The translations under genes were made by a program, and so were the position numbers. Shown piece after piece: positions 1-64,000 of a DNA stretch of 64,000 bases. The DNA is from Pelosinus propionicus DSM 13327 (GTDB lineage Bacteria > Bacillota > Negativicutes > DSM-13327), in the NCBI RefSeq assembly GCF_900114615.1, contig NZ_FOTS01000013.1, forward strand, positions 1 through 64,000, written 5' to 3'. How positions within the stretch are numbered: the first letter of the stretch is position 1; every line of letters starts with the position of its first letter. The notes below the pieces were generated by a model. The model had not been told where the DNA came from. It saw only the letters and a program-made list of their open reading frames with translations, and searched no databases.

Positions 1-265
1 AAGACCGATACAAATCCACTTCCCGTTCCAATGCTTTAATGCGCAGCTCCATTTCACGCTGTTTTGTGAATGGTGACGTGCGCGGTCTTCCCCGCTTTTT
101 AGGTATGCAAACTTCCGGTTTCCTGTTATAACGCCGAACCCAATTTTTGATTTGTACCTTTGTGAGCCCCAGTGCATCTGCTATTTCCTGGCGTGTTTTG
201 CCTTGCTCACGCATGGCGATTATCTCTGGTTCCATTATTTTGATGTGCGTATATTCCCTTTTCAT
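1..265 (-). mobile_element. IS3-type transposase OrfA, 3' end cut by the window
   Basis: Reading the minus strand from ATG at 265 gives at least 88 codons, running off the left edge. It begins MKREYTHIKIMEPEI and contains a helix-turn-helix (TRQEIADALGLTKVQIKNWVRRY), then a basic stretch KKRGRPR and the start of a coiled coil (MELRIKALEREVDLYR). This order is typical of OrfA of IS3-family elements, in which OrfA binds DNA and a -1 frameshift joins it to the OrfB integrase. OrfB would lie outside the window. The start has a strong AGGGGG ribosome site. Element boundaries cannot be set from this end alone. Confidence 0.75.
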
Positions 266-270
266 GCAAT

Positions 271-308
271 CGCCCCCTGTCGTAGTTTCTATCCTACAAC
301 AGGGGGCG
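271..308. repeat. inverted repeat at the IS end / translation-start hairpin
   Basis: CGCCCCCTGT near 271 pairs with ACAGGGGGCG ending at 308, with GTAG/CTAC continuing the stem. On the minus strand the stem contains the AGGGGG ribosome site of the transposase, so folding of a read-through transcript would hide it. On the plus strand a T-run follows, as in a terminator. The minus-strand sequence from about 300 begins TGTTGTAGG, compatible with an IS3-type TG terminus. Confidence 0.5.
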
Positions 309-441
309 TTTTCTCTCAATGTCTATTTCTTGGGATGCGGTCTATACCTGCGGAGGCTTTTTCTTATATAGTCTATTGCTATTGCGGCCAATCGTCTTGC
401 AAAAAGGCAAAATGATGTGAGATGAACATGCTGAAAGACTT

Positions 442-1755
442 TTATTTTAGGTTATACTTTTTTAGCTTGTATTGTAAAAGTTGGCGAGTAAGCCCTAAGT
501 GCTTTGCAGTCTGTGTAACATTGCCATTTAATTGATTGAAGGCAGAGCAAATTAACTCTTTTTCTATTGTATCCCGCTGTTCTATAAATTTTGCTGGTCC
601 AGTACAACTCATACTGACCGTTTGCGTAGATTGTGATAGTGCTAGAAGATTAGATTGAAATAGTGATGATAGGTGGTGCATTTGTATTTCTTGTTCCGAG
701 GTTACAAAATTCATAGCTCCTTCAATTGCATGCTGAAGTTCTCGAATATTTCCAGGCCAGGAATATTGCTGAAAAGCATCTAATATTGCTGCTGAAACTC
801 TTTTTATATCTAATCTCATGCTCAAATTATATTTTTTAATAAAGCGATCAATATAATCTGGAATGTCTTCTTTGTGCTCGCGCAGAGGCGGTATACGAAG
901 ACTTACAGTGCCTAGGGTGTAATATAGATCTTCTCTTAATTGTTTCTGTACTATAGCATCAAAAGGATTCACAGTTATTGTGGAAATAATTCGGACATTA
1001 ATTGCCGTTTCATTCGTTGCTCCTACTCTGCGAATGGAATTTCCTTGGAGAACTCGTAATAATTTTGCCTGTAGATTCATGTTTATCGAGTTAATTTCAT
1101 CGAGGAGCAAGGTGCCTCCGTGCGCTTGTTCAAAAAAACCCGGTCGGTCGAGCGCATCGGTGAACCCTCCTTTAACAGTTCCAAAAAGCAATTCTTCTAG
1201 CAGATGTTCTGGCAGAGCCGCACAGCTTATTGCAACAAATGGACCTTGCTTACAAAGACTTGCATTATGAATGCTTTGTGCAAACAATTCTTTTCCTGTT
1301 CCTGTTTCACCATATAGTAGTATATTTGATGAGGTTCGTGCCGCTCGATGTGCTTGCAGCTTCACAGTTTTTAATGCATCAGATTTTCCAATGATATCAG
1401 AAAAAGTATATCGGGTGCTAAAAGGTCGTGTCTTTTTTAGAAAAGACTTTTGGGCAGAAGGGTTTTGCTGAAAGTCAGTAATCTTTTTAGCAATTTCTAA
1501 AGCTTTAAGCAATACCGTGTTAGAATGCATAGTATTTAATTGCTTTTTATCTAAAATAGTGTTGACATTTTCAATTTCCAATTGAGTCATCATCGTATGA
1601 AACAAAATAGCTGCCTCAAGTTTATCAATTACTTGCATACCTATATCTAAGTTATATAAGAAAGTTTCATATAAAATTAACTTTTGCTCAGCGATTGCCA
1701 ATTGTTCCTTTAGTTTGCGCTCTCGTTCCATTATATTTTCTTCCGATTTTATCAT
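442..1755 (-). CDS. RocR-like sigma-54 activator, degraded paralogue
   Basis: 437 residues; ATG after TATGGAGG. Layout is N-terminal coiled coil, shortened PAS region, AAA+ domain (about 115-350) and a Fis-type helix-turn-helix at the C-terminus (NVTQTAKHLGLTRQLL). Walker A (GETGTGKE) and Walker B (LLLDEIN) are present. Compared with the paralogue at 12639-14114 it lacks 44 residues after the TM of 'NTM' and 10 more just after ALEIAK, which exactly explains the 491 versus 437 length difference and removes most of PAS. The sigma-54 contact loop reads GGFTDA instead of GAFTGA, and the conserved second arginine of REDLYYRL is T. Known activators need both, so this copy is probably unable to drive open-complex formation. 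It might be a decoy, a DNA-binding repressor, or a gene in decay. The ORF itself is uninterrupted. Confidence 0.85.
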   Translation of the reverse strand: MIKSEENIMERERKLKEQLAIAEQKLILYETFLYNLDIGMQVIDKLEAAILFHTMMTQLEIENVNTILDKKQLNTMHSNTVLLKALEIAKKITDFQQNPSAQKSFLKKTRPFSTRYTFSDIIGKSDALKTVKLQAHRAARTSSNILLYGETGTGKELFAQSIHNASLCKQGPFVAISCAALPEHLLEELLFGTVKGGFTDALDRPGFFEQAHGGTLLLDEINSINMNLQAKLLRVLQGNSIRRVGATNETAINVRIISTITVNPFDAIVQKQLREDLYYTLGTVSLRIPPLREHKEDIPDYIDRFIKKYNLSMRLDIKRVSAAILDAFQQYSWPGNIRELQHAIEGAMNFVTSEQEIQMHHLSSLFQSNLLALSQSTQTVSMSCTGPAKFIEQRDTIEKELICSAFNQLNGNVTQTAKHLGLTRQLLQYKLKKYNLK

Positions 1756-1822
1756 TATTTTACCTCCATATCAAAGTGTAGGTTTCTGCCAAACCAAGAG
1801 GGTTATAATTGAGCACCGGCTT

Positions 1823-1838
1823 TGGCATGCATGTTGCT
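1823..1838 (+). promoter_or_regulatory. sigma-54 promoter (-24/-12), rightward, without a following gene
   Basis: TGGCATG-N4-TTGCT with exact -24/-12 spacing, matching the sigma-54 consensus. The predicted start is about 1849, directly at the base of the hairpin at 1847-1881. It points away from the adjacent regulator and would transcribe antisense to that regulator's leader and riboswitch. Confidence 0.6.
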
Positions 1839-1846
1839 TTACAAAA

Positions 1847-1886
1847 GATACCTCCCAGCTATAAAACTGGGAGGCATCTTTTTATA
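1847..1886. terminator. bidirectional Rho-independent terminator in the regulator leader
   Basis: GATACCTCCCAGC pairs with the reverse half ACTGGGAGGCATC around an ATAAA-type loop. It is followed by CTTTTTAT on the plus strand, and by TCTTTTG on the minus strand. It lies between the cobalamin riboswitch and the sigma-54 regulator, so it could be the riboswitch expression platform or the end of a short riboswitch RNA. Confidence 0.7.
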
Positions 1887-1907
1887 AAGTAACATGCATA
1901 ACAATAT

Positions 1908-1936
1908 AAATCCCGGCGCAAAAAACGCCGAGATAA
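1908..1936 (-). promoter_or_regulatory. GC-rich hairpin between riboswitch and terminator
   Basis: ATCCCGGCGC and GCGCCGAGAT-type arms flank an A-run on the plus strand; in the minus-strand transcript this is CGGCG-TTTTTT-GCGCCG with extended flanks. It is a stable stem without a following U-run, of the kind that could take part in an alternative riboswitch fold. Confidence 0.4.
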
Positions 1937-2000
1937 AAGTACAGTTTGGCACATGTGTACTTAATCCCCTCCCCATCGCTCGTGGGTCAAATGGTGACTG

Positions 2001-2161
2001 TCAAATAGGCAGTTCTCCTGGCTTTGGTTCATTGCTTACTCAAACCTTCCCAAGAACTTAGTCTCAGTGGTATTTCATTGAGGTTGCTCCCCATTACAGT
2101 GGCGGGACCGCGTCGGTATCACACCGATCTTCCCTATTAAGCCCTTGCGGGCACCTATTTC
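2001..2161 (-). promoter_or_regulatory. cobalamin riboswitch
   Basis: The minus strand carries the conserved adenosylcobalamin aptamer core: a GGGAAGATCGGTG segment, GCGGTCCCGCCACTGTAA, a later GGGAAGG, and the B12 box GCCAGGAGAACTGCC. P1 is closed by AAATAGG (near 2160) with CCTATTT (near 2003). Order and spacing match the class. It is transcribed towards the sigma-54 regulator at 442-1755, about 245 bases downstream, with a terminator between. Such riboswitches usually turn expression off when B12 is plentiful. The nearest B12 users are oraS/oraE, which are on the other strand. Confidence 0.9.
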
Positions 2162-2224
2162 TATAGTATTTAATTTTACGGTTGAAGATACTCTAATTCG
2201 AAACCATCATAACATTGTATATGA

Positions 2225-2329
2225 AAGAATGTCAAATCAATCGATAATTGGGATATTAAAGCGCTAGAAGTGCTATTAGGACATTCATTAACACAAAGCA
2301 CAAATTATGTAACTGAGTTCTGGTTGTAA
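2225..2329 (+). pseudogene. C-terminal remnant of a tyrosine recombinase/integrase
   Basis: An open frame after the TGA at 2222 reads DIKALEVLLGHSLTQSTNY and continues VTEFWL to the TAA at 2327-2329. This matches the end of phage-type integrases, where LLGHS carries a catalytic His and the following Tyr is the nucleophile. Only about 34 residues remain, with no start codon or ribosome site, and the upstream part is replaced by the riboswitch region. I infer an old integration or rearrangement here. Confidence 0.55.
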
Positions 2330-2375
2330 AGAGTAACATTGCGGTTTCTTTTATTTTAGCCAAACCTTAAGATTG

Positions 2376-2391
2376 ATTTTTTTGCAGTAAT
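2376..2391 (+). promoter_or_regulatory. candidate activator site upstream of orr
   Basis: ATTTTTTTGCAGTAAT occurs 71 bases upstream of the orr -24 element. The same 16-mer with one change (T to C) is at 3835-3850, upstream of the ord promoter. Shared position upstream of two sigma-54 promoters suggests a binding site for the RocR-like activator. This is inference from sequence sharing only; the A/T run makes a chance match easier. Confidence 0.35.
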
Positions 2392-2446
2392 ATCTTGAAA
2401 TCATGAGGCTGATAAGGTCAATGCAGAAATTTGAAGGTTACTTGCA

Positions 2447-2462
2447 TTGGCATCATTATTGC
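2447..2462 (+). promoter_or_regulatory. sigma-54 promoter of orr
   Basis: TGGCA-N6-TTGCA places GG and GC 12 bases apart, the -24/-12 arrangement. The start would be near 2474, leaving an untranslated leader of about 115 bases before the orr ATG at 2589. Confidence 0.65.
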
Positions 2463-2588
2463 ATTACAAGAAGGTAAGGAGGGCAATAGACGGCCAGTTT
2501 GGCAAACTATTAAATATAGACAATGCAAGGCTTACTATATTGGTGTTGCTAGAATATTGCAATCTATAAAGAGGTGGAGGTAGGTACT

Positions 2589-3668
2589 ATGGGATATCCT
2601 TTCATTGAAATTGATCTTGAGAAAATTACTGCTAATGCTCATTTGCTCGTTAATATGTGTAATGCTCATAATATACAGATTGTTGGTGTGGCTAAGGCTG
2701 TATGTGCTGATATTGATGTAGCTAAAGCGATGTTAGCTGGTGGAGTGCCGATGCTAGGAGATTCACGAGTCCAAAATCTTCGAAGACTTCGAATGGCTGG
2801 CATTGATGTTCCATTACTACTGCTAAGGATTCCAATGCCGAGTGAAGTGGATGAAGTAGTGCAAATTGCTAACTGTAGTTTAGTTTCTGAGCTTTCAACA
2901 ATTCGTCAGCTAAGTCAGGCTGCTATCAAGGTTGGAGTGATTCATGACGTAATCCTAATGGTGGACATGGGAGATTTAAGAGAAGGAATTATGCCGCAAA
3001 AGATTTTGCCTTTAGTTCAGCAGATTCTTTTGTTATCAGGAGTACGTTTGCAAGGACTTGGCGCAAATTTTGCTTGTTATTCAGGAAAAATTCCTACATC
3101 GGGGATTCTTAAGAGACTTGTTGCGTTAACTCAGCAAGTTCGAGATGTATTTGCTTTGGCATTACCCATTATTTCTGGTGGTAATTCTGCTGCCATTGAC
3201 TTGCTAATGACTAGTGGCATACCAGCAGGAATTACTCAATTGCGAATTGGCGAAGGTATTTTGCTTGGACGAGAGACCCTAAAACGGAATCCTATTCCGG
3301 GGGCTTACCAGAATCCCTTAATTCTGCATACTGAGATTGTCGAGGTACAGGAGAAACCTTCCGTGCCGTCAGGAGAAATAGCCCAAGATGCTTTTGGGAA
3401 TATACCGGTTTTTATTGACCGAGGTATCCGCAAACGAGCGATTGCAGCCATAGGCCGACAAGATGTGGAAATCGATCATTTAACGCCAATAGTACCAGGA
3501 ATTGATATTCTAGGCGGCAGCAGTGATCATTTGATTCTTGATGTCAGTGATGCTGCAGAAGATATTGCTGTTGGTAGTGAAGTTTGTTTTTATTTGCAGT
3601 ATGGAGCTTTAGCTCATGCTATGGTTTCGCCCTATGTATCTCGTGTTTATAAAACGCGAAATTTTTGA
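2589..3668 (+). CDS. orr: ornithine racemase (PLP, alanine racemase fold)
   Basis: About 359 residues. It converts L-ornithine to D-ornithine, the substrate of the aminomutase encoded downstream. The N-terminal barrel starts FIEIDLEKITANA and the PLP lysine is K36 in VGVAKAVCAD; the C-terminal part has the beta domain of fold-III racemases. Length fits the Orr/YhfX-like family. An upstream in-frame GTG at 2574 lies inside the GAGGTGGAGG ribosome site, so ATG 2589, seven or eight bases after that site, is the better start. It has its own sigma-54 promoter and is separated from ord by 374 bases. Cytoplasmic. Alanine racemase is the main alternative, made less likely by its neighbours. Confidence 0.85.
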   Translation: MGYPFIEIDLEKITANAHLLVNMCNAHNIQIVGVAKAVCADIDVAKAMLAGGVPMLGDSRVQNLRRLRMAGIDVPLLLLRIPMPSEVDEVVQIANCSLVSELSTIRQLSQAAIKVGVIHDVILMVDMGDLREGIMPQKILPLVQQILLLSGVRLQGLGANFACYSGKIPTSGILKRLVALTQQVRDVFALALPIISGGNSAAIDLLMTSGIPAGITQLRIGEGILLGRETLKRNPIPGAYQNPLILHTEIVEVQEKPSVPSGEIAQDAFGNIPVFIDRGIRKRAIAAIGRQDVEIDHLTPIVPGIDILGGSSDHLILDVSDAAEDIAVGSEVCFYLQYGALAHAMVSPYVSRVYKTRNF

Positions 3669-3829
3669 GATGCATGCTGCTGGAAGAGTTGAAGAATTTG
3701 CAAAAAAATTTCTCTGTTTTACTGTGGGCAAAACTGGTACGCTAAAATGCCGCAAATAAATTTGCTTATGCATATAGCAAGGTATTTGCCTATAATTTAT
3801 CGAATATGGGAATTTATATTTATAGAAGG

Positions 3830-3850
3830 TGCAAATTTTTTTGCAGCAAT
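3830..3850 (+). promoter_or_regulatory. candidate activator dyad upstream of ord
   Basis: TGCAAA-TTTT-TTTGCA is a perfect dyad that overlaps ATTTTTTTGCAGCAAT, nearly identical to the site at 2376-2391. It lies about 120-130 bases upstream of the ord -24 element, where sigma-54 activator sites are commonly found. A related inverted TTTGCAAAAAAATTT is at about 3697-3715. The stretch between orr and ord (3669-4042) holds no gene I can support. Confidence 0.4.
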
Positions 3851-3965
3851 GATTAAACAAGATGTTTTTATTCATGAGATTTATACATCCTAAGATCAAT
3901 AAAAATATCTGATTATTGAGAAAATAGGTGTGGCAAGAGCACTTATTTATAGTATTAGTTTAAAT

Positions 3966-3981
3966 TGGCATGATTGTTGCA
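3966..3981 (+). promoter_or_regulatory. sigma-54 promoter of the ord operon
   Basis: TGGCATG-N4-TTGCA is an essentially perfect -24/-12 element. The predicted start is near 3992, about 50 bases before ord. It should serve ord and probably the genes that follow. Confidence 0.8.
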
Positions 3982-4042
3982 ATATGCAAGTAATAAGCAA
4001 GTTGATATATGTGCTTGCAACAATTGAAGGAGGTTTACTGAT

Positions 4043-5086
4043 ATGGAAACAGTAAAAGTAATTTTATGGGGATTAGGTGCGATGGGAAGTGGCATGGCAA
4101 AAGATATTGTAGAGAATAAGAAAGGAATTGAAATTGTAGGTGCCATTGGACAAAATCCGCAGAAAATTGGAAAAGATTTAGGAGAGGTTTTAGGACTTAA
4201 TAAAAAATTAGGAATAACTATATCAAAAAATCCTGCAGAAATATTACATAGTACGAAGGCGGATGTGGTATTGCATTCTACCCAGTCCTTTACAAAAGAT
4301 GTATTTCCTGAGATTAAGCTGATTGTAGAATCTGGTAAAAACGTTATTACGATTGCCGAAGAGATGTCAGCTCCGCAAGTGGAAACTCCTGACTTGGCAA
4401 ACGAGATGGACGCACTTGCCAAAAAGCATAATGTGACTATTTTGGGTACTGGCGTGAATCCAGGATTTGTACTAGATACATTGATTTTAACGTTAACAGG
4501 TGCCTGCCAGGTTATCAGTAAAATTTGGGCAGCTAGAATAAATGACCTCTCGCCATTTGGACCGACAGTAATGAAGACGCAAGGGGTTGGAACCACGGTG
4601 GAAGAGTTTCATAAAGGTGTAGAGAATGGCACCATTGTAGGACATATTGGTTTTCAGCAGTCCATTTATTTAATCGCAAAATCTCTTGGCTGGGAGCTGG
4701 ATAAAGTAGTAGAAAGCCGTGAACCTATTATTACTAAGGTTTATCGTGAAACACCTCATGTTCAGGTCCAGCCTGGCATGGTTGCTGGTTGCCGCCATGT
4801 TGCACGCGGCTTTTATAATGATCAAGAAATTATTACGCTAGAGCATCCACAACAAATTCATCCGGAGTTAGAAGGGATAAAAACCGGGGACTATATTACA
4901 ATCGAAGGTACACCGACAATCAAATTTGCTGATGAACAGGAAATCCCTGGTGGAATTGGCACAATGGCTACCGCTGTGAATATGATTCCACAAGTAATTA
5001 ATGCTAAGACGGGCTTGTTAACTATGCCGGAATTGCCTGTAATTACCGCTTTAATGGGTGATGTACGTAAATTGGTGAAAAGGTAG
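4043..5086 (+). CDS. ord: 2,4-diaminopentanoate dehydrogenase
   Basis: 347 residues. It oxidatively deaminates (2R,4S)-2,4-diaminopentanoate, the aminomutase product, to 2-amino-4-oxopentanoate with NAD(P)+. The N-terminal Rossmann motif is GLGAMGSGMAKDI, and the rest resembles dihydrodipicolinate reductase-like dehydrogenases (GTGVNPGFVLDTL, GVGTTVEEFHKGVENG). Length matches characterised Ord proteins. ATG follows GAAGGAGG. It is the first gene after the best sigma-54 promoter in the window, and the rest of the pathway follows on the same strand. A 213-residue open frame on the opposite strand is a shadow of it. Confidence 0.92.
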   Translation: METVKVILWGLGAMGSGMAKDIVENKKGIEIVGAIGQNPQKIGKDLGEVLGLNKKLGITISKNPAEILHSTKADVVLHSTQSFTKDVFPEIKLIVESGKNVITIAEEMSAPQVETPDLANEMDALAKKHNVTILGTGVNPGFVLDTLILTLTGACQVISKIWAARINDLSPFGPTVMKTQGVGTTVEEFHKGVENGTIVGHIGFQQSIYLIAKSLGWELDKVVESREPIITKVYRETPHVQVQPGMVAGCRHVARGFYNDQEIITLEHPQQIHPELEGIKTGDYITIEGTPTIKFADEQEIPGGIGTMATAVNMIPQVINAKTGLLTMPELPVITALMGDVRKLVKR

Positions 5087-5093
5087 AATAATA

Positions 5094-5112
5094 GGGATGT
5101 AATTTACATCCC
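5094..5112 (+). repeat. short hairpin after ord
   Basis: GGGATGTAA pairs with TTACATCCC around a minimal loop. No T-run follows, so it may be a processing or stabilising stem rather than a terminator. The 198-base gap to the permease has no other clear element apart from the AAGGGGGAC ribosome site. Confidence 0.4.
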
Positions 5113-5284
5113 CCCATAATAGACAATACCCCTAACTGAGAATATGATTCAGAACTGCCTTTTTGGGTTTCCTGATGAATTAGGATTGTTGCTTTTAAGT
5201 AAGAGTGCAAAGGGAAAAATGTACAAATGAAGGAGGATAGTAGGCAGAGTGTAATCACTGGAAAATAAACAAGGGGGACTAATA

Positions 5285-6721
5285 ATGAATGAAAATTTTA
5301 ATGGGAAAATTGAGCAGGCTATAGCGCAGCAATCAGGTTTGGATCGGGGGATGAAAAGTCGACACTTATTTATGATTACGCTAGGGGGCGTTATTGGAAC
5401 CGGATTATTTTTAGCTTCTGGATCCACCATAAATCAAGCTGGACCCATTGGTAGTGTAATAGCCTATATAATAGGTGGATTCATCATGTATATGGTTATG
5501 ATGTGTTTGGGAGAACTCTCTGTGGCAATGCCTGTATCCGGTGCATTTCAAACTTATGCGAGCATGTTTATTTCGCCTTCCATTGGCTACTTATTAGGCT
5601 GGCTATTTTGGTTAAACGGGGCAACAACAATTGGAATTGATCTCGTGGCAGCAGGCATGCTGCTAAATAATTTGACAGGAGTTTCAGAATGGATTTGGGT
5701 ACTCATATTTGGTGGTGTATTATTTGCTTTGAATTCTTTGCGGGTAGGTGTTTTTGGTGAATCAGAATTTTGGTTTGCTGGTATAAAGGTAGCAGCTATC
5801 GTTGCTTGCATTATAGTAGGTGGCTTGTCAATGATGGGTTATCTTGGGGGGCATGAACCAATTGGCTTTAATAATTATTTTACAGATGGAATGTTTCCTA
5901 ATGGCGTAGGTGCAATTTTAATAGCTATGCTTACGGTTGCGTTTGCTTTTAATGGAACAGAAATTATTGGGATTGCTGCTGGCGAAAGCCAAAATCCAGA
6001 AGAAACGATTCCCAAAGCAGTAAATGCTACTGCATTTAGAACTTTATTATTTTATGTTTTATCGATGATTGTTGTTGCAGCTATCGTTCCATGGAGAGAA
6101 GCTGGAGTAAAAGAAAGCATTTTTGCTGAAGTTTTTCAATATGCAGGCATTCCTGGTGCATACACGATTATGACATTAGTGGTTATTACCTCGGCACTTT
6201 CTTGTGGGAATTCATGGGCCTATAGTGCCACTCGTATTTTGTGGGCAATGTCTAAGGATGGTATGGCGCCGTCTGCTTTAAGTAAATTAAACAGTCATCA
6301 GGTCCCTATGAATGCATTGATTTTGACCATGGCTGTTTCGGGTATATCCTTGTTATGCAGTGTAATTGCCGCAGATACAGTATACCTTTGGTTGATTTCG
6401 ATTTGCGGGTTAGCAGGTGTGCTAGGATGGATGGGGATTTGTGCTTCCCAATATTGCTTCCGCAAGCAGCTTGTTGATAATGGAGGAAATGCAGAGAGCT
6501 TGAAGTATAAAGTTCCTTTGTTCCCTCTAGTTCCAGCTTTAGGTTTTTTCCTCAATGCCCTTATTGTAATCGGATTATGGTTTGATGATAATCAGCGTAT
6601 AGCCATTTATGCTAGTGTACCGTTTATTGTCGTTGTTATGATCTATTATTACAAGGTTGTTTCACCGCGTAGGAGAGTGATTCAGATGGAAAAAATGGAA
6701 CGTACAGATAAACATGCATAA
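5285..6721 (+). CDS. APC-family amino acid permease, probably for ornithine
   Basis: 478 residues with about 12 hydrophobic helices. The N-terminus (MKSRHLFMITLGGVIGTGLFLASG) is the hallmark of the amino acid transporter (AAT/LysP-AroP-like) branch of the APC superfamily, proton symporters of the cytoplasmic membrane. Further family motifs are AFAFNGTEIIGIAAGESQNPEETIPKA, in the central substrate region, and a charged C-terminal tail. It lies between ord and ortA in the same orientation, with a 32-base gap to ortA, so ornithine (or another cationic amino acid) is the inferred substrate. The specificity cannot be read from the sequence. Start has GGGGGAC upstream. Confidence 0.85.
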   Translation: MNENFNGKIEQAIAQQSGLDRGMKSRHLFMITLGGVIGTGLFLASGSTINQAGPIGSVIAYIIGGFIMYMVMMCLGELSVAMPVSGAFQTYASMFISPSIGYLLGWLFWLNGATTIGIDLVAAGMLLNNLTGVSEWIWVLIFGGVLFALNSLRVGVFGESEFWFAGIKVAAIVACIIVGGLSMMGYLGGHEPIGFNNYFTDGMFPNGVGAILIAMLTVAFAFNGTEIIGIAAGESQNPEETIPKAVNATAFRTLLFYVLSMIVVAAIVPWREAGVKESIFAEVFQYAGIPGAYTIMTLVVITSALSCGNSWAYSATRILWAMSKDGMAPSALSKLNSHQVPMNALILTMAVSGISLLCSVIAADTVYLWLISICGLAGVLGWMGICASQYCFRKQLVDNGGNAESLKYKVPLFPLVPALGFFLNALIVIGLWFDDNQRIAIYASVPFIVVVMIYYYKVVSPRRRVIQMEKMERTDKHA

Positions 6722-6753
6722 TTTCTGAATATTCACAAAAAGGTGGAGATACC

Positions 6754-7065
6754 ATGTCGCAAGCACAGAAAGGTGATTGGGTGCAGATCTATCAAATCAT
6801 TTTACCGGCTGGAAAACGTGCACCACAAGTTCCAGCAGAAACTGCGAGTGTTCCTTTGGAGATGTGGGTGAAAGGCTTTTTAGAGGAAGAGCAAGCGCAA
6901 GTGGGTACGGATGTAACTATTTGTTCACTGGCTGGTCGCTTATTACGGGGACGGTTAATCGCTAAAAATCCTCATTATGAGGTTAACTATGGTTTTCCTC
7001 AACCTGAATTGTTGACAATTGGTGCTGAATTAAAGGCGATTTTGGAGGGGAATATAGATGAGTAA
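6754..7065 (+). CDS. ortA: 2-amino-4-oxopentanoate thiolase, alpha subunit
   Basis: 103 residues. Small subunit of the OrtAB thiolase that cleaves 2-amino-4-oxopentanoate with CoA to acetyl-CoA and alanine, the last step of ornithine oxidation. It begins MSQAQKGDWVQIYQIILPAGKRAPQVP and has the compact beta-rich pattern of OrtA proteins. It overlaps ortB by 8 bases, consistent with translational coupling of two subunits. Recognition rests on the WVQI...L..G.RAP pattern, the length and the context. Ribosome site AAAGGTGGAG. Confidence 0.88.
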   Translation: MSQAQKGDWVQIYQIILPAGKRAPQVPAETASVPLEMWVKGFLEEEQAQVGTDVTICSLAGRLLRGRLIAKNPHYEVNYGFPQPELLTIGAELKAILEGNIDE

Positions 7066-8473
7066 TACTAGCTATCAAGCGGTAATCGCTCGGAAGCCGG
7101 AAATAATCAGAAAAGCAACGAATATTGATTATGCTGCCTTTGAAAGTGGTGGGATTGGTTTTGATTATGAGCGCATGATGAGCCAGGTGGCTTATAGCTT
7201 AGACAAAATTCATCAAATTCAGAAGGAAACCGGAGTTGGTAATACGCCATTACTAGAACTGAAGAATATTACTGCTTTGGCTAGACAGCTAGCTGGCCCA
7301 GGAAAGGGTGCTAGGATTTTTATCAAAGATGAAGCTTGCAATCCATCCGGCAGCTTTAAAGCACGGCGGGCTTCAGTATCTGTTTATCATGCTAAGCAGC
7401 ATGGATACAAAGGCGTTGTTGCGGCAACTAGTGGGAATTTTGGTGCGGCAATTGCTTCCCAAGCTGCAATGCGCGGTTTAAAAAGTATTATTGTTCAAGA
7501 AGTTTATGACAGCCGTGGCATTGGTCAGCCAGAAATACTGGAGAAAACGCGAGCCTGTGAAGCATATGGTGCTGAGGTCATTCAACTAACTGTTGGTCCG
7601 GAACTTTTCTATCAATTTCTTCTTGTTCTGGAACAAACAGGATATTTCAACGCCTCGCTATATACTCCATTTAGTATTTGTGGAATTGAAACATTAGGAA
7701 CAGAAATAGCAGAGCAAGTGTTAGCGGCGACAGGCCGCAAGCCAGATGCTGTTGTTGTAACTCATGCTGGCGGCGGGAATGTAACTGGTACAGCACGAGG
7801 CTTGCAGCGGGCTGGATGTGATAATACCCAAATTATTGCCGCTAGCGTTGATTTGAAAGGTCTTCATATGGCCAGTGATATTGATTTTAACCGAAAATCT
7901 TTTACTACAGGACATACTGGCTTTGGTATGCCGTTTGCGACTTCTCCTGATCGTGCGGATGTACCGCGGAATGCAGCACGGCCATTGCGCTATATGGATC
8001 GCTATGTAACGATCACGCAAGGAGAAGTCTTTTATGTAACTGAAATGTTAGCTGTGTTAGAAGGTTTGGAGCGTGGACCAGCTGGTAATACATCACTGAC
8101 CGCTGCTTTTGCGCTGGCTCAGCACATGGGACGTGATGAGGTTATTGTTGTACAAGAAACAGAATATACGGGCGCAGGGAAGCATCCATCTCCACAGCTT
8201 ACCTTCGCGAAAAAGAATGGAATTGAAGTGCGTCGTGGTAATCCGCTGGAGAATGTACCAGGAAAAGCAATCATTATTCCGGAGTGTCCTGGGCAAATCA
8301 ATATCAAAGACATAAAATTGGACAGCGTACGTCAATCGTATCTTCGTAATGCACTTGGAAGTATCGATATTAGAGTATTGCGTCCACAGGATATTGAATT
8401 TCTGGCAGCTGAAACTAGGCTCGAAGCAGCGAGCGTTGAGAGAAAAGTTAGTGAGATACAAGCCGGTCGGTGA
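7058..8473 (+). CDS. ortB: 2-amino-4-oxopentanoate thiolase, beta subunit (PLP)
   Basis: 471 residues, a fold-II PLP enzyme related to threonine synthase. The cofactor lysine is K101 in NPSGSFKARRA, and the phosphate-binding loop is seen in HAGGGNVTG. The subunit binds PLP and catalyses the thiolytic alpha-beta cleavage to alanine and acetyl-CoA together with OrtA. The start ATG lies inside ortA after GGAGGGG. It is followed 69 bases later by oraS. Length agrees with OrtB; threonine synthase is rejected because of the paired OrtA and the aminomutase genes. Confidence 0.92.
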   Translation: MSNTSYQAVIARKPEIIRKATNIDYAAFESGGIGFDYERMMSQVAYSLDKIHQIQKETGVGNTPLLELKNITALARQLAGPGKGARIFIKDEACNPSGSFKARRASVSVYHAKQHGYKGVVAATSGNFGAAIASQAAMRGLKSIIVQEVYDSRGIGQPEILEKTRACEAYGAEVIQLTVGPELFYQFLLVLEQTGYFNASLYTPFSICGIETLGTEIAEQVLAATGRKPDAVVVTHAGGGNVTGTARGLQRAGCDNTQIIAASVDLKGLHMASDIDFNRKSFTTGHTGFGMPFATSPDRADVPRNAARPLRYMDRYVTITQGEVFYVTEMLAVLEGLERGPAGNTSLTAAFALAQHMGRDEVIVVQETEYTGAGKHPSPQLTFAKKNGIEVRRGNPLENVPGKAIIIPECPGQINIKDIKLDSVRQSYLRNALGSIDIRVLRPQDIEFLAAETRLEAASVERKVSEIQAGR

Positions 8474-8509
8474 AGTTAGAAAATCAATTCGTTAGTCACA
8501 ATTTTGCTC

Positions 8510-8542
8510 AGGGGGGTGAACCCAGATATTTCTGGGATTTAT
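8510..8542 (+). promoter_or_regulatory. ribosome site separated from the oraS start by a hairpin
   Basis: A strong AGGGGGG at 8510-8516 is 26 bases upstream of the oraS ATG at 8543, too far for normal initiation. Between them CCCAGA-TATT-TCTGGG (8521-8536) can fold. Folded, the spacing becomes about 10 bases. No better ribosome site is seen closer to the ATG. Confidence 0.45.
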
Positions 8543-8923
8543 ATGCACAGAGATGATGATTATTTACAGCGAAGAGCTCATTTGGCACCTTTGACAGAGG
8601 AAGAATTAAAGGAACGATTTTGGGGATTGGCCAAACAACTAGTTGAGCCGTTGGTTGAACTGGCACATACTCATACTTCGCCGTCAGTGGAGCGTTCGGT
8701 ATTGTTACGCATGGGATTTTCTAGTATAGAAGCCAAAGAAATTGTCCAGCATTGTGAGGAACAAGGACTTTTGGGCAAGGGGGCGGGACATGCAGTATGG
8801 CGGTTAGCTGCATTAGATCAAATAGACTACCGTGAAGCTGGCTTGCAGTTAGGTAAAGGTCAAGGTTGGGAGAAATTAGTGAAGTTTTGGGCAAAGGGGG
8901 AGCAAAATGATATTGAAGCATGA
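8543..8923 (+). CDS. oraS: D-ornithine 4,5-aminomutase, small subunit
   Basis: About 126 residues. Partner of OraE in the AdoCbl- and PLP-dependent 1,2-amino shift of D-ornithine to 2,4-diaminopentanoate. The segment QRRAHLAPLTEEELKERFW, followed by VERSVLLRMGFSSIEA and GLLGKGAGH, is characteristic of OraS. The frame extends upstream to TTG 8504, but the family starts at about M..DD...RRAHL, which corresponds to ATG 8543. GTG 8516 is a possible alternative overlapping the ribosome site. It overlaps oraE by 17 bases, indicating coupling. Confidence 0.9.
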   Translation: MHRDDDYLQRRAHLAPLTEEELKERFWGLAKQLVEPLVELAHTHTSPSVERSVLLRMGFSSIEAKEIVQHCEEQGLLGKGAGHAVWRLAALDQIDYREAGLQLGKGQGWEKLVKFWAKGEQNDIEA

Positions 8924-11108
8924 AGATAAGATTTCGTTGGAAGCAATATTAACCGATTTACAGATATATCGTCCCAAGCGTAAAGGTTGGTCATGGCGCA
9001 AACCTCATGTAACTGGGAAAATCGGACCTTTTACCTATAAGCAGGCAGCGGAATCTCTCCAAGCTTCGGGAGGATTACCTGCATCCAAATATTTCAATAA
9101 TATTGATCCTCAACCTGATTGTGTTATCACTACTGAAATAGCCTCAGGAAGATTTGAGGATGATATCCGCCGTATGCGTATGGCAGCTTGGCACGGTGCA
9201 GATCATCTTATGGTTATTCGTACTGCAGGACAAAGCCATTTTGATGGCTTAATTGAAGGTACTCCTGAAGGTGTGGGTGGTGTGCCGATTACGCGCAAAC
9301 AGCTTCGCGCTACCCGAAAAGCATTAGACTATATTGAAGAAGAAGTCGGTCGTCCGATTAATTTCCACTCATATGTAAGTGGTGTAGCAGGACCAGAAGT
9401 TGCCGTTCTGTTTTCCGAAGAAGGTGTGAATGGAGCGCACCAAGACCCGCAATATAATGTATTGTACCGCAATATCAATATGTACCGCTCCTTTGTTGAT
9501 GCTGCTGTTGCCAAGAAAATGATGGCAACAAGTGGGATGGCTCAAATTGATGGCGCGCACAATGCGAATGCTACTGCACGTGAAGCGTGGAAAGTAATGC
9601 CGGAATTAATGGTGCAGCATGCTATCAATTGTCAATATTCTGTAATGGTAGGGATGCCCAAGGATAAGATTTGCTTGTCTACCGTGCCGCCAACTGCACC
9701 GCCAGCTCCGTGTATTAGCTTGGATTTACCCTACTCTGTAGCATTGCGCCAATTATTTAAAGGTTATAGATTTCGTGCACAAATGAATACTAAGTATATG
9801 GAATCCTGCACACGGGAAGTTACAACTACACATGTGCTGAATACATTGCTGTCAAGATTAACTAGTGCCGATATTCAAAGTACAATTACACCAGATGAGG
9901 GGCGTAATGTTCCTTGGCATTATAATAATATCCATGGAGTAAATACTGCGAAACAAGCACTGCTTGGTCTAGATGGTATTATGGATTATGTTACTCTAAA
10001 CTTTGACGGACCTCTGGGTGAAAAAGTTCGAGAATTAAAAGAACGGGCTTGTTTATTCATGGAAGAAATTATGGCATCCGGCGGTTATTTTACAGCAGTA
10101 AGCAAAGGATTCTTCGTGGATTCAGGTTTTTATCCAGAACGAAGTGGCGATGGTATCGCAAGGCAAATGAATGGCGGCGTTGGAGCAGGCACCATAGTTC
10201 CCCGAGATAAAGACTATATGGCGCCAGTCTGTGATCACTTTGGTTATAATACGCTGCCAGCAGATTGTAATGTTACCGAACTATGTGATTTGATTGACGG
10301 TTGTACCTTATGTCATCCGGAAAAAATTCAGTGGATTGATGAACTGGATCCAGAGGATAATGTATATAAGCGGTTGGTCCAGAATGAGCCAGAACGTAAA
10401 GAAGGATTATTACGCCCAGAAGTACAGTGGCATGGGGACGGCATCGTTTGTATGACCATGTTCTTGCCTGCGGCGGAACGTGTGGCAGAATTTGCTGCAA
10501 AGGATATTGCCCAACGATTAGGCTTAGAGGATGTTGAAGTTATTCATAAACAAGCCATGCATCCCTCTGAGGGAGCATTAATTGAAATAAAAGGTAAGGT
10601 ACCATTTGGTATCGATCCGACTCAATTAGTGATTCCGCCATTGGTTGAACCTCTAAGTGAAGAGGATATAAGAAATTATGTTAGTGAGAATAAGTTGAAA
10701 ATCGTGGCAGCCACAGTAGGGGAAGATGAACATTCTGTAGGTCTGAAGGAAATACTTGATATTAAGCATGGTGGGATTGAGAAGTTTGGAATTGAATGTA
10801 ATTATTTAGGGACATCCGTATCGGTAGAAAAATTGGCAGATGCGGCGGTGGAAATTGGCGCAGATGCTATTTTGGCGAGTGCAATTATTTCCCATTCGGA
10901 TATTCATCGCATCAACATGCGACGACTACATCAATATTGCCAGGAAAAAGGCATTCGCCAAGATCTGATTATTGTTTGTGGTGGAACCCAAATTACAAAT
11001 GAAATTGCCAAAGAAGAAGGTATGGATGCTGGTTTTGGCCGTGGTACAAAAGGCGTTCATGTAGCTAGCTTTTTAGTCGATCAACATCGGGCAAACAAGA
11101 AAGGGTGA
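8907..11108 (+). CDS. oraE: D-ornithine 4,5-aminomutase, large B12/PLP subunit
   Basis: 733 residues. The catalytic subunit has a TIM barrel in the N-terminal two thirds and a Rossmann B12-binding domain in the C-terminal part. The cobalamin motif D607-x-H609-x-x-G612 (DEHSVG) supplies the axial histidine. K620 lies 11 residues after that His, the same spacing as the His618/Lys629 pair I recall for the Clostridium sticklandii enzyme, where the lysine holds PLP in the resting state. The start (MILKHEDKISLEAIL) is inside oraS, after GGGGGAG. Its stop overlaps the region before the MutL-like gene, so oraS, oraE and that gene form a tight unit. Confidence 0.95.
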   Translation: MILKHEDKISLEAILTDLQIYRPKRKGWSWRKPHVTGKIGPFTYKQAAESLQASGGLPASKYFNNIDPQPDCVITTEIASGRFEDDIRRMRMAAWHGADHLMVIRTAGQSHFDGLIEGTPEGVGGVPITRKQLRATRKALDYIEEEVGRPINFHSYVSGVAGPEVAVLFSEEGVNGAHQDPQYNVLYRNINMYRSFVDAAVAKKMMATSGMAQIDGAHNANATAREAWKVMPELMVQHAINCQYSVMVGMPKDKICLSTVPPTAPPAPCISLDLPYSVALRQLFKGYRFRAQMNTKYMESCTREVTTTHVLNTLLSRLTSADIQSTITPDEGRNVPWHYNNIHGVNTAKQALLGLDGIMDYVTLNFDGPLGEKVRELKERACLFMEEIMASGGYFTAVSKGFFVDSGFYPERSGDGIARQMNGGVGAGTIVPRDKDYMAPVCDHFGYNTLPADCNVTELCDLIDGCTLCHPEKIQWIDELDPEDNVYKRLVQNEPERKEGLLRPEVQWHGDGIVCMTMFLPAAERVAEFAAKDIAQRLGLEDVEVIHKQAMHPSEGALIEIKGKVPFGIDPTQLVIPPLVEPLSEEDIRNYVSENKLKIVAATVGEDEHSVGLKEILDIKHGGIEKFGIECNYLGTSVSVEKLADAAVEIGADAILASAIISHSDIHRINMRRLHQYCQEKGIRQDLIIVCGGTQITNEIAKEEGMDAGFGRGTKGVHVASFLVDQHRANKKG

Positions 11109-11113
11109 ATTGG

Positions 11114-12469
11114 ATGAAAACTGTTGATATGTTGATTGCCGAAATAGGCAGCACAACAACTGTTGTAAATGCCTTTCATAGTATTGATACAGATGCGCCG
11201 ATTTTTGTTGGGCAGGGTCAGGCAGCTACGACTGCATTGACGGGTGATGTTACGATTGGGTTATATCAGGCAATTGCTTGTTTGGAAAAAAGGCTTGGGA
11301 TGGAGCTTGCTTGGCAGGAGATGGTGGCCTCCAGTAGTGCTGCCGGTGGGCTTAGAATGACGGTGCATGGTCTAGTTTATGATATGACAGTGAAAGCGGC
11401 GCAGGAAGCGGCTCTGGGAGCTGGTGCAAACATTTATTGGGTTACAGCTGGCGTACTGAGTGATGCTGATTTCGACAACATTGAACGTACTAAACCGAAT
11501 ATTATCCTATTGGCTGGTGGAGTCGATTATGGTGAAAAAGCGACAGTCATTGCGAATGCCAGGCGTTTGAGTCATCTGACTTGTCCAATACCGATTATCT
11601 ATGCTGGTAATAGGGCAGTTAGCGATGAAGTGCGGCAGATATTGGCTACAGGCGGTATATCAGTGACGATAGTCGAGAATGTTTATCCTCGGATTGATCA
11701 GTTGAATATTGAACCAACCCGACGGGAAATTCACGATGTGTTTGAAAAACACATCGTCGAAGCACCCGGTATGCAAAAAATTAGGCAATTGGTGAATGGG
11801 AGCATCATTCCAACACCAGGAGCTGTGATGAAGGCTGCTCAATTGCTGCGCGAAAGTATCGGGGATTTAATGGTCTTAGATGTGGGTGGAGCAACGACTG
11901 ATGTTCATTCTGTAGCAGAAGGGAATCCGGAAATCACAGCCATGCAGGTTGGTCCGGAGCCATTTGCCAAACGCACGGTAGAAGGCGATCTGGGAGTCTA
12001 CGTAAATGCTGATAATGTACTGGCACTTTCTGACGTTAATAAGCTTTGTAAAGAGCTAGATTGCACATCTCAAGAATTGACTGCTTTACGTACACCATTG
12101 CCGGCTACTGATAAAGAAAAAAGATTTGCAGTCTATTTGACGGATATGGCTGTACAGACAGCCGTAAATCGGCATGTTGGTAATATTGAGCATATTTATG
12201 GTCCAACCGGAAGGTTAACAATTGCTAGAGGTAAAGATTTAACTGGAATCAAATGGATCATTGGCACGGGTGGGGCATTGACTCGTTTGCCGGTAGGGCT
12301 GGATATTTTGTTAAATCTTAACGCATCGCCTAGTAGTAATTTGCTGCTGCCACGGCAGGGGCAAGCTCTCCTTGACCGAGATTATATTATGGCATCCGCT
12401 GGAATGTTAGCTCAGAAATATCCTCAGGCTGCTTTAGGAATATTGCGGAAAAGCTTATTTGATAATTAA
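11114..12469 (+). CDS. MutL/GlmL-like protein, presumed aminomutase reactivase
   Basis: About 451 residues of the MutL/GlmL family (ASKHA ATPase fold). The N-terminal phosphate motif is AEIGSTTTVVNAF, and the second is LMVLDVGGATTDVHS; WIIGTGGALTRL is the adenosine motif. Homologues sit beside glutamate mutase and ornithine aminomutase, and are thought to exchange damaged cobalamin in the mutase. ATG 11114 follows GAAAGGG and lies 5 bases after the oraE stop. An in-frame GTG at 11105 overlapping that stop is an alternative. The direct chaperone role is inferred from family and position. Confidence 0.85.
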   Translation: MKTVDMLIAEIGSTTTVVNAFHSIDTDAPIFVGQGQAATTALTGDVTIGLYQAIACLEKRLGMELAWQEMVASSSAAGGLRMTVHGLVYDMTVKAAQEAALGAGANIYWVTAGVLSDADFDNIERTKPNIILLAGGVDYGEKATVIANARRLSHLTCPIPIIYAGNRAVSDEVRQILATGGISVTIVENVYPRIDQLNIEPTRREIHDVFEKHIVEAPGMQKIRQLVNGSIIPTPGAVMKAAQLLRESIGDLMVLDVGGATTDVHSVAEGNPEITAMQVGPEPFAKRTVEGDLGVYVNADNVLALSDVNKLCKELDCTSQELTALRTPLPATDKEKRFAVYLTDMAVQTAVNRHVGNIEHIYGPTGRLTIARGKDLTGIKWIIGTGGALTRLPVGLDILLNLNASPSSNLLLPRQGQALLDRDYIMASAGMLAQKYPQAALGILRKSLFDN

Positions 12470-12488
12470 AACAAATTGATATGTAAAT

Positions 12489-12555
12489 AAAGTCCGTTCT
12501 CTTTTGTTACAATAATTTTGCAATTTATATAACAAAAAAAGAATGGACTTTTTAC
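12489..12555. terminator. bidirectional terminator of the ornithine operon
   Basis: AAAGTCCGTTCT...TTTTGTTA pairs with TAACAAAA...AGAATGGACTTT around an AT-rich loop, with T-runs on both sides. It separates the plus-strand operon from the convergent regulator. Confidence 0.8.
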
Positions 12556-12638
12556 ATTAAATATTATTGCTGCGGCCAGCTTTTTGCTAGTAAAGAACAA
12601 AAATATTAATGCAGAGCATCAACAGATAAGAAAAGTAT

Positions 12639-14114
12639 TTATTTTAGGTTATATTTTTTTAGTTTGTATTGTAAAAGCTGGCGAGTAAGTCCTAGGGACT
12701 TTGCCGCCCATGTAATATTGCCGTTTGACTTCTTGAACGCGGCGCATATTAGTTCTTTTTCGATGGTGTCCCGATGTTCTATTAACGTTGTGGGTTCGGT
12801 ACAATTTATATTGGCTGCCTGTGAGGATTTTGATGTCGTTAGTAGACTAGACAAGAATAATGCCGGTAGGTGGTGCATTTCTATTTCGCTTTCTGTCAAT
12901 ATAAGGTTCATAGCTCCTTCAATTGCATGCTGAAGTTCTCGTATATTGCCTGACCATGAATGTTGATAAAAAGCATCTAATACTGTAGCTGAGACTTTCT
13001 TTACATCCAATCCCATAATCGGATTATACTTTTCAATAAAATGATTAATGTAAATTGGAATGTCTTCCTTGTGTTCGCGCAGAGGAGGGATGTGAAGGGC
13101 TACAGTACCAAGACGATAATATAGATCTTCCCGTAATTGTTTTTGGGCTATTGCATCAAAGGGGTTCACATTTATTGCGGAAATAACTCGAATATCAACA
13201 GCTATTTCATTTGTTGCTCCCACTCTGCGAATAGAGTGTTCTTGGAGTACTCGCAATAATTTTGCCTGTAGATTAATGTTCATGGAGTTAATTTCATCGA
13301 GAAATAAAGTTCCACCTTGAGCTTGTTCAAAAAAGCCTGGTCGGTCAAGGGCACCGGTGAACCCTCCTTTAGCAGTTCCGAAAAGTAATCCTTCCAGCAG
13401 ATGCTCCGGGAGAGCCGCGCAGTTTATTGCAACAAATGGACTGTGTCTGCGGAGGCTGGCATTATGAATGCTTTGTGCAAAGAGTTCTTTTCCTGTTCCT
13501 GTTTCACCATACAATAATATATTTGATGAGGATCGCGCTGCGCGATTTGCTTGTAACTTCACTGTTCTTAATGTATCAGAGTTTCCAATGATGTCAGAAA
13601 AGGTATAGCGGGTGCTAAAAGGGTGTGTTATATTCAGCGCATTCTTCTGGACAGATAGATTTTGCTGTAAGTCAATGAGCTTTTCGGCGAGCATCTGAAT
13701 AAAGGTAATATCTTTGGCGATTTCAAGAGCTCCAAACAATTCATTGTTAAAATATATCGGAGTAGTACTATTTACTGTGATAACTCTTTTATTTTGAGCA
13801 GTAATATACGTTTGCCGCCGGTCATTTAAAGGGCGTCCCAATTTTAATGCGGTAATGAGTGTACTGTTCTCTGCTTGCAGATAAGGCATTGTGCTTAACA
13901 ATTTTTTGCCGAGTATATTGTTGACGTCCTCGCCTTCTAATTTTGCCATCATCGTATTATATACAATTGTTGTCTCATGCTTATCAATTACCTGAATACC
14001 TACATCCAAACTATTTAAAATTGTTTCATATAATAATAATTTTTGTTCAACTTTTGTCAGCTGTTCTCTTAGTTTATGTTCCTGATTCATTACTATTTCG
14101 TTGAGCTTAGTCAT
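12639..14114 (-). CDS. RocR-like sigma-54 activator of the ornithine genes
   Basis: 491 residues. Domains: coiled coil (1-30), PAS sensor (about 30-165), AAA+ (about 175-410) and Fis-type helix-turn-helix at the end. Walker A GETGTGKELFA, Walker B GTLFLDEIN, sigma-54 loop GGFTGA (one change from GAFTGA) and REDLYYRL arginines are all intact. In B. subtilis, RocR of this type activates arginine/ornithine catabolism from sigma-54 promoters in response to ornithine, and three -24/-12 elements lie nearby, so I infer that role. ATG 14114 follows GGGGGAG; upstream in-frame starts to 14195 have no ribosome site. It is about 60-70% identical by eye to the damaged copy at 442-1755. Confidence 0.88.
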   Translation of the reverse strand: MTKLNEIVMNQEHKLREQLTKVEQKLLLYETILNSLDVGIQVIDKHETTIVYNTMMAKLEGEDVNNILGKKLLSTMPYLQAENSTLITALKLGRPLNDRRQTYITAQNKRVITVNSTTPIYFNNELFGALEIAKDITFIQMLAEKLIDLQQNLSVQKNALNITHPFSTRYTFSDIIGNSDTLRTVKLQANRAARSSSNILLYGETGTGKELFAQSIHNASLRRHSPFVAINCAALPEHLLEGLLFGTAKGGFTGALDRPGFFEQAQGGTLFLDEINSMNINLQAKLLRVLQEHSIRRVGATNEIAVDIRVISAINVNPFDAIAQKQLREDLYYRLGTVALHIPPLREHKEDIPIYINHFIEKYNPIMGLDVKKVSATVLDAFYQHSWSGNIRELQHAIEGAMNLILTESEIEMHHLPALFLSSLLTTSKSSQAANINCTEPTTLIEHRDTIEKELICAAFKKSNGNITWAAKSLGLTRQLLQYKLKKYNLK

Positions 14115-14300
14115 AGTTTTCTCCCCCATACAAGAGATAATATTTTCAATATTCTGCATTTTGTAAAAAATTCCTATCTCTACAGGCATTGGCAATAAAA
14201 TTTATATTTTGTATATTTCTTTATGTTACAATAATATAAAAAATCAGGTGAAGTTTGAATTCAACTTGATTTTATAGTGTGATAGGTGATTAAATAATAG

Positions 14301-14329
14301 TTGACAATTAGAACATTATAGTATATCAT
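14301..14329 (+). promoter_or_regulatory. sigma-A promoter of tRNA-Lys
   Basis: TTGACA at 14301-14306, a 17-base spacer and TATCAT at 14324-14329. The tRNA begins 24 bases later. Confidence 0.6.
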
Positions 14330-14352
14330 ATAAATGTTCCTGAAATTAATAT

Positions 14353-14428
<76 letters not shown>

Positions 14429-14436
14429 GTAAATTC

Positions 14437-14466
14437 AAGGGTTTGCATCTGCAAACCCTTTTTTAT
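14437..14466 (+). terminator. terminator after tRNA-Lys
   Basis: AAGGGTTTGCA-TC-TGCAAACCCTT followed by a T-run, a few bases after the CCA end. Confidence 0.9.
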
Positions 14467-14548
14467 ATTTACAGAGTCTTCTTTTGTCTTAGTATTTTAA
14501 AAATTACTGTCAACAGATACAAACACGAATAATTGAATATAGATAAAT

Positions 14549-14580
14549 AAATCGCAGGCTTTTTTGCCTGCGATTTTGCT
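14549..14580. terminator. terminator-like hairpin
   Basis: AAATCGCAGGC and GCCTGCGATTT pair around a T5 loop, with T-runs on both sides. It further insulates the siderophore operon. The rest of the gap up to 14941 contains the Fur box and nothing else I can support. Confidence 0.75.
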
Positions 14581-14732
14581 TTTTAATGGAGACTGTATAA
14601 TCGCTAATTTATGCAGTCAACTAGACCGTGCCCCTATTCTCCACAGAATTTTATTTAGAAAACAGCATTGAAAAAAATACATTAATATTTGGAAATATAT
14701 CCATTTACTGGTATTTTACGAATTGATATTAT

Positions 14733-14763
14733 AATGATATTGATAATTATTATCAATATCATT
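14733..14763. promoter_or_regulatory. Fur box upstream of dhbA
   Basis: A perfect 31-base palindrome centred on T14748 (AATGATATTGATAAT-T-reverse complement). The core TGATAATTATTATCA matches the 7-1-7 Fur box pattern closely. It lies about 180 bases before dhbA and should repress the siderophore operon when iron is sufficient. Confidence 0.85.
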
Positions 14764-14941
14764 ATTTGCAGGATGGATTGATAATGGAAGGTAAAGGGGG
14801 CTGTTACTGTAACTGTATGAGAGCTATGTTTATTTTAATAGTAAATAATCTTAATTACTATTACCAGTAAATCAATTATGTTTTTGAGGATCATGCTGAT
14901 CTTAGTTTGTCCATCAATGTTTAAAGAAAGGAAATGATAAG

Positions 14942-15727
14942 ATGAACTATTTAAAAATGAAAGGGAAGATTGCGCTTGTTACAGGAGGTGCCCAAGGCAT
15001 TGGGGAGTCTGTCGTTCGGGCATTAATTGCATCCGGTGCAGTTGTTGCTATATTAGATCATAATGCAGCAAAACTTGATAGTCTTGTAAAAGAATTGAAG
15101 CTGCAAGGATGCAATGTAACGGCGTTTCCTGTAGATATCAGTAATAGTAAAGCTGTTAATACAGTTGTAGATTTGATTGAAGATGATATTGGTCCGATTG
15201 ATATTTTAGTCAATGTTGCTGGTGTGTTATGTATGGAGCGAATTAGTTCACTTAGTGATCAGGATTGGGAGAAGACTTTTGCCGTCAACTCAACAGGGGC
15301 CTTTAATGTATCTCGTTCTGTGAGTAAGTACATGATTCCTCGAAAGAATGGATCAATTGTAACTATTGGGTCAAATGCCACAAGAGTTCCTCGAATAGCA
15401 ATGGCAGCTTATGCGGCTTCCAAGGCTGCTGCCACCATGTTTACTAAATGTTTAGGCTTAGAGCTGGCTCAGTATAATATTCGCTGCAATATCGTTTCAC
15501 CTGGGTCTACAGATACTGAAATGCAATGGTCTCTGTGGAAAGATGAGAATGGAGCACGAGCTGTTATTGAAGGTTCTCCTGAAGTATTTAAAATAGGTAT
15601 CCCTCTAAATAAAATAGCAATACCTTCTGATATAGCAGATGCTGTTCTCTTTTTAGCTTCTGAGCGGGCCAATCATATTACAATGATTGACTTGTGTGTG
15701 GATGGCGGAGCTACTTTAGGAGTCTAA
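14942..15727 (+). CDS. dhbA: 2,3-dihydro-2,3-dihydroxybenzoate dehydrogenase
   Basis: 261 residues, short-chain dehydrogenase. It oxidises 2,3-dihydro-DHB to 2,3-dihydroxybenzoate with NAD+, the last step of DHB synthesis from isochorismate. NAD-binding TGGAQGIGE near residue 15, NVAGV, and catalytic Ser...YAASK are visible. Length equals EntA/DhbA. ATG follows AAAGAAAGGAA. It is the first gene after the Fur box and 59 bases before dhbC. Another SDR function cannot be excluded from the sequence alone but is unlikely in this gene order. Confidence 0.92.
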
Positions 15728-15786
15728 AATGCCTTTATCAATTGTTTTGAATACAGAGATTTAGTTAATAAAGGAGGCCATAAAAA

Positions 15787-17022
15787 ATGAAACATCAGAG
15801 TAATTCTGCAGTATTAGAAAAACAGCTTTTAAACGATTATCAAGTGGGTGATTTTTTCTTTGCTTCACCAAAGAGAACGCTTTTGGGAAAAGGTTCTTTT
15901 GCTGTGATTCCAAGTGACCTCAAAAAAGAGAATCAATTAGAAGGCCTTACAGAACGTGTTTTGTCTGCATTAGAAAATGCTAAAGAGCATGGTTACAGCA
16001 ATCCAGTAGTTGTAGGAGCAGTACCATTTGATTATAAAAAGAATGTTCAATTGATTGTACCTGAAACGATGGAGGTATCAACTCTATCGCAATTTGATTC
16101 TGTTAATCCATTACAATCGTCGATGGCATCTACATATCAAATTCAATCTGTACCGGAACCTGCTCAATATAAAGAAGGGGTAGGAAAAGGAATTCATTAT
16201 ATAAAAAATGGCCACCTTAGTAAAATTGTGCTATCAAGGTCTTTGCATCTTACTTCATCGACGACAGTAAATATCCATCAGTTACTTTATAATCTAGCGC
16301 AGCACAATACGTCTGGTTATACTTTCTCCGTTGATTTGCCTAAGACGATAGTAGATAAATCTGGCTTAACTGTTTCTTTCTCAACGGGCAGAACATTAGT
16401 AGGAGCCAGCCCTGAGCTGCTTGTTACAAAAACAGGATTAGATTTGATGGCTAATCCATTGGCAGGTTCTAGACCTCGCAGTGAAGATCCTGCAGAAGAT
16501 CAGCGATTAGCTGCAGAACTGCTTTCATCTACTAAGGATTTACATGAACATCAGGTTGTTGTTAATGCAGTTGCTGCTGCCCTTAGACCGTATTGTCTTA
16601 CATTGAATGTGCCGGACAAGCCTTCATTAATGCATACAGAGACAATGTGGCATCTTTCAACAGTGATAAAAGGGGAGCTTGCAAATCCTTCAACTTCTTC
16701 TTTAGAGCTGGCAATCGCTCTTCATCCGACTCCTGCTGTTTGTGGATCTCCCACAACGCTGGCGAGAGAGGCAATTGGAGAAATTGAACCATTTGACCGA
16801 GGATTTTTCGCCGGAATGGTTGGCTGGTGCGATGCAAATGGTGATGGTGAATGGGCAGTCACGATTCGCTGCGCAGAGGTAGAGGCAAGTTCCCTTCGGT
16901 TATTCGCAGGAGCTGGAGTGGTTGCCGAGTCAACCCCGGAAGAAGAGTTGGCAGAAACGTCAGCAAAGTTTCGTACCATGCTGTTTGCTATGGGACTAAG
17001 TAAGGATGTGATGTATAAATGA
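15787..17022 (+). CDS. dhbC: isochorismate synthase
   Basis: 411 residues, chorismate-binding (MST) enzyme, converting chorismate to isochorismate with Mg2+. Family motifs seen are the KIVLSRSL segment near 150, [17 protein letters not shown] near 225 and the C-terminal [11 protein letters not shown] then GFFAGMVGW. Length fits DhbC/EntC rather than anthranilate synthase. ATG follows AAGGAGG. Its stop overlaps the start of dhbE (ATGA). Confidence 0.93.
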
Positions 17023-18647
17023 TGCGAACTAAATACCCTTCCTGGCCTAAAGAATTTGCTGATTTTTACAGGAAGGAGAACTGCTGGCGCGGAGAAACAT
17101 TTGGTACAATGCTGCGTGAACGTGCTAAGCGCCAAGGCGAGCGCATTGCTGTTACAAGTGGAGAATTAAGTCTCAGTTACGCAGCATTAGACAATGAGGC
17201 TGACCGTTTAGCTGCTGGATTTCACGTGTTAGGCATAAAGAAGGGCGATCGTGTGGTGCTTCATCTTCCTAATGTCATTGAGTTTTTTACAGTTATTTTT
17301 GCATTATTCAGGTTGGGAGCATTGCCTGTCTTTGCTCTCCCTTCACACCGAAGCAGTGAAATTAACTATTTTTGTGAGTTTACTGAAGCCGTTGCCTATA
17401 TTATCCCAGATACTTATGCTGATTTTGACTATCGTACACTTGCAAGGGAGGTTAAAAATAGAGTTTCGACTTTACAGCGTGTAATTGTAACAGGTGATTC
17501 TGAGGAGTTTATATCTTTGGCAGATCTGTGTGCAGATACCTTTGTAGAATTACCAGAAGTAAGTTCCGAGGATGTTGCCTTTCTTCAATTGTCTGGTGGA
17601 AGTACTGGATTATCCAAGTTAATTCCCCGAACACATGATGACTATATATACAGCTTGAGAGTCAGTGATGAGATTTGCCAGATGGATCAAAATAGTGTAT
17701 ATCTTGCAGTTCTTCCTGTTGCTCATAACTATCCCCTTAGTTCACCTGGTGCACTTGGTACGTTGTATGCAGGCGGTAGGGTTGTTCTTGCAGCTGGGGC
17801 TAGTCCCGATGAAGCATTTCCCCTTATTGAGCGAGAAAGAATTACGATTACTGCACTTGTACCGCCACTTGCTTTAGTATGGCTTGAAGCTGTATCCTCA
17901 CGCCATTATGACTTTTCTAGTCTTAAAGTACTGCAAGTTGGTGGAGCTAAATTCAGTGAGGAAGCGGCGCGAAGAGTAAAACCGGCATTTGGTTGTATAC
18001 TGCAGCAAGTGTTTGGCATGGCTGAAGGGTTAGTTAATTATACAAGATTAGATGATTCTGAAGAAACGATTGTAAGTACACAAGGAAGACCTATGTCAAA
18101 GTACGATGAAATTCGGGTAGTGGATGAAGACGATGTTGACGTGGAGCCAGGCAGTGTTGGCTTGCTATTAACAAGAGGACCTTATACTATTCGCGGGTAT
18201 TATAAAGCTGAAGAGCATAATACTAAGGCTTTTACTGCCGATGGCTTTTATCGTACGGGGGATTTAGTTAAAGTGGATGAGTCTGGTAATATCGTCGTGG
18301 AAGGCCGCGATAAAGATCAAATCAATCGTGGTGGTGAAAAAGTGGCAGCAGAAGAGGTTGAGAATCATCTTCTTGCTCATGAGGCTGTACTTGATGCAGC
18401 AATTGTTTCAATGCCTGATGAATTTCTTGGGGAAAGGTCATGTGCTTTTGTGATAACCCGCCACCAAACTCCAACTGTGAGTGAACTTAAAAGATTTTTG
18501 AAAGAACGTGGGATTGCTGCTTTTAAAATTCCTGACCGGATTGAATTTATACATTCATTTCCCTATACTCCATTAGGAAAAGTAAGTAAGAAAAAGTTGC
18601 GTCAGATGATTGCTGAGAAACTGATAGTCCGTGCTGCTGCAAATTAA
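17019..18647 (+). CDS. dhbE: 2,3-dihydroxybenzoate-AMP ligase
   Basis: 542 residues, stand-alone adenylating enzyme that activates DHB and loads it on the aryl carrier domain of DhbB. The ATP loop is [15 protein letters not shown], followed by [15 protein letters not shown] and the C-terminal [13 protein letters not shown]...[13 protein letters not shown] motif with the catalytic lysine near the end ([10 protein letters not shown]). It closely fits the EntE/DhbE pattern. It overlaps dhbC by four bases. Confidence 0.94.
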
Positions 18648-18676
18648 TATAAGTATAAAAATAAAGGAGTGATTTG

Positions 18677-19582
18677 ATGGCTATTCCGGCTATCACACCA
18701 TATTCCATGCCTATGATATCAGATTTTCCTCAAAATAGAGTATCCTGGAAAGCAAATCCCAAACGTGCAGTGCTTCTTATTCATGATATGCAGCAGTATT
18801 TTCTGAATGCTTATACCTTGGGAGAATCACCAATAATGCAACTCATAGAAAATATACAATTATTAAAAGCCAAATGTACAGAACTTGGTATACCCGTTGT
18901 TTATACTGCACAGCCAGGTGATCAGAGGCCTGAAGATCGAGCACTTCTCCAAGATTTTTGGGGACCAGGACTTGCTGATGATCCTGTTCAAACGAAAGTT
19001 ATAGATGAGGTTGCGCCTAACGCAAGCGATATTGTGCTTACAAAGTGGCGATACAGTGCGTTCAAGAGAACCAAACTTATGGAAATCATGCAGGAACAAG
19101 GGCGTGATCAAATCATTATTTGCGGTGTTTATGCCCATATTGGTTGTCTCTTAACAGCGTGTGATGCCTTCATGCAAGACATGGAAACTTTCTTTGTGTG
19201 TGATGCGGTAGCCGATTTTTCTGCAGATTATCATAAGATGGCGATGACATATGCGGCTGATCGTTGTGCAGTGGCTATTTCAACAGCGCTGCTGCTTGAG
19301 CAATTGAAAAGCATTTACCTATCAACTAACAAAGCGGTAGCAAAAGCGAATTTACACAGTCTGACCCAGCCGCTTGTGCGCCAGCAAGTTGCTGAGCTTC
19401 TTGGCGAATCACCATCAGATATTGATGACAACGAGGACTTAATTGACAGAGGGCTAGATTCAATCAGAATGATGAGTCTTGCTGAGAGATGGCGCAGTAA
19501 TGGAGCAGATGTTACTTTTGTGAAGCTTGCAGCAGGACCGACGATTTCTGCTTGGTGGAATTTATTATCATCTGCCAAATAA
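18677..19582 (+). CDS. dhbB: isochorismatase with aryl carrier domain
   Basis: 301 residues. The N-terminal isochorismatase (about 1-205) hydrolyses isochorismate to 2,3-dihydro-DHB; the motif LLIHDMQQYFLNAY holds the catalytic Asp, and GVYAHIGCLLTACDAF the characteristic later segment. The C-terminal aryl carrier domain has the phosphopantetheine site GLDSIRMM, Ser262. ATG 18677 after AAAGGAGTG is preferred to the TTG one codon upstream. DHB loaded here is handed to DhbF. Confidence 0.94.
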   Translation: MAIPAITPYSMPMISDFPQNRVSWKANPKRAVLLIHDMQQYFLNAYTLGESPIMQLIENIQLLKAKCTELGIPVVYTAQPGDQRPEDRALLQDFWGPGLADDPVQTKVIDEVAPNASDIVLTKWRYSAFKRTKLMEIMQEQGRDQIIICGVYAHIGCLLTACDAFMQDMETFFVCDAVADFSADYHKMAMTYAADRCAVAISTALLLEQLKSIYLSTNKAVAKANLHSLTQPLVRQQVAELLGESPSDIDDNEDLIDRGLDSIRMMSLAERWRSNGADVTFVKLAAGPTISAWWNLLSSAK

Positions 19583-19628
19583 GAAACACTGTCTCATGAA
19601 CGCTAATTATGAAGGAGGTAATGAAAGA

Positions 19629-22600
19629 ATGCCAAATTGTCAGGAAACCCCTTGGACCTTGACCGGTGCGCAGTCCGGTATCTGGTTCGCTCAACAGCTT
19701 GAACCAGAAAATCCGATTTATAATGCTGGTGAATATATAGAAATCAATGGAAAAATCGATTTGGAATGCTTTGAACTAGCACTGAGGCAGGCTGTGAGGG
19801 AAACAGAATCCTTGCATGTTAAATTTGGCGTAAATGAACAGGGACCATGGCAAGTGATCCGCCCTGCTGCTGAATTTTCTTTACATGTCTTCGATGTCAG
19901 TGCAGAAGAAGATCCACAGCAAACAGCGCAAATGTGGATGCATGATGACCTTGCAAGGCCAATTGATCTCAGACGGGCTCCTCTTTACTGCCAAGCTTTA
20001 TTTAAAATTTCGGCCAATCGGTTTTTCTGGTATCAGCGTATTCATCACATTGTAATGGATGGATTTGGTTTTTCACTGATTTCGCAGCGAGTGGCTAGCC
20101 TTTACACTGCATTTATAAAGAAGATTGCTTATGATGAAGGTGCGTTTGCTCCCTTACGTTTGCTTCTGGAAGAAGACGTATCGTATCGTGCCTCAGAGGC
20201 TTTTTTGCGGGATCGTCAGTTTTGGCTGGAACGTTTTGTAGATGGACCGGAGGTTGTTGGCTTAGCAAATCGGGCACCTAGGACTTCTAAGAGCGTCTTT
20301 CGTCAGACTGCGAACTTATCACCGTCTTTCACGCAATCCTTACAGACCGCAGCGCACAAATTTAAAGGAAGCTGGCATGAAATGCTGATTGCGGCAGCAG
20401 CTGTTTATGTATATCGTTTGACTGGGTCACAGGATGTAATTCTGAGTTTGCCAATGATGGGACGGTTAGGATCTGTTTCGCTGAATATTCCTAGCATGGT
20501 AATGAATTTGCTGCCCCTTCGCTTGCTGGTACGATCAGATATGGATTTTTCAGAGCTGGTAAAACAAGTTTCAAAAGAAATGCGAAGTGCGGGGAAGCAT
20601 CAAAAATATCGACATGAGGAACTTCGCCGCGATCTTAAGCTGCTTGGAGAGAGCCAGAGATTATTTGGTCCGCAAATTAATATAATGCCCTTTGAATATG
20701 GGCTGGACTTTGCTGGTAGTAAAGGGATTATACATAAGTTAGCGACCGGTCCTGTTGATGATTTGTCCATTAATGTTTATAACAAGTCAGATGGAAATGG
20801 ATTAAGTATTGATTTGGAGGCTAACCCTGAAGTTTACAGCTCCAAAGATGTAGCACTTCACCAAAAACGCTTTCTAGGCTTTCTTGAAAATGTTGCAACT
20901 GCTAAGCAGGATCAACCTATAGGAAAAATGGAGATTCTCTTGCCTGAGGAAAGTGAACGGGTATTAGTTCATTGGAATCAAACGGCCCAAACATTACCGT
21001 CTGCTGACCTGCCAACACTCTTTGAGAGACAAGTTTCTGAAAATCCTGATTTAACTGCCTTAGTATGTGGTGACATCGCTCTTAGTTACAAGGAGTTAAA
21101 TCAAAGAGTAAATCGTCTTGCTCATCTACTAATTGAGCAAAAGCTGGGACCAGAGAAATTTGTAGCTTTAGCAATACCACGATCAGTAGAAATGGTGATT
21201 GCCATGCTGGCTGTTCTTAAGACGGGAGCTGCATATTTGCCCATCGATCCAGATTATCCAGCGGACAGGATTGAATTTATGTTAAGTGATGCCCAGCCAG
21301 TTTGCATCATTACAAGTACAGCAGTTGCAGCAAAAGTACCTGTTACTAGTACCCCGTTCAGGATTGTAATTGATACAGCAGAGATGATTGAGACACTTAA
21401 GAATTATCCTGATGCAAACATATCTAGCTCACAGGAGAAAGCGGTGATTATACAGCTTAATCCGGCTTATATGATCTATACTTCGGGCTCCACAGGCAAG
21501 CCAAAAGGTGTTGTCGTACTAGCGGAAAGTTTAATCAATTTTCTTCAATCAATGCAAAGCCAATTCTCGTTAACCCAGGAAGATCGACTTCTCGCCGTAA
21601 CTACGATCGCTTTTGATATTTCAGGTTTGGAAATATTCCTTCCTCTTATCAATGGAGCGAGTTGTATCATTGCTGAAAAGGAAACTGTTCAAGATCCATT
21701 AGCATTAACAAATATGATTCAAAAATCTAATATTACGATTATGCAAGCTACGCCAACGCTTTGGCATGTTCTAGTGACAAACTATCCAAATGCGTTACGC
21801 GGACTTAGAGTTCTGGTTGGTGGAGAGGCACTTCCAATTAGTCTTGCGGCTGCTTTGCACGGTTTAGGCTGCGAAGTAACTAATCTATATGGACCAACTG
21901 AAACGACGATTTGGTCAACTGCAGTTACTCTTGATCCTGCTCAGACAGGAGTACCTGCTATCGGAAAGCCAATTTGGAATACCCAGATGTATGTGTTAGA
22001 TTCTGGTTTGCAGCCAGTTCCTCCGGGAGTTGCAGGAGATTTATACATTGCTGGTACTGGACTGGCTCGTGGTTATTTAGGTCGTCCAGCTTTGACGTCT
22101 GAACGCTTTGTCGCGAATCCCTATGGCCCTAAGGGGAGTCGAATGTATCGAACTGGTGATCTTGTTCGTTGGAGTTCGGACGGTTCTTTGGATTACATTA
22201 GCCGCGCTGATCATCAAATTAAAATGCGTGGTTTTCGAATAGAACTTGGAGAAATTGAGGCTGTACTTGCCAAGCATTCTACCATTGATCAGGTTACGGT
22301 TATTGTTCGTGAAGATCAGCCAGGAGATAAGCGTTTGGTTGCCTATATCGTTCCTGCTTCAGACGATAATCCGGATGTAAGTGAGCTTCGCCAGTATGCG
22401 GGGAGTCGTCTGCCAGATTATATGGTGCCTTCTGCATTTGTGCTGATGAGCGAGTTGCCGCTGACGCCAAATGGCAAGATTAATCGTAAAGAACTGCCCG
22501 CACCTGATCTTTCTGCAATCGCTACGAGCCGCGGACCTAGGTCGCCACAAGAGGAAATATTGAGGGATTTGTTTGCTGAGGTTCTGGGGATTTCTCATAT

Positions 22601-25600
22601 TGGGATCGATGATAGCTTTTTTGATCTAGGCGGCCATTCTCTACTTGCATCCATTTTAATGATTCGCATACGTGACACTTTTGGTGTTGAACTAGGCATA
22701 GGTAAAATTTTTGAATCGCCAACGGTCGCAGGTCTTGTAGAGCAGCTGAGCAGTGGTAAGAGTGCACGTTTACCTATACACAAAGCTGTGAAAGGGTCAA
22801 AGATTCCCCTTTCATTCGCACAGCGCCGCCTATGGTTCCTGTACCGCCTGGAAGGTCCCAGTCCAACTTATAATATTCCAATGGTCGTACACCTGTCTGG
22901 AAAACTAGATCAAGATGCGTTGCAAGGAGCTCTTAATGATGTGGTTGAACGCCATGAAATCTTGCGTACTATCTTCCCGGAGACAATGGGCATCTCCCAT
23001 CAGTACGTTTTAGATGCTGCTGCGGCAAAAGTGGAGCTGCTTATTTCCAATAGCAGTAAAACCGAACTTCAAAATGAGCTTGCTGATGCTGTACGATATA
23101 GTTTTGATCTGGCAGCAGAGCCAGCTATTCGCGCACAACTTTATATACTTGGACCAAATGAACATGTTCTGCTTCTTTTATTGCATCATATTGCAGGAGA
23201 TGGATGGTCGCTAACACCACTTACACGGGATCTTAGTGCAGCCTATAATGCACGTCGCTCTGGTGCAGCTGTTAAGTGGTCGCCGTTACCGGTACAGTAT
23301 GCTGATTACGCCCTTTGGCAAGAAGAACTCTTGGGCAATGAAAATAATGAAGAGAGTTTGGCTTGCAAACAACTTGAATTCTGGAAGGAGGCACTTGCTA
23401 ATCTGCCGGATCAGTTAGAATATCCTACAGATTATAAACGTCCGGAGGAGGCTAGCTATCGTGGTGAAACGCTGGAATTTTATATCAATCCAGAACTGCA
23501 CCATCGCTTACTTGCCCTTGCCAAGGGGAGTGGTACCAGTTTATTTATGGTTTTGCAATCCGGCCTTGCTGCATTGCTTACCCGGCTTGGTGCTGGTACT
23601 GATATTCCTATTGGCAGTCCAATTGCCGGGCGCAGCGATGATGCATTAGGCAATCTTGTAGGATTGTTCGTTAATACCTTGGTGCTGCGTACAGACACAT
23701 CCGGTGATCCCAGCTTCCGTGAACTTTTGAATCGAGTCCGAAGGGTTAATTTAAATGCTTATGAAAACCAAGACTTACCTTTTGAGCGGCTGGTTGAGGC
23801 TCTTAATCCAGTTCGGTCAAGAGCAAGACATCCTCTGTTTCAGATCATGTTGGCATTACAGAATACGCCTGATCCGAATATGGAAATGTCTGATCTTCAA
23901 AGTACTTTTCAGCTCCATAGTGTAGGTGCTGCAAAGTTTGATCTTACGATGGAACTTCGAGAGTTACATACTAAAGAGGGGCATCCGGCTGGTCTGAATG
24001 GGTTTCTCGAATATAGTACAGACTTATTTAAACGTAATTCGGTTAAGCTTCTTATCGACCGTATGCTGAGGTTATTGGAAGCTGCCTCTTCTGATCCAGA
24101 TCAGCTGATTGGACGTTTAGAAATCCTATCCTCAGAAGAACGCCAAAAGATACTCATCGATTGGAATCAAACTTTAGAAGAAACACGATCAAATTGTTTA
24201 ACGACATTGTTTGAGGAACAAGTTACCCGAAGCTCTAAAGAAATTGCGGTCGTATTTGAGGATACCGCACTTACTTATGAAGAACTAAACATACGAGCCA
24301 ATCAGCTCGCCCATCTGCTGATTGCCAAGGGAGTTGGTCCAGAACAGTTTGTTGCGTTAGTCTTGCCGAGATCATTAGAAATGATCGTGGGTCTGCTTGC
24401 TGTACTCAAGGCAGGTGCAGCATATTTGCCTATAGAGCCAGAATATCCAAGTGATCGGATCGCATTTATGCTTGGTGATGCGCAGCCTACGTGCATTTTT
24501 ACAAATTCGAAAGCAACGTCAAAGCTGCCAGTGATAAGGAATGGAATGCAAGTTATTCTTGATGATGTTAGTACCTTAGAGGAATTAAAACAGTATTCAG
24601 ATGCTAATCCGGTTGATGCTGACCGTGTTCAACCATTATCACCTTTTCATTCAGCGTATATTATTTATACTTCTGGTTCAACGGGTGTGCCAAAAGGCGT
24701 AGTGATTCCCCATCAAAATGTCGTTAGACTTTTTAAAACGACTGAACACTGGTTCCATTTTCATCAAGATGATGTGTGGACAATGTTTCATTCTTACGCA
24801 TTTGATTTTTCTGTGTGGGAGATTTGGGGGGCACTGCTGCATGGAGGTCGCTTAGTTGTTGTACCTCTTTCCGTCAGTCGATCACCAGCAGAGTTTTTAC
24901 AACTGCTGGTAAGTGAAAAGGTAACGGTTCTTAATCAGACCCCATCAGCTTTCTATCAATTAATGCAGGCTGATCGAGAATGTCCGGATCTTGGGCAGGA
25001 GCTTTCCTTGCGCTTCGTGATTTTCGGTGGTGAAGCACTTGAGCTTAGCCGATTGGAAGAGTGGTATAACAGGCATCCAGAAAATGCTCCAACGCTTATC
25101 AACATGTACGGTATCACGGAAACAACTGTACATGTCAGCTACCTTGCGCTTAACAGGAGCATTGCTGCTAGGAAAGGAAACAGTCTTGTTGGTTGTGGTA
25201 TAACAGATCTTGATGTATACGTATTAGATGCTCACTTACAGCCAGTTCCGCCTGGAGTAGTCGGGGAACTATATGTTGCTGGAGCTGGACTTGCTCGTGG
25301 TTATTTAGGACGTCCTGGTTTGACGGCTCAGCGTTTTGTAGCGAATCCATTTAGTTCATCAGGTGCCCGAATGTATCGTGCGGGTGATTTAGCTCGCTTT
25401 CATGAGGATGGCTCCTTAGATTATATGGGGCGTGCGGATCATCAAATTAAGATTCGAGGGTTCCGTGTTGAACTAGGGGAAATTGAGGCTGTACTTGCAA
25501 AACATACTAATGTTGAACAAGTTGCGGTGATCGTTCGTGAAGACCAGCCAGGCGATAAGCGTTTAGTTGCTTATATCGTATCTGCTGCAAAAAGCAGTTT

Positions 25601-26813
25601 TGATTCAGTTCATTTACGACGGTATGTTGCCGAGGTTCTCCCTGAATACATGATTCCTTCTGCTTTTGTAGAAATTGCAGGTTTACCGTTGACATCGAAT
25701 GGAAAGCTTGATAGCAAAGCCTTACCGGTACCTGATTTTGGCGCAGCAGTAATAGGGCGTGGGCCTAGAACACCTCAAGAAGAGGTACTGCGTGATCTGT
25801 TTATGGAAGTTCTCGATTTGCCACGTGTTGGTATTGATGATGGCTTCTTTGATCTGGGAGGTCATTCTCTGCTTGCTGTGCATTTAATGAGTAAAATTCG
25901 TGAATCCCTCGGAGTTCAATTAAATATTGGGAATTTATTTGAGGCTCCTACCGTTGCAGGTCTTGCCGAAAGACTTGAAATGGGTACTAGCCAAAGTGCA
26001 TTAGATGTTCTGCTGCCTCTTAGACCCAATGGAGAGCAACCTCCACTCTTTTGTGTGCATCCGGCAGGAGGACTTAGCTGGTGCTATGCAGGACTGATGA
26101 CATCCCTAGGAACTGACTATCCAATCTATGGGTTACAAGCCCGGGGTATTTCTAAATCAGTGGAATACCCCCAGACACTGGATGAAATGGCAGCGGATTA
26201 TATCAATCAGATCCGTACCATTCAGCCGGTCGGTCCTTACCATTTACTCGGGTGGTCTCTCGGAGGAAACATCATACAGGCAATGGCAACTCAGTTGCAA
26301 AATCAAGGGGAAACAATTAATCTTGTTGCTATGCTCGACGCTTATCCAAGTCACTTTTTGCCGATTAAGGATGCTCCTGATGAAGAAGAATCCTTGATTG
26401 CCTTGCTTGCTTTGGGTGGCTATGATCCCGAAGGTCTAGGGGACAAACCATTAGATGTTGCCGGCACGATTGAAATACTGCGTCGAGATGGAAGCGCATT
26501 AGCAAGTTTAGAAGAGAAGACTATTTTGAATCTCAAAGAAACGTATGTGAATTCAGTTCGTATTTTGAGTCAATATCGACCTAGACCATTTAATGGCAAT
26601 ATCTTGTTTTTTAGATCGACCATAATACCCGAATGGTTTGATCCTATTTACCCAGAATCATGGAAGCCTTATATTGATGGACAAATTGAGCAATATGATA
26701 TTGAGTGCCGTCACAAGGATATGTGCCAGCCGGGACCCCTTGCTGCGATTGGGCAGATACTTGCAAGCAAATTGTGTGCAGCAGTAGCTAATGAAGGAGG
26801 AGATAAAGGATGA
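19629..26813 (+). CDS. dhbF: two-module NRPS, glycine then threonine, with thioesterase
   Basis: 2394 residues. Order: C1 (HHIVMDG near 140), A1 ([11 protein letters not shown] near 617), PCP1 (Ser1004 in DLGGHSLLA), C2 (HHIAGDG near 1186), A2 ([11 protein letters not shown] near 1680), PCP2 (Ser2080) and thioesterase (Ser2210 in GWSLGG). Pocket residues extracted by alignment to PheA are D-I-L-Q-V-G-L-I-W (A1), the bacillibactin glycine code with one L/V change, and D-F-W-N-I-G-M-V-H (A2), the threonine code. No epimerase domain. It should join DHB, Gly and Thr, and trimerise and cyclise through the thioesterase. The ORF extends upstream to 19527 inside dhbB; ATG 19629 with GAAGGAGGT is the real start. 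It overlaps the MbtH gene by four bases. Confidence 0.96.
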
Positions 26814-27049
26814 TCAATCCGTTTGAGGATGAAAATGGTACTTACTATGTATTGAACAATCAAGAGGGTCAATATTCTCTGTGGCCTGTTTTTGTTGATG
26901 TGCCTGCTGGATGGAGTGTCATATATGGAGAAGAAAGTCGCATGGTATGCCTAGACTATATCAGTTCGCAATGGAGTGATATGCGCCCAAATAGTCTAAA
27001 GTCTGTCACAAGTCTTAGTAAGGAGAGTGACAATGAGGATACAGCTTAA
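26810..27049 (+). CDS. MbtH-like NRPS activator
   Basis: 79 residues. MbtH proteins bind adenylation domains and are often needed for their folding and activity. The signature is present: [29 protein letters not shown], then the conserved DYI...W.D.RP.S. ATGA overlap with dhbF suggests coupled translation, so DhbF is the likely partner. Confidence 0.95.
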
Positions 27050-28463
27050 TCCCAAACTAGTGGTTCGTATTGTATATGTAACAGCTATGTTTATGGCTGC
27101 AATGGATGGGACGATTGTAAATGTAGCCCTGCCCGCTATTAGTCATGAATTTCAAATTCCTCCGACGGCTACCAGTGGAATTAATGTTGGATACTTAGTA
27201 AGTATCGCTGTGTTTCTTCCAATGGCAGGTTGGCTTGGGGATCGATTTGGAACCAAAAGAATTTTTTTAATTGCACTCAGTTTATTTACATTTGCATCAG
27301 TCTTATGTGGATTTGCTGATAATCTTCAGACGTTGAATTTATTTCGCGTACTCCAGGGGGCTGGAGGAGGATTGCTTACTCCAGTGGGAATGGCGATGTT
27401 GTTTAGAATGTTTTCTCCTGAAGAACGCCCCAAAGTATCTCGGTCTCTTGTTTTTCCCATTGCGATAGCACCTGCTCTTGGGCCAATCATTGGTGGAGTA
27501 TTTGTAGAACAGTTATCTTGGCGATGGGTGTTTTACATCAATCTTCCTTTGGGGATTGTAGCATTGCTGTTTGGGTTCCTGTTTCTTGTTGAACACAAAG
27601 AGCCTGGGGCGGGTCGTTTAGACCTGCCTGGCTTCTTACTATCAGCTCCGGGTTTTTCTATGTTGATGTATGCACTGATGCAAGGCTCTTCTCAAGGATG
27701 GAGTTCTCCAAGTATCCTAGGCACAGGAATTTGTGGTTTCATTATGGTTTGCATTTTAGTTTTCGTTGAACTGCGAGTAGAAAAGCCGATGCTCGATTTT
27801 CGTTTATTATCGGATCGATTGTTTCGCACGATGAGTATAATCTCACTATTTGCAGTTGCTGGTCTAGTGGGGATACTCTTTATTTTTCCCTTGATGTACC
27901 AAAATACAATCAATGCATCAGCTTTAGAAAGTGGGCTTATTATTTTTCCAGAAGCATTAGGGTTGATGCTTGCATCACGATTCATGCCTTGGTCATACAA
28001 AAAGTTAGGTGGGCGTCAAGTTATTTCCATTGGATTACTTTACACGACAATAGTGTTTGTGCTGTTAAGTATGGTTGGACCAGAAACAAATTTATGGTTC
28101 CTAAGATTTTTATTTTTTAACATCGGATTTTTCTTGGGTCACGCTGTGGTTGCTGTACAGTTTCTCACCTTCAATAATATCACTCCTGCCTCAATGGGGA
28201 GGGCAACGACATTGTTCAACGTTCAAAATCGAATTGCTTCAGCCCTGGGTGTAGTATTGTTAGCCAGCCTTCTTGGAGCATTCAGTACTGGTACAAATGG
28301 GATAGAACCGCCTCTTTTAGCAGCGTATCAGTTCACATTGCTTGCCTCTGCTGCTTTTTTATTGGTGGGCTTGTTTTTTGCCCTAGGAATTCGGAATGCG
28401 GATATTGCTGCTGTAGTCCCAAAGCAATCTTCTGCGCAAAACTCTGAGATGGGGCAATCGTAA
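27033..28463 (+). CDS. MFS exporter (DHA2 type), probable siderophore efflux
   Basis: About 476 residues, with some 14 hydrophobic helices as in EmrB/QacA-like (DHA2) drug:H+ antiporters. Near the N-terminus are [13 protein letters not shown] and the loop motif [13 protein letters not shown]; the motif-C-like segment is [14 protein letters not shown]. Position inside the siderophore operon suggests export of the finished catecholate to the outside. ATG 27033 after AAGGAGAG is preferred to GTG 27027. It overlaps the MbtH gene end by 17 bases. No ferric-siderophore uptake genes lie in the window. Confidence 0.88.
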
Positions 28464-28476
28464 AAGTAAGTGAGTA

Positions 28477-29259
28477 ATGCGTATAAATACGAACAATCCA
28501 TACGCATTGGAGGGAGGTTATCGTACATTGATCGAATTGTATCTTTGTGAATTACCAAAAGAGAGGAATCAAATTGTTTTAGAGAAACTGCTGCCCCATA
28601 TGTCGTATGAGAAGCAGGAGCGTATTAAAAAAATTGTTAAAATCAATGATGCATATCGGACATTGTTAGGAGAACTCTTGGTACGATTTGCTCTCTATAA
28701 AAGATATGGTTCTGTTCCAGAACAATTAGAATTTGATAAAAATTTTTATGGAAAACCATTTTTATGTCAATATCCTTTTTTTCATTACAACGTATCTCAT
28801 TCTGGAGATTGGGTAGCATGCGTTGTTCATAATAAAAGAATTGGAGTTGATATAGAAAAAATTCTACCTTTTGATTGGCAAATGGCAAAAGGATTTTTTA
28901 CTAGAGGAGAATATTGGGACTTGTTGAATACAAAAAAAGAAAGAAATACTTTTTTTTATGATATATGGACTTTAAAAGAGAGCTATGTGAAAGCACAAGG
29001 CAGAGGATTGTCTATTCCTTTAAATTCTTTTAGTGTAAGAAAGCATACCTCTGATAGGATAACATTGACGGACATGAAAACAGGTAAAGTAATTACAGAT
29101 TTTACTTGTAAACAGTATAAGCTTAATAATCAGTATAGGCTTTCAGTTTGTGTAAATCATGATAATAAGAATCACTTTGCAAAATTACCTTTTCTAGTTA
29201 CTTTCCATAAGATATGCAATGATTTAAAAATTTCTTTAGCGCAGATTAAGAGCCAATAA
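28477..29259 (+). CDS. Sfp-type 4'-phosphopantetheinyl transferase
   Basis: 260 residues. It transfers phosphopantetheine from CoA to the serines of the DhbB and DhbF carrier domains. Motifs are GKPFL, FHYNVSHSGDWV, IGVDIEKI (Mg2+ acids) and WTLKESYVKAQGRGL, the Sfp hallmarks. Length is within the usual 220-260. It starts 13 bases after the exporter. Its base composition is distinctly more A/T-rich than dhbA-dhbF, which suggests a different history. Confidence 0.92.
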   Translation: MRINTNNPYALEGGYRTLIELYLCELPKERNQIVLEKLLPHMSYEKQERIKKIVKINDAYRTLLGELLVRFALYKRYGSVPEQLEFDKNFYGKPFLCQYPFFHYNVSHSGDWVACVVHNKRIGVDIEKILPFDWQMAKGFFTRGEYWDLLNTKKERNTFFYDIWTLKESYVKAQGRGLSIPLNSFSVRKHTSDRITLTDMKTGKVITDFTCKQYKLNNQYRLSVCVNHDNKNHFAKLPFLVTFHKICNDLKISLAQIKSQ

Positions 29260-29290
29260 TTAAATCAAATGGTGAAAGGGTGAAACAATA

Positions 29291-30367
29291 ATGAGTAATA
29301 ACGAATTACGTCAATTGCAAAAAAGAGTCAATGATGTTAATTTGGAGCTGTTAAAGTTAATAAATGAAAGAGGTAAACTGATTCAAGATATAGAGCAAGC
29401 CAAGGGATCTCAAGGAATTCACCATAACGATCCGGCCAGGGTTAGAAAAATGCTGGATACCATTCATGAACATAATCATGGTCCCTTCGAAAAATCAACC
29501 ATTGAGCATATTTTTAAGGAAATTTTTAAAGCTGGATTAGAACTTAATAAAAATGATCATCGCAAGGCACTGCTCGTCTCACGTAAGTGCAAGGCAGAGA
29601 ACACTATCATAAACATTAGAGGAAAACAAATCGGTGATAATAAACAGCATTTTATATTTGGACCTTGCGCTGTAGAATCCTATGAGCAAGTAGCTGCAGT
29701 AGCAAGCGCAATGAAGGAAAAAGGCCTGAAACTTCTAAGAGGCGGAGCTTACAAACCGCGTACTTCTCCCTATGATTTCCAGGGGCTCGGAATTGAGGGG
29801 CTAAAAATTCTAAAACGTATTGCTGATGAGTATGATATGGCGGTAATTAGTGAAATCGTAAATGCTGCTGATCTCAATATGGCTGTAAACTACATTGATG
29901 TCATTCAAATTGGATCTAGGAATATGCAAAACTTTGAGCTGCTAAAAGCAGCTGGAGGAATACATAAGCCTATACTTTTAAAAAGAGGCTTAGCGGCTAC
30001 GATTGAAGAATTTATTAACGCGGCAGAGTATATCATGTCACAGGGAAATGACCAAATTATTCTTTGCGAACGAGGGATTAGGACCTATGAAACTGCAACT
30101 AGAAATACGTTAGACATATCAGCTGTTCCACTATTAAAGCAAGAAACTCACTTGCCGGTCTTTGTGGATGTAACTCATTCCACAGGACGCAAGGACTTAT
30201 TATTGCCTGCTGCCAAAGCTGCAATGGCAATTGGAGCAGATGGAGTCATGGCAGAAGTACATCCAGATCCTGCTGTAGCACTGTCTGACTCCGCACAACA
30301 AATGGATTTAAAACAGTTTGATCATTTCTTTAATGAATTGGTAAATTCAAACTTCGTTAGAATTTAA
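29291..30367 (+). CDS. chorismate mutase / DAHP synthase fusion
   Basis: 358 residues. N-terminal AroQ-type chorismate mutase helix bundle (about 1-90: [26 protein letters not shown]) is fused to a type I-beta DAHP synthase barrel ([51 protein letters not shown]). It condenses PEP and erythrose-4-phosphate at the entry to the shikimate pathway; in B. subtilis AroA(G) the mutase domain senses prephenate/chorismate. As last gene of the siderophore operon it would raise chorismate supply for DhbC. ATG preceded by AAAGGGTG. Confidence 0.93.
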
Positions 30368-30421
30368 TAGACAGAATCACCGTTTGATCTTTGGGAATTA
30401 GTCCTGTTAGCATAATCTATA

Positions 30422-30486
30422 AACACTAAGAAGTCCGTGAATATCACCTCTTTAAAGATGGATTCACGGACTTCTTAGTGTTTTAT
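30422..30486 (+). terminator. terminator of the siderophore operon
   Basis: AACACTAAGAAGTCCGTGAAT pairs with its reverse complement (ending 30482) around a loop of about 20 bases and is followed by TTTTATT. The convergent lipase gene ends just beyond. Confidence 0.85.
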
Positions 30487-30510
30487 TGATCTAGCTGATT
30501 GGCATATACT

Positions 30511-31863
30511 TTATTTTTGGAGAGATTTATGTATGGTTGTATCACGCAGCCAAGTATGCTGGAGGGAATTAATTCCTTTGGAAGCATGGATAAAAGCCTC
30601 TAGAGGAGTTAAGTTGTAAGTTCCTGTGGAAAAGATGGCAGTATCAACAACAGAGCCTGTAGCGACATCATAGACTGTCTGACTTATTGTTATGTAGTAG
30701 GCGTTTCTTTCTTTTTTTACGCGCATGGCGTTTACTTCAGATTGTATCGCCCACTTGCAGCCGGAGGCAGTGGCTGTTTTTTGCCATGAAGTAGATGTAG
30801 GTTCATTCGATAAAATGTAGTTTGGTATTGTTTGCTGATATTCATCATATAACGCTTCGTTCATATACCAAAAGTCTGCTTTCAAAGTTTCTGGAAGATT
30901 ACTTTGGAGTGGGGCAATATAGACGCATCCGTGGTTTGCTTGCTTTGCGGCAGCAGTCGGAGCAGGCAGCTGGATTCCGGCTGCTACAGCTTGGCGGCGT
31001 TTATCATAATAATTCTTTAATGCAGAGTCTAAATAGCCAATCAATAGATGGGGATCATTAACGGTAGCAGGCGCAGTCCATTTGATCTCCTGGCCAAACT
31101 GCTTGTATCCTCCAACTAAGGTTTGCAGGATGCCGGTAACTGGATCACCGGAATTGACTATCCGTGTCAGAGATAGAAGGGGGCCGAATTTAGCAGCAAA
31201 CGCAGCGTTACCCACGGCAGGAGCGCCAAAGGTAATGACTCTGATTTGCTCAGGGTGGATTCCCATACTGATCAGCCTTGCTCCAGTTAAGGTTGCGGCT
31301 GCCCCTCCTAAACTATGACCGGTAAGGTAAATCTTGCTTCTGGTGTCAGTCAGAAGCAAATCTGGCAGAGAAAATGGTGTTTGGTGGGCATTTCGCAGGG
31401 TTGCTGAGGGACCGGCTTGCACGAACTCGTAAAAACCTCTATGGACTTTAGGTTCGCTATTGGGAACATTTTGTTTGGCAGCATTGGCTGAGAATTCTTC
31501 GATGCTGCTGCCTGCAAAATAGACTTTGTCAAACTTAAGGTTTGCCTTAATATCTCCATTACTCTCTGTACCAACAATTGCCAGAACATACAACGGAACA
31601 TTTGTGTCCAGATCTTTTTTTGCTACAAGAAAGCGTATACCAGTGTGACCTTGCGGTTGGACATAATGGTCGATTTGCCAACCGTCCTGTTCTAAATAAC
31701 GAGTAGCTAATTCACCAACCCGACCGCTGTAAGCAGCGGTACTGGCTCCTGCTGCAATATATAACAAATAGGCTTCCTCGTATTCTTCTTTTGGTCCGGC
31801 GTAGAGAATAGCTGGGCTACACAATAGCAGAATGTTAAGTAGAAAAAGAAATATTTTTTTCAT
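30511..31863 (-). CDS. secreted class 3 lipase
   Basis: 450 residues. A signal peptide is clear: KK, a run of leucines and isoleucines to about 20, then YAG at 21-23 as cleavage region. The alpha/beta hydrolase domain has the nucleophile S184 in LTGHSLGGAA, and further family features (VITFGAPAVGN, IVNSGDPVTG, with the Asp of the triad). Expected to hydrolyse lipids or esters outside the membrane. The C-terminal 150 residues (after about 290) have no recognisable domain. ATG after GGAGG. It is 90 bases downstream of the ubiB-like gene and could share its transcript. Confidence 0.85.
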   Translation of the reverse strand: MKKIFLFLLNILLLCSPAILYAGPKEEYEEAYLLYIAAGASTAAYSGRVGELATRYLEQDGWQIDHYVQPQGHTGIRFLVAKKDLDTNVPLYVLAIVGTESNGDIKANLKFDKVYFAGSSIEEFSANAAKQNVPNSEPKVHRGFYEFVQAGPSATLRNAHQTPFSLPDLLLTDTRSKIYLTGHSLGGAAATLTGARLISMGIHPEQIRVITFGAPAVGNAAFAAKFGPLLSLTRIVNSGDPVTGILQTLVGGYKQFGQEIKWTAPATVNDPHLLIGYLDSALKNYYDKRRQAVAAGIQLPAPTAAAKQANHGCVYIAPLQSNLPETLKADFWYMNEALYDEYQQTIPNYILSNEPTSTSWQKTATASGCKWAIQSEVNAMRVKKERNAYYITISQTVYDVATGSVVDTAIFSTGTYNLTPLEAFIHASKGINSLQHTWLRDTTIHKSLQK

Positions 31864-31953
31864 GCAGAAACCTCCATCAGCAGATAACTAGATTAGTAGT
31901 GGTATTATAAGGCTGACATTAATTAAATGGGAAATATCTTTTTAGTATGATAG

Positions 31954-33630
31954 TTAAAGCCTGCCTGACCGGATAATAGCATAAAGCAGCCAAACAAACA
32001 TTATCATTGCAATCCCGAAGCCAATTTCAATAATTGGAATTCTCCATAATAAAGAAGATTGTCCTGTAATACTTAAACTAACAATAATACTAGCCATAAT
32101 GATGCTAAATGCCAGTAAGATAATGCTAAAAGATAATCGGTTGCTTATGCGGTCTTGGGTTTTTAAGATAAGTTCTATTTCTGGAATTGCAACTTCTAAA
32201 CAGAGTCGTCCTCGTTTGATAACAGATGTAAATTCTTGAAAATGTTGGGGAAGACTAAGGAATATATCACTCAAGTCACTAAAATTTTTCCACAATGTTT
32301 TAGTTAGATTTTTTGGATGCAGGCGCTCCATTACTAATTTTTGCCCGAATGGTTCAGCAATATCAAGAATGCTCAAGTGTGGATCTAGCCTTTCAATAAC
32401 TCCTTCCATAGTAAGTAATGTTTTTCCGACTAATACCAGATCAGAAGGAATTTTAATTTTGTGTTTTAGAGCCACGGCGAATATGCTGCTTACAGCTTCT
32501 CCAAGACTTACTTTGCTTAATGGTATTCCATAGTATTTCTCTTTTAAAACATCAATATCTTCCCTGAGTTGAATTTTATTGACATGATCGGGGACAATTC
32601 CCATACGGAAAATAGCTTTCGCTAATTCATCTGAGTTTTGATGCATTAGACCGATGACTAGTGATGATAAATTATATTTCATTTCAGGGCTAAGACGCCC
32701 AACCATCCCAAAGTCTAAGAAAGCAATAATTTCTCCTGGCAATACGATCACATTTCCAGGGTGGGGATCTCCATGAAAGAATCCCTCCATAAAAATCTGA
32801 TGAAAAATTTCTTTGGCAAAACGCTCTGCTAGATGAGAAAGGTTATAGCCTTGTTGTTTTAGATCTTCTTTTTTGCTTATTTTAATTCCTTTGATATATT
32901 CTGCTGTAAGTACCTTTTGAGTGGAGTAATTCCAATAGACTTTGGGAATATAAATCATGGGATTATTTGTAGAATGTTTTGCGATTTTCTCTGCGTTGCG
33001 TGCTTCACTAGTGTAGTCAAGCTCACTGCGAAGAGACTTTGAAAACTCATCAATCATATCAATGAGTTGATACGTTTTTGCCCAATGAAAACGACGTTCT
33101 GCTAAATGAGCCAGTTCATAAAGAATCTCCAGATCTGTTTGGATATCGCTGGCAATACTGGGACGCTGGATTTTTACCGCAACGGTTTTTCCGCTCTTCA
33201 AAACTGCCTCATGGACTTGACCAATAGAAGCAGCAGCTAGCGGCTCAGGTTCAAAATGCTGAAAAAATTCTTCCAGAGTTCCCCCTAGCTCTTCTTGAAG
33301 TACAAAACGTACTTCAGTGAAGGAAAAAGCAGGAACTGCATCCTGCAGTTTTTCCAATTCCACAATCAGTTCAGGAGGAAGGAGGTCAGGCCGTGTACTG
33401 GCAATCTGTCCGATTTTGACATAAGTCGGACCTAATTGTTCAAGAACCAGTCTAATTCGTTCAGCTATTCGTCCATTACTTTCCTTTAAAAATACTGGAC
33501 GAAAACGTTGATAATAAGGAACTTTTTGAATTAAACCCGTTTCTTCTACAATGTAGTCGAATCCTTGACTGAGCAGTGCGGTACTAATTTCCCGGTAACG
33601 ATTAAGATGTCGTACTCTTTTAGCAAACAT
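31954..33630 (-). CDS. UbiB/ABC1 (AarF) family protein kinase-like ATPase
   Basis: 558 residues. The hallmark KxGQ motif appears as VKIGQIASTRPDLLP near 70-85, then the A-rich loop AAASIGQVHEA, kinase lysine VAVKIQRP, HGDPHPGNV and DFGMVG. Two hydrophobic helices close the protein (about 495-555), anchoring it in the membrane. The family supports lipid-soluble quinone synthesis or membrane lipid handling; in a menaquinone user the exact job is unknown. ATG follows GGGAGGT. Confidence 0.9.
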   Translation of the reverse strand: MFAKRVRHLNRYREISTALLSQGFDYIVEETGLIQKVPYYQRFRPVFLKESNGRIAERIRLVLEQLGPTYVKIGQIASTRPDLLPPELIVELEKLQDAVPAFSFTEVRFVLQEELGGTLEEFFQHFEPEPLAAASIGQVHEAVLKSGKTVAVKIQRPSIASDIQTDLEILYELAHLAERRFHWAKTYQLIDMIDEFSKSLRSELDYTSEARNAEKIAKHSTNNPMIYIPKVYWNYSTQKVLTAEYIKGIKISKKEDLKQQGYNLSHLAERFAKEIFHQIFMEGFFHGDPHPGNVIVLPGEIIAFLDFGMVGRLSPEMKYNLSSLVIGLMHQNSDELAKAIFRMGIVPDHVNKIQLREDIDVLKEKYYGIPLSKVSLGEAVSSIFAVALKHKIKIPSDLVLVGKTLLTMEGVIERLDPHLSILDIAEPFGQKLVMERLHPKNLTKTLWKNFSDLSDIFLSLPQHFQEFTSVIKRGRLCLEVAIPEIELILKTQDRISNRLSFSIILLAFSIIMASIIVSLSITGQSSLLWRIPIIEIGFGIAMIMFVWLLYAIIRSGRL

Positions 33631-33721
33631 GAATACCTCCCGAATCAGATAGAAAACTTTTGTTTTACTATCCTGATTCTAATAAATATCTCCTTTAATG
33701 ATAGCGGATATACCCTTTGAT

Positions 33722-33764
33722 ACAGATTTATAATTCTCCTATTATAGGAGAATTATAAATCTGT
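33722..33764. repeat. perfect 43-base palindrome
   Basis: ACAGATTTATAATTCTCC and its complete reverse complement meet around the centre at about 33743. It lies about 90 bases upstream of the UbiB-like gene. No T-run on the plus strand. A second hairpin, AACTGTGAC-TGGTTA-GTCACAGTT, follows at about 33779-33803. It may be an operator or a cruciform-forming element. No gene is seen from 33631 to 33943 apart from these. Confidence 0.7.
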
Positions 33765-33943
33765 TAACGTTAGAGAAGGAACTGTGACTGGTTAGTCACA
33801 GTTTTGTCATATTTATCATTTATAATGCAATAAAAGCAATTGATCATTGGAATTTAAGTCTGTCTTTATACTATTTTACAATGCAGTCATTGCAAATGAA
33901 GAAGAGAAATATACTAGCTGTTTTATTATATAGGAGGATCACG

Positions 33944-34030
33944 ATGTTGTTAGATATAGTTTATGGATCATTTTGTATTGGGGCGATCACGTTAGGAACT
34001 GTATTTTGTATGTACTTTAAACTGCCATAA
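33944..34030 (+). CDS. 28-residue membrane peptide
   Basis: ATG 33944 follows TAGGAGG at ideal spacing and reads MLLDIVYGSFCIGAITLG then TVFCMYFKLP to TAA. It is essentially a single hydrophobic helix. The strong ribosome site is the main evidence for translation. Function unknown; a similar-sized membrane peptide follows 45 bases later. Confidence 0.5.
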   Translation: MLLDIVYGSFCIGAITLGTVFCMYFKLP

Positions 34031-34075
34031 GAAGTAGTATGGCAATTGTTTATATGAATCAGTGAGGTGAGTTTG

Positions 34076-34177
34076 TTGAATAATGGTGAATGGAAAGGTA
34101 ATCCGATTGTACTCTTTACTGGAGTTTTAGTATTATATACCCTAGGAAATTCAATACTTACATTATTGAATTTCTAA
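34076..34177 (+). CDS. 33-residue membrane peptide
   Basis: TTG 34076 follows GTGAGGTGAG and reads MNNGEWKGNPIVLFTGVLV then LYTLGNSILTLLNF to TAA. A short polar head is followed by one hydrophobic helix. It may form a pair with the 28-residue peptide upstream. A small terminator (TCGCTC-TTTAAT-GAGCGA, 34232-34249, then T-rich) follows 55 bases on. No known family recognised. Confidence 0.5.
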   Translation: MNNGEWKGNPIVLFTGVLVLYTLGNSILTLLNF

Positions 34178-34231
34178 AGTGCGTTACTAATTTTTTCGAT
34201 TTGAATAGTAGATTTATATAGTACGATATAG

Positions 34232-34260
34232 TCGCTCTTTAATGAGCGATTATTTATTTT
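34232..34260 (+). terminator. terminator after the two small peptides
   Basis: TCGCTC-TTTAAT-GAGCGA followed by TTATTTATTTT. Confidence 0.6.
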
Positions 34261-34362
34261 AGTAAGATTATTGAATCTATCGAAAATATTTTTATTTTTA
34301 TTGTATATTTAAAAATAAAAAAGGAAAGAGTAGAAGTATCCTTAAAATAAGAAGGTGATAAC

Positions 34363-34611
34363 ATGATATGGTTCTTAGTTGTCGGAATCGTCTCTGGATG
34401 GTTAGCTGGAGTTGTTTCTCGAGGAGGCGGATTCGGTTTATGGGGAGATTTAATAACGGGCATTATAGGTGCTTACGTTGGTGGTTTTTTATTTAACATG
34501 ATGGGTATATCTGCATATGGAATGATTGGTTCTATTGTTGTAAGTACGATAGGGGCTGTAGTATTTCTATGGGTATTGCGGATGTTTACTCGCAATAAAA
34601 CAACTGCATAG
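34363..34611 (+). CDS. GlsB/YeaQ/YmgE-type membrane protein
   Basis: 82 residues, three hydrophobic stretches with glycine-rich turns (GIVSGWLAGVVSRGGGFGLWGDLITGIIGAYVGG). This is the so-called transglycosylase-associated family, small inner-membrane proteins often linked to stress or stationary phase; the transglycosylase link is only nominal. ATG after AAGAAGGTGA. Alone between terminators, so monocistronic. Confidence 0.85.
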   Translation: MIWFLVVGIVSGWLAGVVSRGGGFGLWGDLITGIIGAYVGGFLFNMMGISAYGMIGSIVVSTIGAVVFLWVLRMFTRNKTTA

Positions 34612-34619
34612 GCGATCTT

Positions 34620-34678
34620 TAGCACCTTGCTTTTGTGCCGTCAACCAACTCTTTGAGGGGGGGCGGCATTTTTCATTA
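34620..34678 (+). terminator. terminator after the GlsB-like gene
   Basis: TGCCGTC...GGGGCGGCA forms an imperfect stem followed by TTTTTC. It ends where the convergent 46-residue gene's own terminator begins. Confidence 0.55.
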
Positions 34679-34691
34679 GAAATAATAGTGA

Positions 34692-34722
34692 AAAATGCCC
34701 AAGCTTGTCGCTTGGGCAAAGG
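34692..34722 (-). terminator. terminator of the 46-residue gene
   Basis: TGCCCAAGC and GCTTGGGCA pair around a small loop; on the minus strand TTTTTCACT follows. It is placed directly after the stop of the small gene at 34731. Confidence 0.75.
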
Positions 34723-34730
34723 ATTAGGTG

Positions 34731-34871
34731 TTAATGGTATTTTAATCTGCGAATTAATTTGGAACCAAGATACACAAGCGCACCAGCAGTTAAAGCCATG
34801 CCTAGTTTGGATCCCATCATATCTTCCATCATATGGGATCTTCTATTGTGATGCCAATGATGACGAAACAT
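34731..34871 (-). CDS. 46-residue His/Met-rich membrane protein
   Basis: Minus-strand ATG after GAGGGGGTG, ending TAA at 34731 and followed by a good terminator. It starts MFRHHWHHNRRSHMMEDMM and continues into one hydrophobic helix (GMALTAGALVYLGSKLI) with a basic tail. The His/Met-rich head could bind metal, but this is only suggested by composition. Ribosome site, terminator and protein-like composition together support a real gene. The 61-residue frame on the plus strand over it has no ribosome site. Confidence 0.65.
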   Translation of the reverse strand: MFRHHWHHNRRSHMMEDMMGSKLGMALTAGALVYLGSKLIRRLKYH

Positions 34872-34993
34872 AATTAACACCCCCTCAAATATAGTTTTTC
34901 CTTTATGTATATTGCAATGCTAAGTAATATATGGAATGTAAATTATGGTCTTAGATAATTTTGAAATTCGCCTTTAAACCAAAAGAGAGTTTG

Positions 34994-35022
34994 TTGACAA
35001 AAAGAGAGGATGCGTTTATACT
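34994..35022 (+). promoter_or_regulatory. sigma-A promoter
   Basis: TTGACA, 17-base spacer, TATACT: a near-consensus vegetative promoter about 60 bases before the gene at 35083. Confidence 0.8.
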
Positions 35023-35082
35023 TTCTTCGTAAATAGGATGATATGTTACTTCATACAAAATGGTCAGTAAAAGGAGATTATC

Positions 35083-35571
35083 ATGATGCATTGGAGGTCT
35101 TTTACTGCCGGAGCCATGGTAGTGCTTTTACTTATGGCAGGCAGCTATTTATTTATCCAAGGACAAAAAGAGACTTCATCCCACTCTTCTATTGAGCAAG
35201 TGGAGACAGCGATTCCTTTTGACGCAGTAACAATTACGCCATTGCGCGTGATGTACGGTAAAGATGTGCCTTTTGAGGGTAAGGTAGAACTACGGCAAGC
35301 CATAGCAGGAAAATTGGCACAGAAAATAATTGTTGTTAATTTTCAAGCAACTGGTGAGCATGCTGATAAATCAAAGATTAACATTGTGTGGGAGAATGGT
35401 GAAGTTGAAACGATTTATCCTGGAACCAAGGATCGAATTTTTCCACCAGAAAAAAGGGCTGCACAAATCACTGTCGTGGGATATAGTGTCCGTGAAAGGC
35501 GTATTTTCCAAGATTCAAATCGTAAAGGTAATTTGAATTGGGAGATTCATTATGAACCAGTGGAATTATAG
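35083..35571 (+). CDS. membrane-anchored protein of unknown function
   Basis: 162 residues. One N-terminal hydrophobic helix (about 8-27) is followed by a polar linker and a beta-rich extracellular domain (VTITPLRVMYGKDVPFEGKVELR...). No lipobox cysteine and no family I recognise. ATG after AAGGAGAT; near-consensus promoter upstream, and a weak stem with T-run at about 35608-35634 downstream. Probably monocistronic. Confidence 0.7.
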   Translation: MMHWRSFTAGAMVVLLLMAGSYLFIQGQKETSSHSSIEQVETAIPFDAVTITPLRVMYGKDVPFEGKVELRQAIAGKLAQKIIVVNFQATGEHADKSKINIVWENGEVETIYPGTKDRIFPPEKRAAQITVVGYSVRERRIFQDSNRKGNLNWEIHYEPVEL

Positions 35572-35729
35572 ATGATACATTGTCATTGGATAAGAGAAGA
35601 ACTTGGTCTCTGCTTGCATTGAGTAGAGGCTTTTTCTTCATCCTGATGAAGGAATAATTAAGGTAATGGCGAAAGTTAGAGTATGCTTTGCTCTACGAAG
35701 CTCTATTAATTAAGAGGAGGTAATATACT

Positions 35730-35963
35730 GTGAAAATTATAGGTATAACCAATGTAGACAAGTTTTTAGCAGTTCTTGACAAATGTCAAGGGAAAGTTGA
35801 ATTAGTGACATCTGAGGGTGATCGTTTAAACTTAAAATCCAAATTGTGTCAGTATCTAGCATTATCGAAAATCTTTAGTGAAGCCAAAATAGATGAAATT
35901 GAAATTATTACATCTGAGCCAGAGGATACAAAACTCATTTTGGAATACTTAATAAGGGGTTAA
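35730..35963 (+). CDS. small soluble protein of unknown function
   Basis: 77 residues, GTG start after AGAGGAGGT. Predicted mixed alpha/beta: MKIIGITNVDKFLAVLDKC at the N-terminus, and an acidic C-terminus ending LILEYLIRG. No domain recognised. The ribosome site is excellent, so translation is likely. Confidence 0.65.
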   Translation: MKIIGITNVDKFLAVLDKCQGKVELVTSEGDRLNLKSKLCQYLALSKIFSEAKIDEIEIITSEPEDTKLILEYLIRG

Positions 35964-36239
35964 CTGTTTAAGGCTAGAGGGAGGTTTTGCAACTACCTTT
36001 GGCCTTACAGCAATTTGTTCTGCTCTTTGGATAATGTAGCAACCGTCTTATTGTTTACCAGTGTTAATAAACAGTCTTTGTTTCTCTGAATTTTGTAAAA
36101 AATCTGTTATTAACTTTAAAATAATGGCAGGAATTTAATGATGTGTAATAGAAGCATATAAGAAATCATAGTTTATCTGTGAAAGTACTAAATGATTATA
36201 CCTAACTAAATAAATAAAACCGATGTTATGAAAATGTAA

Positions 36240-36357
36240 TTGAGTCTAATTTAGATAGAGGCTAGAATAGAATATAGTGCCGTCTTCCAGCTAATCAGGT
36301 GGAATAGGCGTTTAAAGGTGGAGTCTGTCAAAACAGGCTTCACTTTACTTTTTTGTC
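36240..36357 (+). terminator. structured region ending in a terminator
   Basis: GTGGAGTCTGT-CAAA-ACAGGCTTCAC (36318-36341) followed by TTTACTTTTTTG is a good terminator, but no gene lies between 35963 and here. Just upstream GCCGTCTTCC and GGTGGAATAGGC (about 36278-36309) can also pair. It may be the end of a small RNA or an attenuator ahead of the sensor kinase. Confidence 0.55.
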
Positions 36358-36441
36358 TTTTTACAAAAACTCCTTATTATTAAGGTCACTCCCATATTGT
36401 GGAGAACAATTTGTGAAAAGATAGTGAAAGGTGAGAATACT

Positions 36442-38052
36442 ATGAGGTCGAAGAAATCTTTATTTAGTTTGCAAACTAAGATTGCAGTACTTGCATGTAT
36501 TGTGGTTGCTTTGGCATTATTAGTGGCAGATGTTATTATTAATGCTAAAATTTCTGAGAATGCCCAAACTGATACATCGAATGAAGCAATTAAAATTGCC
36601 CGAATTGTTGCGGATTCTGCTGTCGTAATTGAAGGGCTAAGCGGGAAACGTGAGGAAAAGCAGATCCAGGTGTTTACCGAAAAAACCCTTAGTATTAGTA
36701 ATGTTCGATTTATTACTGTGATGGACATGAACAGGGTGAGAAAATCTCATCCAACTGCAAGTAAAATTGGAGAGTATTACCAAGAAGATGATGCAGATCC
36801 TGTGTTTGAAGGGCGAGAAAACACTTCGATTAATCAGGGATCATTAGGAACTTCATTGCGTGCTTTTTCTCCTGTATTTGATGAAGATGGCAGGCAGATA
36901 GGAGTGGTGCTTGTAGGTATTATGGTAGAAAGTGTGCAAGCTGCAATTAATGATAATCGGGCGGGCATCTACATTGGTGTTGGGGTTGGAATGTTAGTAG
37001 GAGTACTGGGAGCACTCCTATTAGCTAGAAATATAAAGAATATTTTATTTGGATTGGAACCTTCTGCTATTGCAAAAATATTTGAAGAACGCAGTGCTAT
37101 ACTGCAATCTGTGCGTGAAGGAATACTGGCTGTTGATCAGGACTCGCGTATGACGATTGCCAATGAGGAGGCCATCAGGCTTTTTCAGCAAGCAGGTATA
37201 GAAGGAGATCCCATCGGTAAAAAGGTAGATGAATACGTTCCAAATACAAGACTGCAAAATATTTTAAAAACGGGAAAGGCAGAGTTAGATCAAGAGTAAG
37301 ATTTAAATGGAACTATAATTTTGGCGAATCGTATTCCTGTAATAGTGGATGGGGAGATCGTAGGGGCTGTTGCTACCTTTCGCGATAAAACAGAAATTAG
37401 GCAGTTAGCAGAGAAACTTACGGGAGTTAGAATTTATGCTGAAGCCTTACGATCTCAGACACATGAATTTATGAATAAATTACATGTGATTCTCGGAATG
37501 ATTCGTATGGGGTATTATGAACGATTATCCCAATATGTAAGCGGGATTGCTCAGCAGTATCAATTGGAAGTTGGATTTGTAGTGAAGAAAATTAAAGACC
37601 CTGTATTGGCTGGGTTTTTATTAGGGAAGCTCAGTTTAGCCAGAGAATCTGGTGTAGAAATGAAATTGTCTGAAACTAGCTTTTTGCCTGAGCCGGATCA
37701 ACCGGAAATTGTACATGAATTAATCACCATAATTGGTAATCTAATTAATAATGCTCTAGATGCTGTAGAGAAATCAATAACAAAAGAAATTGGAATCGAT
37801 TTTTCACATATGAACAATGTTTTGACAATTCAAGTGAGCGATTCTGGGATAGGAATGAATGAAGAAGTGAAGCAGAATATCTTTACTAAAGGGTATTCTA
37901 CTAAGGGCGAAAATCGGGGACTCGGCTTATATCTCATTCAACGAAGTCTTGAACGTTTAGGCGGAGAAATCAATGTAATATCAAATGTTAGTAAGGGAAC
38001 TTTGTTTAGGGTAACTGTACTTTACTGGGGTAAGGAGGGATACATTGATTAA
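36442..38052 (+). pseudogene. CitA/DcuS-type sensor histidine kinase with an in-frame stop
   Basis: One reading frame of 537 codons interrupted by TAA at 37297-37299. Before it: helix 1 (about 11-33), an extracellular sensor (to about 170: VRFITVMDMN..RKSHPT..IG, SLGTSLRAFSPVFD), helix 2 and the start of a PAS domain. After it, still in the same frame: DLNGTIILANRIPV, then the phospho-acceptor SQTHEFMNKLHVILGM, N box NLINNALDAVE, DSGIGM and GYSTKGENRGLGLYLI. The family senses citrate or C4-dicarboxylates. TTG 37321 could restart translation but has no ribosome site, and a product would lack the sensor. A single-base change (CAA/GAA to TAA) or a sequencing error explains this. ATG 36442 follows AAAGGTGAG. 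Confidence 0.85.
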
Positions 38053-38746
38053 GGTAATGATTGTGGAAGATGATCCTATGGTGGCTGAATTTAACAAATG
38101 TTATTTGGAACTAGTAGAAGGATTTGCTCTGCAGGCATTAGTCCATTCTGCCGATGAAGCATTTAGTGTATTGGATCAAGCTGAAATTGACTTAATTATG
38201 TTAGATATCTTTATGCCAGGTATGAATGGCTTAGATTTCTTAATTAATCTGAGACAGCAGGGAAAAAGTGTTGATGTGATTGTTATCACAGCTGCTTGTG
38301 ATAACAATCACATCAAAAAGGCATTGCAATTTGGAGCAGTAGATTATATCATCAAGCCCTTTCAATTTGAACGTCTAAATTCAGCGTTATTAGGATATAA
38401 GGGGTTAGTAGGTTTGATGGAACAAGATGTACTGAATCAGGTAGAGCTGGATCAGTGTATATTATATAAGGAGCAGTCTGTTGCTGCAAAACTGCCCAAA
38501 GGTGTTGATAGAAATACGTTAAATGTTATATGGAGGAAAATACAGGAATTGGGCCAGAGCCCTTTTTCTACAGAGGAAATAGCCAGTCAAATTGGCGTTT
38601 CTCGTGTTTCAATGCGCAAATACTTAGAATTTTTAAAGCAAATTGGATCTTTAAAATTAGAACTTATCTATGGAACAGTTGGGAGACCAATTTATAAATA
38701 TAGATGTATTCATACGATGAATAATTTTATACATCGCTATTTATAG
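38045..38746 (+). CDS. response regulator of the CitB/DcuR type
   Basis: 233 residues. Receiver domain with acidic pair ED near residue 9, phospho-acceptor D in IMLDIFMPGMNGL and K in DYIIKPF, then a linker and C-terminal helix-turn-helix (STEEIASQIGVSRVSMRKYLEFL). The TTG start lies inside the kinase frame after AAGGAGGG, overlapping by 8 bases. It presumably controls the mmd/transport operon that starts 299 bases downstream. Its kinase is interrupted, so its phosphorylation state is uncertain. Confidence 0.9.
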   Translation: MIKVMIVEDDPMVAEFNKCYLELVEGFALQALVHSADEAFSVLDQAEIDLIMLDIFMPGMNGLDFLINLRQQGKSVDVIVITAACDNNHIKKALQFGAVDYIIKPFQFERLNSALLGYKGLVGLMEQDVLNQVELDQCILYKEQSVAAKLPKGVDRNTLNVIWRKIQELGQSPFSTEEIASQIGVSRVSMRKYLEFLKQIGSLKLELIYGTVGRPIYKYRCIHTMNNFIHRYL

Positions 38747-38833
38747 TTCCCATATCTTGATATCATTTTGTATTAGAATATATAGAGTAATCAATACCTC
38801 AAATTTAACAATAAAAATTTGAGTATTGTAAAA

Positions 38834-38859
38834 ACCGACCGAGAGGTCGTTTTTTTTTG
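38834..38859 (+). terminator. terminator of the two-component genes
   Basis: CGACC-GAGA-GGTCG followed by T8. The remaining gap to 39044 is very A/T-rich with a GGAGG site before mmdA; no gene seen. Confidence 0.85.
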
Positions 38860-39044
38860 GTTACTTTAATTACTAAAATAACTTTAATTACAAAGATGTT
38901 TATAAAGTTTGATTATATATGAAATTATCATTATATTTTGTATATTTAAATTGCTTCATTAATATCGTAATCATTCATAATAGAAAATAAAAAGGAGGGG
39001 CGCTATTTGTATTCAGAGGTAAAAAGATATGTGGAGGTGTAACA

Positions 39045-40574
39045 TTGTCTACAACACTTGAGAAGCTCGATGATATGAATAAACGAACCCAGAAAGTTAT
39101 GGCGGGTGGTGGTACGAAACGCATTGATAAACAGCATGCCTTAGGAAAAATGACTGCTCGTGAACGTATCGATAAGTTACTGGATGCTAATTCCTTTATG
39201 GAACTGGATCGCTTTGTAACACATCGTTGTACCAATTTTGACATGGAGAAAGAAGAAGCTCCAGGTGAAGGCGTGGTAACCGGCTATGGTACCATTGATG
39301 GCCGCCTGGTTTATGTATTTGCTCAAGATTTTACCGTAGTTGGTGGATCTCTTGGTGAAATGCATGCAGCAAAAATTTGTAAAGTACAAGAGCTGGCTAT
39401 GAAGATGGGAGTACCCATCATTGGTATTAACGATTCAGGCGGTGCCCGGATTCAAGAAGCTGTAGATGCATTATCGGGTTACGGCAAAATTTTCTATAAA
39501 AATACCTTGGCTTCTGGTGTTATTCCGCAAATTTCAGCGATTATGGGTCCTTGTGCTGGAGGTGCGGTATATTCTCCAGCTTTAACTGATTTTATTTATA
39601 TGGTTAAAAATACTAGCCAAATGTTTATTACAGGCCCTCAGGTGATCAAAACAGTAACTGGTGAAGAAGTAAGTGCAGAAGAGCTGGGCGGGGCCATAAC
39701 TCATAATGCTACATCGGGAGTAGCCCATTTTGTTGCAGAAAATGATACAGATTGCTTAGAGCAAATTCGAAGGCTTATCAGTTTTCTTCCCAGCAATAAT
39801 TTAGATGGATCACCCACTGTAGATTCTGATGACGATCCGTCTCGCACAGAAGAAGATTTAAATGCACTTATTCCTGATCATTCCAATCAATCCTATGATA
39901 TGAAAGAAATTATCACTAAAATTATAGATCATGGAGATTTTTATGAAGTGCAGCCGTATTATGCAGCCAATTTAATTACTGCTTTTGCCCGGCTAGATGG
40001 GCAGACCATTGGTATCATTGCCAATCAGCCTAAAGTAATGGCTGGATGCTTGGATATTAACGCATCTGATAAGTCTTCTCGTTTTATTCGCTTTTGTGAT
40101 GCCTTTAACATTCCCTTGCTAAATATTGTGGATGTACCAGGGTTCTTACCAGGAACGAATCAGGAATACGGTGGTATCATCCGTCATGGAGCAAAGATGC
40201 TGTATGCTTACTCCGAAGCGACCGTACCTAAAGTGACTCTTGTCGTTCGCAAAGCCTATGGCGGTTCCTATTTGGCTATGTGTTCTCGGGATTTAGGGGC
40301 TGATCAGGTCATTGCGTGGCCGACAGCGGAAATTGCTGTTATGGGGCCTGCTGGTGCAGCCAATATAATATTTAAAAAAGATCCGGATATTAAGACAAAA
40401 GCAGAAGAGTATGTAAAGACTTTTGCCACTCCCTATCAAGCTGCTAAACGAGGTTTTGTTGATATGGTTATCGAGCCGCAAGAAACACGCCCAATACTGA
40501 TTAGCACTTTTAGCATGCTTGCTTCTAAACGTGAAGGGCGGCCAGCTAAGCGTCATGGCAATTTTCCCGTGTAA
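39045..40574 (+). CDS. mmdA: methylmalonyl-CoA decarboxylase, carboxyltransferase subunit (copy 1)
   Basis: 509 residues, of the propionyl-CoA carboxylase beta/crotonase-fold carboxyltransferase type. It moves CO2 from (S)-methylmalonyl-CoA to biotin on MmdC, forming propionyl-CoA. Oxyanion-hole glycines are seen in [17 protein letters not shown] and [16 protein letters not shown], and in the C-terminal half VPGFLPGTNQEYGGIIRHGAK and RKAYGGSYLAM. TTG start after GGAGGTG. It heads mmdA-mmdD-mmdC-mmdB. A close paralogue begins at 63148. Propionyl-CoA carboxylase is ruled out in context because no biotin carboxylase gene is present and the pump subunit is. Confidence 0.93.
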   Translation: MSTTLEKLDDMNKRTQKVMAGGGTKRIDKQHALGKMTARERIDKLLDANSFMELDRFVTHRCTNFDMEKEEAPGEGVVTGYGTIDGRLVYVFAQDFTVVGGSLGEMHAAKICKVQELAMKMGVPIIGINDSGGARIQEAVDALSGYGKIFYKNTLASGVIPQISAIMGPCAGGAVYSPALTDFIYMVKNTSQMFITGPQVIKTVTGEEVSAEELGGAITHNATSGVAHFVAENDTDCLEQIRRLISFLPSNNLDGSPTVDSDDDPSRTEEDLNALIPDHSNQSYDMKEIITKIIDHGDFYEVQPYYAANLITAFARLDGQTIGIIANQPKVMAGCLDINASDKSSRFIRFCDAFNIPLLNIVDVPGFLPGTNQEYGGIIRHGAKMLYAYSEATVPKVTLVVRKAYGGSYLAMCSRDLGADQVIAWPTAEIAVMGPAGAANIIFKKDPDIKTKAEEYVKTFATPYQAAKRGFVDMVIEPQETRPILISTFSMLASKREGRPAKRHGNFPV

Positions 40575-40616
40575 AATTGATACTGCATAAAAAATGAGTA
40601 AACGGAGGTGACAGTG

Positions 40617-40964
40617 ATGGGCCAGCCAGTTACAACGGATCCTATTTTGATTGCCGTTATTAATATGACAGTAGTATTTGTTGTTTTGTATGGATTAAGT
40701 TTAGTAGTTAATTTAATTCAAGTCATTGATCCTACACAAAAAAAAAAGAGACAAGAATCAGAGCATAACTCCTTAGTTAAGACGGCATCGACAGCTACTG
40801 CAACTAATGTACTGCAAGAAGATTATGATGAAATGATAATATTGTTTACTGCAGCGATTGCAGCCTATGGTTATAGTAATATGCGCGTTGTCGCAATTCG
40901 ACCAGCTAATAGCAGTACGTGGTCGCAAGCTGCTCGTATGGAAATGGTAAATACACGAAGATGA
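40617..40964 (+). CDS. mmdD: methylmalonyl-CoA decarboxylase, OadG-like delta subunit
   Basis: About 115 residues. One N-terminal membrane helix (about 12-34) then a Lys/Gln-rich linker, and a C-terminal segment with the conserved IAAYGYSNMRVVAIRP. It joins MmdA to the membrane pump. ATG 40617 with GGAGGTG upstream; in-frame GTG codons at 40608 and 40614 lie within or too close to that site. Confidence 0.85.
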   Translation: MGQPVTTDPILIAVINMTVVFVVLYGLSLVVNLIQVIDPTQKKKRQESEHNSLVKTASTATATNVLQEDYDEMIILFTAAIAAYGYSNMRVVAIRPANSSTWSQAARMEMVNTRR

Positions 40965-40998
40965 ATTAATATTGGATAAAGATTAAGGAGGAAAATAG

Positions 40999-41379
40999 AT
41001 GAAACGGTTTCAGATAACATTTAAAGGGCAAGTTTACGAATTGGATGTTGAAGAAATTAGCAGCTCAGCCCCGACTATAAAAAAATCTGCTCCAGCCCCT
41101 GTACCAAATACTGCTCCAGTAACGGTTCAAACGCCAAAAGCTGTACAGCCTACTGCTCCAGCAAGTGGTCAAACTGTGCTTGCACCGATGCCTGGGAAAA
41201 TCTTGACTGTTAATATTAAGGCTGGTGACGCTGTAAAACGAGGGGATGTAATCTTTATTTTAGAAGCCATGAAAATGCAGAATGAAATTATGGCCAATCA
41301 AGATGGTCAAATATCTAGTGTGAACGTAACTGTGGGGCAAACCGTGTCAACTGGTGATGTATTAGCTGCTCTTGGCTAG
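40999..41379 (+). CDS. mmdC: methylmalonyl-CoA decarboxylase, biotin carrier subunit
   Basis: 126 residues. An N-terminal [17 protein letters not shown] strand pair, a Pro/Ala/Val/Thr linker (about 25-55), and a biotinyl domain with biotin lysine K92 in [10 protein letters not shown]. It carries CO2 from MmdA to MmdB. ATG after TAAGGAGG; 34 bases behind mmdD. Confidence 0.95.
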
Positions 41380-41417
41380 TAAAATTATATATAAGAAGAA
41401 ATATAGGAGGAAAAAGA

Positions 41418-42539
41418 ATGGACGCATTTATTGTCTCTTTGCAGGCAGTATGGTCTGACAGCGGTTTTACCGCTTTTACCTCTGGCAATGCCATTATGAT
41501 TGCTGTAGGAGTCATTTTGCTGTATTTAGCCTTTGCAAAAGGATTTGAGCCCTTGCTCTTGTCTCCCATTGCTTTTGGATGTATTTTAGCTAATTTTCCC
41601 AAAACGGGTTTTGAAACAGATCCAGGTTTAATGCAACTAATTAGTTTTGGTATTTCCCATGAAGTTTTTCCACCTCTGATTTTCTTAGGCGTCGGTGCAA
41701 TGACGGATTTTGGTCCCTTGATTGCACGTCCTTCCACTTTATTATTAGGCGCTGCTGCACAAATAGGGGTATTTGTAGCCTTAATGGGTGCTATGGCTTT
41801 GGGGTTTAATGTGCAGGAAGCTGCTTCAATTGGTATTATTGGCGGTGCAGACGGCCCAACGGCTATCTACTTAACAATGAAATTAGCACCGCATCTTTTA
41901 GGCGCGATTGCAGTTGCCGCTTATTCTTACATGTCTTTAGTACCATTGATTCAGCCACCAATTATGAAATTGTTAACCACACAAAAAGAACGGGAAATTG
42001 TAATGGATCAATTGCGTCCCGTGTCCAAGTTTGAGAAACTTGCTTTCCCTGTAGTTACTACTATTATTATCAGCTTATTATTACCCCCGATTGCATCCCT
42101 TATGGGAATGCTGATGTTAGGAAATTTATTTCGTGAATCGGGAGTTACAGCTCGTCTTGCAGAAACCTCCGAAAATGCTCTTATTAACATTGTTACCATT
42201 TTCCTGGCAACTGGCACTGGTCTTACAATGAAAGCTGAAAACTTCTTAAGTATACAGACCATTTTAATCATTGGTCTTGGTTTGGTAGCATTTGCTTTTG
42301 GTACGGCTGGCGGTGTACTATTTGGAAAAATCATGAATTACTTCAGTGGTGGTAAAATCAACCCTCTTATAGGATCTGCTGGTGTCTCGGCAGTACCTAT
42401 GGCTGCCCGTGTTAGCCAGGTAGTGGGGCAGCAGGCCAATCCTGGAAACTATTTATTAATGCATGCAATGGGACCAAACGTAGCTGGCGTTATTGGTACT
42501 GCTGTTGCAGCGGGTACTATGCTGGCAATGCTTAAGTAG
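41418..42539 (+). CDS. mmdB: methylmalonyl-CoA decarboxylase, Na+ pump beta subunit
   Basis: 373 residues, about nine to eleven membrane helices. It decarboxylates carboxybiotin and pumps Na+ outward. Motifs of the OadB/MmdB/GcdB family are visible: [17 protein letters not shown], the Asp-bearing [10 protein letters not shown], and the C-terminal [23 protein letters not shown]. Length is normal. ATG after ATAGGAGG. Its stop is followed closely by the transporter gene. Confidence 0.95.
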
Positions 42540-42595
42540 TGATACAATACAACTTTCTCCTAGAATTTATAAGTAAAAAAATGGAGGGAAACTAT

Positions 42596-43879
42596 ATGTC
42601 ACCTGCTGTAGTAACACTGATTGTGTTGGCTTTTGTTGCCTTGCTGTTTGTGACGGAAGTAATTCCTTTGGCCATTACGGCTATTGGAGGGGCAATTGTT
42701 CTAGGTATTATTGGCATTATTCCAATGAACATGGTTTTTTCAGGGTTATCAAATTCCACAGTAGTTTTATTTGCAGGCATGTTTGTCATTGGTGCTTCTA
42801 TGTTTCATACTGGCTTAGCTCAAAGGCTGGGAGAATCTGTAGTTCGTGTTGCGGGAAAAAGTGAGAATGGCTTAATGCTTGGCACCATGGTCATTGCGGC
42901 GTCAATTTCCTCTGTATCGTCTAATACGGGTACTACAGCTGCCTTAATGCCTGTTATTGTTGGTATTTGTAAAGTAGCAGAAATACCGGCCTCTCGCCAA
43001 CTGATGCCATTAGCCTTTGGCGCAGGATTAGGCGGAATTATCACCCTTGTTGGTACACCTCCCAATATTATTGCTGCAGGAGCATTGAAAGCAGCTGGTC
43101 TTGAACCTTTTGGTTTTTTTGAATTTGCCTGGATTGGCATTCCACTGACGATCGCTGGTATTGCATACATGATGTTTATCGGGAAGTATTTACTGCCCAA
43201 GGCCCATATTACAGGTGATTTAGAAATTGATGAAGAGGCGAAACAGGAGGCTACAGCCGGTTCTACTGATCCCAAGAAGATGTGGATCACCGCGTTGACT
43301 CTTTTAGCAGTGGTTGTTGTAATGGCTCTTGATTTAAAGCAGCTGCCCCTTGAAATTGCAGCGGTTATTGGCGCACTGGTTCTTGTTCTCACAAAATGCT
43401 TAACCGAAAAGCAAGCCTATACAGGAATTGACTGGGTGACTATCTTTCTGTTTGCTGGTATGATGCCCATTGCTACTGCGATGGAAACCAGCGGAGCAGG
43501 CAAGTTGATTGCTGATCAAGTGGTGAGTATTCTTGGAGGCAGTCCAAGCCCATTGTTTGTAACAGCAATATTGTTCCTTCTTTCTGGTGGTTTAACCCAA
43601 ATTATGTCCAATACGGCATGTACTGCTTTGTTGGCACCTATCGGTATTTCCATTGCCAAAGGTCTAGGAGCGAGTCCGCATGCAGTCCTTATGGCGATTG
43701 CCGTAGCATCCTCCTGCGCATTTTCTACTCCGGTAGGTACGCCGCCAAATACCTTGGTACTTGGACCTGGCGGATATAAGTTTATGGATTATGTAAAAGC
43801 TGGTACAGGTCTTGTCTTGGTTTGCTTTATCGTATCCATTATTATTATTCCAATGGTGTGGCCATTTTTCCCTAAGTAA
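42596..43879 (+). CDS. SLC13/DASS-like carboxylate transporter
   Basis: About 427 residues with 10-12 membrane helices. The paired SNT and TPPN signatures are present: SSVSSNTGTTAALMP with TLVGTPPNII in the first half, and MSNTACTALLAPIG with STPVGTPPNTLV in the second. These are the Na+- and substrate-binding hairpins of SLC13 (DASS) transporters for di- and tricarboxylates. In this operon succinate or a related acid is the plausible substrate. ATG 42596 after GGAGGG; the frame extends upstream without a good site. Confidence 0.85.
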   Translation: MSPAVVTLIVLAFVALLFVTEVIPLAITAIGGAIVLGIIGIIPMNMVFSGLSNSTVVLFAGMFVIGASMFHTGLAQRLGESVVRVAGKSENGLMLGTMVIAASISSVSSNTGTTAALMPVIVGICKVAEIPASRQLMPLAFGAGLGGIITLVGTPPNIIAAGALKAAGLEPFGFFEFAWIGIPLTIAGIAYMMFIGKYLLPKAHITGDLEIDEEAKQEATAGSTDPKKMWITALTLLAVVVVMALDLKQLPLEIAAVIGALVLVLTKCLTEKQAYTGIDWVTIFLFAGMMPIATAMETSGAGKLIADQVVSILGGSPSPLFVTAILFLLSGGLTQIMSNTACTALLAPIGISIAKGLGASPHAVLMAIAVASSCAFSTPVGTPPNTLVLGPGGYKFMDYVKAGTGLVLVCFIVSIIIIPMVWPFFPK

Positions 43880-43907
43880 ATTGAGGGAATAGAAAGGTAG
43901 TGGTTTA

Positions 43908-44174
43908 ATGGCAGAGATGGATCAGGTAATGCGGATTTTATCAGCTTTCCTTACTGCCTTAGTTATTATTTACGGCATTGCTAAAATCGTTGGCGAAGAT
44001 AGAAAGGCTGCATGGTTTAAAAAGAGAACAAAGTCTACCATCTTTACTCGTAGAGGAGTATTAGGTGAAACCTGGCATTTTGGAGTTCCATGTAAATGGC
44101 AAGGATTTGTCGTTAGTTTCTTAATGTTTAGCATTATTGGCGTGGTAAGTTATCTTATGATTTTTGCAATATAA
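43908..44174 (+). CDS. 88-residue two-helix membrane protein in the mmd operon
   Basis: Helices at about 7-27 (MRILSAFLTALVIIYGIAKIV) and 66-87, with a basic loop between (RKAAWFKKRTKSTIFTRRG). ATG after GAAAGGTAG, 28 bases behind the transporter. No family recognised. Position and membrane topology suggest an accessory part of the transporter or the Na+ pump; this is inference. Confidence 0.7.
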   Translation: MAEMDQVMRILSAFLTALVIIYGIAKIVGEDRKAAWFKKRTKSTIFTRRGVLGETWHFGVPCKWQGFVVSFLMFSIIGVVSYLMIFAI

Positions 44175-44219
44175 CCTTTAACAATTCAAAATGGCCTTTC
44201 CTATATAATGTAGGTGTAT

Positions 44220-44260
44220 TACATGGTGGAGCCTGCCAACAAGGCACCACCATGTTTTAT
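44220..44260 (+). terminator. terminator of the mmd operon
   Basis: ACATGGTGG...CCT and AAGG...CCACCATGT pair, followed by TTTTA. Confidence 0.85.
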
Positions 44261-44360
44261 CATATAGGTAAGCCAGCTAGTCGATGTGGTCAACAGTAAA
44301 GAGTAGCAATGAGCAATCTATTATTTAGGAGAGAAGGAGAAATGGAACACAGGAGGGAAT

Positions 44361-44849
44361 ATGGTAAAATATCAGGAAACATCACAATTTTGTAAAGAGA
44401 AGCTTTTCTGGATGGGTTTATCTATCATTGCACTTATCATTTGGATGGGAATTGAGTTTCAAGCATATCTTTCAGGGAAACCCAGTTTCCTTGGCATAGC
44501 CTATATTGGCTTGTTTTGTGGATTATTGCTGTGGCGCTATGCTGTTCGATATACCTATGTGCTAAGCAATCAAGAGCTAATCATTACAAGTCAATTCTTC
44601 TATATTTCTCGTACCTTTACAATAAACCTGGATTCGTTGGAGAGCTATTGCAATCAATATAAAGGAAATATCTTTAAGCGTAAGAGCGTAAGCCGCCTTG
44701 TTCATCGCTATTCGGCTGCTGATGATAGAGTTACTCGAATGCTAACATTTACTGAAAAAGAAAAAAGCTGTGGTTTGCTCCTTAAAATCAGCGATACATT
44801 TATGAATAAGCTGAAGACCTTGCGACCGAAGATATATGAAATCATGTAA
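44361..44849 (+). CDS. membrane protein with PH-like domain, unknown function
   Basis: 162 residues. Two membrane helices (about 15-35 and 43-60), then a beta-rich cytoplasmic part starting YTYVLSNQELIITSQFFYISRTF, which resembles bacterial PH-like (YdbS/YdbT type) domains. ATG after CAGGAGGG. It stands alone between terminators. Confidence 0.65.
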   Translation: MVKYQETSQFCKEKLFWMGLSIIALIIWMGIEFQAYLSGKPSFLGIAYIGLFCGLLLWRYAVRYTYVLSNQELIITSQFFYISRTFTINLDSLESYCNQYKGNIFKRKSVSRLVHRYSAADDRVTRMLTFTEKEKSCGLLLKISDTFMNKLKTLRPKIYEIM

Positions 44850-44871
44850 GACAATAGAATCAATAAATTGG

Positions 44872-44921
44872 ATGTAAGAATTTCTCGCAAAAGCTGGGGT
44901 ATTCCTACATCTATTTTTTTA
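44872..44921 (+). terminator. terminator
   Basis: GATGTAAGAAT and ATTCCTACATC flank a 20-base loop and are followed by CTATTTTTTT. Confidence 0.75.
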
Positions 44922-45037
44922 TGTAGAACATTTAGGCTATAAACTTTAATGAGATAATGATATACTACAAAGTATATTATTTTAATAGCTATATTTTATT
45001 ATAGAGAGGAGCAGTGCGCACCTAGCGCTAAGAGATA

Positions 45038-45592
45038 ATGGATTTTGTTGCAATTGACTTTGAAACGGCTAATGCCAGCCGATCAAGTGTATGCAGTATG
45101 GCGGCTGTAACTGTAGAAAATGGACAGATTGTGCGTTCGGCTTATTCGTTAATTCGGCCGCCTGTGCTAAAATTTGATTATCGGAATATACAGGTTCATG
45201 GCATATATCCGGAACAAGTAGTAAATAAACCAACATTTGATCAACTCTGGGAAAGAATTCGTCCTCATCTTGAAAATAAAATTGTGATTGCTCACAATGC
45301 AACCTTTGATATTAGTGTGTTACGAAGTATCCTGCGAGAATATTCTTTACCTGTTCCTGCTTTTAAACATGCTTGTACAGTTCAAATTGCAAAAAGAGCA
45401 TGGCCAGGCGGAGAAAACTATAAGTTAAATACCTTAGCCCAGCGTTTTCAGATCGATTTTGATCATCATAATGCTCTGCATGATGCTCGAACGTGTGCGC
45501 AAATCGCTTTGCTTGCCGGGCAAGAACTAAAAGCGAATAATTTTTTGCAGATGATGCATTTACTAAAGCTCTCAGTAAAAGATTTTGTGTGA
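45038..45592 (+). CDS. DnaQ-like 3'-5' exonuclease
   Basis: 184 residues, DEDDh superfamily. Exo I is FVAIDFETANA, Exo II AHNATFDISVL, and Exo III HNALHDARTCAQIA with the catalytic His and Asp. Proteins of this short type are usually annotated as DNA polymerase III epsilon or RNase T-like; the substrate here is unknown. The ribosome site near the ATG is weak (AAGAGA); a stronger GAGAGGAG lies about 30 bases upstream. Confidence 0.88.
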   Translation: MDFVAIDFETANASRSSVCSMAAVTVENGQIVRSAYSLIRPPVLKFDYRNIQVHGIYPEQVVNKPTFDQLWERIRPHLENKIVIAHNATFDISVLRSILREYSLPVPAFKHACTVQIAKRAWPGGENYKLNTLAQRFQIDFDHHNALHDARTCAQIALLAGQELKANNFLQMMHLLKLSVKDFV

Positions 45593-45806
45593 ATGAAGGG
45601 AGCTTCTTAGCAGCTCATAGGGATTGAAGTAGTACTTGTTTTACATCATAGAATATATAAATTAATTTATAATAAGTTATGGAGGAGTTTGTCATCGACA
45701 GGCTTCTTTTTGCATTTTGGCGAAGGCTAGGGAAGAATTGGGAATCATAGCGCTGCTAATTTTAACTCTTACAAAAAGCAATATAGAAAAAAATGAAATA
45801 AAATGA

Positions 45807-45833
45807 TTGACAAATAATTCAATGTATTATAAT
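45807..45833 (+). promoter_or_regulatory. possible sigma-A promoter upstream of the M29-like gene
   Basis: TTGACA at 45807-45812 and TATAAT at 45828-45833, but with a 15-base spacer, shorter than ideal (TAATCT gives 17). A second TTGACA is at 45961. The gap 45593-46024 has no gene. Confidence 0.45.
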
Positions 45834-45867
45834 CTCTTATTGTATAGAATTTATTTTATTTTCAGAA

Positions 45868-45883
45868 AACTTGCATGCAAGTT
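45868..45883. promoter_or_regulatory. palindromic operator 1
   Basis: AACTTGCATGCAAGTT is a perfect 16-base palindrome between the possible promoter and the M29-like gene. Its core CTTGCATGCAAG recurs exactly 99 bases further on. Confidence 0.6.
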
Positions 45884-45960
45884 GAATTTTAAAATGTAAT
45901 TATTATCATACTCTTATTTGTGCAAGATTAAGATGTTTATTTAAAAGAGAACATATTTTT

Positions 45961-45984
45961 TTGACACATCTTGCATGCAAGATG
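45961..45984. promoter_or_regulatory. TTGACA box with palindromic operator 2
   Basis: CATCTTGCATGCAAGATG (45967-45984) is a perfect 18-base palindrome starting directly after TTGACA (45961-45966), in the place of a -35/-10 spacer. It is a strong operator candidate for repression of the genes from 46025. Confidence 0.65.
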
Positions 45985-46024
45985 AATTTAAGATGAATTC
46001 GATAAAAATGAAGGAGGTAATAAA

Positions 46025-46984
46025 GTGAATAATCCATATGAAGCTTGTAATGTCTTGTTAACAACTTGTTCAGACAGTCAGAAGGAAGAAAATATATTAT
46101 TTGTTACCGATGATACAAGCTTTGAGGTTGCTCGTGTGATGTGGGGTGCTGCTAAAGAGTATAAGAACAAAAGTATTGTGATGATGAGGGATCGTACTAT
46201 GCATGGGCAAGAACCAACGGCAATTGTTGCAGCTGCAATGGCAAGTGCTGATGTAATTTTCGGCATAACAAAATTCTCTTTGTTTCATTCAGAAGCAAGA
46301 AGAAATGCAGTAGCAAATGGTGGAAGATTTGTAAACATGGTAGATTATACGATCGGCATGCTGGAAAAAGGCGGACTATATGTTGATTTTATTGAACAAG
46401 GTAAGGTAGTGGATAAAGTAGCCGAGCGGATAGTTGGTGATGTGATAAGAATACAAACTGCCAGGGGCACGGATATAACTGCAAAAATCACAGGAAGACC
46501 TGCTGTACCGCAGTATGCAAGAAGTTTGAAGAAAGGGACATCTTCATCTCCTCCAGATATTGAATGTGCTGTTGGACCGCTGGAAGATACATCAAGTGGT
46601 GTTGTTGTGATCGATGGCAGTATACCTCATCCTGAGTTAGGGCTGATAACAGATGAGATAAAGTTGAAATTGGAAAATGGAAAAATAGTAGATATAAGCG
46701 GTGGCAGGCAAGCACAGATACTGGCAAATATTATGAAGGATTTTAATGATCCTAACGCCTATTATTTAGGAGAAATAGGGATTGGTTTAAATCCTATGTG
46801 CACATTAAACGGACGTATGTTAGAAGATGAAGGGTGCATGGGAACCGTTCATTTTGGATTTGGAAGCAATACTTCTTTCTTTGGGGTAATTGAAAGCAGA
46901 TTTCATTTAGATATGGTCTTTGTTGCCCCAACGGTTACTGTTGATGGGAAAATTATATTAGATAATGGTAAAGTTCCATTATAA
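46025..46984 (+). CDS. M29 aminopeptidase-like metalloenzyme
   Basis: 319 residues. The C-terminal half has the pattern of the M29 (aminopeptidase T/PepS) family and the related NicX ring-opening dioxygenases: GEIGIGLNPMC, then GCMGTVHFGFGSN and FHLDMVF, which contribute metal-binding Glu and His/Asp residues. It is shorter than classical M29 peptidases (about 410), lacking part of the N-terminal region. Substrate unknown. GTG start after AAGGAGGT. It lies 29 bases before the class V enzyme, so the two are probably cotranscribed and act in one pathway. Confidence 0.7.
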   Translation: MNNPYEACNVLLTTCSDSQKEENILFVTDDTSFEVARVMWGAAKEYKNKSIVMMRDRTMHGQEPTAIVAAAMASADVIFGITKFSLFHSEARRNAVANGGRFVNMVDYTIGMLEKGGLYVDFIEQGKVVDKVAERIVGDVIRIQTARGTDITAKITGRPAVPQYARSLKKGTSSSPPDIECAVGPLEDTSSGVVVIDGSIPHPELGLITDEIKLKLENGKIVDISGGRQAQILANIMKDFNDPNAYYLGEIGIGLNPMCTLNGRMLEDEGCMGTVHFGFGSNTSFFGVIESRFHLDMVFVAPTVTVDGKIILDNGKVPL

Positions 46985-47013
46985 ATTAAATAAATTAAAA
47001 GGAGATTTAGCAA

Positions 47014-48291
47014 ATGAGTGATGTAAGTAATGGAGTATTCTTTTCAGATGAGTTATTAAAGGAAATCAAAGATTCATTTTTTTATGTAGATAATGATCCT
47101 ACAATTGGTCGAAGACTTTTCTTTGATAATGCGGGAGGCTCTTTCAGACTAAAAAAAGCAGTAGAACAATTTGCGAAAATTGATGCAATTCCAGATTGCC
47201 CGGAACGTATTCACAAAATGGCATTATACTTACAAAAAATACAAGACAATGGAACGGATGACGTAAAAATTATTTTTAATGCAAAAGGAGGTAGTGTTTT
47301 CACATCTCTGACAGCTTCACAAGCTATGTTTGATATGGTTCGAGCTATTGCTGAAAATGTCAGTGGCAGCAATATGATAACGTCTGTATTAGAGCACCCT
47401 TCCGCTTATGACCCGATGGAGTATTATGCTAAAAAATTAGGTAAGGAACTCAGAGTAGCAAAAAGCAATCCTATCACTGGTGGAGTAGATGTCGATGAAG
47501 TTGTTAAATTAGTAGATAAAGATACATGTATTCTAAGCGTAATGTATGCATCAAACATCTCAGGTGCTATTTATGATATTGAGAACATTGTAAAAAAGGC
47601 TCGTGAAATTAAGCCGGATTTATACATTATTGTGGATGCTGTACAGCATGCTCCCCATGATGTAATTGACCTGCAGAAAACACCAGTTGATGGAATTAAT
47701 TTTGCTCCATACAAATTTTTTGGTTGCAGAGGTTCAGGAATTGCTTGGCTATCTGACAGAGCAGCCGTGCTTCCCCACCATAAGTTAATTGCTAAAAAAG
47801 CTGGTGAGTGGGAGCTTGGAAGTCCTGCGCCTGCACAATTTGCTGTAGTTACTGAGATTGTAAATTATGTTTGTTTTATTGGTGGTAAGTTTATTAGCAG
47901 CAGTGACCGCCGTGAATTATTTGCTTGCGGCATGTCTCATATTGCTTTGCAGGAAAGAGCTTTAATGTCGACAATGCTTAACGGCACTGATGAAATTACT
48001 GGACTTAGAAATATGAGAGGGGTTACAGTATTTCTGGATTATAAAGATTTTACCAAGAAAGATTTTATAGTTGCTATGGGTTTTGAGAATCTGGGATACA
48101 CACAAGCAGTAAGAGAGTATGAAAAAAGAGGAGTCATTGTATATGAAAGAATAAATACCAGCCCGTATTCAAAGAGAATGCTGGAATCTTTCAACATGGA
48201 TGGTGCGATTCGAGTTTCACCGCTGCATTGCAATTCAAAGGCGGACATTGATGAATTTTTGAAAGTGACAATGGAATTAACTACATTATAA
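47014..48291 (+). CDS. class V aminotransferase-like PLP enzyme
   Basis: 425 residues, fold-I PLP enzyme of the class V group (cysteine desulfurase, kynureninase, phosphoserine aminotransferase relatives). The PLP Asp and His are in IIVDAVQHAPHDV and the Schiff-base lysine is K234 in FAPYKFFGCRGSG. The catalytic cysteine loop of desulfurases cannot be identified with confidence, so lyase or transaminase activity are both open. ATG after AAAGGAG. It is the second gene of the operator-controlled pair. Confidence 0.75.
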   Translation: MSDVSNGVFFSDELLKEIKDSFFYVDNDPTIGRRLFFDNAGGSFRLKKAVEQFAKIDAIPDCPERIHKMALYLQKIQDNGTDDVKIIFNAKGGSVFTSLTASQAMFDMVRAIAENVSGSNMITSVLEHPSAYDPMEYYAKKLGKELRVAKSNPITGGVDVDEVVKLVDKDTCILSVMYASNISGAIYDIENIVKKAREIKPDLYIIVDAVQHAPHDVIDLQKTPVDGINFAPYKFFGCRGSGIAWLSDRAAVLPHHKLIAKKAGEWELGSPAPAQFAVVTEIVNYVCFIGGKFISSSDRRELFACGMSHIALQERALMSTMLNGTDEITGLRNMRGVTVFLDYKDFTKKDFIVAMGFENLGYTQAVREYEKRGVIVYERINTSPYSKRMLESFNMDGAIRVSPLHCNSKADIDEFLKVTMELTTL

Positions 48292-48637
48292 AGCAAAGAA
48301 ATAGGCGACTCGCTGACTATTATGGGATTTGTTTATAGCTGTTCTTATAAAAGCTTGCGAGTCTTCCTTATTTTTAATAAGTGGGGCATTCTTAGGAGGA
48401 CATTATCTACTTATATTGAGCATTCTGATTGATTACCGCTCATTACTTTAAAAAGCACTGTTTACAAGTACGTAAGGGAGTGGAATGAAATATCTGGTAT
48501 TGATAAAAAACAGAAAAAATAAAATTATTAGAATATTTAGTTGATACTTAGTGCGAAAAAGCCTAGCTGTGAAGATGGTAAGCTTTAAATGATAAAAGCA
48601 GTAGAAGTGAAGCGACATTTTGAAGGAGGATATTTCT

Positions 48638-49999
48638 GTGAAAGTTAAAAGCAATATTGGCCCTAGATTAGATCGTTTGCCTATAGCAAGGTGGCATTAT
48701 AAGGTTTTATATTTAATTGGCTTAGGTATGTTTGTAGATGGCTTTGATAACTATATGGGCGGTGCAATCTTATCTGAATTGGTAAAGACAGGCTGGTCTA
48801 ATAACTACCTCAATGCAACATTTGTTTCGTCTACTATGATTGGACTTTTCATTGGCTCTTTGTTTGCAGGCTTTGCTGGGGATCACTGGGGGAGAAAATT
48901 TGCCTATCAACTTAATCTGCTGTTATTTGGTGCTGCTTCAATTGCAGCCGGGTTTGTTACTGACATGACAACGCTAATTGTTCTACGCGGGATAATGGGC
49001 ATTGGTCTTGGAGCTGAGCTTGTTGTTGGTTTTGGTACGTTTTCAGAATTTGTACCAGCGAGAGTTCGTGGAAAATGGGCTTCACTGCTATCACTAGTAG
49101 CAAATTGCGCACCGCCGGTTGCACTTCTAGTTGCATATTTTGTTATTCCTGCTTTTGGCTGGCGTGCAATGTTTATCATTGGCGGGGTTGCTGCGCTCAT
49201 CGTATGGGCTATGCGTCATAGCCTGCCAGAGTCGCCTCGTTGGTATGAAGCTCGCGGTGAACTGGATAAGGCAGAAGAAATAGTTTCCAAAGTCGAAAAA
49301 GATATCGAGCGTGAACAAGGCATAAAACTGCCATTAATTGAAATTGAACATTCTGCCACAGATCAGGTTGTAAAAAAAGTATCTTTTTGGAGTTTGTTTA
49401 AAGGCGCTTTGTTAAAACGAACAATAGTAGCCTCGGCGGTGCTTATTGGCATGAATACATTAGTATACACCATTGTGAATTGGGTTCCAACCATCTTCAT
49501 CCAATCAGGTATCAGTGTTACAAAATCTATGGGTATGATGGCCTTGATCATGGTGGGGGCGCCTATGGGAGTAGCAATTGCTTCCCAAATCATAGATAAA
49601 TTCCCGCGGAAAGGGTTGTCAGTGTCATTATTGCTCATCATTGGATTGCTTGGGTACGTATATTCCTTACAACGATCAGAAACGTTCATTGTTCTCTTTG
49701 GTTTTGTTTTAACGGTCGTTATCTATATCTATGTTTGTTTAGCCTGTTCGGTTTATGTCCCAGAGATGTGGCCGACAGAAGCTCGTTTGAGGGGGGCAGG
49801 GGTTGCCAATGGAATAGGAAGGATTTCCGCAATCTTTTCACCTTATGGAGTGGCTTGGCTTTTATCAAATTATGGATCGATTGCAGTATTTATAGGACTT
49901 GGAGGAGTAGTGATTTTATTAGCATTGATTATTGCTACTTTAGGTGTTGAGACAAGATACAAGTCACTTGAACAAATTAGTAAAGAGGTGGGAGTGTAA
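48638..49999 (+). CDS. MFS transporter of the aromatic-acid/metabolite:H+ symporter type
   Basis: About 453 residues with 12 membrane helices. It carries FVDGFDNYMGGAILSEL in helix 1, the loop motif GFAGDHWGRKFAY, and LPESPRWYEARGELDKAE after helix 6, all as in the AAHS/sugar-porter branches. Substrate unknown; by position, the compound used by the two preceding enzymes. GTG 48638 follows AAGGAGGA at proper spacing; the frame's TTG at 48620 lies before that site. The 346-base gap before it holds no gene; GACTCGC...GCGAGTC (about 48307-48365) may be a weak terminator stem. Confidence 0.85.
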   Translation: MKVKSNIGPRLDRLPIARWHYKVLYLIGLGMFVDGFDNYMGGAILSELVKTGWSNNYLNATFVSSTMIGLFIGSLFAGFAGDHWGRKFAYQLNLLLFGAASIAAGFVTDMTTLIVLRGIMGIGLGAELVVGFGTFSEFVPARVRGKWASLLSLVANCAPPVALLVAYFVIPAFGWRAMFIIGGVAALIVWAMRHSLPESPRWYEARGELDKAEEIVSKVEKDIEREQGIKLPLIEIEHSATDQVVKKVSFWSLFKGALLKRTIVASAVLIGMNTLVYTIVNWVPTIFIQSGISVTKSMGMMALIMVGAPMGVAIASQIIDKFPRKGLSVSLLLIIGLLGYVYSLQRSETFIVLFGFVLTVVIYIYVCLACSVYVPEMWPTEARLRGAGVANGIGRISAIFSPYGVAWLLSNYGSIAVFIGLGGVVILLALIIATLGVETRYKSLEQISKEVGV

Positions 50000-50101
50000 T
50001 AGGTAATTTCATGTGCTACTGGAGAATTCTGATATTAGTAATGATGCACTACAGTATACATAAAGATAATCATTCTATTACTGTTGTTGGCAGGAACTTT
50101 T

Positions 50102-50146
50102 GCCGCTATGGAGATAATCCATCAGCGGTATTTTCTTTTGGAAGGC
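50102..50146 (+). terminator. terminator after the MFS gene
   Basis: CCGCT...GGA and TCC...AGCGG pair and are followed by TATTTTCTTTT. A further GTAGG...CCTAC hairpin is at about 50251-50276; otherwise the gap 50000-50347 is empty. Confidence 0.65.
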
Positions 50147-50347
50147 TAATCTCACTTTAGTAAATAAGTAAAAATGTGCCATTGGAGCCTCGAATTAAAA
50201 TAGTAATTGAACCTGTACATCAAAAATGAAGTGATATTACAAAATATTTTGTAGGAGGGGATTTATCTTCCCCTACAGATAGAATTTATGAGACATAATT
50301 TCTATTGAGGTTTCAAATTTAACTTCTCAAATGGGAAAGTTGAGAAA

Positions 50348-50383
50348 ATTTTGCAAATATATGTTATTATATATTTGCAAAAT
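50348..50383. promoter_or_regulatory. long perfect inverted repeat before the GntR gene
   Basis: ATTTTGCAAATATAT, a 6-base spacer, and its exact reverse complement end 33 bases before the GntR start. It contains TTGCA/TGCAA half-sites like the palindromes at 45868 and 45967, suggesting autoregulation by the same protein. Confidence 0.65.
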
Positions 50384-50416
50384 GTAAGAAATTTACCATG
50401 AGAAAGGACAAAGGAT

Positions 50417-51085
50417 ATGAGTGTGAATAATAAAGAAGAAAATGATAATTTTGGCAGTTTGACTCAAATAGCGTATAAAATGATAAAAGAAAAAATAGTA
50501 AATGGAGAACTTAAACAAGGAGATGTCATTAGTATATCTGCTATGGCTAAGAAACTAAATATTAGCCGAACCCCTATAACATATGCTTGCCAAAAACTTG
50601 AAAATGATAAATTTCTTACGATTGTTCCTAAACAGGGAGTGATCATTCATGCTATAACTATTAATGACGCACGGGAAATATATGAGCTAAGAGCTGCTAT
50701 TGAATCTTATTCGGCCAAACGTGCTTTTTCTAATATCACAGAAGATGATATCAATTATTTGGAAAATTCCTATAGAAAGCAAGTGGAGGCTGTGGAGCAA
50801 AATGATATTAATTCTTTTATGGCAGAAGATATTAATTTTCACAGATATTTATTAAATAAGTATGGAAACTCGCAGTTTTTTTCTATTATTAATAATCTTT
50901 ATGACAGAGCATTTTTAATAGGAGTGGAATCATGTAAAAATTCATTAAGACTTAAAGAAAGCCTTAATGAACATAGGAAAATTATTGATTGTTTGTTAAA
51001 AAAAGATAAAGATGGTTTTGTAGAAAACGTTGAAATAAATATTTTAAATGGTTATACTAGTCTCATTGCTACATATATGTTGTAA
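50417..51085 (+). CDS. GntR-family regulator with FCD domain
   Basis: 222 residues. Winged helix (about 12-80: AYKMIKEKIVNGELKQGD, ISAMAKKLNISRTPITYACQKL) followed by an all-helical FCD ligand domain with DINFHRYL and the later H of NEHRKIID, positions that bind metal in this family. FCD members usually sense organic acids or sugar acids and repress adjacent genes. It likely controls the M29-like/aminotransferase/MFS genes upstream. The gene is very A/T-rich. Confidence 0.88.
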   Translation: MSVNNKEENDNFGSLTQIAYKMIKEKIVNGELKQGDVISISAMAKKLNISRTPITYACQKLENDKFLTIVPKQGVIIHAITINDAREIYELRAAIESYSAKRAFSNITEDDINYLENSYRKQVEAVEQNDINSFMAEDINFHRYLLNKYGNSQFFSIINNLYDRAFLIGVESCKNSLRLKESLNEHRKIIDCLLKKDKDGFVENVEINILNGYTSLIATYML

Positions 51086-51190
51086 TCATTTCAACATTGG
51101 TAATGGAAAGATTTGTATGTCGAAAATCAAGTCAACTTATGAATTTAACTAAGTGAAGTAGCTATTCGAAATATAAGCACGTTTGTAAGC

Positions 51191-51220
51191 TTGACAATGA
51201 TAGTGGATTCTATGTATAGT
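51191..51220 (+). promoter_or_regulatory. sigma-A promoter of the valS T-box leader
   Basis: TTGACA, 18-base spacer, TATAGT. Confidence 0.75.
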
Positions 51221-51234
51221 ATTACTATATATTT

Positions 51235-51490
51235 GATAAGCTATGATAGGAAGGAGTATGTTATTACCTCCGTATAGAGAGGAGATCCGTGGCTGAAAGA
51301 TCTCTCGGGAGTGGGATAGCGGAAGGTAGTCCTGGAGCTATTGCATTGAACTGATAGTAGGTGCAGTCGGTAAGCCCCGTTACGGCATTAAAGTTTGAGT
51401 GACTGCTGGAAGTAGAGTCATTTCAAAGAAACAAGGTGGTACCACGAAAGTATGCTCTTTCGTCCTTTTGGGATGGAAGAGTTTTTTATT
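51235..51490 (+). promoter_or_regulatory. T-box leader of valS
   Basis: The leader carries the conserved T-box AAGGTGGTACCACG at 51433-51446, preceded by a long stem I region (AGGAAGGAGTATG onward, with GAGATCC...) and followed by a terminator, CTCTTTCGTCC-TTTT-GGGATGGAAGAG plus T6 (51455-51487). Uncharged tRNA-Val should pair with the specifier and T-box and favour antitermination. A GTA in GATAGTAGGTGCAG near 51356 could be the valine specifier, but I could not fold the stem to prove it. Confidence 0.9.
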
Positions 51491-51557
51491 TTTTAGTCCC
51501 TTTGCAGTTAAAGGATGTTTAAATGCTTTTTTATTAAAATAGTAGGAGGATCTTAAG

Positions 51558-54236
51558 ATGGAAAAAAACATTCCAACGGTGTATGACCCACAGGCAGTAG
51601 AAGAAAAGTGGTATAAATATTGGGAAGATAATGGATTCTTTCATGAGGAAGTAAATAAGGACAAAAAACCTTTTAGTATTGTGATTCCTCCGCCTAATGT
51701 AACTGGGCAGCTACATATGGGTCATGCTTTAGACAATGCCTTGCAGGATATTCTCATTCGTTTTCGCCGTATGCAAGGCTACAATACCTTGTGGATGCCA
51801 GGAACCGACCATGCTGGCATTGCTACGCAAATAAAAGTAGAAGAAATGTTGATTAAAGAAGGCAGTTCTCGCTACGATCTGGGGCGTGAGAAGTTTGTCG
51901 AAAAAGTTTGGGAATGGAAAGAACAGTATGGAGATCGTATTATAAAACAATTAAAAAGTCTAGGTGCTTCTTGTGATTGGCAAAGAGAGCGCTTTACCAT
52001 GGATGAAGGCTGCTCAGAAGCAGTGCGTGAGGTTTTTGTCTCATTATACGAGAAGGGACTTATTTATCAGGGCAACCGTATTACCAATTGGTGCCCTCGG
52101 TGTAATACTGCACTTAGCGATATTGAAGTAGAACATGAAGAAAAACCAGGAAATTTATATCATGTTCGTTATCTGGTAAAGGGAAGTCAAGGGGAATATG
52201 TGACAGTGGCTACGACTCGCCCAGAAACCATGCTGGGTGATACAGCAGTGGCTGTAAATCCCGAAGATGCTCGTTATCGTGATTTAATTGGGAAGCAATT
52301 AGTTTTGCCTTTAGTAGGACGATTGATTCCAGTGATTGCCGATGAATATGTAGATCCTGCCTTTGGTACAGGTGCTGTTAAAATTACGCCTGCTCATGAT
52401 CCGAATGATTTTGAAATGGGATTGCGTCATAATTTACCTCAAATCGTTGTAATTGCTAACGATGGTACAATGGCAGCGGATACTGGTAAATATGCAGGGC
52501 TAGAGCGTTATGAGTGCCGTAAAATATTAGTTGCTGACTTAGAAGAAATAGGCTCTTTGGTAAAAGTGGATGATCATATGCATGCTGTAGGGCATTGTCA
52601 GCGTTGTACTACTGTTGTTGAACCATTAGTATCGAAGCAGTGGTTTGTCAAAATTCAGTCGTTAGCAGAACCGGCGATTGAGGCTGTGACAACAGGTGCT
52701 ATTCAGTTTGTGCCTGAACGATTTACTAAAACCTATATTAATTGGATGGAGAATATTCGGGATTGGTGTATTTCTCGCCAGCTTTGGTGGGGACATCGGA
52801 TTCCAGCTTGGTATTGTGAATGTGGAGAAACCATTGTAGCCCGTGAAGCAGTTACTGCATGCCCTAAATGTGGCAGTCATCGCATAGAACAAGATGAGGA
52901 TGTATTAGATACTTGGTTTAGCTCTGGCTTATGGCCTTTTTCTACCATGGGATGGCCAGAAGATACAGAAGAATTAGAGCAGTTTTACCCTACAAGCGTA
53001 CTGGTTACTGGTTATGATATTATTTTCTTCTGGGTAGCTAGAATGATTATGATGGGTTTAGAATTTAAAAAGGAAATTCCTTTTAAACATGTATTTATTC
53101 ATGGCTTGGTGCGTGACTCACAGGGACGTAAAATGAGTAAATCATTAGGAAATGGGATTGATCCTCTAGAGGTTATTGACAAAAATGGCGCAGATACGCT
53201 GCGTTTTACGTTAGTGACTGGTAATACACCGGGAAATGATATGCGTTTTTATTGGGAGCGGGTAGAGTCTAGTCGTAATTTTGCCAATAAGCTTTGGAAT
53301 GCCTCTCGCTTTGTATTAATGAATTTAGAAGACGTAGCCACTGTGGAACAATTAGCAAGCTATGGTACTGCAGCCAAGGAGAAGGAGTATTTTACATTAG
53401 CAGATAAATGGATATTAAGCCGTTACGCTAAGACGGTGAATGAGGTAACTCGTAATTTAGAACGCTTTGAATTAGGAGAAGCAGCCCGTCTGTTATATGA
53501 ATTTATTTGGAACGAATATTGCGACTGGTACATTGAAATGGCAAAAGCCAGATTGTACAACAAAGAAGCAGTTGAGGCTCGGAACACTGCTCAGTATGTC
53601 TTATGGTATGTATTAGAAAATACGTTAAAACTATTACATCCGTTTATGCCATTTATTACAGAAAGCATTTGGCAGCATTTGCCTCATAATGGACAGAGCA
53701 TTATGGTAGCTGATTGGCCAATTGATAGTTCCGCAGCACTTATTAATGAAGATATCGAACAACAAATGGTCACAATGATGGAAACGATTAAGTCAATTCG
53801 TAATATGAGGGCGGAAGTGAATGTGCCGCCAGGAAAGAAGAGTGAAGTTATTTTGCAAATTACAGCTAGTGAATTCCAGCAGGTGTTTGCAAGCAATTTG
53901 CAATATATAAAAACTCTGGCTTCAGCAGAGTCTGTTCAATTGTTAGGGACCTATGAAGCCAAGCCAGAGAATGCGATGACTGCAGTAGTGAGTGGTGTAG
54001 AAATTTACCTTCCATTAAAAGGTTTAATTGATATAGAAAAGGAATCTCTTCGGTTAAATAAAGAATTAACAACATTAGGGAAAGAAATTGCTCGTATTGA
54101 TGGAAAGCTTTCCAATGAGGGTTTTGTAGCAAAAGCTCCAGCAGAAGTAATTGCAAAAGAAAGAGCAAAAGCAGAAGAGTATCAAGAAAAGCAAACAGCA
54201 ATCCGGGAACGCTTGGCTTATTTGGCTACCTTGTAG
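51558..54236 (+). CDS. valS: valyl-tRNA synthetase
   Basis: 892 residues, class I synthetase. HMGH of the signature is near residue 52 ([11 protein letters not shown]) and KMSKS near 525 ([14 protein letters not shown]). The editing domain lies between ([36 protein letters not shown]), and the C-terminal coiled coil ([22 protein letters not shown]) is specific to ValRS. Cys pairs WCPRCNT and CECGE...CPKCG suggest a zinc site. Charges tRNA-Val. ATG after TAGGAGG; controlled by the T-box in front. Confidence 0.98.
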
Positions 54237-54270
54237 AAAATATAAGGTAATAAATAGTGGTATGTTTTGT

Positions 54271-54360
54271 GAACCACAAAGGTACAGTGCTGATTTAAGG
54301 CATATAAGGTAGGTATGTAGGGAAGTTTCGTATCGTTTCTTTGTGCCTTTGTGGTTCCAT
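54271..54360. repeat. long-range inverted repeat between valS and folC
   Basis: GAACCACAAAGGTACA at 54271 and TGTGCCTTTGTGGTTC ending at 54357 are near-perfect reverse complements, about 55 bases apart. It may be the valS terminator (T-rich sequence follows) or a small mobile repeat. Confidence 0.55.
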
Positions 54361-54404
54361 TATTTTTATCTGCTTTGTAGCTTATTTCGGAAGGTGTGAA
54401 AATA

Positions 54405-55688
54405 ATGACATATGAAGAATCCTTAACCTATTTAGCGAATCTCACTAAGTTTGGAATTAATTTAGGTTTAGCTAGAATTGAAAAACTATTAGAATTGATG
54501 GACCATCCAGAAAGAAAATTTCAAACGATTCATGTAGCTGGTACGAATGGCAAAGGATCAACGACAGCAATGTTAACATCCATACTAAGGTCTTCAGGAA
54601 TAAAAACAGGAATGTATACATCACCGCATTTATCTGCGTATACAGAACGTATGATTGTGAATGGAAAAGAAATTACTCCTGATGAATTTGGAAAGGCGAT
54701 TGCGTATACAAGTAGATTTATGGATAAAATAGTAGCGCAAGGATTAGGTCATCCAACTGAATTTGAAGTGCTAACGGCAGCTGCGTTTTATTATTTTGCA
54801 GCCTGCGGTGTGGAGTATGCTGTGATTGAAGTTGGTTTGGGAGGGCTTTTGGACTCAACGAATGTGATTATGCCTGAAATCGCAGTGATTACCAACGTTA
54901 CTTTGGATCATACAGATAAATGCGGCAGCACCGTAAGGGAAATTGCCCACCATAAAGCAGGAATTATTAAAAAAAATGTCCCGGTGATTACAGGTGCCGA
55001 AGGAGAAGCTTTGGATGTCATAAAAAATATATCACAAAAAAACGCAGCGGATTGTTACGTATACAGAGAAGATTTCTCAGCAGCATTTCTTGAAATGGAA
55101 GGGGAATGCCAAAAAGTAATGGTAGCGGTAGGAACAGAAAGTAAAGCAGTTCCCTTTCTTGTTAATCTTCTAGGCGGACATCAAGTTGATAATTGTGCAC
55201 TTGCAGCTATGGCTGCAATTATCTTGGGAAAAAAGGAAAGACGTATTGATACACTTGCAATCGAAAAGGGACTACGGACAGTACGATGGCCTGGACGCTT
55301 TGAAATAATGCCTGGGCGGCCTACAATGATTATTGATGGTGCGCATAATCCTGATGGGATAAGGGCATTGCGAGAAAATTTAGATCGGTTTTGTGATGGG
55401 AAAAAAATAGTATTCTTGTTAGGAATTTTACAGGATAAAGATGTGAAGACTATGGTTACCACATTAGTACGATCGCAAAATAAAGTTGTAGTTGTGGCCC
55501 CTGTATCTGAACGGGCAGGAAAACCAGAAATGGTTGCCCGGGAAATAAAGTCGGAACATGTAGAAGTTGCTTCTTCAATTGAAGAGGGATTAGAGCGGGC
55601 TAAATTATTAGCTGGCGAAGAAAATATTCTTTGTGTTGCGGGTTCTTTATATCTAATTGGTGCTGTCCGAAAAATAATATGTAGCTAG
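54405..55688 (+). CDS. folC: folylpolyglutamate synthase / dihydrofolate synthase
   Basis: About 427 residues, Mur-ligase fold. P-loop VAGTNGKGSTTAML near 45-58, then TSPHLSAYTERM, VGLGGLLDSTNV and DGAHNPDGIRALREN, all diagnostic for FolC. It adds glutamates to folates in the cytoplasm. The frame opens at GTG 54396, but ATG 54405 has the better spacing from GGAAGGTG. Same order valS-folC as in many Firmicutes. Confidence 0.96.
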   Translation: MTYEESLTYLANLTKFGINLGLARIEKLLELMDHPERKFQTIHVAGTNGKGSTTAMLTSILRSSGIKTGMYTSPHLSAYTERMIVNGKEITPDEFGKAIAYTSRFMDKIVAQGLGHPTEFEVLTAAAFYYFAACGVEYAVIEVGLGGLLDSTNVIMPEIAVITNVTLDHTDKCGSTVREIAHHKAGIIKKNVPVITGAEGEALDVIKNISQKNAADCYVYREDFSAAFLEMEGECQKVMVAVGTESKAVPFLVNLLGGHQVDNCALAAMAAIILGKKERRIDTLAIEKGLRTVRWPGRFEIMPGRPTMIIDGAHNPDGIRALRENLDRFCDGKKIVFLLGILQDKDVKTMVTTLVRSQNKVVVVAPVSERAGKPEMVAREIKSEHVEVASSIEEGLERAKLLAGEENILCVAGSLYLIGAVRKIICS

Positions 55689-55792
55689 ACAAATGACTTT
55701 TTCTTAGCTATAATTAAAAATGGTATTGAATTTGGCAGTTATCAAATGGTATAGAAATACTAAATGATAGATGCTATTAGACGGGTGAATTT

Positions 55793-57055
55793 ATGTATAT
55801 AACATATAGAACTACCCATACTCAGTATTTTTTAGAATATTTGATTGAGCACTGCGTACTGGCGGTGACCTTTTTTTTGCCATTGTCCCTCAAATGGAGC
55901 AGCATCTTTCTAGGAGTGGGTGCTTTGTTATGGCTGGGAAAGATCATAGTTCTACAAAAACTGGATTTTAAGGCGACTCCTTTCGATTTTGGTATAGCCT
56001 TATTAGTTCTATTATCGGGTGCTTCTATTTTGGCATCTCCAGATAGAGACTTTAGTTTTTATAACTATTACAACTTAATGGGACGATACATATTACTTTA
56101 CTATTTGGTTGTTAATAATATGCGCTCTAGCACTCAAGTAAAGCGGCTTATATGGAGCATGTTATCATCTGCGGTAGTGGTTGCTATGTATGGTTTTTAT
56201 CAATATTTTTTCGGGGCGACCCTCTCCGCTCTTGAGTGGGTTGATGGGGAGCAATTTCCAGATCTAAAGATGCGCGTTTTTTCCACTCTGGAAAATCCGA
56301 ATTTGTTGGCTGGATTTTTAGTGACTATGATGGCGATTGCTTCAGGTATGGGATATAAAGCGCAGGAGAATAAATATAAAATTGTATATTCTGCGCTAGT
56401 AATCTTGTTTGGTGGATGTTTAATTCTTACCTATTCACGAGGTGCCTGGCTTAGTGTATTAGCCATTGTGGCTATGTATGGCATGTTGTGCAATCGTAAA
56501 ATATTTTGGCTGTTGCTGTTATTGCCTGTCATTGCATTTTTCGCTCATGACGCATTACTAGAGCGGCTCATGTCAATTATGAATCCTACTGATACTTCGT
56601 CAACGCTGCGGTTGGCACTATGGGAAAGTACGATTGCTATGATCGTGAATAAGCCATTTCTAGGTATTGGCTGGGGAGCCTACTGGATGGTATATCCCGA
56701 CTATGATTTTTTTATAAATAATCCGAATACTAAGATTTTTCATGCTCATAATATGTATTTAAATATTGCTGCTGAAATTGGTATTCCAGGTTTAATTACT
56801 TTCTTAACAATCATGTATGGACATTTACGTTTAGCCTTATCCTCTGTAAGAGAGTCTATACGGTGGTCATCTGGAATTATGTTAGGAATTGTGGGGGCAA
56901 TATTTGGATTGATTGTAAATGGGTTTACGGATTATGTAATGTTTAATATACAATTATCGATGTTGTTTTGGTTATTGAATGCACTCATCGTAGTAGTCTG
57001 GAAGCAAAATTCTCAGCGCCAAGATCAGAATTATCGATTGAAAAAAGTAATATAA
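55793..57055 (+). CDS. O-antigen ligase/Wzy-like membrane protein
   Basis: 420 residues with about 11-12 membrane helices and one larger outer loop (about 285-330) containing HAHNMYLNIAAEIGIPGL, the pattern of O-antigen ligase/polymerase (Wzy_C/RfaL) proteins; the upstream LTYSRGAWLS segment is also conserved. It would ligate or polymerise surface glycans at the outer face of the inner membrane. Negativicutes have an outer membrane with LPS, so ligase activity is plausible. The ribosome site is weak. Confidence 0.8.
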   Translation: MYITYRTTHTQYFLEYLIEHCVLAVTFFLPLSLKWSSIFLGVGALLWLGKIIVLQKLDFKATPFDFGIALLVLLSGASILASPDRDFSFYNYYNLMGRYILLYYLVVNNMRSSTQVKRLIWSMLSSAVVVAMYGFYQYFFGATLSALEWVDGEQFPDLKMRVFSTLENPNLLAGFLVTMMAIASGMGYKAQENKYKIVYSALVILFGGCLILTYSRGAWLSVLAIVAMYGMLCNRKIFWLLLLLPVIAFFAHDALLERLMSIMNPTDTSSTLRLALWESTIAMIVNKPFLGIGWGAYWMVYPDYDFFINNPNTKIFHAHNMYLNIAAEIGIPGLITFLTIMYGHLRLALSSVRESIRWSSGIMLGIVGAIFGLIVNGFTDYVMFNIQLSMLFWLLNALIVVVWKQNSQRQDQNYRLKKVI

Positions 57056-57064
57056 GGTATTGTC

Positions 57065-57100
57065 ACAAAAAATAGAGCCATTGTGCTCTATTTTTGCTAT
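57065..57100 (+). terminator. terminator before rex
   Basis: AAAAATAGAGC-CATT-GTGCTCTATTTTT: a stem closed by A/T runs. The rest of the gap to 57367 is very A/T-rich with no gene. Confidence 0.75.
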
Positions 57101-57367
57101 TAAGGAAAACAAAGCCTTTAAGAATGCGGTTTATGCGTTAATTGCATATGATATAATTTAAAAGGAACTAAAATGTATTTCTGGCATAAAAAGTAAAAAA
57201 ATGTTGAAAATAATTAAAAAATTTAAATAAAAATAAAATAATATCTTAATTAGAGGCAGGATTTTTTAGTTTATGTGAGAAATTGTACATACTAGAGAAA
57301 TGAGAGAAAATAGAGAAAAGAATGTTAACTGCTCATTCGCCACTTACATTCGAGGGAGGATTCTGGG

Positions 57368-58018
57368 TTGAAAGACAGTAAAGACAAAATGTCTATTTCC
57401 AAGGCTACCATAGATCGTTTGCCGTTATATTTTCGGACATTGAGATTAAGTCAAGAAGAAGGCATGGAGATCATTTCTTCAGAGGAACTGGGGCAACGTC
57501 TAGGAGTGACTCCGGAACAAATCCGCAAAGACTTAGCTTCTTTTGGTCAATTTGGTAAAAAAGGTGTTGGCTATTATGTGAGTGAACTCATTCGCAATAT
57601 AGGAGAAATCTTAGGACTTGATTACAATTGGCATATTGCCGTCGTAGGTGTAGGACACTTAGGTTGGGCATTGGCTAATTACCGTAATTTTGATTCGTTA
57701 GGTTTCAATTTAGTAGCTATGTTTGATGTTGATCCCAATAAAATTGGGCAATGTATAAAAGGTACAGAGGTCTTTCATTTAGACCGCTTAAAAGAGGTGA
57801 TGGAGGAAAGGACAATTCACATCGGCATTATTGCCGTGCCCGAAATGTATGCTCAGGAAGTAGCTGATCATTTAGTTGCTGCTGGAGTACGAGGGATATG
57901 GAATTTTGCCCCGAGAAAAATCAAGGTGCCTGAAGCTGTTCGAGTTATCAATGAAGACTTGTCAGTAGGATTAAGTAGCTTATCCTTCTACTTAGCCCGG
58001 CAGACACCAACAAATTAA
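57368..58018 (+). CDS. rex: redox-sensing repressor Rex
   Basis: 216 residues. Winged helix (about 8-75: ATIDRLPLYFRTLR, LGQRLGVTPEQIRKDLASFGQFGKKGVGY) followed by an NAD-binding Rossmann domain (VVGVGHLGWALANY) and a C-terminal swap helix. Rex represses fermentative genes until NADH is high. TTG start after GGGAGG. Only 30 bases separate it from the CoA-transferase gene, so it seems to lead the propionate operon. Confidence 0.96.
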   Translation: MKDSKDKMSISKATIDRLPLYFRTLRLSQEEGMEIISSEELGQRLGVTPEQIRKDLASFGQFGKKGVGYYVSELIRNIGEILGLDYNWHIAVVGVGHLGWALANYRNFDSLGFNLVAMFDVDPNKIGQCIKGTEVFHLDRLKEVMEERTIHIGIIAVPEMYAQEVADHLVAAGVRGIWNFAPRKIKVPEAVRVINEDLSVGLSSLSFYLARQTPTN

Positions 58019-58048
58019 TCACTCAAATGTATGGAGGAAAGTGTTAAA

Positions 58049-59554
58049 ATGATTGATATCAAAGATCGTGTGCGTAATAAAGCGCTTCATGCAAAAATCG
58101 TGAGTGCTGAACAAGCAGCGACAGTTATTAAGCCTGGAATGAACATCGGAACCAGTGGATTTACGCCATCTGGTTATCCAAAAGCCGTACCGTTGGCATT
58201 AGCTGAGCGAATCAAAAAAGAACATTTCCAAATTAACCTTTGGACAGGTGCATCTGTAGGAAAAGAATTAGATGGTGCGTTAGCCGCCGTAAATGGGATT
58301 AATAAACGATTGCCTTATCAGACTGATAATGCAATTCGCAAATCCTTAAATTCAGGTGGCGTAAAATACTGCGATTTACATTTGAGTCACACAGCTCAAA
58401 TGTCTCGATATGGATTTTTAGGCGGTAAAGTGGATGTAGCCATTGTTGAAGCTTGTGCTATTACCGAAGAAGGACATATTATACCGACCACATCCATGGG
58501 CAACTCGGCTTCCTTTGTGCAAAGTGCCGACATTGTAATTGTAGAAGTCAATACAAGCCAGCCTTTAGCCTTAGAAGGAATGCATGATGTGTATATTCCG
58601 CTGGATCCTCCTCATCGTCTGCCCATTCCAATTGTAAAAGCTGATGACCGAATTGGAACCAATTATATTCCATGCGGTCTTGATAAAATCACCTATATCG
58701 TTCCATGTGATATTCGGGATGATGTTCGTGATTTAGCAGCCATTGATGATGATGCTAGAGCTATGAGTGCTCATTTCATTGACTTTTTGAAAAAAGATAT
58801 TAAGGCTGGGCGCATGCCAAAAGGACTCTTGCCATTGCAATCTGGTGTAGGTTCTGTTGCCAATGCAGTAGTAAGTGGCTTTGCTGAATCTGAATTTACT
58901 GATTTAGAAGTGTACACTGAAGTGATTCAAGATGGGATGTTGGATTTGGCAGATGCTGGCAAGTTGAAATGTGCTTCTGGTACTTCCTTCTCACCATCGC
59001 CTGCTGGTCTTGAAAGATTCTACAAAAATATTGACAGCTATCGTAAAATCATGATGCTGCGTCCTCAGGAAATAGCAAATAGTCCTGAAGTTGCCAGAAG
59101 GATTGGTGTTATTGCCATGAATACAGCTATTGAGCTTGATATTTATGGGAATGTGAATTCGACTCATATCATGGGTACAAAAATGATGAATGGTATAGGC
59201 GGTTCAGGAGACTTTGCTCGTAATGCCTATCTAACCTGCTTCTTTAGTACCTCTACTGCTAAAAATGGAGCGATTTCATCTATCGTCCCTATGGTTTCTC
59301 ATGTGGATCATACAGAACATGATATTGATATATTTGTAACTGAATTGGGTGTGGCCGATGTCCGTGGACTTAGTCCTAAAGAACGGGCGCGGGTAATTAT
59401 AGAAAATTGTGCTCATCCTGATTATAAGCCCATGTTAATGGACTATCTGGAAAGAGCCGAAAAAGCTACGAATTGTGCACAAACACCACATATTTTAACA
59501 GAAGCTCTTTCATGGCATACCCGGTTTATTGAAACTGGCACCATGAAGAAGTAG
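58049..59554 (+). CDS. propionyl-CoA:succinate (acetate) CoA-transferase
   Basis: About 501 residues, acetyl-CoA hydrolase/transferase (Cat1/ScpC) family. N-terminal GTSGFTPSGYPKAVP, the glycine-rich GVGSVANAVV, and the catalytic Glu region (DLEVYTEVIQDGMLDL) are seen, plus GGSGDFARNAY near the end. In the succinate pathway it transfers CoA from propionyl-CoA to succinate, giving succinyl-CoA for the mutase. ATG 58049 after ATGGAGGAAAG; the ATG at 58031 is inside that site. Exact donor and acceptor are inferred from the operon. Confidence 0.9.
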   Translation: MIDIKDRVRNKALHAKIVSAEQAATVIKPGMNIGTSGFTPSGYPKAVPLALAERIKKEHFQINLWTGASVGKELDGALAAVNGINKRLPYQTDNAIRKSLNSGGVKYCDLHLSHTAQMSRYGFLGGKVDVAIVEACAITEEGHIIPTTSMGNSASFVQSADIVIVEVNTSQPLALEGMHDVYIPLDPPHRLPIPIVKADDRIGTNYIPCGLDKITYIVPCDIRDDVRDLAAIDDDARAMSAHFIDFLKKDIKAGRMPKGLLPLQSGVGSVANAVVSGFAESEFTDLEVYTEVIQDGMLDLADAGKLKCASGTSFSPSPAGLERFYKNIDSYRKIMMLRPQEIANSPEVARRIGVIAMNTAIELDIYGNVNSTHIMGTKMMNGIGGSGDFARNAYLTCFFSTSTAKNGAISSIVPMVSHVDHTEHDIDIFVTELGVADVRGLSPKERARVIIENCAHPDYKPMLMDYLERAEKATNCAQTPHILTEALSWHTRFIETGTMKK

Positions 59555-59572
59555 TAAAGGAGGATTATTAGT

Positions 59573-61219
59573 ATGGATAATGAGAGTTTAAAATTAAAAG
59601 TGGCAGAGTATACTGCCAAAGTAGAAAAAGCAAGTGCTAAATTCCCAGAACGTAAAAACCTGGAGTATAACAGAATATACACTCCACTAGATCTTGAGGG
59701 ACAAGACTATGAAAGAGATTTAGGGTTACCAGGATCCTATCCGTTTACCCGTGGTGTACAACCTACGATGTATCGTGGTCGTTTCTGGACCATGCGTATG
59801 TACGCTGGTTTCTCTACCGCAGAAGAATCCAATAAACGTTATCGTTACCTTTTAGAATCCGGCAGTACAGGTCTTTCTTGCGCATTTGACTTACCAACGC
59901 AAATTGGTTATGACTCTGATGATGTGATTTCCGAAGGTGAAGTTGGTAAGGTTGGTGTAGCCATTGACTCCTTGGCCGATATGGAAATTTTGTTTGACCA
60001 AATCGATTTAGGTAAAGTATCTACTTCTATGACGATTAATGCGCCAGCATCTGTACTTCTTGCTATGTATATTGCAGTAGCTGAGAAAAATGGCATTGGA
60101 CCAGAAAAATTAAATGGTACCATTCAAAATGATATCTTGAAAGAGTATGCTGCTCGCGGTACGTATATTTTCCCTCCAAAGCCTTCCATGCGCTTAATTA
60201 CAAATATCTTTGAATATTGCTCTAAGAACGTGCCAAACTGGAATACCATCTCCATTTCTGGCTATCACATTCGTGAAGCTGGCTCCACTGCTGCACAAGA
60301 AATTGCTTTCACGATTGCTGATGGTATTGCTTATTGTGAAGCTGCAATTAAAGCTGGACTTGATGTAGATGCCTTTGCTGGACGTTTATCGTTCTTCTGG
60401 AATGCTCACAACAACGTATTAGAAGAAGTAGCTAAATTCCGTGCATCCCGTCGTGTATGGGCTAAAGTAATGAAAGAGCGTTTCGGTGCTACGAATCCAA
60501 AATCTTGGATGCTTCGTGTACATACCCAAACTGCAGGTTCTATGCTGACTGCACAACAACCTGAAAACAACGTGGTACGTGTTGCGTTGCAAACAGCAGC
60601 TGCTGTTATGGGGGGAACTCAGTCCTTGCACACGAATTCCAAAGATGAAGCATTGGCATTACCTACAGAAGATTCTGTACGTGTTGCACTTCGTACGCAA
60701 CAAATCGTGGCGTATGAAAGCGGTCTAGCCGATGTAGTAGATCCTTTAGCTGGTTCCTACTATGTAGAAGCTATGACAAATGCGATTGAAGAAGAAGCAT
60801 GGAAATATATCCAGAAAATTGATGATATTGGTGGAGCGGTTGTTGCGATTGAACAAGGCTACATTCAAAAAGAAATTCAAGATAGTGCATATAAATGGCA
60901 AAAAGAAGTAGAAAATAACGAACGAGTAATCGTTGGTGTTAACAAATTCCAAATCGAAGAAAAACCAATTGAAGGCCTCTTGCGTGTAGATGCTTCTGTA
61001 GGCGAGTTGCAAAAGAAAAAGCTTGCTGATCTAAGAGCAAAACGCGATAACGCGGCTGTAACTGCAGCTCTTGCGAAACTAGAAGCAGCTTGCGGTGATG
61101 ACAGCGTTAACTTGATGCCGATCATTTTGGAAGCAGTTAAGACCTATGCAACACTTGGCGAAATTTGTGGCGTAATGCGCAAAGTCTTTGGTGAATACCA
61201 AGCGCATGCAACACTGTAA
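59573..61219 (+). CDS. methylmalonyl-CoA mutase, large catalytic subunit
   Basis: 548 residues: only the substrate-binding TIM barrel, as in two-piece mutases. Diagnostic stretches are [43 protein letters not shown], and [16 protein letters not shown]. It interconverts succinyl-CoA and (R)-methylmalonyl-CoA with AdoCbl bound by the next gene's product. Length (about 550) agrees with this architecture. ATG after AAAGGAGG. Codon choice (many GGT, CGT, ATC) suggests high expression. Confidence 0.95.
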
Positions 61220-61238
61220 GAGGATAGGAGGAATAACG

Positions 61239-61631
61239 ATGGAAAAACGTGTTAGAGTATTAGTTGCAAAACCTGGTTTGGATGGACATGATCGTGGAGC
61301 GAAAGTAGTAGCTCGTGCGTTACGTGATGCTGGATTTGAGGTTATTTATACAGGCTTACGCCAAACTCCAGAGCAAATAGCAGAAGCTGCGCTGCAGGAA
61401 GACGTAAATGTAATTGCCCTTAGTTTATTATCGGGTGCTCACAATCACTTGTTCCCACGTATTGTTGAGCTGATCCGTGAAAAAGGTATGACGGATGTAT
61501 TGATGATCGGTGGCGGCGTTATTCCTGATGCCGATATACCGGCACTTAAGACAGCTGGCATAGCCGAAGTATTTACGCCTGGTACATCAACCACTACCAT
61601 CATTGACTACATCAATGCAAATGTGAACTAA
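61239..61631 (+). CDS. methylmalonyl-CoA mutase, B12-binding subunit
   Basis: 130 residues. The cobalamin motif D15-x-H17-x-x-G20 (LDGHDRG) is followed by SLLSGAH and GGGVIPD, as in mutase C-terminal domains. Works with the preceding subunit. ATG 61239 after AGGAGG; the longer frame upstream overlaps the previous gene without its own site. Confidence 0.95.
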
Positions 61632-61682
61632 GTAATAATATAGCTATGCGCTGTGTTATAGTAGCATAAGGCGGTGTAATCA

Positions 61683-62621
61683 ATGAATATTGCAGATGAA
61701 TTATTAAAAGGATCTCGACTAGCCTTATCCAGGGCTATTACAGCCGTGGAGAATGAGTATGATGATGCAGTAACTATTATGCAAAAATTATATCCTCATA
61801 CTGGTAATGCTCATATTATAGGTATTACAGGACCACCGGGAGCAGGCAAAAGCACACTAACAGATAAACTAGCTAAAGAATATCGCCGTCAAGGAAAAAC
61901 AGTAGGGATTATCGCAATTGATCCTACGAGTCCGTTTTCTGGCGGAGCTATTTTGGGTGACCGTATTCGCATGAATGAATTGACCTTAGATCAAGGTGTT
62001 TTTATTCGCAGTATGGGTACAAGAGGCAGTTTAGGCGGATTATCTCGCAAAACATCAGAAGCTATTAAGATTCTAGATGCTTTTGGTTTTGATGTGGTTC
62101 TTGTCGAAACTGTAGGTGTTGGGCAGTCAGAGGTTGATATTGTTAAAACTGCTGATACTACATTAGTAGTTTTAGTACCTGGTTTAGGTGATGATATTCA
62201 GGCGATTAAAGCCGGTATATTAGAAATCGGTGATGTTTTTGCCATTAATAAGGCTGATCATGAGGGCGTTGATCGTCTTCACACCGAATTAGAAATGATG
62301 CTAGACTTAAATCAGACTAAAATAGAGTGGCGTCCACCGATTCAGCGCGTTATAGCAAATCGTGGTGAAGGTATAAACGAGTTAGCTGAAGCGATTGAAA
62401 AGCAGATCGTTCACTCAAAAGAATCGGGTCAATTTGTCAGTCGTCGCACCAATCGTACCAAGAATGAATTGTTAGCGATGCTTGATGAGCAGGTTGGAAG
62501 ATATGTACGAAAACAGCTTTTGGCTTATGGGAAATTCGATGAATTAGTAATGAGTGTTGAAAAACGTGAGAAAAACCCATATGCTGTTGTTGACGACATA
62601 ATGACAACTATTTTACGATAA
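61683..62621 (+). CDS. meaB: MeaB-type GTPase protecting methylmalonyl-CoA mutase
   Basis: 312 residues. P-loop GPPGAGKST at 50-58, then IAIDPTSPFSGGAILGDRIRM, RSMGTRGSLGGLS, VETVGVGQSE and NKAD. This G3E-family GTPase gates cofactor loading and removes damaged cobalamin from the mutase. ATG after AAGGCGGTG, 51 bases behind the B12 subunit. Confidence 0.95.
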   Translation: MNIADELLKGSRLALSRAITAVENEYDDAVTIMQKLYPHTGNAHIIGITGPPGAGKSTLTDKLAKEYRRQGKTVGIIAIDPTSPFSGGAILGDRIRMNELTLDQGVFIRSMGTRGSLGGLSRKTSEAIKILDAFGFDVVLVETVGVGQSEVDIVKTADTTLVVLVPGLGDDIQAIKAGILEIGDVFAINKADHEGVDRLHTELEMMLDLNQTKIEWRPPIQRVIANRGEGINELAEAIEKQIVHSKESGQFVSRRTNRTKNELLAMLDEQVGRYVRKQLLAYGKFDELVMSVEKREKNPYAVVDDIMTTILR

Positions 62622-62642
62622 GTGAAAAAGGAGGATTTAATT

Positions 62643-63050
62643 ATGTTTAAAACATTAAAGGTAGACCATATTGGTATTGCCGTAAAAGATTTAGAACAGG
62701 CCAAAAAGTTTTACAGTGAAGTGCTTGGTATGGAAGCTGCAGGCGAGGAAACTGTAGAACAGCAAAAAGTAAAAGTATGTTTCTATCCTTGTGGAGATAG
62801 TGAGATTGAGCTTTTAGAGTCCACTTCACCAGATGGTCCTATTGCGAAATATATTGACAAAAATGGTGAAGGTATACAGCATGTTGCTTTGCGTGTGGAT
62901 AATATAGAAGCTGCGATTGCTGATTTGAAAGCAAAAGGCGTACGTATGATTGATGAAGTACCTCGTTATGGTGCAGGCGGAGCCTCAATTGCTTTTGTTC
63001 ATCCTAAAGCGACTGGCGGCATTTTACTTGAGTTATCAGAACGTAAATAA
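62643..63050 (+). CDS. mce: methylmalonyl-CoA epimerase
   Basis: 135 residues, vicinal-oxygen-chelate fold: VDHIGIAVKDLEQAKKFYSEVLG, and GEGIQHVALRVDNIEAAI with the metal His and acids. It converts (R)- to (S)-methylmalonyl-CoA, the form used by the decarboxylase. ATG 62643 after AAGGAGG; the GTG at 62622 precedes that site. Confidence 0.95.
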   Translation: MFKTLKVDHIGIAVKDLEQAKKFYSEVLGMEAAGEETVEQQKVKVCFYPCGDSEIELLESTSPDGPIAKYIDKNGEGIQHVALRVDNIEAAIADLKAKGVRMIDEVPRYGAGGASIAFVHPKATGGILLELSERK

Positions 63051-63147
63051 GAATCGGTAAAGTTATATAATGTATACAATTAGAAAATATTGCAAATTAT
63101 ATAGTCTTACTATATAGTGATATTTGAATGTTGTTGGAGGTGTAAAA

Positions 63148-64000
63148 TGGCTACAGTCCAAGAGAAGATTGAAGATTTAAAAGCAAGGCAGGAAAAAATC
63201 AAATTAGGCGGCGGTCAAAAGCGGATTGATAAGCAACATGCTACTGGCAAGTTAACTGCTCGTGAGCGTGTAGAAAAACTGTTAGATCCTAACACGTTTG
63301 TTGAATTGGATCAATTTGTTACTCATCGCTGTGTAAATTTTGATATGGCTTCCGTTAATGCTCCTGCTGAAGGCGTTGTTACTGGCTATGGAACAATTGA
63401 AGGACGTTTAGTATATGTATTTGCTCAAGATTTTACTGTAGTAGGTGGATCATTAGGTGAAATGCATGCAGCTAAAATTGTTAAAGTACAGCAATTAGCC
63501 TTGAAAATGGGTGCTCCTATTATTGGTATTAATGATTCAGGTGGTGCACGTATTCAAGAAGCAGTAGATGCTTTATCCGGATATGGTAAAATATTCTACA
63601 ATAATACACTGGCGTCAGGGGTTATTCCTCAAATTTCAGTTATTATGGGACCATGTGCTGGTGGGGCAGTATATTCTCCAGCTCTGACCGATTTCATTTA
63701 CATGGTTAAAAATACCAGTCAAATGTTTATTACTGGTCCGCAAGTAATTAAGTCTGTTACCGCAGAAGAAGTTACAGCTGAAGCGCTGGGTGGGGCTATG
63801 ACTCACAATACAACTTCTGGTGTAGCTCACTTTGTTGCGGAAAATGACGATGATTGCTTAGAGCAAATTCGTTGCTTGATGAGTTTCTTACCTGGCAATA
63901 ACTTGGAAGGATCTCCAGTTGCTCTAAATACAGACGATGTAAATCGTATGGATGATTCCTTAAACACGTTGTTGCCTGATAATCCAAATCAGCCTTACAA
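63148..64000 (+). CDS. mmdA: methylmalonyl-CoA decarboxylase, carboxyltransferase subunit (copy 2), cut by window end
   Basis: 284 codons seen, 3' end beyond the window. It starts [18 protein letters not shown] and shares long identical runs with the copy at 39045 ([61 protein letters not shown]). Here it directly follows the mutase and epimerase genes, 97 bases after mce, so it is the copy wired to the main propionate operon. Whether mmdD, mmdC and mmdB follow is not visible. ATG after GGAGGTG. Confidence 0.93.

Follow-up and report, generated by a model that had tools for sequence, protein, structure and literature searches.

Control of B12-dependent catabolism by cobalamin riboswitches has been described in several bacteria, and in each case the sign of the switch has had to be accommodated. 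In Enterococcus and Listeria, an AdoCbl riboswitch forms part of the small RNA EutX/Rli55, which sequesters EutV (PMC5821096), while in Listeria an antisense cobalamin riboswitch is found at pocR (reviewed in PMC9943018). For a pathway whose enzymes need the ligand as a cofactor, an OFF riboswitch has the wrong sign, and these two known fixes act through RNA, one as a sponge and the other as an antisense transcript. Ornithine fermentation has been placed under a different kind of control, in the OrdR regulons of Clostridiales, in which ord-ortBA-oraSEF-orr-nhaC is under sigma-54 and OrdR (PMC6615313). In the open-access literature, our searches found no paper that links cobalamin riboswitches with ornithine fermentation or with sigma-54 regulators.

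The locus considered here lies in the first 64 kb of a 127.6-kb contig (hereafter the window, 64,000 nt) from the 5.41-Mb genome of Pelosinus propionicus DSM 13327. An earlier note, made from the letters of the window, had described a well-formed, leftward cobalamin aptamer, and this was borne out by the covariance model, which places a class I cobalamin riboswitch aptamer (RF00174) at 2173-1991 on the (-) strand, matching the model at full length (1-189); the score is 108.1 bits, where the gathering score is 31.5, and E is 4e-26 in a search of the window. By its sequence the element is a plain member of RF00174, one of 21 cobalamin aptamers in the genome, and would be expected to respond to adenosylcobalamin. 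Its transcript probably starts near 2199, downstream of a sigma-70 type promoter (2206-2235, (-); TTGACA-18-TATGAT, with TG ahead of the second hexamer) that matches the consensus at 11 of 12 positions and aligns in two further copies of the leader, one in Pelosinus fermentans JBW45 and one on contig C97 of the P. propionicus genome. As the earlier note also held, no B12 synthesis or transport gene stands behind the riboswitch at this locus, and the next gene on its strand encodes a sigma-54 regulator, which we call R1 (442-1755, (-), with a ribosome-binding site GGAGG at 1763-1767). A T-box leader was detected elsewhere in the window (51234-51470, (+), 120.6 bits).

Downstream of the aptamer, the leader contains the parts of a conventional expression platform. 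A P13-type stem that could serve as anti-antiterminator (1963-1999, (-)) pairs AGUCACC (1999-1993) with GGGGAUU (1969-1963), both segments being identical across the window, JBW45 and C97 copies, and its loop GACC could pair with GGUC of L5 to form a kissing loop. The predicted antiterminator (1930-1969, (-)) joins GGGGAUUAAGUAC (1969-1957) to GUACUUUUAUCUC (1942-1930), and in the predicted folds of all three copies it excludes both P13 and the intrinsic terminator T1 (1910-1934, (-); AUCUCGGCG-UUUUUU-GCGCCGGGAU, followed by a U-rich tail), which is kept in JBW45 and C97. In RNA ending at the 5' arm of T1, the antiterminator is the best fold in all three copies; once T1 is complete, the best fold comprises T1 and the P13-type stem, and the antiterminator loses about 3 kcal/mol when the 3' strand of P1 is blocked. 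For three copies, folding alone, which does not measure termination, thus gave terminator and antiterminator structures that exclude each other. The order of P13, antiterminator and T1 is the usual OFF-switch layout, and by these models OFF control of R1 is well supported.

A second terminator-like hairpin, T2 (about 1843-1885, (-); AAAAGAUGCCUCCCAG/CUGGGAGGUAUCUUUU), has arms that reach further (1822-1846 with 1880-1904), and homologous hairpins are present in C97 and JBW45. The earlier note had placed a terminator 120-150 bases downstream of the aptamer; T2 does exist, but the nearer T1, the likelier of the two to be regulated, had been missed. Folding gave no convincing antiterminator for T2, which looks strong, and readthrough into R1 could therefore be low, although the leader of the TonB receptor gene at C97 has the same two-terminator arrangement. 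Some readthrough past T2 into R1 presumably takes place. Two other readings of this region were rejected: a mobile repeat at T2, whose exact core pattern occurs once in the genome, and a small ORF kept in the leader, the window's ATG after GGAGGGG being missing from the C97 copy. A sigma-54-like site in the T2 arm (1822-1838, (+)), which points back into the riboswitch and is missing from JBW45, probably arose by chance.

The origin of the module can be read from its relatives. From the promoter to the end of T2, the window is 81% identical over about 400 nt to the leader at C97:19513-19901 in the same genome, which directly precedes a TonB-dependent receptor gene; on this alignment, the riboswitch module is a paralog of a TonB-dependent receptor leader. 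The homology stops at T2, and no receptor remnant was seen ahead of R1. In JBW45 the same leader stands ahead of an orthologous R1, adjoining the same ornithine operon in the same gene order, with no transporter gene downstream of the module. Between window and JBW45, identity is 0.88 over the 5' UTR and aptamer, 0.96 from P13 to T1, 0.87 from T1 to T2, and 0.68 in the spacer between T2 and the gene, while the two R1 genes differ at synonymous sites by 0.325 per site (about 68% identity). Because P13-T1 is 96% identical at such a level of synonymous difference, the switch appears to be held by selection. The position of the module directly before a TonB receptor gene in one setting and before orthologous R1 genes in the others, with the parts of the switch kept, supports the suggestion in the earlier note that B12 controls the regulator in cis.

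What that suggestion had missed is the condition of the regulator. R1 (ORF, domain search and alignments) is an OrdR-type sigma-54 regulator that has lost most of its PAS domain and retains its HTH, and in both Pelosinus species it faces a second OrdR-like sigma-54 regulator, R2, across the ornithine operon. By sequence comparison R1 is a duplicate of the intact R2 (12639-14195, (-); PAS, sigma-54 AAA+ and HTH by domain search and motif alignment). The last 18 HTH residues are unchanged between R1 and R2, and the Walker A and Walker B motifs of R1 are present. Pfam PAS, which matches R2, finds no match in R1 of either the window or JBW45, the deletions being in frame and of different extent in the two species. 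Four further changes mark window R1: N182S replaces the switch Asn, G205D the second Gly of GAFTGA and R285T the second arginine finger, and the sensor-I Asn has become Thr. JBW45 R1 keeps the switch Asn and carries Asp for the second Gly of GAFTGA, Cys for the arginine finger and Asp for the sensor-I Asn. Thus, all four residues expected of a functional sigma-54 activator (bEBP) are altered in window R1 and three of the four in JBW45 R1, and neither copy has the sensory domain of such a protein.

These changes stand out against the 22 other sigma-54 activators of the P. propionicus genome. The positions of N182, G205 and R285 are invariant in all other compared activators, and of 38 invariant columns, three are broken in window R1, two in JBW45 R1, none in R2 of either species, and 0-1 in each other activator; R1 changes are modestly enriched in these columns (Fisher p 0.018 and 0.042). 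By our reading of the alignments, R285 is the counterpart of PspF R168/NtrC1 R299, a residue in trans contact with the gamma-phosphate of ATP (PMC7175178). On its own, G205D would not necessarily inactivate R1 and may even activate it, since the same change in NorR (G266D) yields a constitutively active protein (PMC2941729). Inactivity is therefore argued from the lost arginine finger, from sensor I and, for the window copy, from the switch Asn. These residues suggest that R1 has lost activator function and is unlikely to be an activator. The gene has nonetheless been retained. Its frame is open in both species, with no stops where about 9 per branch would be expected under neutrality, and dN/dS is 0.218 (bootstrap 0.15-0.30), compared with 0.153 for the R2 pair; by these substitution patterns R1 is under purifying selection and is not a pseudogene, albeit window R1 evolves somewhat faster than R2, a pattern that early decay would also give. 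Just downstream of R1, at the contig edge (window 2-319), lies a transposase-like ORF with an N-terminal HTH, and the contig probably breaks at an insertion sequence.

The ornithine genes lie on the strand opposite to the riboswitch and R1. They comprise orr, encoding ornithine racemase (2574-3668, (+); NCBIfam Orr, just under the curated cut-off); ord, encoding 2,4-diaminopentanoate dehydrogenase (4043-5086, (+), family search); an amino acid permease gene (5285-6721, (+), domain search); ortA and ortB for 2-amino-4-oxopentanoate thiolase (6754-8473, (+), family search); a small-subunit gene that is probably oraS (8504-8923, (+)), assigned by position only, as the family search gave no match; oraE, encoding a subunit of the B12-dependent D-ornithine 4,5-aminomutase (8907-11108, (+), domain and family search); and a gene for a MutL-like, probably mutase-associated protein (11105-12469, (+), domain search). 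The placement of oraS/oraE on the opposite strand under sigma-54 promoters, as in the earlier note, agrees with sites recognized by sequence and kept in JBW45, one ahead of orr (2447-2463, (+), TTGGCATCATTATTGCA) and one ahead of ord (3965-3981, (+), TTGGCATGATTGTTGCA). Candidate activator-binding palindromes of the GCAAAT type occur within 3752-3845 (+), namely GCAAATAAATTTGC (3752-3765) and TGCAAATTTTTTTGCA (3830-3845); both are identical ahead of ord in JBW45, and ahead of orr candidate palindromes are seen in JBW45 only. In JBW45 an EamA/DMT-like permease gene, named by eye (L053 11664-12554), lies between orr and ord and is missing from the window. With an intact PAS-AAA-HTH architecture beside ornithine genes that have sigma-54 promoters, R2 is presumed from its sequence to be the OrdR-type activator of the operon.

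The degeneracy of R1 bears on the sign of the circuit. An OFF switch placed over a plain activator would yield ornithine enzymes in the absence of the B12 that they need, the wrong sign for such a pathway; were R1 an inactive competitor instead, the sign would be correct. It is thus tempting to propose the following circuit. Without B12, the antiterminator would form, transcription would read through, and R1 would be made as a pseudo-ATPase that keeps the AAA+ scaffold and the DNA-binding helix, with the sensor mostly gone and the residues for ATP hydrolysis lost. Perhaps R1 would then occupy the enhancer sites, or perhaps it would join and poison R2 rings, in which case we assume that mixed R1/R2 rings can form; with R2 blocked, the operon would stay off even in the presence of ornithine. 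Once B12 is available, the aptamer and P13 would form, T1 (and T2) would stop transcription, and R2 could act in the absence of R1. We give about an even chance to the reading that an OFF riboswitch controls R1 in cis and that R1 is a pseudo-activator keeping R2 off without B12; the B12 response, passage through T2, the inactivity of R1 as an activator and its interference with R2 are the steps that we infer. The broader statement, that B12-dependent fermentation is gated by a B12 riboswitch by way of a dedicated protein decoy, in which a duplicated sigma-54 activator has turned pseudo-ATPase and a riboswitch related to a receptor-gene leader has taken over the function of its sensor, we hold more tentatively, at somewhat less than an even chance.

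Other explanations deserve weight alongside this one. The module might be a leftover, a copied riboswitch before a duplicate regulator in decay, neither of them serving any function now, and its derivation from a transporter-type leader, the loss of domains and catalytic residues from R1, and the transposase fragment adjoining R1 at the start of the contig would all fit such a history. We nevertheless think it unlikely: P13-T1 is 96% identical between species as against about 68% at synonymous sites, which speaks against a leftover, and R1, whose frame both species have kept open, has a dN/dS of 0.22. The earlier note had named as a refutation relatives showing that a B12 transporter gene once stood directly downstream; in JBW45 the order is the same, the switch is conserved and no transporter gene follows. 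Alternatively, R1 could be a sensorless, constitutive activator made when B12 is short, driving promoters other than, or besides, those of the ornithine operon. The PAS deletion together with the change of the second Gly to Asp, as in constitutive NorR G266D (PMC2941729), speaks for this, as does a B12 riboswitch ahead of an intact sigma-54 activator elsewhere in the genome (L149, below). However, the second arginine finger is lost in both species (to T and C) and the sensor-I Asn with it, window R1 also lacks the switch Asn, and no conserved sigma-54 promoters were found at the locus other than those of a B12-dependent pathway, which gives the wrong sign; we regard this reading as rather improbable.

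A trans-acting small RNA like EutX/Rli55, with R1 not the target, was the second possibility raised in the earlier note, and it would accord with two terminators, of which T2 looks strong, ending the transcript ahead of R1. It found no support and seems very unlikely, given that the regulator R2 is a DNA-binding HTH protein with neither an ANTAR nor another RNA-binding domain, that the same RNA stands ahead of a TonB receptor gene elsewhere, so that its sequence is not special to ornithine, and that the opposite strand holds no gene of note along the transcript's path from the riboswitch through R1. Antisense action was rejected on the same ground, R1 being on the same strand. An ON-type switch, in which B12 permits expression of an R1 that supports the pathway, would have the right sign for a plain activator, but the platform is common to a TonB receptor leader, its P13/antiterminator/T1 order is that of an OFF switch, and R1 is unlikely to be an activator. 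TonB receptor genes are normally repressed by B12. We accord this last reading the least credence of all.

Returning to the decoy circuit, its parts are rare. An nhmmer profile derived from the genome's own 21 aptamers was run over 80 oraE loci of named genomes (1.55 Mb) and, the window aside, found a riboswitch in JBW45 alone; the profile had been proven on Negativicutes only, so that a divergent Clostridia aptamer could have escaped it. Rfam found no riboswitch at six of the other oraE loci. Across 50-51 ornithine-locus records with an OrdR-like match (window included), two complete regulators occur only in the two Pelosinus loci, one further locus having a single split match, and the arginine finger is lost only in the same two, the finger being unreadable by the motif pattern in a few. 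Within the class, oraE occurs in 6 of 380 genomes. Four of these lie outside Pelosinus, none with a riboswitch near oraE; three carry a single regulator whose GAFTGA-type motif is intact (the finger being readable in two), and the short contig of the fourth showed no regulator. Among the ornithine loci checked, then, the riboswitch and the degenerate R1 copy occur together, and the arrangement is found in two species only. The OrdR-like regulator of Deltaproteobacterium Smac51 (L074 3715-5226), apparently the sole one there, has GGFTDA and an intact arginine finger, a further sign that the second Gly-to-Asp change does not inactivate by itself in every case.

Cobalamin riboswitches also occur in other settings in these genomes. 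At L149 (5778-8190; C73:91777-94189), two in tandem lie ahead of an intact PAS-sigma-54 regulator whose neighbours, named by eye, are acyl-CoA dehydrogenase, Etf and 4-hydroxybutyryl-CoA dehydratase-like genes, a 4-hydroxybutyrate-type cluster that looks B12-independent; a 99% identical ortholog in genome G004 also has an upstream aptamer, and more distant orthologs have none. At this site too, a sigma-54 regulator is apparently under the control of B12 riboswitches, with the ordinary sign. At L150 (C73:114899-115083), a cobalamin riboswitch lies upstream of the gene for the small subunit of methylmalonyl-CoA mutase (11549-13810), a B12-dependent enzyme, and the counterpart in genome G008 has two in tandem. 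Three more (L017-L019, C70:12566-13631) fall within about 1.1 kb.

If the decoy circuit is true, duplication of the pathway's activator would have supplied a protein decoy, a third fix for the sign of an OFF riboswitch. It would also provide an example of a catalytically dead enhancer-binding protein kept by selection and join cofactor supply to the control of ornithine fermentation, in a circuit small enough to rebuild in a laboratory host. The riboswitch itself is plain RF00174, and the circuit, if confirmed, would be a new variant. Its parts resemble known systems to different degrees. With the leaders of TonB/BtuB-type receptor genes, it shares the class I aptamer, P13, the antiterminator and two terminators; at the Pelosinus locus, however, the switch controls a regulator adjoining a B12-using pathway rather than a transport gene. 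With the OrdR regulons of Clostridiales (PMC6615313), it shares sigma-54 promoters and an assigned sigma-54 activator, R2 being of such a type, whereas the word 'riboswitch' is absent from that paper and neither a riboswitch nor a second complete copy was found in the other loci checked. As at Listeria pocR, the sign of a B12 riboswitch would be inverted, so that B12 favours a regulator of a pathway that depends on it (PMC9943018), although there the RNA is antisense to the regulator gene and in Pelosinus the switch is sense to a duplicate regulator. The precedent of the eut loci, to which the earlier note had pointed, holds for the logic, namely that B12-dependent catabolism proceeds only with B12, through control of something that counters the pathway activator (PMC5821096). 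It does not extend to the mechanism: in EutX/Rli55 the RNA itself binds an ANTAR protein, whereas R1 and R2 carry sigma-54 AAA+ and HTH domains and no ANTAR, and the agent proposed for Pelosinus is a protein paralog of a DNA-binding sigma-54 activator.
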